Positions 1-39,931 of a DNA stretch of 39,931 bases are shown here, piece after piece. The notes beneath the pieces are model-generated. The model was not told the origin of the DNA, did no database searches, and was given only the letters and a program-made list of their open reading frames with translations. The stretch comes from Archangium sp. (lineage in GTDB: Bacteria > Myxococcota > Myxococcia > Myxococcales > Myxococcaceae), in the NCBI GenBank assembly GCA_030695565.1, contig JAUYRZ010000003.1:1-39931 (forward strand). The letters run 5' to 3'. The position numbers and the translations under genes were made by a program. How positions within the stretch are numbered: position 1 is the stretch's first letter; each line of letters begins with the position of its first letter.

Positions 1-192
1 GATGTCGGCGCCCGCCGCGAAGGCCTTCCCACCCGCGCCAGACACCACCACCACCCGCACGTCATCCTGGCCGGCCCACGCATCGAGCGTACGAGTGACC
101 GCGTCACACAGCTCCTTGTTGATCGCGTTGCGGACCTCAGGCCGGTTCAGCTCGAGAGAGGCGATGCCATCGGCGACGTGCGTGGTGATCAT
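1..192 (-). CDS. Enoyl-CoA hydratase/isomerase (crotonase family), N-terminal part, cut by the window edge
   Basis: Reading the minus strand from an ATG at 192 gives 64 open codons that run off the left end. The translation starts MITTHVADGIASLELNRP, then has EVRNAINKEL and ends AFAAGADI. The N-terminal strand followed by LNRPEVRNAI and the FAAGADI segment is the typical crotonase start, where the latter contributes to the oxyanion hole that stabilises the CoA thioester enolate. A GGAGG sits 6 nt upstream of the ATG, which supports this start. The family hydrates 2-enoyl-CoA in beta-oxidation or isomerises related thioesters; substrate cannot be told from 64 residues. A thiolase and an MDR oxidoreductase lie nearby on the other strand, consistent with acyl-CoA metabolism. 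Confidence 0.88.
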   Translation of the reverse strand, partial: MITTHVADGIASLELNRPEVRNAINKELCDAVTRTLDAWAGQDDVRVVVVSGAGGKAFAAGADI

Positions 193-278
193 GGGAGGCC
201 TCCAAAAAAGAATCGCGACGCGGCGCCGGGCCGGTGAAGGCCAGACACGCGCGTCGCGAGTTCAACCCAGCTGACGGC

Positions 279-1442
279 TTACTGGTTCAGGTCAGCGCAG
301 TCGGTCGGGTAGAGAATGTTGGTGTAGCCCGAGTCGGGGCTCGGGGGCACCGTGCCGCGGCCCGCGAAGCAGTTGAAGATGTCCGTGCCGCCATCGAGGC
401 AAGGAGCGAACGCGTAGGTGTCCCAGATGCCGGTGATGCCGTTGGGGAAGGTGACCGTGCCACCATCGGCCACCGCAAAGCGCACGTCGCAGCGCGAGAC
501 GCCGCCATCTTCGAGCTGAGCGCCGTCGAAGATGCGGAAGTCGTTCACCAGCACGCCGTTGGACAGCTCGAACCCGTAGTACCGGGTGTCGGCGGCGCCG
601 AGCGCGGAGACGCGGTGCAGCGCCTCAGGCGTGATGCTGGCGACCGTGAGCGGGCCCGCGATCTTGATGCGAGCGCCCTTGAGCGCCTGCTCCGCGCGGA
701 AGCCGGCCGCAGCGAAGGTGTTCGGCTGATCGACGACCGGGAGAGGCGACATGGTGCCCGTCCTGGTGACGACGAAAGGCTCGCAAGGAGGCGTCGAGCT
801 GAGCGCGCACACGTAGCCCTGGGGCTTGCTGGGGATGAAGTCGAACTCCGACTTCACCATGATGCGCGAGGCGACCCGCTGCTCGAACGGGGACTCGAAG
901 CCGATCACGCCGCTGACGTTGAGCACGTCACCGACCACGGGGAAGTAGTCGACGTCGCCGTCGCAGCGGAACTTCTGAACCCAGACGCCGTTCTCGGGGC
1001 TGGCCGGATCGGCGACCCAGAAGTCAGCCGTTACGCCCGCCGAGCTGGTCCCCGCGCAGAGGTTGGCTGAACTGGAACGACGCGCAAACGAGACCGCCGT
1101 CACGACCACGCCCTGGAGCGCGACCTTCGCGGGGTACGTCGAAGCCTTGGCCGCCTGAATCGTGGTGGGCGTGACGTTGCCGCCGCCCGTGCCACCGCCC
1201 GTCACGCTGCCGCCACCCGTGCCGCCGCCCGTGGTGGTTCCGCCACCCGTGCCGCCGCCCGTCGTGGTGCCGCCGCCCATGCCGCCACCGGTGCTGCCGC
1301 CACCGCTGCCGCCACCGGCGCCGATACCACCGCCCATGGGGCAACCGATGCCGACACAACCGGCATCAGGTTTTGCCGTCGTAGGCCGGCAGCCAACCGC
1401 GAAGATCAACGCAGCACCCATCATCATTGAACGAAACATCAT
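279..1442 (-). CDS. Putative lipoprotein with Gly/Thr tandem-repeat linker, unknown function
   Basis: 387 aa. The first residues, MMFRSMMMGAALIFAVGC, form a short signal peptide ending in a lipobox-like AVGC with Cys18, so the protein is probably lipid-anchored and exported. Residues about 35-90 are a low-complexity linker built of GGG/TGGG/TTTGGG blocks. The rest (about 95-387) is a globular domain that looks beta-rich, with VALQGVVVTAV near its start resembling an OB-fold-like strand pattern; this is only an impression. I do not recognise a catalytic motif. A GGGAG lies 11 nt before the chosen ATG, and a second ATG follows directly, so either may be used. It is divergent from the oxidoreductase operon at 1557 and upstream of the crotonase gene. 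Confidence 0.8.
   Translation of the reverse strand: MMFRSMMMGAALIFAVGCRPTTAKPDAGCVGIGCPMGGGIGAGGGSGGGSTGGGMGGGTTTGGGTGGGTTTGGGTGGGSVTGGGTGGGNVTPTTIQAAKASTYPAKVALQGVVVTAVSFARRSSSANLCAGTSSAGVTADFWVADPASPENGVWVQKFRCDGDVDYFPVVGDVLNVSGVIGFESPFEQRVASRIMVKSEFDFIPSKPQGYVCALSSTPPCEPFVVTRTGTMSPLPVVDQPNTFAAAGFRAEQALKGARIKIAGPLTVASITPEALHRVSALGAADTRYYGFELSNGVLVNDFRIFDGAQLEDGGVSRCDVRFAVADGGTVTFPNGITGIWDTYAFAPCLDGGTDIFNCFAGRGTVPPSPDSGYTNILYPTDCADLNQ
1180..1335 (-). repeat. Degenerate in-frame tandem repeat encoding Gly/Thr linker
   Basis: Imperfect repeats of a GCCGCCACCCGT / GCCGCCGCCCGT theme (plus strand) encode the GGGTGGG-type spacer of the lipoprotein. The repeats keep the reading frame, so copy-number changes would lengthen or shorten the spacer between the lipid anchor and the globular domain. 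Confidence 0.85.
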
Positions 1443-1556
1443 CGGTTGTGGCTCCCTGTGGATTTCAGCGCCCCTTCGCTTCTAAAGGGGCTCCGGCCGT
1501 CGTCCCGCGTCGTGTACACACGGTCTTCACCTTAGGCAAGCCACGGAGACGTCACT

Positions 1557-2594
1557 TTGAGAGCGATCGCCTTTCGGAACCACGGCGGCCCCGAAGTCCT
1601 GGAGTTGATGGAGCTGCCCACCCCCGAGCCCCGCGCCCGGGAAGTGAGGGTCAGGGTGAGAGCCGTGGCCCTCAATCACCTCGACATCTGGGTCCGCAAA
1701 GGGTGGCCGGGGCTCAAGCTGCCGCTCCCGCATGTGCTGGGCAGCGATGTGGCCGGGGTGATCGACGCGGTGGGCGCCGAGGTGACGGAGCTGCCGGTGG
1801 GCACCGAGGTGTTGGTGAACCCGGGTCTTTCCTGCGGCGCCTGCGAGCGGTGCCTGTCGGGCGACGACGTGTTGTGCCGCAAGTACCAGATCATCGGGGA
1901 AGACCTCGCCGGCGGGTACGCGGAGTTCGTCTGCGTGCCGCGCCAAAACATCCTGCTCAAGCCGAAGAAGCTGAGCTTCGAAGAGGCGGCCTGTCTCCCC
2001 CTCACCTTCCTGACCGCCTGGCACATGTTGTTCGCGCGCGCCCAGTTGAAGCCTGGAGAGACCGTGCTCGTTCACGCCGCGGGTTCGGGCGTGGGCAGCG
2101 CGGCGGTGCAGCTGGCCAAGCTCGCGGGCGCGACGGTGATCGCCACGGCGTCGACCACCGCCAAGTTGGACAAGGCAAAGGCGCTGGGCGCCGATCACCT
2201 GATCAACTACGCCGAGTCGGACTTCCTCGATGAGGTGAAGAAGCTCACCTCGCGGCGCATGGTCGACGTGGTGTTCGAGCACGTCGGCGCGAGCACCTGG
2301 GAGAAATCGATCGCCTGCCTGCCCAAAGGGGGCCGGCTGGTCATCTGCGGCGCCACCACGGGGCACGACGTGAAGATCGATCTCCGCACCCTCTTCTACA
2401 AGTCGATCTCCCTGTTGGGCTCGACGATGGGCAGCAAGGCCGAGCTGTTCAAGGTGCTCGAGTTGGTGGAACAGGGCCGGCTGGTGCCGGTGCTCGATCG
2501 GGTGCTCCCGTTGGAGAAGGCCGCTGAAGGGCACGCGCTGCTGACCACGCGGCAGACCTTCGGCAACGTCGTCTTGATGCCGGTGATGCCATGA
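1557..2594 (+). CDS. Zinc-containing MDR-family alcohol dehydrogenase / quinone oxidoreductase
   Basis: 345 aa from a TTG start preceded by CGGAG about 8 nt upstream; no in-frame ATG fits the conserved N-terminus [17 protein letters not shown]. The N-terminal GroES-like domain is followed by the four-cysteine structural zinc loop ([16 protein letters not shown], about residues 87-102) and a Rossmann domain with [19 protein letters not shown] (about 170-190) for NAD(P)H. The position that is usually the catalytic-zinc cysteine in classical ADHs reads ALNHLDIW here, as in quinone-oxidoreductase-like members, so it probably keeps structural but not catalytic zinc. Substrate is unknown. It overlaps the thiolase start by 4 nt (ATGA), so the two are translationally coupled. 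Confidence 0.92.
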
Positions 2595-3790
2595 ACGTTT
2601 GTTACGTCGCTGACGCGGTTCGCACGCCGATCGGAAAGCTGCGGAGCGCGCTGAAGGATTGCCGGCCCGATGATCTGCTCTCGCTGGTGATCGCCGAGAT
2701 CGTGCGCCGCACCGGCATCGACGGGGCGCAGGTCGACGAGCTGTACGCGGGCTGCGCCAACCAGGCAGGCGAAGACAACCGCAACGTGGCGCGCATGGCG
2801 GGCCTGCTCGCGGGGCTGCCTGACACCGTGCCCGCGGCGACCGTGAACCGGCTCTGCGGCAGCGGGCTGGAGGCGATCATTCAAGGCGCTCGGCAGATCC
2901 GCCTCGGTGAAGCAGACCTGGTGATCGCCGGCGGCGTCGAGTCGATGACCCGCGCTCCGTGGAGCACTCCCAAACCGAACGAGGCCTTCCCCGGCGGCAA
3001 GCTGGAGTCGTGGGACACCTCGTTGGGCTGGCGCTATCCGAACCCGAAGCTCGCCGCGCGTTTCCCGCTCGAGGGCATGGGCGAGACCGCCGAGAACGTG
3101 GCGGAGCGGCTGCAGATCTCCCGCGAGGATCAGGATCGCTTCGCGTTGGCCTCTCACCAGAAGGCCGTGCGTGCTCAGCAGGCCGGAGCGTTCGCAGCCG
3201 AGCTGGTCTCCGTCGAATTGCCGCAGAAGAAGGGCCCGGCCATCGTGGTGGCCCACGACGAGCAGCCGCGCGGAGACTCCACGCTGGAGAAGCTCTCCAC
3301 GCTCAAGCCGGCGTTCCGTGAAGGCGGCACCGTGACGGCGGGCAATTCGTCGACGCTCAACGACGGCGCTTCGGCGGTGGTGTTGATGAGTGAGCGCGCC
3401 GTGAAGGCCTGGGGAAAGACGCCACTTGCGCGTTTCGTCTCCAGCGGCACCGCCGGTCTCGATCCGCGCGTGATGGGCCTGGGCCCTGTGCCTGCGACGC
3501 GCAAGGCGCTCGAACGCGCTTCCTGGAAGCTGGGCGAGCTGGAGCTCATCGAACTCAACGAAGCCTTCGCCGCGCAGTCGCTCGGCTGCATCCGTGAGCT
3601 CGAGCTCGACGAGAGCCGGGTCAACGTCAACGGCGGGGCCATCGCGCTCGGTCATCCGCTGGGCATGAGCGGGGCCCGCATCGTCGCCACCCTCACCCAC
3701 GCCATGCGCGCGCGGGGAGCGAAGAAGGGCCTGGTCGCCATGTGCATCGGCGTCGGCCAGGGCATCGCGGCGACCTTCGAGGCGCCATGA
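2591..3790 (+). CDS. Acetyl-CoA acetyltransferase / 3-ketoacyl-CoA thiolase
   Basis: 399 aa, the normal size for a class II thiolase. It cleaves 3-ketoacyl-CoA with CoA or, in reverse, condenses acetyl-CoA units in the cytoplasm. The active-site nucleophile lies in [11 protein letters not shown] (Cys near residue 90), the NEAF block in [11 protein letters not shown], the catalytic His in [18 protein letters not shown] and the second Cys in [14 protein letters not shown] near the C-terminus. The N-terminus ([11 protein letters not shown]) and ESMTRAPW motif resemble the beta-ketoadipyl-CoA / acetoacetyl-CoA thiolase group, but the sequence alone does not decide the substrate. It is coupled by 4-nt overlaps to the oxidoreductase before it and to the glycerophosphodiesterase after it. 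Confidence 0.95.
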
Positions 3791-4581
3791 AGCACGCGTT
3801 CTTCGAGGGCTTGAAGGCGCCGCTGCACATCTCCCATCGCGGCGGTGCAGCGCTCTACCCCGAGAACACGATGTACGCGTTCGAGCGCGCGTTGAAGGTG
3901 CATCGCAGCGACGTGCTCGAGCTCGACGTACACGCCTCTTCTGACGGCGAGATCGTGATCGCTCACGACCCCACGCTCGAGCGCTGCACCGACGGCTCGG
4001 GGCCGCTGAGCGATCAGCCATGGAGCGTGCTCTCCCAACTCGACGCCGCGTTTCACTTCACGCCGGTCGGTGAGTCGGGAACGCCGCTGCGAGGCAAAGG
4101 GGTGCGGCTCCCCTCGTTCCGCGAGCTGCTCACCGCTACGCCGGGTGTTCGCCTGAACGTCGAAGTGAAGAGCGCCGGCGCGGTGGAGCCCTTCGTTTCC
4201 CTGGTGAAGAAGGAAGGCGTGCTCGACCGGTTGTGCATCGGCAGTGAGCACGACTCGATCGCCGCCGAGCTCGCGCGCCTGCTCCCCGACGCCTGTCACT
4301 TCTTTCCCCGCGACGCTTTGGCGGCCTTCGTGCTGCCGACCAAAGGCGGTGAGCCCCCCGATGACGACCCGCGCTACACCGTGCTCGACATGCCCTACCG
4401 CTGGGAAGGCGTGACCCTGTTCGACGCGGAGTTGGTGAAGGTGGCCCAGGCGCACGGCAAGTGGATCAACGTGTGGACCGTCGATGAAGAGGTCGAGATG
4501 CGCCGCTGCATTCTCGAAGGCGTGGGCGGCGTGATGACCGATCGCCCTGACGTGCTGCGCGCGGTCCTCGACTCGCGCTAA
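3787..4581 (+). CDS. Glycerophosphodiester phosphodiesterase (GDPD family)
   Basis: 264 aa. The ATG at 3787 overlaps the thiolase stop (ATGA); an earlier in-frame start at 3742 would lie inside the thiolase and lacks support. Hallmarks are [21 protein letters not shown] at the N-terminus (catalytic His and the PENT Glu), [20 protein letters not shown] (metal-binding acidic residues and second His) and VEVKSAG further on. The family hydrolyses glycerophosphodiesters from phospholipid turnover to glycerol-3-phosphate and an alcohol using a TIM-barrel fold and a divalent metal. There is no signal peptide, so it should act in the cytoplasm. Its presence in a thiolase operon suggests lipid catabolism; that is inference. 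Confidence 0.94.
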
Positions 4582-4590
4582 ATCCTGCAC

Positions 4591-5934
4591 ATGCCCGACA
4601 TCCTCGCCTGTACCGCGCAGCACCCTCTGGCCGACGGTGAGGTCCGGCTGCTCGGTGCGATCGACCGCGTCACCGGCGCCATGACCCGGGTCGAGCTGGG
4701 CGGCAAACGCCTGCTGGTCGATTGCGGCATTGGCCAGGGGCGTGAAGCGAACAACTGGGTCTTCCCCGAAGCGGCGCGCGACGTCGACGCGGTGGTGCTC
4801 ACCCACGGCCACCACGATCACATCGGCTCCCTGCCCCACCTGCTCGACGGCGGCTTCGAGAAGCCCATCCTCGCCACCCAGGCCACCCTCGACATCGCGC
4901 GCATCTCGCTGGAGGACAGTCTTTCGATGCAACGGGCCACCTTCCGCGAGACGAAGGGGTTGCTCGCGGCCTTCGACAAGTGGGCGCAGCCCGTGCCGTA
5001 CGATCGCGCGTTCACAGAGATGGGCCTGCAGCTCACCTTTCGAGAGGCGGGCCACATTCTGGGCTCGGCTTCCATCGACGTGATCAGCGCGAAGAGCCGC
5101 GTCATTCTCTCCGGTGATCTCGGCCGGCCGCACTCCCCGCTGCTGCGCGATGCTTTCACCGGCTGGTCCACCGATCGTGCGGTCGACGTGGTGGTGATGG
5201 AGTCGACCTACGGCGAGCGCGATCACGAACACAGCCACGACGACATCAAGCAGAAGCTGCTCGAGGTGGTGCAGCAGACCGCGGCGCGCAAGGGCAAGGT
5301 GTTCATCCCCGCCTTCGCCATCGGCCGCACGCAGGTGATCCTCTACTTCCTCAACGAGCTGGTCGAGTCAGGCCAGCTGCAGCGTGTGCCGGTGGCGCTC
5401 GACACGCCGATGGGGCTGCTCATCACCGAGACGTATTCGAAGTTCCAGCAGCTCTACGACGAGCCTTCCCTGCACAAGCTCGCGCAGGGTGACGCGCCGC
5501 TCGACTTCGACGATCTGTACGCTTCGAGGCGCGGCCCGGACTCCGCCAGGCTGCGCGACACACCCGGTCCGATGATCGTGATCGCCGGCTCCGGCATGCT
5601 CACCGGCGGCCGCATCGTCAGTCACCTGGTCGATGGCGGCCTGTCCGACGAGCGCAACACCCTGCTCTTCGCGGGCCACCAGAGCTCCGGCACTCCGGGG
5701 CGGCGCATTCAAGACGCGGCGAAACTCGGCCAACCGGTGTGGCTCGATGGCCAGGAAGTGCCGGTGCGCGCCCGCATCGACACGCTGCGCGGGCTCTCCG
5801 CTCACGCTGATCGCACGGAACTTCGGGCCTGGCTGGGCGCGATCCCCCAGGTCAAACGCGTCGCGCTGCACCACGGCGAAGTGAACGCTCAACGCGCGCT
5901 GGTCAAATTCCTCAGCTCTGGTGCTCCGGCCTGA
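4591..5934 (+). CDS. Beta-CASP metallo-beta-lactamase-fold protein (RNA-processing exonuclease-like)
   Basis: 447 aa. The metallo-beta-lactamase signature THGHHDHIGSL (HxHxDH at residues 72-77) is followed by GHILGSASIDV, SGDLGRPHSP and MESTYGERDHEH. The beta-CASP region shows VFIPAFAIGRTQ, SGMLTGGRIVSHL, LFAGHQSSGTPGRRI and the C-terminal SAHADRTEL and ALHHGE motifs. This full set is the pattern of the CPSF73/YSH1-like RNase group, which cut or trim RNA with two zinc ions. The real substrate of this bacterial subgroup is not established from sequence. It starts 10 nt after the GDPD stop and is the last gene of the operon; its final 23 bp overlap the convergent sensor kinase gene. Confidence 0.93.
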   Translation: MPDILACTAQHPLADGEVRLLGAIDRVTGAMTRVELGGKRLLVDCGIGQGREANNWVFPEAARDVDAVVLTHGHHDHIGSLPHLLDGGFEKPILATQATLDIARISLEDSLSMQRATFRETKGLLAAFDKWAQPVPYDRAFTEMGLQLTFREAGHILGSASIDVISAKSRVILSGDLGRPHSPLLRDAFTGWSTDRAVDVVVMESTYGERDHEHSHDDIKQKLLEVVQQTAARKGKVFIPAFAIGRTQVILYFLNELVESGQLQRVPVALDTPMGLLITETYSKFQQLYDEPSLHKLAQGDAPLDFDDLYASRRGPDSARLRDTPGPMIVIAGSGMLTGGRIVSHLVDGGLSDERNTLLFAGHQSSGTPGRRIQDAAKLGQPVWLDGQEVPVRARIDTLRGLSAHADRTELRAWLGAIPQVKRVALHHGEVNAQRALVKFLSSGAPA

Positions 5935-8017
5935 CCAGCGGAGGGCTCGAAGAAGGGCCAGGCAACCCCAGGCTCTCCCTGACTGCCTGTACCAACGAGC
6001 CCGGCCGGAAGGGCTTCTGCACGAAGCGCGCGCCTCGAGAGACCAACCGCGCCGCGGCCACCGGGTCCGGTGCGAAGCCAGAGACGAGCACCACGCGCAT
6101 CGAAGGAAAACGATCCAGCAGCCGCTGCGCCAGCCAGAGCCCATCGCGCCCCGTCAGCATGACGTCGGTCACCAGCACCGGCAGCTCTGACAACGTGAGC
6201 GACATGGCCATGGCCTGCTCGGCGTTCGCGGCGGGCAGCACCTGAAAACCCTCGTGCGCGATCAGCCGAACCATCAACGATCTCACGTCGGCGTCGTCAT
6301 CGACCACCAGCACGGTGGCCTCGTTTGGGCGCCGCTGCCGCCGGGGCGGACTCAACGCCGGAACGATCACGTCGACTCCATCGAGGGCGCGCGGCAGCCA
6401 GATGCGGAAGTCGGTGCCCTTGCCCAGCTCACTTTGCACTTCGATCACCCCGCCCAGCGCATTCACCACCCCGAACACGGTCGCCAGGCCCAGGCCCGTG
6501 CCGATGCCCGGGGCCTTGGTGGTGAAGAACGGCTCGAACAGGTGCGAGCGCGTCTCCGGTGACATGCCGGTGCCGGTGTCCGAGAACGAGAGAAATACCG
6601 CATCGCCGACGACCGAGCCGGGCGCGTTGCGGGCCGTCAGGCGCAACGTTCCACCCTCGGGCATCGCGTCGCGTGCGTTGGCGGCGAGGTTCATCACGAT
6701 CTGCTCGAGCTGAGAGGGCCCGCTCCAGAGCGCCCAGGTCTCGGGATCGACCTCGAGCTCCACCTTCACGCGCTCACCCACCAGGCGCTGCGCGAGCTCA
6801 CTGGCGCGCGCGAGCAACGGGCCCACTTCGACGCGTTTGGGAAGCACCACGTCACGCCGGCTGAAGGCGAGCAGCTGAGAAGTGAGCCCACTGGCGCGCG
6901 AAATGGCCTCCTGCACGTCGTTGAGTTCGGCCTGCGCGGTGCCGTCGCGTGGCACGTTCTGCGCTGCCAGCGTGGTGCAGGTGCGCATCACCGAGAGCAG
7001 GTTGTTGAAGTCATGCGCGATGCTGCCGGCGAAGCGGCCGAGCGCCTCCATCTTCTTGGCCTGCTCCAGCTCGCTGAGCATCGCGCGCTCGGCCGTGACG
7101 TCGCGTGCCACGCAGAGCACCAGCCCCGAGTCGGCCGCCGGGCTGCACACGCACTCGAATCGCCCGATGGTGCCGTCGGCCCGGCGGCGTTTGATCTGAC
7201 TGCGCGCGACCTGCCCGCCACGCACCACCGCGAGCACCGTGTCGAGCGAGCTCGCTTCATCTTCGTCAGAGAGCGCAGCGCGCGCCGGGCCTCCTTTCGG
7301 ATCGAGGCCCAGCACCTTCATGAACGAGGGGCTCGCGTAGACCACCGTGTTGGAGGCGTCGAGCAGCGCCACCAGGTCGGTGGTGTTCTCCGCGATCAGC
7401 CGATACCGGGCCTCCAGCTCGGCGGCGCGCGACTGGTGCGCGGCCACCTCCTCGAGGGTGCGCCGGTAGGCCCGGCCCTGCAGCCCTGCCACCAGGGCCA
7501 TCAACAACAGCGCCACCACGGAGTTGAGCAACAGCTGCTCGATGCGCGTGGGCAGCACCTCGATGAACAGCATCAGCAGCACCGTGCCGAGCACGCACAG
7601 CAGCACGCCGATGAGGCCCGCCCAGAGGGCTCTCCCCTCCAGGGTGGCAAGGGCGACCACGATGGCCAGCCCGCAGTAAAGCGGTGCGGCGCCGAACTGG
7701 TGCGAGGTGGCCACGGCGATCAGCGAACCCAGGCTGGGGAGCGCGGTGAGCCACAGACCTGCGAGGGTGCCGCGCCCTGAGCGGGCCAGCCACGCGGCCG
7801 CAGGGCCCATCAGGGAGAGCGCGAGCACCAGCAGGGCCATCCCGAAACGCAGCGGCCCATGAAGGGTGAGCAGCGTCTGCAGCAGGATGGGGATGCCGGC
7901 GAAGCCCAGGAACAACCCGATGCGCGAAGCGCTGCGCTGGCGCCGAGCGGCATCAACCGACAGAACGTCTTGCAGGTAGCTGGTGGCCCCCCCACCAGCC
8001 GCCGAACTCGGCAGCAT
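5912..8017 (-). CDS. Hybrid sensor histidine kinase: membrane N-terminus, PAS, HisKA, HATPase, receiver
   Basis: 701 aa. Residues about 30-190 hold six or so hydrophobic membrane segments. A PAS domain follows (about 205-320, RYRLIAENTTDLVALLDAS). The dimerisation helix has SIAHDFNNLLSVM with phospho-acceptor His335, the ATPase domain has NLAANARDAM, DTGTGM and GTGLGLATVFG, and a C-terminal receiver has VVDDDAD, phospho-acceptor Asp618 in VLVTDVML and the conserved Lys in VQKPF. The HDFNN H-box is typical of hybrid kinases in this group. The receiver is attached, so the partner is probably a further phosphotransfer protein or output regulator not in view. A GGGAG is placed about 10 nt before the ATG. 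It is 25 nt downstream of cutA and likely in its operon. Confidence 0.94.
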   Translation of the reverse strand: MLPSSAAGGGATSYLQDVLSVDAARRQRSASRIGLFLGFAGIPILLQTLLTLHGPLRFGMALLVLALSLMGPAAAWLARSGRGTLAGLWLTALPSLGSLIAVATSHQFGAAPLYCGLAIVVALATLEGRALWAGLIGVLLCVLGTVLLMLFIEVLPTRIEQLLLNSVVALLLMALVAGLQGRAYRRTLEEVAAHQSRAAELEARYRLIAENTTDLVALLDASNTVVYASPSFMKVLGLDPKGGPARAALSDEDEASSLDTVLAVVRGGQVARSQIKRRRADGTIGRFECVCSPAADSGLVLCVARDVTAERAMLSELEQAKKMEALGRFAGSIAHDFNNLLSVMRTCTTLAAQNVPRDGTAQAELNDVQEAISRASGLTSQLLAFSRRDVVLPKRVEVGPLLARASELAQRLVGERVKVELEVDPETWALWSGPSQLEQIVMNLAANARDAMPEGGTLRLTARNAPGSVVGDAVFLSFSDTGTGMSPETRSHLFEPFFTTKAPGIGTGLGLATVFGVVNALGGVIEVQSELGKGTDFRIWLPRALDGVDVIVPALSPPRRQRRPNEATVLVVDDDADVRSLMVRLIAHEGFQVLPAANAEQAMAMSLTLSELPVLVTDVMLTGRDGLWLAQRLLDRFPSMRVVLVSGFAPDPVAAARLVSRGARFVQKPFRPGSLVQAVRESLGLPGPSSSPPLVRPEHQS

Positions 8018-8042
8018 GGCGCGGACTCTCCCATCACCGGGC

Positions 8043-8357
8043 TTACGCGCTCAAGACCCACTGCAGGTACGCAGGTGATCCTTCAGGCACCTCGAGCCGG
8101 AGCACCTCGGGCACGGTGGAGGGATGCAACGAGAGAATACGGGCCTGCAGCGCGGGGTAATGGGCCGCTGGCGCCTTGAGAACCATCATCACTTCACGTT
8201 CGTCAGCGACCGCCCCCTCCCACCGATAGAGGCTGCGCACACCTGGCAGGAGGTTGGCGCACATGATCAGCCGCTCTTCGATCAGGGTGCGGGCGATGAG
8301 CGCGGCGTTCTCTTCGTTGGGCGCCGTCACCAGCACGACGGCGATGCCCGAGCTCAC
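8043..8357 (-). CDS. cutA: Divalent-cation tolerance protein CutA
   Basis: 104 aa, the usual CutA length. It starts with GTG at 8357, whose first four bases overlap the stop of the upstream gene (GTGA). Family features are VLVTAPNEENAALIARTLIEE at the start, LIMCANLLPGVRSLYRWEG in the centre and EVLRLEVPEGSPAYLQW at the end, matching the compact ferredoxin-like trimer of the family. CutA proteins are soluble and bind copper or other divalent cations; their physiological role is still debated. Here the gene is embedded between an uncharacterised protein of a sigma-factor operon and a sensor kinase, an unusual setting. Confidence 0.94.
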   Translation of the reverse strand: MSSGIAVVLVTAPNEENAALIARTLIEERLIMCANLLPGVRSLYRWEGAVADEREVMMVLKAPAAHYPALQARILSLHPSTVPEVLRLEVPEGSPAYLQWVLSA

Positions 8358-9538
8358 AGACGGGCCTCGAAGGCATGGGTCTGCCCGTCGACCAGCTTCA
8401 CCACGATTCGAGCGAGCACGCCCACGAGCCGCTCGGGCGCGCCGAGATCGAAGTGGATGCCCATGTCGCCGGGCGCAGAGGGGAACGGGCGGTCGGGCTC
8501 GTCGCTCCGGTAGACCGCGGCCGCAGCCAGACGATCCAGTCGATGGGGTTGAACCACCACCTGGACGGCTTTCTTCGTGCGGAAGAGGAGCACCTTGAAC
8601 TCGGCGCGTTCTTCGATGATCTCGGGGGTGATGCTTCGCTCGACCGGGATGGACACGGGAGCGGACTGCGGTACGGCGACTTCACCTGCGGTTTCTTCGG
8701 CGATGGCGGCCTCGGCGGCTTCCATGGCGGCCAGCGACAACTTGAGCTCTGGATCTGCGTCGGCCTGCAGCCGAATGACTTCCTTTTCACCGGGGCTGGC
8801 GAGGCCGAGATCGAAGCGGAGCAGATCGTCGAAGCTCACCGGGCGACCGCGTTTGCGGGTGACTTCGCTGTTCGCGCTCCTGAACTCCGAGGGCATCGAG
8901 CCCTTCACTTCACCGCCCAGCACCTTGACCAGCTGATCGTCGTCGATGCCGGTGCGCTCCGAGTACCACCAGGCCTGCCCCCGGTATTCCTGATCGATCA
9001 ACGCAGCTTCGGCCCGTCGTGCACCGTTGAGCGCGGTGAGGCTGGCGACACCGGCGCGACAGACCTTGTCGACGCCTCCGACCGCTGTGCGCAATCGCGT
9101 CACCAAAGCGGCGGCGTCTTTGCGGCCGGTACCTGCGAGGGCCTCGAGGGCGACCAGGGCAGATTCGAGGCGATCCCGGGCTTGAAGATCCTGCACCGCC
9201 CACTGAGCCATCGCTTCTCCGTCTTCCACGCTGTCGGGCAAGGCTGACTCGACGGCCTGACTGGCGGCGCGCTTGAGCCTGGAGGCGAGCTCTTCGACCT
9301 GAACCCCATCACCCCACGAACGGAGCGCCAGTTCGGGAATGGCGCCCAAGGGCTTGTTCAGATTCGCGCTCTTCGCGTTGAGCGCGGCGCGCCTGCGCAA
9401 CACGTCGCCCGCGGCCTCGAGAAGCAACCCCACCACCACCGCCCCATCGCCCGGCCGCTTTCCAGTCTCCAACTCGTGGTGCAGTGCTTCGAGCTCGGTG
9501 AGGCGGGCGGCGTACTTCTCGGGGGTGGTCGTGACCAT
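8354..9538 (-). CDS. Uncharacterised 394-aa protein in a sigma-factor operon
   Basis: I do not recognise a family. The protein is mainly helical by appearance: residues about 5-200 are Ala/Leu/Glu-rich with heptad-like spacing (ARLTELEALHHELETG, ELASRLKRAASQAVES), then comes a possible short motif VTRKRGRPVSFDDLLRFDLG near 235-255 and a C-terminal region with IEERAEFKVLLFRTKKAVQV that looks beta-stranded. No signal peptide, membrane segment or zinc-binding HxxxCxxC of classical anti-sigma factors is visible. The ATG follows the sigma gene stop by only 2 nt and its AGGAG lies inside that gene, so the two are surely co-translated. By context it may be a regulator or target of the sigma factor; that is inference. 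Confidence 0.78.
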   Translation of the reverse strand: MVTTTPEKYAARLTELEALHHELETGKRPGDGAVVVGLLLEAAGDVLRRRAALNAKSANLNKPLGAIPELALRSWGDGVQVEELASRLKRAASQAVESALPDSVEDGEAMAQWAVQDLQARDRLESALVALEALAGTGRKDAAALVTRLRTAVGGVDKVCRAGVASLTALNGARRAEAALIDQEYRGQAWWYSERTGIDDDQLVKVLGGEVKGSMPSEFRSANSEVTRKRGRPVSFDDLLRFDLGLASPGEKEVIRLQADADPELKLSLAAMEAAEAAIAEETAGEVAVPQSAPVSIPVERSITPEIIEERAEFKVLLFRTKKAVQVVVQPHRLDRLAAAAVYRSDEPDRPFPSAPGDMGIHFDLGAPERLVGVLARIVVKLVDGQTHAFEARL

Positions 9539-9540
9539 GT

Positions 9541-10212
9541 TCAGTTCTCCTCTGAGGAACCCTCTTCACGCTTGCGCGCTTCGAGGATGTAGAGCTTCAG
9601 CCACGCCTGCGCGCGGCTGACACGTTTGTACGAGTTGACGACGGTGATGCCGAGGGCGCGCGCGACCTCTTCGTGATCGTCGAGATCCTGGTGGTGGTAC
9701 AGATCCCAGGCGGCGGCTTCGTTGGGATGCTCTTCCTTGAGCCGCTCCCACGACTTCCAATACTCGCCGTGAGCCTCTTGCTGCTCGGCGAGGGCCCTGG
9801 CCTCGGAGATCGACCGATTGGCCTCGGGCAGACTGGTCTCCGGCTCGTCGTCGTCTTCCCCGACGCCCCGGCCTGAATCGAGCTCTTCGCGCTGCCGGCG
9901 GTACCGGTCGATCGCGCAGTGCTTCACGATGCGCAGGAAGAAGGTCTTGGGAGACGCTGCTTTGCCTGGCACCTGCTCCGAGACGCCGCGAAATTGATCC
10001 AGTCCCTTCGCCATGAACTTGGCGACCGCGTCCTGGAAGATCTCGTCGGCGTCGTCGGGGCTGCCCCTCATGAACGCGCCTTGCACGCGCCGGATGACGG
10101 TGGTTGACGCATCGCGCCACCGGAACACCAGTTCCCCGAGGGGGCGTTTGTAGTCCTGGCCAAGCGCCTTGCGCCTGGCGATATCTGCGAACAACTCGTC
10201 GTCGTTGAGCAT
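9541..10212 (-). CDS. RNA polymerase sigma factor, sigma-70/ECF-like
   Basis: About 223 aa from the ATG at 10212; a GTG at 10245 would add 11 residues (WGRYGPGPQP) and neither start has a clear ribosome site. Region 2 appears as IFQDAVAKFMAKGLDQFRG and FFLRIVKHCAIDRYRRQRE, the usual core-binding and minus-10-recognition helices. Region 4 has a helix-turn-helix at DHEEVARALGITVVNSYKR near the C-terminus. The acidic linker between them (about 130-160, EDDDEPETSLPE) is longer than in many ECF factors. The gene heads a minus-strand run with the unknown 394-aa protein, cutA and the sensor kinase. No zinc-finger anti-sigma factor is adjacent, so control may be by another route. Confidence 0.83.
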   Translation of the reverse strand: MLNDDELFADIARRKALGQDYKRPLGELVFRWRDASTTVIRRVQGAFMRGSPDDADEIFQDAVAKFMAKGLDQFRGVSEQVPGKAASPKTFFLRIVKHCAIDRYRRQREELDSGRGVGEDDDEPETSLPEANRSISEARALAEQQEAHGEYWKSWERLKEEHPNEAAAWDLYHHQDLDDHEEVARALGITVVNSYKRVSRAQAWLKLYILEARKREEGSSEEN

Positions 10213-10305
10213 GGGCTGAGGCCCGGGACCATACCTGCCCCACACGAGGGGCCAGCGGCATTCCTGACGGACCGATTCGACAATTTTTCATCAAGAACAA
10301 GGCCT

Positions 10306-10340
10306 CCCTCTCCCCGAGGGGGGAGAGGGTCGGGGAGAGG
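10306..10340 (-). repeat. Palindromic intergenic repeat, copy a (CCCTCTCCCC family)
   Basis: CCCTCTCCCC at 10306-10315 pairs perfectly with GGGGAGAGGG at 10320-10329 across a 4-nt loop, and is followed by TCGGGGAGAGGG. In minus orientation this is a slightly diverged copy of the CCCTCACCCCGACCCTCTCCC element found at three other places in the window. This copy lies between divergent genes (sigma factor and phosphatase), so it is not a simple terminator here. Confidence 0.85.
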
Positions 10341-10388
10341 GCTGACGTTCAGTCAGGTCGTCTCGTGATCGCGAGTCCTTGGGCCATC

Positions 10389-11093
10389 ATGAACCGCACC
10401 ATCGTCATCGGAGATCTACACGGCTGTTACGACGAGACCCTCGATCTCCTCGACACCCTTCACGTCACCTCAGCTGATCGCCTCATCTTCGCGGGCGACC
10501 TCGTCGATCGCGGCCCCAAACCCCGCGAGTGCGTCGAACTCGCGATGAAGCACGAGTGCGTGCTGGGCAATCACGAGGAGAAGCACCTCCAGCAGCGCCA
10601 CAGCAAGGCGGAGAAGCTCTCCCCGGCCCACCTCTACACGCGCGATCGGCTCGAGCCGCAGCACTACGAGTACTTCGAGCGCCTGCCGCTCTTCATCCGC
10701 CTGCCTGAGTTCAAAGCAGCCGTCGTGCACGCAGGTGCCTTCCCCGGAGTGCCGCTCGAAGAGCAGCGCGCCAACCACCTGCTGCACGTGCAGCACATCA
10801 AGCCACCGGGCCTCAAGAGCTTCTGGCCGTCGAAGGCGCCGGTCGACTTCTCCTTCTGGACGAACTTCTGGAAAGGCCCCGAGCGGCTCATCTTCGGCCA
10901 CTCCGTGCTCGACAGGCCGCTGGTGACCGAGTGGGCGGTGGGCATCGACACGGGCGGCGTGTTCGGCCGGGGGCTGACCGCGCTGATTCTCCCCGACTGG
11001 GAGCTCAAGACCCTCCCGACGCGGGACTACTCGGGCGGCAGGAAGACGGTCGCCAGCTACCCGGTGCACGACGACGTGATGGCATTCAGCTGA
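10389..11093 (+). CDS. Metallophosphoesterase / serine-threonine-type protein phosphatase
   Basis: 234 aa from the ATG at 10389 (MNRTIVIGDLHGCYDETLD). An upstream in-frame GTG at 10365 would add eight residues without family support. The three metallophosphatase blocks are complete: GDLHG (D at residue 9), FAGDLVDRGPKP and CVLGNHEEKH, followed by VVHAGAFPGV and LIFGHSVLDRP that supply further metal-binding His residues. The enzyme binds two metal ions and removes phosphate from phosphoproteins or, in ApaH relatives, cleaves diadenosine polyphosphates. The short size and motif spacing fit the bacterial PPP group; exact substrate is open. It is cytoplasmic by lack of a signal. A small unknown gene follows 22 nt later. 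Confidence 0.93.
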   Translation: MNRTIVIGDLHGCYDETLDLLDTLHVTSADRLIFAGDLVDRGPKPRECVELAMKHECVLGNHEEKHLQQRHSKAEKLSPAHLYTRDRLEPQHYEYFERLPLFIRLPEFKAAVVHAGAFPGVPLEEQRANHLLHVQHIKPPGLKSFWPSKAPVDFSFWTNFWKGPERLIFGHSVLDRPLVTEWAVGIDTGGVFGRGLTALILPDWELKTLPTRDYSGGRKTVASYPVHDDVMAFS

Positions 11094-11115
11094 GCTTCTT
11101 GATTGCGTGCGGCCC

Positions 11116-11502
11116 ATGAGCGCACTCGCGGTGGTTGATCCCAAGAAGCGGACGTCGTTGTCGGGCCCGGTCTCAGGCGATCCCTGGGCAATCATCGATG
11201 CGTGGGCGCCAGGCGCGGGCTACCGGGTGGTCGAGGGCGCGGGCACGGCGACCCGCACGTACCAGAAGGGTTCCGGCTTCCTGGTGGCGCCGATGATGGC
11301 GGCGTTCTCGTTCACCGGCGGCACGCTCTCGATGCAGGCGTGGATCGCGCCGACCTTCTTCGCGCGGGTGTTCGCGCTGTTCCTGATCCCCGCGTCGATG
11401 CACGTGAACTCGGGCGGCTTCGTGATGGTGTTGCCGCGCAACATGGCGCGCAAGGCGCTCAACGAAGTGGTCGGCCAGTTGGGCCTGCCGCTGATTTCGT
11501 AA
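11116..11502 (+). CDS. Small conserved-looking protein of unknown function
   Basis: 128 aa from ATG 11116 (MSALAVVDPKKRTSL); a GTG at 11107 in frame would add three residues, and no strong ribosome site separates them. The protein has a soluble Asp/Pro-rich start and a central hydrophobic stretch around APMMAAFSFTGGTLSMQAW and FFARVFALFLIPASMHV, then a basic segment LPRNMARKALNEVVGQLGL. Codon use matches neighbouring genes, which supports it being real. I recognise no family. It is probably co-transcribed with the phosphatase 22 nt upstream and converges on the GH25 gene. Confidence 0.62.
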   Translation: MSALAVVDPKKRTSLSGPVSGDPWAIIDAWAPGAGYRVVEGAGTATRTYQKGSGFLVAPMMAAFSFTGGTLSMQAWIAPTFFARVFALFLIPASMHVNSGGFVMVLPRNMARKALNEVVGQLGLPLIS

Positions 11503-11544
11503 CGCATCCCAGAAACGTCTCCCTGCGAGAGACACCGCGGCTTC

Positions 11545-12237
11545 TCACGGCGCGAACTGATCGAGCGGGCCGTTGAAGACGTTGAGGTCGACCGGCCCGT
11601 CGATGCCCGGGACTTTGCCCGAGGGATCGAACTGCCAGACAATCCAGGGCGCTGCCGGTTCGGCGGCGGTCGACCGGATCCAGCGCGGCCGATCGAGCCC
11701 CTGAAGCACGAGCGCGTCCACGTCCGGCATCGTGTAGATCACCGCGCGGCGCCCCAGCGCGGTCTCGACGATCTGCAGCCAATTCTCCAGGCTCCGGCGA
11801 ATTTCCTCGGGCGCCGGGGGCGAGCGGCAGTTGCCGATGAACTCCACGTCGACGACCGGTGGGAGCGTGGTCACGCTCGTCTCGACGGCGGACAGGAAGT
11901 TGCGCGCCTGATCAGGAGCTGACCTGCAGAACGTAAAGAAGTGGTAGGCACCAGCCTTCAGCCCGGCCCGTTGAGCGCCCTCCAGGTTCTCCCGGAAGCG
12001 CGGATCGACGACGTCTCCGCCCTCGGTCGCCTTGATCCACGCGAAGTGAACACCGCCGTCTGCGACACGAGGCCAATCGATGACCCCGTTGTGGCGGGAG
12101 ACGTCGATGCCGTGGACCGGGAAGCGCTCCGGAAAGCGTGAATGGCTGAGGGTGAGCTCTGGTTCCTGCATGAGCCAAAGGCCCGCTCCGGCGATCACCG
12201 CCGCCAACGGCACCAACATCCACCGGCCCCGCTTCAT
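11545..12237 (-). CDS. GH25-family muramidase (lysozyme), N-terminally anchored
   Basis: 230 aa from ATG 12237; a TTG three codons earlier is possible. Residues about 4-22 (RGRWMLVPLAAVIAGAGLWL) form a signal peptide or membrane anchor, so the enzyme acts outside the cytoplasm. The GH25 fold is shown by HGIDVSRHNGVIDWPRV, FAWIKATEGGDVVDPRF, GAYHFFTFCRSA, TLPPVVDVEF with the catalytic acidic pair, and the C-terminal VWQFDPSGKVPGIDGPVDLN. The family cleaves the beta-1,4 bond between N-acetylmuramic acid and N-acetylglucosamine in peptidoglycan. In this setting it could serve wall remodelling or attack on other bacteria; the sequence does not say which. It stands alone, converging with the small gene at 11116. 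Confidence 0.92.
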   Translation of the reverse strand: MKRGRWMLVPLAAVIAGAGLWLMQEPELTLSHSRFPERFPVHGIDVSRHNGVIDWPRVADGGVHFAWIKATEGGDVVDPRFRENLEGAQRAGLKAGAYHFFTFCRSAPDQARNFLSAVETSVTTLPPVVDVEFIGNCRSPPAPEEIRRSLENWLQIVETALGRRAVIYTMPDVDALVLQGLDRPRWIRSTAAEPAAPWIVWQFDPSGKVPGIDGPVDLNVFNGPLDQFAP

Positions 12238-12387
12238 CGGCTCCAAGTTGCGGAGGAGAGCACAGCCTCTCGCGGTCGTCCTCCTCTGCTGACAGCCTTG
12301 GGAATGGCCAACGGAGCGCGCACGTCGGTCACTGCGCCGGCCATCGCCAATGCAGGCCCGTGCGTGGCTGACTTCTGAACTGCAGTA

Positions 12388-13245
12388 CTAGCCACCCTTC
12401 CCGACGAGGATCTCGAGACTGAGATCCATCGCCCGCGCGGAGTGCGTGAGTGCTCCCATCGAGACGTAGTCGACACCCAGCGTCGCGAGCTTCGGCAGGC
12501 GCTCAGCGGTCACTCCGCCGGAGACTTCCAGTTCGACCTTGCCCGCGGCAATCGCCACGGCCGCCTTCACCTTGGCGTCGTCCATGTTGTCGAGCATCAC
12601 GATGTGCGCGCCGTGCTGAATTGCTTCGCGCAGCTGCTCGAGGGTGGTCACTTCGATCTCGATCTTCACCAGGCGCGGCGCGTTGGCCCTCGCTCGGGCC
12701 AGCGCCTTCGCGATGGAGCCGCCGACGGCAGCGATGTGGTTGTCCTTGATCAACACACCGTCGAAGAGCCCGAAGCGGTGGTTGAAGGCGCCGCCGTCGC
12801 GCACGGCCTGCTTGGCCAGACCGCGCATGCCCGGAGGCGTCTTGCGGGTGTCGAGGATCTTGAGCTTGCTGCCCTTCACGCCTTCAATCAGCGCCATCGC
12901 GGCAGAGGCGGCAGTGGCCATGCCAGCGCAACGCTGCACGATGTTGAGCGCGGTGCGTTCGCCGATCAGCAGACTCTGCAGGGGGCCTGTCAGCGTGGCG
13001 ATGCGTTGGCGTTTGCTCGTCTTGTCGCCGTCGGCGGCTTCCAGCTTCACCTGGACCGAAGGGTCGACCTTCTCGAAGGTGCGCACGAAAGCGCCGAGAC
13101 CTGAGAGCACCATCGGCTCTTTCGCCCAGAGTTCCGCCCGGCCCTTGGCGCCCGCGGGAACGAGCGCCGAGGTGGTCACGTCTCCGGCGCTGCCGAGGTC
13201 TTCATCCAGCGCGAGGTCGATCAGCCGGTCGATGAAGGTGTTCAT
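12388..13245 (-). CDS. nadC: Nicotinate-nucleotide pyrophosphorylase (quinolinate phosphoribosyltransferase)
   Basis: 285 aa, normal length. The enzyme converts quinolinate and phosphoribosyl pyrophosphate to nicotinate mononucleotide, CO2 and pyrophosphate in de novo NAD synthesis. The family start LALDEDLGSAGDVTTSALVP, the substrate-binding RTALNIVQRCAGMAT, the DTRKTPPGMRGLAKQAVRDG segment, HRFGLFDGVLIKDNH and the late VELEVSGGVTAERLP and VDYVSMGALTHS motifs are all present. It lies 74 nt downstream of valS on the same strand with a hairpin-forming repeat between. No nadA or nadB is visible in this window. Confidence 0.96.
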   Translation of the reverse strand: MNTFIDRLIDLALDEDLGSAGDVTTSALVPAGAKGRAELWAKEPMVLSGLGAFVRTFEKVDPSVQVKLEAADGDKTSKRQRIATLTGPLQSLLIGERTALNIVQRCAGMATAASAAMALIEGVKGSKLKILDTRKTPPGMRGLAKQAVRDGGAFNHRFGLFDGVLIKDNHIAAVGGSIAKALARARANAPRLVKIEIEVTTLEQLREAIQHGAHIVMLDNMDDAKVKAAVAIAAGKVELEVSGGVTAERLPKLATLGVDYVSMGALTHSARAMDLSLEILVGKGG

Positions 13246-13277
13246 GTGGTCCCTGGATTCAATGTGAGGACGCTATG

Positions 13278-13310
13278 CCCTCACCCCGACCCTCTCCCAA
13301 AGGGAGAGGG
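13278..13310 (+). repeat. Palindromic intergenic repeat, copy b (CCCTCACCCCGACCCTCTCCC family)
   Basis: CCCTCACCCCGAC followed by a perfect 9-bp hairpin, CCCTCTCCC-AAA-GGGAGAGGG. It sits between the valS stop and the nadC start. No T-tract follows on either strand, so it is better called a repeat than a classical terminator, though it may slow transcription or protect the mRNA end. Confidence 0.88.
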
Positions 13311-13319
13311 AGACAAGTT

Positions 13320-16487
<3,168 letters not shown>

Positions 16488-16500
16488 CAGAACCCTTCAC

Positions 16501-16547
16501 TCGAAAAACAAATCAGGCGGCCCTCTCAAACACGGAAGGGGCCGCCC
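16501..16547 (-). terminator. Intrinsic terminator after the response-regulator gene
   Basis: On the minus strand GGCGGCCC (16546-16539) pairs with GGGCCGCC (16523-16516) around a 15-nt loop, followed by TGATTTGTTTTTCG. The stem plus T-rich tail is a standard Rho-independent signal, 33 nt after the stop of the regulator gene at 16580 and just before the valS start, so valS should have its own promoter or depend on read-through. Confidence 0.82.
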
Positions 16548-16579
16548 TCGACAACTGGAATCAACGAAAGGAAGAAAAG

Positions 16580-17755
16580 TCAGAGACCTTTGGCTTCGCG
16601 ATCCTTGATGAGGCGGTCCAGCTCCTGGCGGATGATCGTCTCCGCCAACTGGGGAACGACCTCCCACGCGATCTTCTCGATGACCTCACGGGAGGCCTTC
16701 GACAGCGCTTCACGCAAGTGCGCTTCACCGCCATCGGCCGAGCGGTGCGAATCGAGATCGAGCGACTCAGTGCGGTGCGCAGGCTGCGCCGGCTGCTGCG
16801 GAGGCGCCTGGCCCGGCAACCCGAACGGATCGCGGCGAGGCACTCCGGGGAGCGGCGCCTGACCGGGCGGGCGCGGAAAACCACCCGGCATTCCCGGCGC
16901 GGGCGGCATGCCCGGCGTTCCCGCCATCGGAGGACGCGCCATGCCCGGCCCGGGAGGCATCGTGCCCGGCATGCCCGGCACACCCATCGGGCGCGGCGGC
17001 ATTCCAGGCTGCGTACCCATCGGCACACCCATCGGGCGCGGAGGCATTCCACCCGGCGGCATGCCCGGCTGGCCCATCGGCATTCCCATCGGGCGCGGCG
17101 GCATACCGGGCTGCGTTCCCATCGGCACGCCACCCATCGGGCGCGGCGGCATTCCAGGCTGGGTCCCCATCGGCACGCCACCCATCGGGCGCGGCGGCGG
17201 CATTCCAGGCTGACCGGGCTGCTGGCCCTGCATGCCCGGCATCGGGCGCGGCTGCTGAATGCCCTGCAGCGGCTGCGGAGGTGCCATCGGCGGGCGGATC
17301 TGCTGCGGGTTGGGCGGCGCAGACGGGGCCTGCGGCGTGGTCGACGGCCCGAGGTGCGAGAGCGGGTTGGGCTGCGCGGCCGCCGGCGCCATGCCCACCG
17401 ACGCGCGCACGCGATCGAGGAAGCTGGTGCTGTCGAAGGGCTTGGGAATGTGCCCGTTCGCGCCGACCGCCTGCGCCCGCGCGGGATCGAAGGGCTCGAA
17501 GTTGCCGGCCAGCAGCAGCACGGGAATGTGCGAGGTCGACGGGTCGCTCTTGAGCTCCTGGCAGACCTCGTAGCCGTTCTTACCGGGCATCATGCAGTCG
17601 GCGATCACGAGATCGGGCCGCAGCTCCCGTGCCTTGGCGACGGCGTCGAGCCCGTTGTCCACGGACGTCAACGTGAAGTCTTCCATCGCGAAGAGCATTC
17701 CGACGATCTTGCGAATCGTGAGTGAGTCGTCGGCGACGAGTACTGATTTGGGCAT
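16580..17755 (-). CDS. Response regulator: receiver, Met/Pro/Gly-repeat linker, C-terminal helical module
   Basis: 391 aa. Residues 1-120 are a complete receiver: acidic pair in VLVADDSLTIRK (D9, D10), phospho-acceptor Asp53 in VIADCMMPGKNGYE and the conserved Lys in HIPKPFDS. Residues about 125-325 are a long disordered linker rich in Pro, Met, Gly and Gln, with a repeated unit like MGGVPMGTQPGMPPRP. The last 45 residues are predicted helical and amphipathic (SREVIEKIAWEVVPQLAETI, then IRQELDRLIKDREAKGL). There is no DNA-binding domain, so output is presumably by protein contact through the terminal helices. A CheW-like gene lies upstream on the same strand, 66 nt away, suggesting a shared chemosensory or polarity pathway. 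Confidence 0.9.
   Translation of the reverse strand: MPKSVLVADDSLTIRKIVGMLFAMEDFTLTSVDNGLDAVAKARELRPDLVIADCMMPGKNGYEVCQELKSDPSTSHIPVLLLAGNFEPFDPARAQAVGANGHIPKPFDSTSFLDRVRASVGMAPAAAQPNPLSHLGPSTTPQAPSAPPNPQQIRPPMAPPQPLQGIQQPRPMPGMQGQQPGQPGMPPPRPMGGVPMGTQPGMPPRPMGGVPMGTQPGMPPRPMGMPMGQPGMPPGGMPPRPMGVPMGTQPGMPPRPMGVPGMPGTMPPGPGMARPPMAGTPGMPPAPGMPGGFPRPPGQAPLPGVPRRDPFGLPGQAPPQQPAQPAHRTESLDLDSHRSADGGEAHLREALSKASREVIEKIAWEVVPQLAETIIRQELDRLIKDREAKGL
16930..17215 (-). repeat. In-frame tandem repeats encoding MPxRPMGxPMGTQPG units
   Basis: Near-identical 48-51 bp units (plus-strand theme ATCGGGCGCGGCGGCATTCC) repeat about five times with small insertions and deletions in multiples of three. They encode the disordered linker of the response regulator and could vary in copy number between strains by slippage. 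Confidence 0.88.
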
Positions 17756-17821
17756 CGCGGGTTCCAGTAGGAGAAAGTCGAAGAAGAACTGAGGGAGTGT
17801 AGGGGTAACACTCGAACACCC

Positions 17822-18595
17822 TCAAGAAAACATGCGGCCGACATCGAGGACCGACGCCCCGACAAGGGAGGAGCCTGACCGCACCCCTTCGACCTGGCTC
17901 GCAGAAAGGCCCAGCAGGTCCCCTCCGACCTCAAAGAGGACGATGAAGGGCTGAACCAGGCCCAGGGGGCCCACGGTGAAGACCGGGCAGAGCTGCGCCC
18001 GGTGCACCGCCACGCCCAGAAAGCTGCCGGCGTTGGGGGCGCGGTTGAAACAGGCGTTCGCCTCGATCACCTGCACCACGTGGTGGAGCGGGAGCGCCAG
18101 CCGCTCCCCCTGCACGGTGAAGACGAGGCCGGTGGTGTCGGTGCGGTGGTGGCGCTCGATGGGCTTGAGCTGGCGGGGAAGACCGCGGGCCGCACCGTCG
18201 GCGTCGAGCTCGAAGACCAGCCGCCCTTCGTATTCCAACGCACCGGCGAGGGCCGGAGCGAGCAGCGGCACCAAGCGCCCCTGCACCGGCCAGCGCTTCA
18301 AGCCGGTGCAGTCGAACACGCCATCGACCTGTTTGACCCGCAGGGCGAGCGTGGGAGAGACGTCCATCACCACGCCGGCGGCCACGCGCACTTCAGCGTC
18401 CCCCCCCAGTAGCAGAGACAAATCGCGCACCGGCAGGTGCTGGGAAAGTTGAAGCGCCCCCTCCTCGTTCGCCCGGGCCACTTCGAGCACACGCACCGCA
18501 TCGAGCGCATAGCGGGTCGCCCCTGCGCTGAAAAACACACACAACCGGCGTTCATCGCGGCTCACCAAGAGCGCGAACGCTCGCACGGCCTGCAC
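17822..18595 (-). CDS. Protein with two CheW-like domains
   Basis: About 257 aa from a GTG at 18595; another GTG at 18565 (MSRDERRLCVFFSAG) is an equally possible start. The first CheW-like unit spans residues about 15-130 (CVFFSAGATRYALDAVRVLE, then HLPVRDLSLLLGG) and a second spans about 150-255 (GLVFTVQGERLALPLHHVVQ, then VIEANACFNRAPNAGSFLGV). CheW domains couple receptors to CheA kinases; tandem-domain versions can act as scaffolds. No CheA or receptor gene is within the window. It is divergent from the diguanylate cyclase (26-56 nt apart) and upstream of the linker response regulator, which may be its functional partner. Confidence 0.75.
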   Translation of the reverse strand: MQAVRAFALLVSRDERRLCVFFSAGATRYALDAVRVLEVARANEEGALQLSQHLPVRDLSLLLGGDAEVRVAAGVVMDVSPTLALRVKQVDGVFDCTGLKRWPVQGRLVPLLAPALAGALEYEGRLVFELDADGAARGLPRQLKPIERHHRTDTTGLVFTVQGERLALPLHHVVQVIEANACFNRAPNAGSFLGVAVHRAQLCPVFTVGPLGLVQPFIVLFEVGGDLLGLSASQVEGVRSGSSLVGASVLDVGRMFS

Positions 18596-18621
18596 GCGTC
18601 TGCTAGTTCGCCAGATTCCCC

Positions 18622-20046
18622 ATGGCGCAGATTTTGTTGGTGGATGACGAGAAGCTGGCGAGGTCGCTGTACAGCGACTTCCTGGCCGGGGCAGGTCACG
18701 AGGTCACCGCGGTGGGCTCGATCGCCGAGGCCAAAGAGGCCATGGCGAAGACCCGCTTCGCCATGCTGGTGACCGATCTCATTCTGCCGCAGAGCGACGG
18801 CATCGCGTTGCTGCAGTACGTGCGGTCGACGCACCCTGATGTCGAGGTCCTGGTGATCACCGCCCTCGACAAGGTCGAGCCGGCCGTTCGCGCCATCAAG
18901 AGCGGCGCCGCGGATTACCTGGTCAAGCCGGTGCAGCCCGAGGTGCTCGCCCACGCCGTCACGCGCGCGCTCACCCAGCACACCCTGCTCAAGGAGAACC
19001 AGGCGCTGCGCACGCACGTCGCGTTGCTCGAGGCCGGGCAACGCATCGCCACCACGCTCGAGCGCGACAAGTTGTTCGAGGCGACCGCGGCGGCGTTCCA
19101 GTCGATGTGTGAGGCCGATGCGGTGGTGGTCTTCACCAAAGAGGCGGGCAAGCTCGAGCTGTCCGGCTTTCAGGGTTTCGGCGAGCTGATCCGCGAGGTG
19201 GTGGAGAGGCAGACGCTGGAAGCCGTGCGAGAGACGGTCGAGGAGATCGAGCGCACCGGCCAGGAGATCGTCATCAAGGAGCTCGGCCTCGACACCGCGT
19301 TCCTCGTGCCGGTCTCCGAAGGCGACGTGTTGTACGGCGCGGTGCTGCTGTTCTACCGGGACGACATCTCGGATGCCGGCGTGTCGGGGGCGCCCTTCCT
19401 CGCGCGGCACCTCGGGCTGGCCCTCAAGAACCTGGGCAAGTTCGCCGCGGTGGAAGATCTCGTCTACCTCGACGATCTCACGCACCTGTTCAACAGCCGG
19501 TATCTCCAGCTGGTGCTCGACAAGGAGTTCAAGGCGCTGGCGACGAACGACAAGCCGTTCGCGTTGGCGTTTCTCGATCTCGACTACTTCAAGAGCATCA
19601 ACGACACGCACGGGCACCTGGTCGGCTCGAAGCTATTGGTCGAGGTGGCGCGGGTGCTGAAGAACTGCGTGCGCGACAACGACATCGTGTGCCGGTGGGG
19701 CGGTGATGAGTACGTGCTGCTGCTGCGCGGCACGGATTCAGGCGGTGCGCTCAAGGTGGCGGAGCGCATTCGGCGATCGATCGAGTCGCACCGGTTCCTC
19801 GCGCGCGAGGGCTTCAGCCTGAGCATCAGCACCTGCATCGGCATCGCGTCGTATCCCGAGCACGCGCAGGATCAGGAGACGCTGGTCGATCTCGCGGATC
19901 GCGCGATGTACCGGGGCAAGAAAGGCACCCGGAACATCATCTACATGGCCGCGAAGAACCTCGAGGCGACGCCGGCGAGCCGGCATCAATCGGGGCCGCT
20001 GCCGGCCGTTCCGCGCAAAGAACTCAAGGACGGCAAAGACGAGTGA
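18622..20046 (+). CDS. Diguanylate cyclase with receiver, GAF-like and GGDEF domains
   Basis: 474 aa. A receiver covers residues 1-120 (acidic pair D8-D9, phospho-acceptor Asp52 in LVTDLILPQSDG, Lys in YLVKPVQPE). A GAF-like domain spans about 145-290 (RIATTLERDKLFEATAAAF). The GGDEF domain (about 295-450) has YLDDLTHLFNSRYL, LDLDYFKSINDTHGH and the active-site signature GGDEY at 360-364, an accepted variant. The inhibitory RxxD site is intact (R351-D354, five residues before GGDEY), so product feedback is likely. It makes cyclic di-GMP from two GTP. The last 30 residues are a basic, disordered tail. The enzyme appears soluble and phosphorylation-controlled. Confidence 0.94.
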   Translation: MAQILLVDDEKLARSLYSDFLAGAGHEVTAVGSIAEAKEAMAKTRFAMLVTDLILPQSDGIALLQYVRSTHPDVEVLVITALDKVEPAVRAIKSGAADYLVKPVQPEVLAHAVTRALTQHTLLKENQALRTHVALLEAGQRIATTLERDKLFEATAAAFQSMCEADAVVVFTKEAGKLELSGFQGFGELIREVVERQTLEAVRETVEEIERTGQEIVIKELGLDTAFLVPVSEGDVLYGAVLLFYRDDISDAGVSGAPFLARHLGLALKNLGKFAAVEDLVYLDDLTHLFNSRYLQLVLDKEFKALATNDKPFALAFLDLDYFKSINDTHGHLVGSKLLVEVARVLKNCVRDNDIVCRWGGDEYVLLLRGTDSGGALKVAERIRRSIESHRFLAREGFSLSISTCIGIASYPEHAQDQETLVDLADRAMYRGKKGTRNIIYMAAKNLEATPASRHQSGPLPAVPRKELKDGKDE

Positions 20047-20053
20047 GCCCAGG

Positions 20054-20929
20054 TTACCGGCCCCCGAGCGTCACCTGCGACGTGTTGACCTGGCCGTTGC
20101 GGAAGAACCTGAGCGGCACCTGCTTGTCCGCGTTGTCCGCGCGCAGGTAGCGATAGAGATCCTGCAACGTCTTCACCGAGTCATCACCCAGGTGCAGCAC
20201 GGTGTCGCCATACTGAATGCCGGCCTTGTCCGCGGGGCCGTCCTTCTCCACCGAGGTGACCAGCAGGCCGATCTCTTCGCCGGTCGAGACGCGCACCGCG
20301 TCAGGAAGTTGAACCGGCTGGAGCTGCAGGCCCAGATGGCTGCGCCGCACCTTCCCGTGCGCTTCGAACTGCGCCACCACGCGGCGAATGGTCTTCGTGG
20401 GAATGGTGAGCACCACCGAACGCAGCACGCCGGTGCTGGTCAAGCCGAGCACCCTGCCCTGCAGATCGACCAACGGCCCACCGCCGAAGCCCGACGAATA
20501 GTCGGCGTCCGACTCCAGGTAGAAGTCGACCTCGGCGCCGCGCGGCGTGCGCCAGCTCTTCCTGGCCAACGCGCTCACGATGCCGCTGGTCGCGCGCACG
20601 GTTTCACCCGGGCGAGCCAGCCGTAGCGCGAGCTGACCGACCTTGAGCCCGGCGCCGTCATCGAAGGTCGCGGGCGCCAGTGCTTCATCGAGCTCGAGCA
20701 GCGCGAGATCGGTGTTTTCGTCGCGGCCCTTCAGGCGCGCTTTGAAGTCCTTCCCGTCGATCGACACCGTGACGTCTTCACGCTGAATCGCGTGCGCGAC
20801 GGTGACGACCTGCTTCGGGCTCCAGACGATGCCGCTGGCCGATCGCCGGCCACCTCCTTCGACTCGAACGACGCTCTTGCCGGTGTTCTCGACGATGTTG
20901 CTCAATGTTTCAGAAAGTTCGACGGACAT
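20054..20929 (-). CDS. HtrA/DegP-like trypsin-fold protein with PDZ domain, catalytic serine missing
   Basis: 291 aa with a GGGAG 8 nt before the ATG. The trypsin-like fold of the S1C family is clear: His46 in VVTVAHAI and Asp74 in NTDLALLEL are in place. The nucleophile motif, normally GNSGGP or GFSGGP, here reads GFGGGP (residues 147-152), so the serine at position 149 is glycine; a single base change from AGC to GGC would explain it. A PDZ domain follows (about 195-285: HLGLQLQPVQLP, then GLLVTSVEKDGPADKAGIQY). No signal peptide is seen, so it is probably cytoplasmic, unlike DegP. It may be a non-catalytic binding or regulatory protein. Its end converges on the diguanylate cyclase. Confidence 0.9.
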   Translation of the reverse strand: MSVELSETLSNIVENTGKSVVRVEGGGRRSASGIVWSPKQVVTVAHAIQREDVTVSIDGKDFKARLKGRDENTDLALLELDEALAPATFDDGAGLKVGQLALRLARPGETVRATSGIVSALARKSWRTPRGAEVDFYLESDADYSSGFGGGPLVDLQGRVLGLTSTGVLRSVVLTIPTKTIRRVVAQFEAHGKVRRSHLGLQLQPVQLPDAVRVSTGEEIGLLVTSVEKDGPADKAGIQYGDTVLHLGDDSVKTLQDLYRYLRADNADKQVPLRFFRNGQVNTSQVTLGGR

Positions 20930-21051
20930 GGTGCGGCTCCCAGGGTGGTTTGAGTTCTGACGACCGAACCAACCTAGGAACGAGCAACCAAAGCGCCACG
21001 GCCTGAACGGCCTGTACGACTGTTAAGAAATGTTGCCGCGTCGTGCGCACC

Positions 21052-21089
21052 AAAAACGAAAACCCCCTCCCAGCACTGCTGGAAGGGGG
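21052..21089 (-). terminator. Intrinsic terminator after the LuxR-type regulator
   Basis: CCCCCTTCCAGCA (21089-21077) and TGCTGGGAGGGGG (21075-21063) form a long stem of 13 pairs with one G-T wobble on the minus strand, followed directly by TTTTCGTTTTTGG. It lies 68 nt beyond the stop of the regulator gene at 21157. The plus strand also has TTTTTT about 12 nt after the stem. Confidence 0.85.
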
Positions 21090-21106
21090 CTTCCGGCCTG
21101 TTTTTT

Positions 21107-21153
21107 GGTCGCTTCGCCTCGGCGCAGCGTTCCCGCCGGAACGGCTTCGCTCC
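21107..21153 (+). repeat. Diverged single copy of the GGTCGCTTyGCCTCGG element
   Basis: GGTCGCTTCGCCTCGG followed by CGCAGCGTTCC and CGGCTTCGCTCC matches the order of blocks in the two 84-bp copies between purM and purN near 33.6 kb, but lacks the middle part. It lies directly after the LuxR gene, between its stop and its terminator. Confidence 0.65.
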
Positions 21154-21156
21154 GGT

Positions 21157-21801
21157 TTAGAGATTGATGAGCCCCATCTTGGCGGCACGAACGACCGCCT
21201 CGACGCGCTTCTGCGCATTCATCTTCTGCAGAATCGAGTTCACGTGGAACTTCGCGGTGTGCTCACTGATCGTGAGCCGCTGCGCGATTTCCTTGTTCGA
21301 CAGACCATCGGCCAGGAGCACGAGCACTTCATTCTCGCGCTTGGTGAGGGTGTCGTTCTCGACCGTGGTTCCCGGGCTCATCAGATCACCGACCAGCACC
21401 GGCTTTGCGCTGGTGAGGGTGGTGAGCACGGTGGGATCGACCACTGCCAGACCTTCGTGCAGCGCTTCGATCGCCGCGGCGATTGCTTGCGACTTGCTGT
21501 CGCGACGGATGGCGCCCTTCGCGCCAGCCTTGAGGGCATCCACGCTCTGACCCGCACTCACGAGCGCCAACACCGGCCGCTTGTAGGTCAGCTCTCTGAT
21601 CGTCTGCAGAGCAGCGACGGTGTTGGTCGTCACATCAACCACCAGCACATCCGCCTGCGTGACTCGCGCCGAGATCTCCAGGTTCGTCTCGACGGGGCTG
21701 AGAATCATTTGCTCCGCGTGCTCTGACAGCGCCTCAACGAGCGCGTAGTCACCAAGAACAGCGACACGGAGGGGAAACGTCTTCGGGGGCAGGCCTCTCA
21801 T
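21157..21801 (-). CDS. LuxR/NarL-type transcription regulator with degenerate receiver
   Basis: 214 aa; TGAGG is 5 nt before the ATG. The C-terminal LuxR helix-turn-helix is canonical (LTKRENEVLVLLADGLSNKE, then IAQRLTISEHTAKFHVNSIL). The N-terminal half has receiver-like strands and a phospho-acceptor-like Asp56 (VLVVDVTTN), but only one of the two acidic-pair residues (LGDYALVEAL) and Arg instead of the conserved Lys (GAIRRDS). It may therefore be controlled without classical phosphorylation. It binds DNA presumably as a dimer. No partner kinase is adjacent. A 23-bp dyad lies just upstream and may be its own operator. A terminator follows the gene, so it looks like a single-gene unit. Confidence 0.88.
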   Translation of the reverse strand: MRGLPPKTFPLRVAVLGDYALVEALSEHAEQMILSPVETNLEISARVTQADVLVVDVTTNTVAALQTIRELTYKRPVLALVSAGQSVDALKAGAKGAIRRDSKSQAIAAAIEALHEGLAVVDPTVLTTLTSAKPVLVGDLMSPGTTVENDTLTKRENEVLVLLADGLSNKEIAQRLTISEHTAKFHVNSILQKMNAQKRVEAVVRAAKMGLINL

Positions 21802-22126
21802 AAGACCTCATTGATAAGGCAGGTTCGGTTCCACGCAAGGAGTCGACGACTCGTTGCACACGTATTCGTTGATGCTTCGACCATGGATTCGGTTTCCTCG
21901 AGAAAGGTGACGCCAGCCATGGAGGTGCAACAAGAGGCCCCTCCCGATCAGTCCCGCCCGAACGCCAGCATGAGGCGATCTCATGGAGTTCCACACAGGG
22001 CGTAAGCGACTGTCATCGCTGCGTCATTTTGTGAGGTGATGGAACGAGTTCGTGAGGCGCGCGCGTCGAAACAGCCCGTTCGACAGCAATGCCGCCACAG
22101 CTGCATTCCCGAATCGAGGATCTGCG
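21802..22126 (+). other. 325-bp non-coding gap upstream of the LuxR-type regulator
   Basis: Both flanking genes point left, so this gap holds the regulator's promoter region and the 3' side of the aspartokinase gene. The only clear structure is the 23-bp dyad at 21835-21857. No convincing gene, RNA or terminator hairpin was found; a 32-codon frame behind GAGGTG at 22034 has no recognisable content. Confidence 0.6.
21835..21857. promoter_or_regulatory. 23-bp near-perfect inverted repeat, candidate operator
   Basis: Half-sites GCAAGGAGTCG and CGACTCGTTGC are separated by a single A; 10 of 11 positions are symmetrical. It starts 34 nt upstream of the LuxR-type regulator ATG, a place where an operator would control that gene. 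No T-tract follows, so it is not a terminator. Binding protein is unknown; autoregulation is the simplest guess. Confidence 0.5.
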
Positions 22127-23281
22127 CTAACCGATGAGCGCCTCGTGCAGCGCCTTCGTGAGCGCTTTGACCTGATCACGTTTGACGATCAAGGTCAGCT
22201 GGTGTGCCGAGCCGTAGCTGGCCGCAACGTGCGCGCCGAGCGCCTTCGCCGTCGCCAGGGCTTTGCGCGAGATCGACCAGTCTGCGTTGAGGCCAGTGCC
22301 CACGCAGGTCACCGTTCCGTGATCCTCGAGCAACGCCACGTTCGCCGGTAACTTCGCGCGCAACACCTCGGGCCCGTGCACGTCGTGCAGCGGCACCACG
22401 GCCAGCGTTCGCCCCGCTTCGTCCCACAGCAGGTTGCGGCCTTTCACCTGCTGGCCATCGAGCAACTCGAGCAACGCGTCGGGGGCCTCAGCCGTGGTGA
22501 ACACCCAGACGTCCGACTCGCACGTGACGCCCTTCACCCTCGACGGGCTGGTGGCCGCCTGGATCGCCGTGCCCGTGCCGCTGGCGTGCGTGGAGCGCGC
22601 ATGAATGACGATGTTCTTCTCACGGGCGAACTCCACCGCCTGTGCGTTGAGCACCTTGGCGCCGGCCGCGGCGAGCTCCTGCATCTCTTCGAAGGAGAGC
22701 GACTCGAGCTTCATCGCGCTGGGCACCACGCGGGGATCGGCCGAGTACACCCCGTCGACGTCGGAGTAGATCTCACAATCCGCGCCCAGCGCCGCGGCGA
22801 GCGCGACGGCCGTGGTGTCGGAGCCGCCGCGACCCAGCGTGGTCACTTCACGGTTCTTCGACACGCCCTGGTAGCCCGCCACGATCACGACTTTCTCACG
22901 CGCCAACTCTTCTTCGATGCGCGCGGGTTTCACCTCGATGATGCGCGCCTGCGCGTGCGTGCTGTCGGTGATGATGCCGCTCTGGCTGCCGGTGAAGCTG
23001 ATCGCCGCGACGCCCAGCTCGTGCAGCGCCATCGACAACAAGGCCATCGAGATGCGCTCCCCACACGTCAGCAGCATGTCGAGCTCACGGCGCGGCGGGT
23101 CGGCGCTGATCTGTTTCGCGAGGCCCAGCAGCTCATCGGTGGTGTCGCCCATCGCGGAGACCACCACCACCAATCGCCAGCCCTCGTCACGGCGCGCTTT
23201 GACCCGGGCGGCCACCTTGCGGAGCTTCTCTGCATCCGCCACTGACGACCCACCAAACTTCTGCACGACGATGCGCGACAT
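22127..23281 (-). CDS. lysC: Aspartate kinase
   Basis: 384 aa. The ATG at 23281 has AAGGAG 5 nt upstream, which decides it over earlier in-frame codons. It phosphorylates aspartate with ATP, the first step to lysine, threonine, methionine and diaminopimelate. Motifs: [15 protein letters not shown] at residues 6-20, [64 protein letters not shown] and [14 protein letters not shown]. The C-terminal 115 residues (about 270-384) have the ACT-type regulatory pattern, so feedback control by end products is likely. Length is slightly short for the family. It is divergent from the ABC operon, with a promoter in the 149-bp gap. Confidence 0.96.
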
Positions 23282-23356
23282 GTGGCTCCTTGCCCTCGTG
23301 CGCATAGCCCAGTGCACGATTCCGGCCAACCTACGGAATTCATTCCCGAACTCGCG

Positions 23357-23384
23357 TTGACTCGGGGGAAATGCTCCCTATATT
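23357..23384 (+). promoter_or_regulatory. Sigma-70-like promoter for the Gld-like ABC operon
   Basis: TTGACT at 23357-23362 and TATATT at 23379-23384, spaced by 16 bp, each match the consensus at five of six positions. Transcription would start near 23391, leaving a 40-nt leader before the ATG at 23431. The position rules out the upstream ATG at 23371 as a start, since that codon lies between the two boxes. Confidence 0.65.
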
Positions 23385-23430
23385 CCGCGCGTTTCTGAGC
23401 GACCCCCCTTTGTCAGGCGGAGCGGCACCC

Positions 23431-24147
23431 ATGGCGATGATCGAGGTCGAGAACCTCACCAAGAAATACCGCGACCGTGTCGCCATCGACGCACTCACCT
23501 TCCAGATCAAAGAAGGCGAGATCGTCGGGTTCCTCGGCCCCAACGGCGCGGGCAAGTCGACCACCATGAAGATCCTCACGGGCTTCATGCCGGCCACCAG
23601 TGGCAAGGCGCGCGTGGCGGGCTTCGACATCTTCGAAAAGCCCCTCGAGGCCAAGCGCCGCATCGGCTACCTGCCCGAGACGCCGCCGCTCTACCCAGAG
23701 CTCACGGTGCGCGGGTATCTGCACTTCGTGGCGGAGCTCAAGGGCGTGCCCCGCGGCAAGGTGAAGTCGGAGATCGATCGCGTCGCCGGCGGCACCGGCA
23801 TCCTGCCCGAGCTGGGGCGGCTCACGGGCGTGCTGTCCAAGGGCTACCGGCAGCGCGTGGGCATCGCGCAGGCGATGTTGGGAAACCCGGCGCTGCTGAT
23901 CCTCGACGAGCCGACCGAAGGCCTCGACCCCCGGCAGCGGAAAGAAGTGCTCGAGCTGGTGAAGTCACTCGCCGGCGAGCACACGGTCGTCCTGTCGACG
24001 CACATCCTTTCGGAGGTGAAGGCCATCTGCCGACAGGTGCTCATCATTCACCGCGGGAAGATCGTGGCGGACGACTCGATGGCGGCGATCACCGGCGGCA
24101 AAGAGACCGGTCTCGAAGACAAGTTCATCCAATTGACGGCGGAGTGA
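23431..24147 (+). CDS. ABC transporter ATPase, GldA-like
   Basis: 238 aa from ATG 23431 (MAMIEVENLTKKY), chosen because a GGAG lies 9 nt upstream and a promoter overlaps the earlier ATG. Walker A is GPNGAGKS (36-43), the signature is LSKGYRQRVGIAQAM, Walker B is LLILDEPTEGLD and the switch His is in LSTHIL. The closest pattern is the ATPase group next to ABC-2 permeases and GldG-like auxiliary proteins. It would energise the membrane complex encoded by the next genes. In Bacteroidota GldA/F/G serve gliding; in this lineage the role of such systems is not settled. Confidence 0.93.
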   Translation: MAMIEVENLTKKYRDRVAIDALTFQIKEGEIVGFLGPNGAGKSTTMKILTGFMPATSGKARVAGFDIFEKPLEAKRRIGYLPETPPLYPELTVRGYLHFVAELKGVPRGKVKSEIDRVAGGTGILPELGRLTGVLSKGYRQRVGIAQAMLGNPALLILDEPTEGLDPRQRKEVLELVKSLAGEHTVVLSTHILSEVKAICRQVLIIHRGKIVADDSMAAITGGKETGLEDKFIQLTAE

Positions 24148-24150
24148 GCG

Positions 24151-24960
24151 ATGAGAACCATCTTCGCGATTTTCAAAAAAGAGCTGACCTCGCACCTCAC
24201 GACTCTGTGGGCGTGGGTGGTGTTCACCGTGATGGCCCTGCTCAGCTCGGCTTTCTTCGTGCTGCTGTTGGGCGGCTTCAAGCAGGCGCAAGACATCGCG
24301 CGGGAAGTGCCCGGTGGCTGGTCGGCGCTGCCCGCCGAAGCGCAGCAGTTTCGAAACCTCACCGATGGCGTGATGATCAGCCTGTGGGGCACCATCCTGG
24401 TGGTGACGCTCTTCGTGGCGCCCTTCCTCTCGATGCGGCTCTTCGCGGAGGAGCGGCGCAACAAGACCTTCGAGCTGCTGATGACCACCCCCATCCGACC
24501 GATCGAGATCGTGCTGGGGAAGTACCTGGGAGCCGTGGGCCTCATCGTCTGCACCCTGGGCGTCACCATCGTCTTCCCGATCATCCTGTCGATCATCGGC
24601 AGCTCGGAATCGGGCTCGGCCCTCGAGTGGCGCACCGTGCTGCTGGGCTACTTCGGGCTCCTGCTCTGGGGCGCCACCAACATGGCCATCGGCATGTTCA
24701 TCTCTTCACTGACGGAGTCGCAGATGGTGGCGGCGTTCGTCTCGTTCGCGGTCGCGCTGTTGTGGATGCTGGTCAGCTCGGTGGCCCCGCGTGCTGAAGA
24801 GCCGCTGCGTTCGGTCTTGAACTACCTCGCCTTCGACTCCCAGCTGCAAAACCTGATCAAGGGCGTGCTCGACCTGAAGCCGATCGTCTTCTTCACCTCG
24901 GTGATCGCGTTCTTCGTGTTGCTCACCCACCGCTCCATCGAAGCCCAGAGGTGGACGTGA
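24151..24960 (+). CDS. ABC-2-type permease, GldF-like
   Basis: 269 aa, starting 3 nt after the ATPase stop. Six hydrophobic segments are visible: LWAWVVFTVMALLSSAFFVL, LWGTILVVTLFVAPFLSMRL, AVGLIVCTLGVTIVFPIIL, VLLGYFGLLLWGATNMAIGM, MVAAFVSFAVALLWMLVSS and PIVFFTSVIAFFVLLTH. The sequence FAEERRNKTFELLMTTPI after the second segment is the characteristic coupling region of ABC-2 permeases. It forms the transmembrane channel with the ATPase. The stop overlaps the next ATG (TGATG). Confidence 0.92.
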   Translation: MRTIFAIFKKELTSHLTTLWAWVVFTVMALLSSAFFVLLLGGFKQAQDIAREVPGGWSALPAEAQQFRNLTDGVMISLWGTILVVTLFVAPFLSMRLFAEERRNKTFELLMTTPIRPIEIVLGKYLGAVGLIVCTLGVTIVFPIILSIIGSSESGSALEWRTVLLGYFGLLLWGATNMAIGMFISSLTESQMVAAFVSFAVALLWMLVSSVAPRAEEPLRSVLNYLAFDSQLQNLIKGVLDLKPIVFFTSVIAFFVLLTHRSIEAQRWT

Positions 24961-26519
24961 TGAAGAAGACTCTCGGCAGCGTGGCGGGCGGCATCGGCCT
25001 GCTGCTCACCATCACCTCGGTCATCACCTTCTTCGTGACCTCGGGCTCGTTGGTGCCCTTCTTCGTGAAGCTCGGCCTGGGCGTGCTGCTGATCGCCTTC
25101 TGGGCCATCACGGCGGGCGAACGCGCGGGCACGTGGGCCAGGTCGGCGTTCTTCTATTCGTCGTCGGTCGGGCTCGGGATCGCCTTCATCGGCGTCTTGT
25201 TCGCCGCCAACTTCATCGTCGCCAAGCGGGCCCCCACCTGGGATCTCACGGCCAAGAAGGTGTTCTCGCTGTCAGCGCAGACGGTGAACACGCTCAAGGA
25301 TCTCAAGAACCCGGTGCAGATCATCGCGTTCGTCGAAGGCGAGACGCCCCCTCAGGTCGAAGAGCTCTTCAAGCGGTATGCGGCGCAGAGCGACCAGTTC
25401 ACCTTCGAGTTCAAGGATCCGCGCAAGACGCCCGACCTCACGATGAAGTACCAGATTCGCCAGGGTCAACCGGCCGCGGTGCTGATCTCGAGCCAGTCGC
25501 ACACCATGCTCAACCTGCAGCGCCTGGGCAGCCCGCTGCTGGCCGAACAGGAGCTCACCAACGGCCTCATCAAGCTCGAGAAGGTCGGCGAGCAGAAGCT
25601 CTACTTCCTCGCAGGTCACGGGGAGATCCCGCTCGACCCGGTCGGTGAAGGCGAAGACGCGATGATGGCCTCGCTCATCACCTTGAAGCGCATGCTGCAG
25701 GACGAAGGCTACGCGCCCACCGCGCTCAACTTGATCCAGGGCGGGGAGATCCCCGCCGATGCTTCGGCGGTGGTGATCGCCGGCGCTCGCAACAAGATCT
25801 CCGACAACGAGCAGAAGATCCTCGAGCGGTACCTCGAGCAGGGCGGCCGGTTGATCTACTTCGCCGAAGCCCAGGCCGAGCCCGAGTTGACCTCGCTCCT
25901 TTCGAAGTACGGCGCGCAGATCGAGCCTGGCATCGTGGCCGACTCCAAGGTGAACCCGGAGCAGCCCTACATCGTCTACTCGCCCTTCTTCGGCGATCAC
26001 GAGATCACCAGGCTGCTCCAGAAGGGGCAGCAGAACGTGGTGTTCGCCACCTCGCGCGCGATCACCCAACTCAAAGAGGGCACCCTGCCCGACCTCACCC
26101 TGGCGCCGCTGGTGCTCACCACGCCCTACGCCTGGGTCGAGACCTCGATGAGCGAGAACCCCACGAAGGATCAGGAGGAGCGCACCGGGCAGATCGTGCT
26201 GGCGCTCGCTTCGACGCGGCCCACCATTCACGCCGAGCAACGCAGGGCCGATGAAGCGCGCGTGGTGATCTTCGGCGACAGCGACCTGCTCACCGGCACC
26301 TTCGGCTACGAGCCCAACCGCAACATGGTGATGAACGCCTTCGCCTGGGTCACGCAGCAGCTGCAGAAGATCACCATTCGCCCACCCGACCGCGACATCT
26401 CCACCGTCGACCTCACCAACGACAAGCTGGGCACCATTCGACTGCTCGCGATGGACGTCTTCCCCACGCTGCTGATGGCCATCGGGCTCACCATCTGGCA
26501 GGCCCGGCGCGCACGATGA
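24960..26519 (+). CDS. GldG-like ABC-associated membrane protein (ABC_transp_aux type)
   Basis: 519 aa from the ATG at 24960, which overlaps the permease stop; an upstream GTG at 24951 is less likely. Three hydrophobic segments occupy residues about 8-85 (GGIGLLLTITSVITFFV, VKLGLGVLLIAFWAITAG, SVGLGIAFIGVLFAANFIVA). A large domain follows (DLTAKKVFSLSAQTVNTLKD, then YFLAGHGEIPLDPVGEGEDA) with the layout of the ABC_transp_aux family, and one C-terminal segment (VFPTLLMAIGLTIWQARRA) anchors the end. The family is thought to be the extracytoplasmic partner of GldA/F-type transporters. The 4-nt overlap with the next gene means all four proteins are probably made together. Confidence 0.9.
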   Translation: MKKTLGSVAGGIGLLLTITSVITFFVTSGSLVPFFVKLGLGVLLIAFWAITAGERAGTWARSAFFYSSSVGLGIAFIGVLFAANFIVAKRAPTWDLTAKKVFSLSAQTVNTLKDLKNPVQIIAFVEGETPPQVEELFKRYAAQSDQFTFEFKDPRKTPDLTMKYQIRQGQPAAVLISSQSHTMLNLQRLGSPLLAEQELTNGLIKLEKVGEQKLYFLAGHGEIPLDPVGEGEDAMMASLITLKRMLQDEGYAPTALNLIQGGEIPADASAVVIAGARNKISDNEQKILERYLEQGGRLIYFAEAQAEPELTSLLSKYGAQIEPGIVADSKVNPEQPYIVYSPFFGDHEITRLLQKGQQNVVFATSRAITQLKEGTLPDLTLAPLVLTTPYAWVETSMSENPTKDQEERTGQIVLALASTRPTIHAEQRRADEARVVIFGDSDLLTGTFGYEPNRNMVMNAFAWVTQQLQKITIRPPDRDISTVDLTNDKLGTIRLLAMDVFPTLLMAIGLTIWQARRAR

Positions 26520-27985
26520 CTCAGAGCACCAAGACCCTCCTGCTGTTGCTGTCGGTGCTGGGCCTCGCGGGCGGCATCGGCGCCTACGCGTACTTCGGCG
26601 TGTACAAGGCCGATCAGGACACCAGGAAGAAGCAGGACCACGAGATGCGGCTGTTCGCGCCGCAGAAGTTCGACGAACGCACCGCGGATGGCGGCTCTCC
26701 TCCGGCCGAGTTCACGCGCCTCGTGGTGACCGCGGGGGGCGCGACCACCACGCTCGAACGCGCACCCGGCAAGGAGTGGCGCATCGTCGCCCCCGTGAAG
26801 GCGCTGGCCGACCGACTGGTGGTCGATGGCATCGTCAGCATCCTGCAGACCTCGAAGTTCAAGTCGACCCTCGACGAGAACCCCGATCAGGCCGCGCTCA
26901 CGAAGTACGGCTTCACCGAGCCGAAGTTCGTGGTGGAGGCCACCGCGCAGGTCAACTCCGAGACCCGCACCGTGAAGCTCGTCGGCGGCATCGAGAACGT
27001 CTTCGATGGTTCGATCTACGTGCGCCGCAATGACGAGAAGACCGTGTTCACCGCCGAAGGGGGCGTGCGCTTCACCATGGCCAAGAACACCTTCGACCTG
27101 CGCGACAAACAACCGTTCGCCGTCGATGAGGCCAAAGTGCAGAAGATCACCGTGAAGTCGGAGGCCAATGACTACGTGGTCGAGCGCACCGGCGACAAGC
27201 AGTGGACGGTGGTCAAGCCCGCCAATGAGCCGGCCGATGCGTCCACCGTCTCTGCGATGATCTCCGGCGTGGCGCAGGAGCGTGCGCAGGCCTTCCCCGA
27301 AGACTCAGAGGCCGCTCGCAAGGCGCTCGGCTTCGAGGCGCCGTTCAACGACATCACCCTCACCCTCGATGAGGGCAAGACGGTTCGCCTGCGGGTGGTG
27401 CGCCAGTCGGCAGATGCGGGCGACGTGTTCTTCGTGCTCCGGGAAGATGAGAACGGGTCGACCCTCGCGCAGGTCGGGTCGGGCGCGACTCAGTTCGATC
27501 GCAACGTGCTCGATCTCAGAGACAAGGGCCTGCTGCGCTTCAAGCGCGAGGCGGTCACCAAGATGGTCTTCCGCGATGTCGAGGGGCCGGAAGTCGTGGT
27601 CTCGAAAGAGTCAGTCGATGCGTCGGCCGAGGGTTGGCGGGTGGTCGCACCCCGGGCGGGCAAGGCGAAGATCTTCAAGGTCACTTCGGCGCTGTGGACC
27701 CTGGGCAGCGCGAAGATCCTCACCGCGGGAGAAGAGAAGCCGAAGGACTGGGCGAAGTACGGGCTCGACGCGAAGGCGAAGTACATCGCGTTGTTCGGTG
27801 AAGACGGGAAGGAGCTCGCCCGGTTGGTGATCGGCAAGCCGGTTCCGGGCACTCCCAGCGGGTTCTACGTGCGCGGGTCGAGAGACCAGGTGCTGCAGTC
27901 TGATGGGAGCCGGTTTGGCGAGTTCCCCTTCAGGGTGGAAGACGTGATCGACGAGCCGATGGTCGATGCGGGGCCCTCACCCTGA
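26516..27985 (+). CDS. DUF4340-domain membrane-anchored protein
   Basis: 489 aa, overlapping the previous stop by 4 nt. Residues 5-30 (TKTLLLLLSVLGLAGGIGA) are an N-terminal anchor. The rest is a beta-rich repeated domain: LTKYGFTEPKFVVEA, DLRDKQPFAVDEAKVQKITV, DLRDKGLLRFKREAV and WAKYGLDAKAKYIALFGE show the two-copy DUF4340 pattern, with KYGL/F repeats. The domain regularly follows GldG-like genes; its molecular job is unknown. The last residues (GPSP) and stop codon are encoded inside a copy of the palindromic repeat, so the true C-terminus may have been altered by its insertion. Confidence 0.88.
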   Translation: MTQSTKTLLLLLSVLGLAGGIGAYAYFGVYKADQDTRKKQDHEMRLFAPQKFDERTADGGSPPAEFTRLVVTAGGATTTLERAPGKEWRIVAPVKALADRLVVDGIVSILQTSKFKSTLDENPDQAALTKYGFTEPKFVVEATAQVNSETRTVKLVGGIENVFDGSIYVRRNDEKTVFTAEGGVRFTMAKNTFDLRDKQPFAVDEAKVQKITVKSEANDYVVERTGDKQWTVVKPANEPADASTVSAMISGVAQERAQAFPEDSEAARKALGFEAPFNDITLTLDEGKTVRLRVVRQSADAGDVFFVLREDENGSTLAQVGSGATQFDRNVLDLRDKGLLRFKREAVTKMVFRDVEGPEVVVSKESVDASAEGWRVVAPRAGKAKIFKVTSALWTLGSAKILTAGEEKPKDWAKYGLDAKAKYIALFGEDGKELARLVIGKPVPGTPSGFYVRGSRDQVLQSDGSRFGEFPFRVEDVIDEPMVDAGPSP

Positions 27986-28015
27986 CGCTCTCCCGAAGGG
28001 CCCGAAGGGAGAGGG
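27974..28015 (+). repeat. Palindromic intergenic repeat, copy c
   Basis: Begins CCCTCACCCTGACGCTCTCCC and ends GGGAGAGGG; CTCTCCC pairs with GGGAGAG. The loop contains the duplicated CCGAAGGG / CCCGAAGGG. It lies between the convergent DUF4340 gene and udk, and overlaps the last codons of the former, so it may serve as a two-way barrier. Confidence 0.85.
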
Positions 28016-28021
28016 AAACAA

Positions 28022-28645
28022 CTACTTCCCTTTGACCAGCCTCGCTTTGATCGCCCCGACCAGCATGTCGATGGCGATCTCGTTGTTGCCACCGTGCGGC
28101 ACCACGATGTCGGCCCAGCGCTTGGAGGGCTCGACGAAGGCCATGTGCATCGGCCTCACGTGACGGAAGTACTGGTGGATCACGTGATCGAAGTCGCGGC
28201 CGCGCTCTTTGATGTCGCGGGTGAGCCGGCGAATGATGCGCACGTCGTCTTCGGTCTCCACGAAGATCCGCACGTCCATCTCGGTTCTCAGCGCGTCCAT
28301 GTGCAGCACCAGGATCCCCTCGATGAGGATCAGGTCGGCTGAGTTCACCGACAAGGTGCTCGCCTGCCGGGTCGACTTGACGAAATCGTAGACCGGCTTC
28401 TCCACCGACTTGCCCGCCTTGAGCGCCTTCACGTGCGCCACCAGCAGCTCGGAGTCGAACGCGTCGGGGTGATCGAAGTTCACCTCGCGGCGCTCCTCGA
28501 GGCTCAAGTGATCGAGCGGCCGGTAGTACGAATCTTGATCGATGAACGCGACGCGCGAAGCGAACGCTTCATGGATCTTCCGGGCGACCGTGGTCTTCCC
28601 CGAGGCGGTCCCACCGGCGATACCTAAGACGAGAGGTGCGGGCAC
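28022..28645 (-). CDS. udk: Uridine kinase
   Basis: 207 aa, from a GTG at 28645, 13 nt after the phosphodiesterase stop. It phosphorylates uridine and cytidine with ATP or GTP for pyrimidine salvage. The P-loop is GIAGGTASGKTTVARKI at residues 8-24, followed by FIDQDSYYRPLDHLS, NFDHPDAFDSELL, LILIEGILVLHMDAL and RRLTRDIKERGRDFDHVI, all standard for the family. It is the last gene of the minus-strand run that starts with the adenylate cyclase; no functional link between pyrimidine salvage and cyclic nucleotides is evident beyond position. Confidence 0.95.
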   Translation of the reverse strand: MPAPLVLGIAGGTASGKTTVARKIHEAFASRVAFIDQDSYYRPLDHLSLEERREVNFDHPDAFDSELLVAHVKALKAGKSVEKPVYDFVKSTRQASTLSVNSADLILIEGILVLHMDALRTEMDVRIFVETEDDVRIIRRLTRDIKERGRDFDHVIHQYFRHVRPMHMAFVEPSKRWADIVVPHGGNNEIAIDMLVGAIKARLVKGK

Positions 28646-28658
28646 GGCGGGGGCGCTA

Positions 28659-29414
28659 TCAGAAGTCGAATTCTTCGCCCAGTTCCGACACGTGCACGGG
28701 CAGGTGACGCACTTCCTTCTTCAGCTGCGCCACGAAGGCCGGCTTGAGGTGGTACAGCAGCACCTCGCAGCCCCGCCGATCGAACTTTTCCAGCTCTTTG
28801 GCGATGGTCTGGGGCGTGAAGTGACCCGAGATGTCCGCCAGCGCCTGCAGCTGGTTGGGGAAGCTGCATTCGAGCAGCAGCACCTTGAGGTCCTTCACCT
28901 TGTTGAGGACCTTCCAGAACTTCTCAGTGGGGCCCGTATCTCCGCTGATGGCCATGGAGACGTCGCCATCGGAGATCACATAGCCGCACGACTCGACGGG
29001 GTGGCTCACCAGCACCGACTTCACCGCGTACGGGCCGACCTTGAAGCTCGAGCCGGCCTTGAAGGCGCGCAGCTTGTACACCGGGTTCTTCTGGGTGGGG
29101 ATCTTGGTGAAGTCGGGCCAGAGCACGTTGTTGAAGATGTTGTTCTTCAACGTCTCGATGCACTCGGTGTTGCTGTGAATGGTGACCGGCGAATCACGGC
29201 GCCCGACCAACACGTCGGACAACATCGGCAGGTCCTTCACGTGATCGAAGTGCGAGTGCGTCAGCAGGATGTCGTCGATCTTCGCCAGCGCCGGGAGATC
29301 CAGCATGCTGGTCAAAGCGCCCGCGTCGAGCGCGAGGCGGTCATCGACTACGAAGCAGGTGCTCTTGCACCCGGGGAGCTCGCCACCGTGTGGCCCGAGG
29401 ATTTTGAGTTTCAC
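28659..29414 (-). CDS. Class II-type 3',5'-cyclic-nucleotide phosphodiesterase (metallo-beta-lactamase fold)
   Basis: 251 aa from GTG 29414 (MKLKILGPHGGELPG), five nt after the stop of the CRP-like gene; a GTG at 29441 would overlap that gene by 22 bp. The motif LLTHSHFDHVKDLP (HxHxDH at 53-58) is the metal site; SHPVESCGYVISDGD and AISGDTGPTEKFW match the class II PDE (yeast PDE1-type) subgroup closely, as does the LLLECSFPNQ segment. These enzymes hydrolyse cAMP or cGMP to the 5'-nucleotide. The gene lies behind a cNMP-binding protein and an adenylate cyclase, so it probably removes the signal they make and sense. Confidence 0.88.
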   Translation of the reverse strand: MKLKILGPHGGELPGCKSTCFVVDDRLALDAGALTSMLDLPALAKIDDILLTHSHFDHVKDLPMLSDVLVGRRDSPVTIHSNTECIETLKNNIFNNVLWPDFTKIPTQKNPVYKLRAFKAGSSFKVGPYAVKSVLVSHPVESCGYVISDGDVSMAISGDTGPTEKFWKVLNKVKDLKVLLLECSFPNQLQALADISGHFTPQTIAKELEKFDRRGCEVLLYHLKPAFVAQLKKEVRHLPVHVSELGEEFDF

Positions 29415-29419
29415 GGCTT

Positions 29420-30070
29420 TTAGAGTTCCCCGAACTTCCACTTCATCTCGAGGTAGCGGAGGAAGTCGAAGAGGCGCGCGGTGTCTCGCACGGTGAGGCG
29501 ATCACCTGAAGTCTCGACCAGGCCCGCACGCTCGAGCCTGTTCACCATGAATCGAATCGCCGGCTCGCCCACCGCGAGCTCACGGGGAAGATCTCTGACC
29601 GGAAAATCCACCTCGATGCCCTCCTCGCCCTGACGGCCCCGCGACTGGCAGAGCTGCAACATGTGATGAACGATGCGGCTGTTCGGATCGGAGAGCAGCA
29701 GGTTCTCGATCTGCGCGTCGGCGTCCGACAGGCGCTCCGCCAGCTTCTTGATCATGCGCACGGCGATCTCCGAGTTGCCCCGGATCATCGCCTCGAACGT
29801 GCGCGGGTCGATCACCAGCACGCGCGCTTCGTCTTCGACCGTGGCCGACGCGTTGCGCGGCTTGTTCGAGATGATCGCCATCTCGCCGAAGAACTCACCG
29901 GGCCCGAGGATCGCGAGGACCTTCTCGACGTCGCGCACCTTCTTGGAGATCGCGACCTTGCCCGACTGGAGGACGTACATCTCCTTGCCGGGATCGCCCT
30001 CGCGAAAGAGAACCGTCCCCTTCGGGATGTCTTTGCCAAACCGTTGAAACAGGGCTTCTTCGGCGCTCAT
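29420..30070 (-). CDS. CRP/FNR-family cyclic-nucleotide-binding transcription regulator
   Basis: 216 aa. Residues 10-115 are a cNMP-binding domain: FREGDPGKEMYVLQSGKVAI, then the phosphate-binding cassette FFGEMAIISNKPRNASATV with Glu63 and Arg72, the residues that hold ribose and cyclic phosphate. A long helix follows (KKLAERLSDADAQIENLLL), then a winged-helix DNA-binding region (VRDLPRELAVGEPAIRFMV, RLERAGLVETSGDRLTV). It is likely a cAMP-responsive regulator. The terminal segment LFDFLRYLEMKWKFGEL is an added helix. It is located 63 nt after the adenylate cyclase and 5 nt before the phosphodiesterase, consistent with one operon. Confidence 0.9.
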   Translation of the reverse strand: MSAEEALFQRFGKDIPKGTVLFREGDPGKEMYVLQSGKVAISKKVRDVEKVLAILGPGEFFGEMAIISNKPRNASATVEDEARVLVIDPRTFEAMIRGNSEIAVRMIKKLAERLSDADAQIENLLLSDPNSRIVHHMLQLCQSRGRQGEEGIEVDFPVRDLPRELAVGEPAIRFMVNRLERAGLVETSGDRLTVRDTARLFDFLRYLEMKWKFGEL

Positions 30071-30133
30071 GGAAAGTGCCTGACTCTCACCTGCAACCGG
30101 GGGGGCGTCAATTTGAAGATCTGCACGGGGTCG

Positions 30134-32443
30134 TCACTTGGTCTTCAATGACACCACCCCGTCCCAGTCGGCCGGGGGCGGGTTCAAGGTGAAGGTCTCC
30201 AGCTCTTCGAGGTAATTCCGGGCCGGGCCGTCGTTGGGCCACAACCCCAGCACCTCGGTGAAGAAGCGGGTGGCGTCGCTGAAACGGCGCTCGGTCATGG
30301 CGGTCAGCCCGGCCTCGAAGGCGGTGATGGCCTTGCCGTCGGCCTCGGAGGGCGTGCCCAGCCCCCTCAGCTCGAAGATGCCCACCGGCACCTTCTTCCC
30401 CTTGACCCGCACCGCGCCCAGCCGCCGGGTGACGATGCCCTCCTTCACGGCGCCCCGGGTCCACTCGCTGATGATGATGCGGGTCTCGTATTCTTTGTTG
30501 GTGCCCTCGAGGCGGCTCCCCAAGTTCACCGAGTCACCGAGCACGGTGTAGTCGACGCGCACGTCAGACCCCATGTTCCCCACCACCATCTGGCCGGTGT
30601 TGATGCCGATGCCGATCTCCAACCCGGGCAGGCCGTTGGCGCGCCACTGGGCCTTCAATTCTTCAAGGCGCTCCAGCATGTGCACCGCCGCACGGCAGGC
30701 GCGCAGGGCGTGATCGTGCTGGTCGAGCGGCGCGTTCCAGAAGGCCATCACCGCGTCGCCGATGTACTTGTCGAGCGTGCCCTTCTCGTCGAACACGATC
30801 TGGGTCATCGGCGAGAGGTACTGGTTGATGAAGTCGGCCAGCTTCTCGGGCGACATGTGCTCGGACAACGAGGTGAAGCCACGAATGTCCGAGAACAACA
30901 CCGTCATCTCGCGCTTCTCACCGCGGTTGAGGCGCTCGGGGTTCTCCAGCGCGACGTCCATCACGTCTTCGCCCAGGTAGCGGCTGAAGGTGCTGCGCAT
31001 CTTGAGCTTCTCGCGATCGACCGAGAGGTACCCCAGGAAGATGGTGCCGAAGGCGGTCACGGTGAGGTGCACCGTGGGCATCACACACGACACCTTGAGC
31101 CCCGCGGTGAAGAGGAAATACGTGGCGAGGGTGAAGCCGCCGATCACCGCCACCATCACCAGCATCTTCGAGACGAAGGAGCGGATGCGCGCGGTCACCA
31201 CGGTGAGCACCAGGCCCAGGCTCAGCATCACGCCCAGCTCGACGAACCGCAGCCACCAGGGGCGATCGAGAAAGTCAGCCCGCAGGATGTTGGAGACCAT
31301 CGAGGCGTGGGTGATCACCCCCGACTCCACCTCGTTGAAGGGCGTGTTGCGTTGATCGCCCATGCTGCCGGTGATGGTCACGCCCACCAGCACGGCCTTC
31401 CCGGCCACCTTCTCTCTGGGGACCGTTCCGTCGAGCACGTCGACCACGCTGATTCTTGAGAAGGCGCTGGAGCTGCCAGGGTAGTTGATCAGCGTGTACG
31501 GCGCGTCGGTCTGCATCGGCACGCGCGTCTTGCCGAGCTGCACGCCCATCAGCTCGTCGTCTTCGATCACCGGCACGATGGCGGCGTCGAGCTGACGGGC
31601 AGCCACCTGGAGACCCAACGAAGGAAAGAGGCCCGGGGGCTCCTTCAACTTCACCAACACCGGCGTGCGGCGGATGGTGCCGTCGAGATCGGGGTCGGCG
31701 CCGAAGTGGCCATAGCGCGAGCCGAGGTTCGAGAATCGTTGGAGCGGCGCCTGCACCCCGGAGTGCGCTCGCGCGGGGATCGCCTCCAGGTTGATCGGCC
31801 TGGTCGAGCCCTTCACGCTGCCGGGAATTGAGGTGATCACCTCGGGCATCACCGCCACCGCGTAGCGCGCGCGCACGCCTTCGGCGATCGACGCCACGTC
31901 GCGGGGCTCGAAGGGGATCACCCCCTGCACGATGCGCGGGCCTCCTTTGCGGAAGACGGCCTCGAGCGCCGCGTCGGGGCTGACGAGGGCGCGATCTTCG
32001 AGCTCCTTCGCGATGCCCTGGAGCTCAGCCGGCACGGTGCTGGTGCTGCGAAACGCCACCAGCCAGGCGCGTTCACGCGCATCGACCGAGGTCTCGTCGG
32101 TGAAGGCCATGTCGAGGCCGATCACCTTCGCGTCGGCGTCGAGCAACGCGTCGATCGACTTCGCCACGATGTCGCGTGGCCAGGGCCACAGCCCGAACCG
32201 CTGGGCACCCCGCTCGTCCAGCTCCATCACCACCACGTCGGGGTGAGCTGCGATCTCGCCGCGGGTGCGGAAGAAGACGGTGGAGACGCGCCCTTCGATG
32301 TTCTGCACGAACCGATGGAGCACCCCTCCGTCGTTCACGTTGCGGATGATGGGGGCGCTGGTGGTGAGGTGCAGCAGCGCGAAGAAACCGAAGGTGGCGA
32401 GCGCAAGCACTTCATAGCGCCGCCGCGAGAAGAGGTTTTTCAT
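30134..32443 (-). CDS. Membrane adenylate cyclase: CHASE2 sensor, three TM segments, class III catalytic domain
   Basis: 769 aa from ATG 32443 ([16 protein letters not shown]); an in-frame codon at 32518 would add 25 residues with no family support. One N-terminal TM segment is followed by a periplasmic CHASE2 domain (about 40-355: [40 protein letters not shown]) and three TM segments (about 360-470). The catalytic domain (about 500-690) has both metal Asp (519 in FSDIRGFT, 563 in DKYIGDAV), Lys559 and Asp631 that select adenine, and Asn640/Arg644 that stabilise the transition state, so cAMP is the expected product. A short TPR-like helical segment ends the protein. It heads a run with CRP-like, PDE and udk genes and is divergent from purM. 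Confidence 0.93.
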
Positions 32444-32526
32444 TCGCGGGCGGCAGCCTAGCGGGTTGGGACACCACTGGTGGAACGGCGTGGTGCGGCC
32501 CGAAGCGAAGGGGTACAAGCCGCCGC

Positions 32527-33561
32527 GTGGGAACGACCTACAAGCAGGCTGGCGTAGACATCGAAGCGGGCGACGCGCTCGTCGAGCGGATCAAGCCCCA
32601 CGCGGCCAGGACCCGGCGCAGTGAGGTGCTTTCAGGCGTGGGGGGCTTCGGAGGGCTCTTCGCGATCCCCCCGGGCAAGTACAAGGAGCCCATCCTCGTC
32701 AGCGGCACCGACGGCGTGGGCACCAAGTTGAAGCTCGCCTTCGCGCTGGATCGCCACGAGACGGTGGGCATCGACCTCGTCGCGATGAGCGTGAACGACG
32801 TGCTCACCAGCGGCGCCGAACCGCTCTTTTTCCTCGACTACTTCGCGACCGCCCGCCTCGATGTCGAGCGCGCGGAGAAGGTGATCGCCGGCGTGGCCAA
32901 AGGCTGCGAGCAGGCGGGCTGCACCTTGCTGGGCGGCGAGACCGCTGAGCTGCCGGGCTTCTACGTGCCGGGAGAGTACGAGCTGGCCGGCTTCTGCGTG
33001 GGCATCGTGGAGAAGGCGCAGATCATCGACGGCAAGAAGATCGCCCCGGGCGATCGGGTGATCGGCGTCGCGTCCTCTGGGCTGCACTCGAATGGCTTCT
33101 CGCTGGCGCGCCGAATTCTCGAAGACGCGCGGCTGGCGTTGACCGATTCGGTCGATGGCGTGGTGCTGGGCGACGCACTGCTCGAACCCACCCGCATCTA
33201 CGTCAAAGACCTGCTCGCGCTGCACGCGGCGGTGCCCCTCAAGGGCATGGCGCACATCACCGGCAGTGGTCTCCCCGGGAACGTGCCGCGCTGCCTGCCC
33301 GATGGCCTGCGCGCCGTGCTCAAGGAGTCGAGCTGGAAGCGGCCGCCCATCTTCGACATCTTGCAGAAGCTCGGTGAGGTCGAACGCAACGAGATGTTCA
33401 GCACCTTCAACATGGGGCTGGGCATGACCGTGGTGGTCGCGCCCGATCAGGTGAAGCCGGCGCTCGAGTTCCTCGCAGCGCGTGGTGTCTCTGCCTGGGA
33501 CGTCGGCGTCATCGAAGCGGGCAAACCCGGAGCAGAAGCCGAGGCCATCGTCGAATTATGA
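32527..33561 (+). CDS. purM: Phosphoribosylformylglycinamidine cyclo-ligase (AIR synthetase)
   Basis: 344 aa from a GTG start; the N-terminus [19 protein letters not shown] is the usual PurM start. It closes the imidazole ring of FGAM to AIR with ATP in purine synthesis. Supporting segments are [78 protein letters not shown] and [19 protein letters not shown]. The stop codon lies at the first bases of the tandem repeat separating it from purN. Divergent from the adenylate cyclase across an 83-bp gap that must hold both promoters. Confidence 0.97.
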
Positions 33562-33730
33562 TCTGGGTCGCTTTGCCTCGGCCAGCCGTCCGCTTCGCTC
33601 CCGTCTGTCTCGCGCAGCGTTCCGCTGCGACCGGCGTCGCTCCGAAGATCTCGGTCGCTTTGCCTCGGCCAGCCGTCCGCTTCGCTCCCGTCTGTCTCGC
33701 GCAGCGTTCCGCTGCGACCGGCGTCGCTCC
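33560..33730 (+). repeat. Two tandem 84-bp copies (period 87 bp) between purM and purN
   Basis: GATCTGGGTCGCTTTGCC... at 33560-33643 is repeated at 33647-33730 with one difference (GATCTGGG versus GATCTCGG), separated by GAA. Each unit holds GCAGCG-TTC-CGCTGC, a small perfect hairpin, and a CCGCTTCGCTCCCG segment. The period is 29 codons, so the purN frame stays open through both copies ([19 protein letters not shown]...), but no start codon within the repeat is needed for purN. The first copy overlaps the last two bases of the purM stop. Confidence 0.93.
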
Positions 33731-34339
33731 ATGAGAGTGGGAGTGCTGGCGTCGGGTAGCGGCTCGAACTTCTCGGCCCTCGTGGAGGCCCTCAACGTCG
33801 CGGGCAGCCCCGCGAGCGTCGAGTTGCTCGTCTGCAACGTGCCCGGAGCCAAGGTCATCGAGCGCGCGAAGCAGGCCGGCGTGGAGACGGTGGTGATCGA
33901 TCACCGCACCCTGCCCTCCCGCGAACAGTTCGATGCCGCGGTCGCGCAGGCGCTGCTGGATCGAAAGATCGAGCTGGTGTGCCTCGCGGGCTACATGCGC
34001 CTGGTGACGCCCTCCTTCCTTCGCCTCTTGCCCGGCAAGGTGATCAACCTTCACCCCGCGTTGCTGCCCTCGTTCCCCGGGATGCATGGCGTGCGGCAGG
34101 CCATCGCCGCAGGTGTACGGGTGGCGGGCTGCACCGTGCACTTCGTCGACGAAGGCACCGACACGGGCCCGATCATCGCGCAGGCGGCGGTGCCGGTGCT
34201 GCCCGGTGATGACGAAGCCAGCCTGGGCTCGCGCATTCACGTCGAAGAACACCGCCTCTACCCCGCGGTGGTGCGGGCGCTGGCGAGCGGCAAGGTGAAG
34301 GTCGAAGGCCGCATGGTCATCCTGCAGGAGCCCCTCTGA
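33731..34339 (+). CDS. purN: Phosphoribosylglycinamide formyltransferase
   Basis: 202 aa from ATG 33731, which directly follows the second repeat copy; the family start MRVGVLASGSGSNFSAL decides this over upstream in-frame codons, and no ribosome site is visible in the repeat-derived leader. It transfers the formyl group of 10-formyl-THF to GAR in purine synthesis. Evidence includes LVCLAGYMRLVTPSFLRLL, the active-site Asn and His in VINLHPALLPSFPGMHGV, and the catalytic Asp in HFVDEGTDTGPIIAQ. It is probably transcribed with purM, as the usual purMN pair, here split by the repeat. Confidence 0.96.
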   Translation: MRVGVLASGSGSNFSALVEALNVAGSPASVELLVCNVPGAKVIERAKQAGVETVVIDHRTLPSREQFDAAVAQALLDRKIELVCLAGYMRLVTPSFLRLLPGKVINLHPALLPSFPGMHGVRQAIAAGVRVAGCTVHFVDEGTDTGPIIAQAAVPVLPGDDEASLGSRIHVEEHRLYPAVVRALASGKVKVEGRMVILQEPL

Positions 34340-35796
34340 TGGCTGGCCTGGTGCGAAAAGGCACGGCCCCCGGCCGGCATGTCTACGACGTGATCGTGGT
34401 GGGCGGTCAGCTCGGCGGAGTGATCTCTACGGCGCTCTTAGCCCGGCGTGGGCTGCAGGTGCTCCACGTGCCGCATGACGGCCTCGCCGAGCCCTACGTG
34501 CACGGCGACACGAAGCTGCCGTACGCCCCCTTCTTCTTGCCTCCGACCAAGGCGGTGCCGGCGTTCGACGAAGTGCTGCAGGAGCTGGGCATCGGGGCTG
34601 CCGTCGGCCGCGCCATGCAGATGGTGCCGCTGCAGCTGCTCGAGCAGGATCGCTGGTTCGAGCTGAGTCACGATGAAAAGCGCCGCGGCCCCGAGCTCGA
34701 TCGCGTCTTCGGCAAAGAAGCGGAGAACTTCGACGAGCTGATGCGCAAGGCGCAGGCCGCCGGTGACGCCAGCGACAGCTTCTTTCAGAGCCACCCCGAT
34801 TTTCCGCCCGAGGGTTTCTTCGCGCGGTGGAAGTTCAAGCGGCACGCCGCGCGGTACCCGGGGCTCGGTCTCGACACGCCGCTCGCGGCTGACGCGCTGG
34901 TGCGCAAGCTGACGTCCTTCATCGCTTCGAGCGAGAGCCCTGCCACCTTGACCCGCGCCCGCACGCTGGGCCGTGCACTGGCGGGGCCGGCGATTTTTCA
35001 GGGCGGCAAAGAAGCCCTCTGGCAGGTGTTCGCGGATCGCGCGCGGGAGCTGGGCGCTGACGTGCTCGAGGCCGATGAAGCGGTGGAACGGCTGGTGCTC
35101 GAGGGCAGCAACACCACCGGCGTGCGGCTCACCAAGAACGACACGACCTACCGCGCCGGTTTCGTGGTGGCCGCGACCGATCTCGACGTGCTGACGCGCC
35201 TCGTGCCGGAGAAGCAGCGCAAGGCGTCGGCGAAGTTGTTGCCGAAGGTGGCGGCCACCAAGGCCCTGCTGACGCTCAACCTCGTCTTGCCCGAACGCGC
35301 ACTCCCGCGAGGGCTGGGTGTGCTCGCGTTGGTCGATGCGCCTGCGATGGAGGGCGGTGCGCTGCTGCTCCAGGTCGGGCCCGCGACGCAGCCTGATTCG
35401 CGGGTGATGACCATCTCGGTGCCTGCTCCGCTGGGATTGAGGGCCGGTGGTGAGCCGGCCATTCGCGCGCTGATTGGTCAGATCCACGCGGCGCTGGCCC
35501 GGGTGATGCCGTTCACCCGCCCCCACGTGACGCTGGAGTCGACTCCGTGGATCGACGCGCCCCACGTGGTCTCTGGTCGTGCTGAAGTGGCGCCGTTGTT
35601 CCCGGTCGCGCCCGATGCCTGGCTGGGGACGAGTGGTGTGACGACGAGCTCCCCGTGGAAGCGGGTGGTGATGGCGGGCCGGCAGGTGTTGCCGGGTCTT
35701 GGTTTTGAAGGTGAGGTGCTGGCCGCCCAGCGAGCCGTGAAGATGGTCGAGACGAGCCTCAAGAAGAACGACCCGCTCAAGAGGAAGACCGCATGA
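34339..35796 (+). CDS. FAD-dependent oxidoreductase of the phytoene-desaturase/amine-oxidase fold, substrate unknown
   Basis: 485 aa. The ATG overlaps the purN stop (TGATG). The dinucleotide-binding motif at residues about 16-35 is VYDVIVVGGQLGGVISTALL, a GGxxGG variant, and a second conserved stretch near 220 reads IFQGGKEALWQVFADRAREL with a following GAxVxxxEAV pattern typical of FAD oxidoreductases related to phytoene dehydrogenase. The C-terminal FAD-contact segment is VVMAGRQVLPGLGFEGEVLA. I cannot assign a substrate. There is no membrane segment. It is coupled to the GTPase gene downstream by a 4-nt overlap. Confidence 0.8.
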   Translation: MAGLVRKGTAPGRHVYDVIVVGGQLGGVISTALLARRGLQVLHVPHDGLAEPYVHGDTKLPYAPFFLPPTKAVPAFDEVLQELGIGAAVGRAMQMVPLQLLEQDRWFELSHDEKRRGPELDRVFGKEAENFDELMRKAQAAGDASDSFFQSHPDFPPEGFFARWKFKRHAARYPGLGLDTPLAADALVRKLTSFIASSESPATLTRARTLGRALAGPAIFQGGKEALWQVFADRARELGADVLEADEAVERLVLEGSNTTGVRLTKNDTTYRAGFVVAATDLDVLTRLVPEKQRKASAKLLPKVAATKALLTLNLVLPERALPRGLGVLALVDAPAMEGGALLLQVGPATQPDSRVMTISVPAPLGLRAGGEPAIRALIGQIHAALARVMPFTRPHVTLESTPWIDAPHVVSGRAEVAPLFPVAPDAWLGTSGVTTSSPWKRVVMAGRQVLPGLGFEGEVLAAQRAVKMVETSLKKNDPLKRKTA

Positions 35797-36848
35797 GTAC
35801 GGTAAACGTGATGGCCCGGGAGATCGCGGCCAAGATCGTCTTCTACGGCCCTGGTCTGTCGGGCAAGACCACCACGCTCAAGCGCATCTACGAGACGGTC
35901 AAGCCGTCGCTGCGCGGCGAGCTGATGACGCTGCCCACTGAAGCCGACCGCACCCTCTTCTTCGACTTCCTTCCCGTGCGCGTCGAGCGCGTCGGCGACT
36001 ACGCGCTGCGCCTCGCGCTCTACACGGTGCCCGGCCAGGTCTTCTACAACGCGACCCGCAAGCTGGTGCTGCAGGGCTCGGACGGCGTGGTGTTCGTGGC
36101 CGACTCCAACCCGGGCGCGCAAGACGCGAACCGCGAGTCGATGGCCAACCTCGAGGAGAACCTCGCCGAGCAGGGCATCGCGCTCGACTCGTTCCCGTTG
36201 GTGATTCAGTTCAACAAGCGCGACCTGGGTAACGCGGTTCCGCTCGCGCAGATGCGCGCGTTGCTCAACCGCCGCAACGTTCCCGACTTCGAGACGGTCG
36301 CGATGAGTGGCGATGGCGTGCTCGATGCGATGAAGGCGATGATTCGCCTGGTGATCAAGGATCTGCGCGCGCGGAAGATCGTGCCGTCGTCGAAGCCGCG
36401 CCCTTCGGCGCCGCAGCCTTCGTTGTCGAAGGATCTGGGCGCTTCGTTGGAAGCACAGGTGCAGGAGCACCTGGTGCATCAGCCGGCGCCGGAGCCGCTG
36501 CCTGCTCCGCATGGCAGCAGGCCGGCGTTGGGTCCGGTGGCGGCGTTGGCGCCGGCGGCGTTGATCGATCCCGCGCGGGTGGCGGAGACGTACTTTGCGG
36601 CGGGTGACTTCGAGGGCTGCGTTCGCACGTGCCTCGAGACGTTGCAGCGCGGGCTCGCGTTCGCGGGCGAGTCGTCGATCGCGCATCAGTCATTCCTGCT
36701 CGGTCTCAACGGGCGCGATGTGCTCGATGCGTACACGCGGTCTCAGCGCGGGGCGTCGAACATCGAGGACGCGTCGTTTGCGTTGTTCGTGCTGGCGCAG
36801 TTGTTCGTGCGGTTGACTCAGGCGGGTTTGCCGACTCCCGAGCAGTGA
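35793..36848 (+). CDS. MglA-like small GTPase with long C-terminal extension
   Basis: 351 aa against about 195 for MglA. Residues 8-195 match the MglA pattern: AREIAAKIVFYGPGLSGKTT with P-loop GPGLSGKTT (19-27), LPTEADRTLFFDFLPV, LYTVPGQVFYNATRKL (the PGQ switch that replaces DxxG), GVVFVADSNPG and NKRD. The rest is a Pro/Ser/Ala-rich linker (about 200-255) followed by a predicted helical domain (about 258-351: PARVAETYFAAGDFEGCVRT). MglA sets cell polarity and motility direction in Myxococcus; this extended paralogue may localise another complex. It is coupled to the oxidoreductase gene and followed by a large palindromic repeat. Confidence 0.9.
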   Translation: MSTVNVMAREIAAKIVFYGPGLSGKTTTLKRIYETVKPSLRGELMTLPTEADRTLFFDFLPVRVERVGDYALRLALYTVPGQVFYNATRKLVLQGSDGVVFVADSNPGAQDANRESMANLEENLAEQGIALDSFPLVIQFNKRDLGNAVPLAQMRALLNRRNVPDFETVAMSGDGVLDAMKAMIRLVIKDLRARKIVPSSKPRPSAPQPSLSKDLGASLEAQVQEHLVHQPAPEPLPAPHGSRPALGPVAALAPAALIDPARVAETYFAAGDFEGCVRTCLETLQRGLAFAGESSIAHQSFLLGLNGRDVLDAYTRSQRGASNIEDASFALFVLAQLFVRLTQAGLPTPEQ

Positions 36849-36857
36849 AATGAAGAA

Positions 36858-36970
36858 CCTCTCCCTGCGAGCGGGGAGAGGTCGGCCGTCAGGCCGGGTG
36901 AGGGGCCCGGCTCCGGAGCCCGACACGCCCCTCACCCCGACCCTCTCCCCGCTTCGCAGGGCGAGGGGGA
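36858..36970. repeat. Composite palindromic repeat, copy d (two inverted copies)
   Basis: CCTCTCCC at 36858-36865 pairs with GGGGAGAGG at 36873-36881; the left half then runs to GGGTGAGGGG. The right half begins CCCCTCACCCCGACCCTCTCC and ends GCGAGGGG. The halves are inverted copies around a central CCGGCTCCGGAGCCCG palindrome, resembling a paired REP-like (BIME-type) arrangement. It occupies the whole gap between the convergent GTPase and DUF4388 genes and can form hairpins on both strands. Confidence 0.85.
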
Positions 36971-38017
36971 TCAGCGGGTGAGTGCTCCCATGCGGATCAG
37001 ACGCATCACCGTCTTGAGCGTCTCGAGTTCTCGCTGCGTGCTGGCCAGCACGACCGCTGAAAGATCCCAGCCGGCTTGAAATGATCGAACCACCGATCGT
37101 TCTTCCGGGCGAAGCGAGCTCAAGATCGTCGAATTGTCCGTGACCTCGAAGCGCGCCACCGGAGGAAGCTCGCGATAGATCGCCGCCACGTGCTCGCGCT
37201 CGACCATGCGCGCGAACTCACGCACGCGCCGATCTCCCGGATCACTCTGAAGCAACGACGCGAAGATCAACGCGGCCGCATCGAACTGCCGCTCCCGCAC
37301 CAGGATGGCGCCCTTCTCGAGCATGTCCGCGATCGGATCCGACTCGATCGGCGCTGCCCCCACCACCACCGCTCGCCCTGTACGCAACATGTCGAACACC
37401 GCCCGCGTCGCGACCGACCGCGCCAGCCCCAAAGACAACCGGATGCGGCTGAGCGTCACGTCATCAGACGCTTCGATCACCCCAAGGATCGCTCGATGCA
37501 GCGCATGTGACGGCTTCGCACCCGGCGCCCCCCGCAGCACCAGCTGCTCGTGCGGCAACGCCCGTTCGACGTCCATCACCTCATCCATGCGGCGCAGCGT
37601 CTCGAACAGCACGTGCCGGAGCGGAAGCTCGAGCGACACCCACTCGTCCTCACCGCGATCCGAATCTTCCGACCAGTGAAACCGGCCCTGTGCCGGCGTG
37701 AGATCCACCAGGCTGCCGACCAGCTCTTCTTCGGCGATCTGTCGAATCGATGAATCGATGGCCGGACCGAGCGACTCGGCCCGCTTGAGCGCCGCGAGCA
37801 CCCGATCACCCCGCGCTTCGCCGGTCTGCTCCACCACGCGCGAGAGGCGCTCCCACAAGCCGGGCGCGGAGGCCGCGATGATCTGCCCGGAGAGCAGGAA
37901 GACCTTCCGTTGATCGGCCTCCCAGGACAACGACAACGCGCCGCTCTTCCGCGAGGCGTCGAGCCACTGAAGAAGATCCGGCAGCGGGTAGCTCGAGAGG
38001 TCGCCGTGAAAGGCCAT
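36971..38017 (-). CDS. DUF4388 (PATAN-type) domain protein
   Basis: 348 aa. The N-terminal MAFHGDLSSYPLPDLLQWLD, KSGALSLSWEADQRKVFLLS and GQIIAASAPGLWERL are the DUF4388 pattern found in many myxobacterial and cyanobacterial regulators. Residues about 100-150 and the C-terminal part (about 225-348: EKGAILVRERQFDAAALIFA) are helical; the latter looks TPR-like. DUF4388 proteins are linked to response regulators and to MglA-like GTPases, often as adaptors, but have no known enzyme activity. It converges on the GTPase gene, which makes a functional link possible but not shown. It has no signal or TM segment. Divergent from the metalloenzyme gene by 48 nt. Confidence 0.85.
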   Translation of the reverse strand: MAFHGDLSSYPLPDLLQWLDASRKSGALSLSWEADQRKVFLLSGQIIAASAPGLWERLSRVVEQTGEARGDRVLAALKRAESLGPAIDSSIRQIAEEELVGSLVDLTPAQGRFHWSEDSDRGEDEWVSLELPLRHVLFETLRRMDEVMDVERALPHEQLVLRGAPGAKPSHALHRAILGVIEASDDVTLSRIRLSLGLARSVATRAVFDMLRTGRAVVVGAAPIESDPIADMLEKGAILVRERQFDAAALIFASLLQSDPGDRRVREFARMVEREHVAAIYRELPPVARFEVTDNSTILSSLRPEERSVVRSFQAGWDLSAVVLASTQRELETLKTVMRLIRMGALTR

Positions 38018-38065
38018 GAGCGGGCGGACGTTACAGGAGCCCCTGACCCGTTACAGTAGCCGTCG

Positions 38066-38989
38066 ATGCGCGTGGCGATCCTCTTTACGGACGGTGTCGG
38101 GGTGGGCCCCCGCGATCCGGCCACCAATCCGCTCACGCGCGCCGACTACCTGCTCTCGCAGTTCTCCGACGGCAGCGGCACGGCCCTGCCCCCGAGCGGC
38201 GTGCGTCACGACGTCGACACCACCTTCGGCGTGCCCGGCCGGCCCCAGTCGGCGAGCAACCAGACCGCGATCTTCACCGGCCGGCCCGCGCCCGTCTTGC
38301 TCGGCCGGCACGTGCTGGGCTACCCGAATGCACCGCTCAAGGGCCTGCTCGCCGCGCACTCCATCGTGCGCACGTTGACCGAGTCGGGCCGCACCGCCAC
38401 CTTCGCCAACGCCTACCCCGCCGGTTACCTCGACGCGCTGGGGCTCAAGCGCCGGCCTTCGGTCGGTGCGGACATTCAGATTCCGCCGCGGTTCCTGCGC
38501 AAGCTCAAACCCTCCGCGAGCACCCTGGCCATGTCGGCCGCGGGCGTCGAGCTGCGTACGCTCGATGACGCGCGCAACGCCGAAGGGCTCACCCACGACG
38601 TCGACGGCTCGAGCGCGGCCCGCCGGAAGCTGGTGGTGCCTTTGCGAAGTCCCGAGGCCGCGGCGGCCATCTTCTGGAAGCTCTCCGCCGACTTCACCTT
38701 GTTCGAGCACTACCTCGCTGACGAAGCGGGTCACGCGCAGGATCTCGCAGCCGCTGAGAAGGCGCTCTCCACCTTCGACGCCTTCGCGCGCGCGGTGATC
38801 GCCCATCGCCCCGCGGACTGCGTAGTGCTCATCTGCAGCGATCACGGCAACGTGGAGGATCTCTCCACCCGCGGCCACACGCTCAACCCCGTCTCGGTGT
38901 TGTCGTTCGGTGAAGCCCGGTTTCCCGCGCTGCAGACCGTCGCCGACGTGGGCTCCACCGCCCTCTGCGTGCTGGGAGTCTCAGCGTGA
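38066..38989 (+). CDS. Phosphoglycerate-mutase-like metalloenzyme (alkaline phosphatase superfamily)
   Basis: 307 aa. The N-terminal metal Asp is in AILFTDGVGVGPRDP (residue 9); SASNQTAIFTGRPAP carries the probable Thr/Ser nucleophile (as in SATGQTALFTG of relatives); and the C-terminal ICSDHGNVEDLSTRGHTLNP supplies the metal-binding DHGN and His. This is the pattern of the alkaline-phosphatase/iPGM superfamily of two-metal hydrolases and mutases, in a short form lacking the iPGM insert domain. Substrate unknown. No signal peptide, so cytoplasmic. Its last 4 nt (GTGA) overlap the lipoprotein gene that follows. Confidence 0.83.
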   Translation: MRVAILFTDGVGVGPRDPATNPLTRADYLLSQFSDGSGTALPPSGVRHDVDTTFGVPGRPQSASNQTAIFTGRPAPVLLGRHVLGYPNAPLKGLLAAHSIVRTLTESGRTATFANAYPAGYLDALGLKRRPSVGADIQIPPRFLRKLKPSASTLAMSAAGVELRTLDDARNAEGLTHDVDGSSAARRKLVVPLRSPEAAAAIFWKLSADFTLFEHYLADEAGHAQDLAAAEKALSTFDAFARAVIAHRPADCVVLICSDHGNVEDLSTRGHTLNPVSVLSFGEARFPALQTVADVGSTALCVLGVSA

Positions 38990-39831
38990 AGTGGTTCGTG
39001 CCTCTTCTTCTGCTCGCCGGGTGCGCAGGGCCCCTGGGCGCCTTGCGCGTCGCGACCCCGCTCACCATCGGTGATCAGGCCTTCACCCTTCGCAGTACCG
39101 ACAAGGCCTCCGCCGACACCCACCGCATCCAGAGCGCCATCGCGAAGGCCACGCCCGGCTTGCAGCGCTGGGGCGGGCTGAAGGAGCCCGTCACGGTCTA
39201 CATCGTCGACAGCCACGACGATCTCGAGACCGCCGTTCGCCGCCACGGCTTCACCTGGCTGCGCGCGTGGGGCCGCTACGACGACGTGATCTTCCAGGCG
39301 CCTTCCACCTGGACCACGAAGGACGAGTTCGTCGAGCAGCTCGTGCTGCACGAGCTGACGCACTGCCTGCTCTTCCAGCGCTCCGGCACGCGAGACACCT
39401 GGTACCTCAAGGACATCCCACTCTGGTTCCGCGAGGGCATGGCGATCTCCACCGCGGGGCAAGCGAAGCTGTACCCGAGCCTCGAAGACAGCGCGCGCTG
39501 GCTGCAGCAGAACCCCACGCTCAACGCCTTCCGCAACGGCGAAGAACTCTCGGAGGCGCAGTCGACCGAGGTGTACGGGCTCGGGCTGCACGCCTTCGAA
39601 TTCCTGCTGCGCCGGTATGGCGAAGCTCACGTCAACGCGTTGATGAGCACCATGCGCGCGGGCGGCGACTTCGAGGCGGCCTTCGAAAAGGTGGTGGGCA
39701 TCCCCGTCGAGCGGTTTCAGAAAGACTTCGAGAACTACCTGCGGCTCCGCGCCTTTCGGGGTGGAAGCCGCAGGCGACTCAACGCTCCGCCAAGGGAGGG
39801 GGGGCCGCTCCGGTACCAGGGCACGGAATGA
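38986..39831 (+). CDS. Putative lipoprotein zinc metallopeptidase (HELTH motif)
   Basis: 281 aa from GTG 38986, overlapping the previous stop. MKWFVPLLLLAGC is a short signal peptide with lipobox LAGC (Cys13). The zinc motif is VLHELTHCLLFQRSG near residues 123-137 with HExxH; a downstream Glu in WFREGMAISTAG probably completes the site (gluzincin-like, peptidase MA type). The C-terminal half is helical (EVYGLGLHAFEFLLRRYGEA). It should act on the outer side of a membrane. The last 20 or so residues (GGSRRRLNAPPREGGPLRY) are basic and low-complexity and lie over an apparent minus-strand gene, so the true end may be read-through. Confidence 0.87.
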   Translation: MKWFVPLLLLAGCAGPLGALRVATPLTIGDQAFTLRSTDKASADTHRIQSAIAKATPGLQRWGGLKEPVTVYIVDSHDDLETAVRRHGFTWLRAWGRYDDVIFQAPSTWTTKDEFVEQLVLHELTHCLLFQRSGTRDTWYLKDIPLWFREGMAISTAGQAKLYPSLEDSARWLQQNPTLNAFRNGEELSEAQSTEVYGLGLHAFEFLLRRYGEAHVNALMSTMRAGGDFEAAFEKVVGIPVERFQKDFENYLRLRAFRGGSRRRLNAPPREGGPLRYQGTE

Positions 39832-39931
39832 ACACGCCGGCCTGAGCGGTGGTGGTGACGTACACCCGCAGGTACGAGCCGTGCGGGTACACCCCGGTCA
39901 CTTCGATCTTCGCCACGTTCGCGCGCAGGCA
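39779..39931 (-). CDS. C-terminus of an unknown protein, cut by the right window edge
   Basis: Reading the minus strand from the right edge gives an open frame of 50 codons ending in TGA at 39779. The translation contains ANVAKIEVTGVYPHGSYLRV and YVTTTAQAGVFIPCPGTG, has strong GC3 codon use like nearby genes and looks like a beta-strand-rich domain end. It overlaps the plus-strand lipoprotein by 53 bp, which is long for convergent genes. No family recognised in this fragment. Confidence 0.5.
   Translation of the reverse strand, partial: CLRANVAKIEVTGVYPHGSYLRVYVTTTAQAGVFIPCPGTGAAPPPLAER

Follow-up and report, generated by a model that had tools for sequence, protein, structure and literature searches.

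Apparent loss of the DNA-reading helix in a CRP-like protein coupled to a class II-type phosphodiesterase across Myxococcota

INTRODUCTION

Proteins with the CRP fold are by default annotated as transcription factors. In S. meliloti, the cyaD1-clr-spdA locus combines genes for an adenylate cyclase, for the CRP-like protein Clr, and for the phosphodiesterase (PDE) SpdA. Clr binds DNA with 3',5'-cAMP, and SpdA, a class III metallophosphoesterase, was predicted to act on 3',5'-cAMP and acts on 2',3'-cNMPs instead (PMC4222275). A different arrangement is found in Bdellovibrio Bd1971, where a CRP-type cNMP domain controls a PDE fused to it in one protein, with c-di-GMP as the nucleotide (PMC8846402). 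Among class II PDEs, Rv1339 has an atypical motif, [T/S]HXHXDH (PMC9293780).

Here we analyze a 39,931-nt stretch of Archangium sp. DNA (the window) in which cyclase, CRP-like, and PDE genes again lie together. Unlike Clr, the CRP-like protein here has no canonical DNA-reading helix, and the PDE is class II type, whereas SpdA is class III. Unlike Bd1971, sensor and PDE are two separate but coupled genes, and the PDE is predicted to be of the cNMP type. A preliminary description of the locus had read it as a self-contained cAMP loop with a CRP-like regulator. For M. xanthus, we found nothing on the locus in open-access papers.

RESULTS

The cyclase, the CRP-like protein, the PDE, and then uridine kinase (udk) are encoded consecutively on the minus strand (Table 1). 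The preliminary description had the order, strand, coordinates, and gap lengths (63 and 5 nt) right, and its assignment of making, sensing, and degrading functions to the three genes is backed by homology. Its suspicion that udk is a passenger was also borne out; udk is a neighbor in the closest relatives only and is inverted in several. A scan for sigma-70-type promoters and terminators found none.

Table 1. Features of the locus (positions in the window)
Feature	Position	Strand	Details
Uridine kinase (udk)	28022-28645	-	PRK/udk domain, 7.9e-43
Class II-type cyclic-nucleotide PDE, metallo-beta-lactamase (MBL) fold, 251 aa, GTG start	28659..29414	-	PF02112
PDE motif SGDTGPT, aa 157-163	28926..28946	-	D159 in 109/109
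PDE metal motif HSHFDH, aa 53-58	29241..29258	-	H53, H55 in 108/109; D57, H58 in 109/109
CRP-PDE gap, 5 nt	29415..29419	-	relatives translationally coupled, 4-nt overlap in 28/113
CRP-like protein, 216 aa	29420..30070	-	cNMP domain, dimer helix, degenerate winged helix, extra C-terminal helix
Degenerate HTH_Crp_2 winged helix, aa 132-200	29471..29677	-	recognition helix unconserved, fold predicted intact
cNMP-binding domain, aa 15-97, phosphate cassette FGEMAIISNKPRNA	29780..30028	-	Pfam cNMP_binding, 86.5 bits, 1.2e-24
Cyclase-CRP gap, 63 nt	30071..30133	-	no CRP-type palindrome in the window copy; palindrome present in other families
CHASE2 - 3TM - class III (IIIb-type) nucleotide cyclase, 769 aa	30134..32443	-	Pfam CHASE2, Guanylate_cyc
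Cyclase catalytic domain, aa 509-685	30389..30919	-	PF00211 (Guanylate_cyc), 1.3e-23
CHASE2 extracytoplasmic sensor domain, aa 46-411	31211..32308	-	PF05226, 160.5 bits, 7.6e-47

Hydrophobic segments at residues 12 to 30 and 400 to 449 flank the CHASE2 domain of the cyclase, with one transmembrane (TM) segment before it and about three after it. This placement of CHASE2 between TM segments, as in CHASE2 receptors, together with the Pfam match, agrees with the membrane cyclase of extracytoplasmic topology that had been proposed. In 50 aligned orthologs, D519, K559, D563, T633, and R644 are each invariant, and N640 is present in 49. The two metal Asp residues noted before (D519 and D563) are thus in place, as are the transition-state Asn (N640) and Arg (R644) of class III cyclases. 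Class IIIb enzymes select adenine with Lys plus Thr and class IIIa enzymes with Lys plus Asp. Of the selector pair suggested earlier, Lys559/Asp631, the Lys stands but the Asp does not: because residue 631 varies (D in 28, N in 18, others in 4 of the 50), whereas Thr633 is invariant and falls in alignments on a Thr in the catalytic domains of CyaC (1wc0) and P. aeruginosa CyaB, we assign the purine selectors to Lys559/Thr633, the IIIb combination. The best solved relative of the cyclase is P. aeruginosa CyaB (3r5g, 2.3e-42); CyaC was also matched. Judging from its domains, the enzyme would make cAMP in response to an extracytoplasmic input.

The phosphate cassette of the CRP-like protein, described previously as intact, is nearly invariant among orthologs, with E63 in 107/107 and R72 in 106/107. 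The cNMP domain and dimer helix with phosphate-binding Glu and Arg are those of the CRP/FNR family, and the invariance of the Glu/Arg pair suggests that the dimer binds a cyclic nucleotide through this cassette. At the positions of E. coli T127/S128, the protein has A117/D118. We considered this as an argument against cAMP and rejected it; the canonical paralog described below has the same A-D pair, and therefore the site is not discriminating.

The closest solved full-length relatives are M. tuberculosis CRP and other CRPs, and the protein shares with E. coli and M. tuberculosis CRP the cNMP domain, dimer helix, and winged-helix fold, the last predicted with pLDDT above 90. It differs from both in its unconserved winged helix and extra C-terminal helix and in the CRP-type recognition helix (R180/E181/R185, R-E-x-x-x-R), which is missing from the window copy and from 18/18 relatives. 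Weak helix-turn-helix (HTH) similarity persists, with HTH_Crp_2 scores of 23.1 to 25.1 bits that fall under the Pfam cut-off of 27, a point absent from the preliminary description, and the recognition helix is unconserved even among relatives whose cNMP domains are 70 to 80% identical. In two draft genomes of a single genus (L075/G050 and L080/G049), a 136-aa version lacking the winged HTH (wHTH) ends past the dimer helix and overlaps the PDE start by 4 nt. Two other short copies were put aside: that of L037 (142 aa), from a draft genome, is interrupted by an in-frame TAG and was rejected as a domain loss, and that of L088/G022 (190 aa) looks like a C-terminal frameshift.

Many relatives encode, elsewhere in the genome, a sister paralog that we call the canonical CRP (L181-L186, L211-L230); it has the same cassette and dimer-helix A-D pair but retains a TSRETVSR helix, and no copy was found in the window genome at the threshold applied. 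It provides a matched control within the same 18 genomes. The recognition motif RETV(S/T)R is present in 18/18 canonical CRPs and in 0/18 locus copies. Recognition-helix identity is 0.79 for the canonical CRP and 0.41 for the locus copy, although the cNMP domain is better conserved in the locus copy (0.64) than in the canonical CRP (0.55). The mean net charge of the winged helix is +1.5 in the canonical CRP and -1.2 in the locus copy. This comparison was made without E. coli CRP, which entered some of the other alignments, and it was used in place of a first control family (L154) that was too narrow at 5 genomes. A further control family, built on another CRP from the window genome, likewise has its recognition helix (0.71) better conserved than its cNMP domain (0.58). 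Trees separate the locus copy and the canonical CRP into two clades, whether the winged helix is included or left out. By these comparisons, the locus sensor is a second, ancient CRP paralog that has lost the canonical DNA-reading residues; that loss is established, as are the gene order, the coupling to the PDE, and the conservation described below. The DNA-reading helix as such seems to be gone from the protein. Its earlier labeling as a regulator is not supported in the transcriptional sense, given that this helix is unconserved and that a separate canonical CRP in relatives keeps its own.

The PDE matches PF02112 (PDEase_II) with 68.5 bits (7.4e-19), against a cut-off of 23.7. Yeast PDE1 is its best sequence match (6e-8), its nearest characterized relative, and its top structural match (Z 28.2, 2.1 Å over 246 residues), with YhfI and RNase Z within 1 Z of it in the structural search. 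RNase Z identity was not supported; the TIGR02651 equivalog scored 50.1 bits against a cut-off of 292.95. The MBL fold is common to the window PDE, PDE1, and Rv1339, and WPD-type and ECSF/GH blocks are common to the window PDE and PDE1. Both motifs on which the class II-type assignment had been based, HSHFDH and SGDTGPT, are strongly conserved. Phe replaces the Leu of the typical HXHLDH; Phe occurs in 73/109 orthologs and Leu in 21/109. The window's THSHFDH fits the atypical motif [T/S]HXHXDH.

The cyclase-CRP-PDE order is not unique to this genome, as the preliminary description had allowed it might be: it was found in 64 of about 120 locus records (some genomes being taken twice), from several Myxococcota families. 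Recurrence across the phylum puts this order far above chance. The CRP-like protein and the PDE occur together in 147/195 genomes, the PDE alone in 5, and the CRP-like protein alone in 9. Their genes usually overlap or abut, with a spacing mostly of -4 to +5 nt. At 33 loci, the pair lies directly next to purM without a linked cyclase, and the linked cyclase is absent from many Myxococcus, Corallococcus, and Archangium loci. M. xanthus DK1622, for one, has the pair and no cyclase with it; orthologs in L064 are 65 to 76% identical. On this gene content, the linked cyclase is dispensable and the CRP-like/PDE pair is the core. A self-contained loop is not supported either, considering those 33 loci and the roughly 17 class III cyclase domains of the window genome; larger myxobacterial genomes have about 14 to 29. 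Nine genomes carry the CRP-like gene but no PDE, and in Anaeromyxobacter-like G031 and G032 the gene stays next to purM while PDE and cyclase are both absent; in such genomes, the CRP-like protein must do something else.

A CRP-type operator lies upstream in 12/112 regions, compared to about 0.5 expected, and both wHTH-less loci are among the 12. The window's own upstream regions contain no CRP-like palindromes. In lineages that have kept the canonical CRP, this putative GTGAY-N4-RTCAC site probably puts the CRP-like/PDE pair under its control as well.

DISCUSSION

We imagine the CRP-like protein as a cyclic-nucleotide-responsive, nontranscriptional partner of the PDE, within an ancient, phylum-wide module to which a linked cyclase is optional, and we hold this reading with about even confidence. 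The CHASE2 class IIIb cyclase would turn an extracytoplasmic signal into cAMP, and the CRP-like dimer would bind cyclic nucleotide through its phosphate cassette and change conformation. Its output would then be a protein contact and not DNA reading, most likely with the adjacent PDE, so that the signal might tune its own destruction. In lineages owning a canonical CRP, that protein would switch the pair through GTGAY-N4-RTCAC. We infer here the identity of the ligand, the protein-protein output, and the substrate of the PDE. In favor of this reading are the gene order and tight CRP-PDE spacing, the co-occurrence of the two genes, the conserved cassette, the matched CRP control, the wHTH-less versions, the separate clades, and the upstream operators, with Bd1971 (PMC8846402) as a precedent for a PDE under the control of a cNMP domain. 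A bolder version, in which the ancient paralog became the ligand-sensing subunit of a class II PDE throughout the phylum, acting as a nontranscriptional switch, and lineages whose known cyclases are gone still sense and degrade a cyclic nucleotide of unknown origin, is possible but leans toward doubtful.

The locus could also be an ordinary one-operon cAMP circuit, in which the CRP-like protein regulates transcription in a cAMP-dependent way from a drifted DNA site and the PDE resets cAMP. The predicted retention of the winged helix, the kinship with M. tuberculosis and other CRPs, the cyclase linked in many genomes, and the palindromes upstream of the CRP-like gene at 12 loci are all consistent with such a circuit. 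Yet the recognition helix has drifted even where cNMP domains are highly similar, RETV(S/T)R is lost in all 18 genomes in which the canonical CRP keeps it, the palindrome persists at the two loci from which the wHTH has been deleted, and the window has no such site upstream. We therefore consider this circuit fairly unlikely. The winged-helix fold and weak HTH similarity are, for their part, compatible with DNA binding of drifting specificity, which speaks against the partner model. So do the genomes that have the CRP-like gene and no PDE, and the version lacking the wHTH is confined to two drafts from a single genus.

Unlikely, in our estimate, is that the pair handles something other than 3',5'-cAMP, such as cGMP, 2',3'-cNMPs released by RNA decay, or cNMPs that are imported or come from prey, with the PDE removing it, the CRP-like protein sensing it, and the cyclase a later or optional link. 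This would suit G042 (a single contig, 99% complete) and G045 (99%), which keep both genes with motifs intact and in which searches for cyclases of classes I, III, and IV (CYTH) found none. Class I and class IV enzymes were likewise not found as a hidden cAMP source in the genomes tested. The SpdA precedent (PMC4222275) and the closeness of the PDE family to RNase Z point the same way. However, yeast PDE1 is the nearest characterized relative, and the trio with its cyclase also occurs in the phylum's most distant families, which makes the cyclase link look ancestral. The same trio bears on whether the neighborhood alone is conserved, as a slowly rearranging region next to purM whose genes form no functional loop. 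While purM does adjoin the locus throughout Myxococcales relatives, the order is kept in distant families where purM is no longer adjacent, and the CRP-PDE coupling persists while udk, a gldG-like gene, and even the cyclase change; we regard a mere neighborhood as very improbable.

Retention of the sensor and PDE in genomes without a detected cyclase raises the question of which nucleotide the pair sees. If the partner model is true, nature would here have turned a CRP into a protein regulator throughout a phylum, with the ligand pocket kept, the DNA-reading helix dropped, and a PDE coupled to it. It would also offer a testable downstream partner for the numerous class III cyclases that myxobacteria encode.

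RESULTS

The nucleotide cyclase, the CRP-like gene, and the phosphodiesterase (PDE) gene lie in one same-strand row, with gaps of 63 nt and 5 nt, in an 8.5-Mb Myxococcaceae draft genome; its closest relatives carry the name Archangium sp.

Genes of the cyclic-nucleotide locus and the gene that follows
Gene	Positions	Strand	Pfam match or remark
CHASE2 nucleotide cyclase	32443-30134	minus	CHASE2 7.6e-47; Guanylate_cyc 1.3e-23
CRP-like protein	30070-29420	minus	cNMP_binding 1.2e-24
Phosphodiesterase	29414-28659	minus	PDEase_II 7.4e-19
Uridine kinase	28645-28022	minus	Fourth in the row, after the PDE

This row, claimed in the preliminary description, is real and more general than its reader could have known. 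The order cyclase-CRP-PDE recurs in 64 locus records, among which some genomes are counted twice, from several families, including families without the purM flank. Of 195 Myxococcota genomes, 152 encode the PDE and 156 encode the CRP-like protein; comparing the two lists places both genes in 147, the PDE alone in 5, and the CRP-like gene alone in 9. The CRP-like and PDE genes are coupled, with -4 to +5 nt between them in most loci, and the cyclase/CRP-like gap is usually 50 to 100 nt. Uridine kinase, suspected of being a passenger, is one, since it adjoins the locus in close relatives alone, several of which have it inverted.

Some records depart from this layout. In L164, L096, and L115-L117, the CHASE2 cyclase is found upstream of the CRP-like gene at a distance of 1.8 to 3.2 kb; other sequence lies between them, and L115 and L117 also have a second CRP-like fragment. 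One record titled Comamonas sp. KCTC 72670 (L060) contains a Myxococcus-type locus and is probably mislabelled or contaminated. Between purM and purN of the window (33560-33730), an 87-bp unit stands in two tandem copies, 98% identical. It is an interspersed short repeat family, with about 44 matches on many contigs of the genome (75 to 93% identity), and as RNA it folds no better than shuffled sequences (z, +0.98).

The cyclase is dispensable. In 33 loci, Myxococcus, most Corallococcus, and Archangium included, CRP-PDE directly follows purM without it. Both G042 (99% complete, in one contig) and G045 (99% complete) possess the CRP-like and PDE genes with motifs intact, and no cyclase of class III, class I, or class IV (CYTH) was detected in either genome. 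In two complete Anaeromyxobacter-like genomes (G031 and G032; loci L161 and L162), the CRP-like gene adjoins purM with its E63/R72 cassette intact, and searches found neither a PDE nor a class I, III, or IV cyclase. Because of these four genomes, a self-contained cAMP loop, as originally proposed, cannot be the whole function of the locus, although genes for synthesis, sensing, and degradation are indeed linked. With about 17 class III cyclase domains encoded in the window genome, the linked cyclase is not the sole possible cAMP source.

In the cyclase, metal Asp519 and Asp563, Lys559, Thr633, and Arg644 are invariant in 50 orthologs, and Asn640 is kept in 49. This agrees with the earlier reading of Lys559 and both metal residues. 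Asp631, named then as an adenine selector, is ruled out by its variability (D in 28, N in 18, other in 4). A Lys/Thr selector pair is the class IIIb type; in the alignment, Thr633 falls on the Thr of both CyaC and Pseudomonas aeruginosa CyaB, so the window cyclase is of this type.

In the PDE, the metal residues, SGDTGPT, as previously noted, and a WPDF block are almost invariant (109 sequences). Its metal motif matches the "atypical class II" form defined in PMC9293780, whereas the Pfam model matched is typical class II. Yeast PDE1 is the closest solved relative by sequence and the first structural match (Z, 28.2; 246 residues; 2.1 Å), in a tie with YhfI and RNase Z, both within 1 Z.

DISCUSSION

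That leaves the CRP-like protein, which had been described as a regulator. Its phosphate cassette is intact, as stated (Glu63 in 107/107, Arg72 in 106/107), but the canonical DNA-reading residues are lost. Many relatives encode a second, canonical CRP with the recognition helix TSRETVSR; at 1e-35, neither the window genome nor the other Myxococcaceae have it, apart from distant copies (~40% identical). In the same 18 genomes, RETV(S/T)R is present in 18/18 canonical CRPs and 0/18 locus copies; recognition-helix identity is 0.79 for the canonical CRP versus 0.41, while in the cNMP domain the locus copy is the better conserved (0.64 versus 0.55). The two form separate clades, also in a tree of the cNMP part only (support, 0.72 to 0.96). 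The sensor is not an ordinary CRP and is probably not a gene regulator.

The winged helix is the most variable of the three parts compared (entropy of 2.3 bits per column, against 1.1 in the cNMP domain and 0.96 in the dimer helix; 46 representative orthologs), and the window protein scores under the HTH_Crp_2 cut-off. In two related drafts (L075 and L080; L137 and L138 are the same genomes), the protein is 136 aa, with the dimer helix as its last element, and its gene runs 4 nt past the PDE start; no leftover winged helix was found in the flanking frames. In the window protein, the AlphaFold2 model still shows a folded winged helix and an additional C-terminal helix (pLDDT of >90 over most of the protein), so the domain is retained as a fold, perhaps as an interaction surface.

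Some lineages do have an operator: the conserved CRP-type palindrome GTGAY-N4-RTCAC precedes the CRP-like gene by 60 to 121 nt in 12/112 loci (~0.5 expected) and lies in the cyclase-CRP gap in L083, L084, L085, L088, L143, L145, L147, L076, L090, and L112. It was found in 0/66 cyclase upstream regions, and the window lacks it. The likely binder is the canonical CRP, because it was detected in 10 of the 12 genomes (the other two are incomplete, at 61% and 81%) and because two sites, in L075 and L080, precede CRP-like genes whose product has no DNA-binding domain.

Alternatively, the CRP-like protein may be an orthodox transcription factor whose specificity is drifting, or the CRP-like/PDE pair may serve a different nucleotide, as Sinorhizobium meliloti SpdA turned out to do (PMC4222275). 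The original interpretation of the locus was half right. Its link between synthesis, sensing, and degradation holds, but the cyclase is an optional member and the sensor probably does not regulate genes. There is a precedent for a cNMP domain controlling a PDE in Bdellovibrio Bd1971 (PMC8846402), although there the domain is fused to the PDE, which acts on c-di-GMP. In the most likely reading, the CRP-like dimer would bind a cyclic nucleotide and act by contacting another protein, in the simplest case the PDE, and this contact would provide feedback on the signal.
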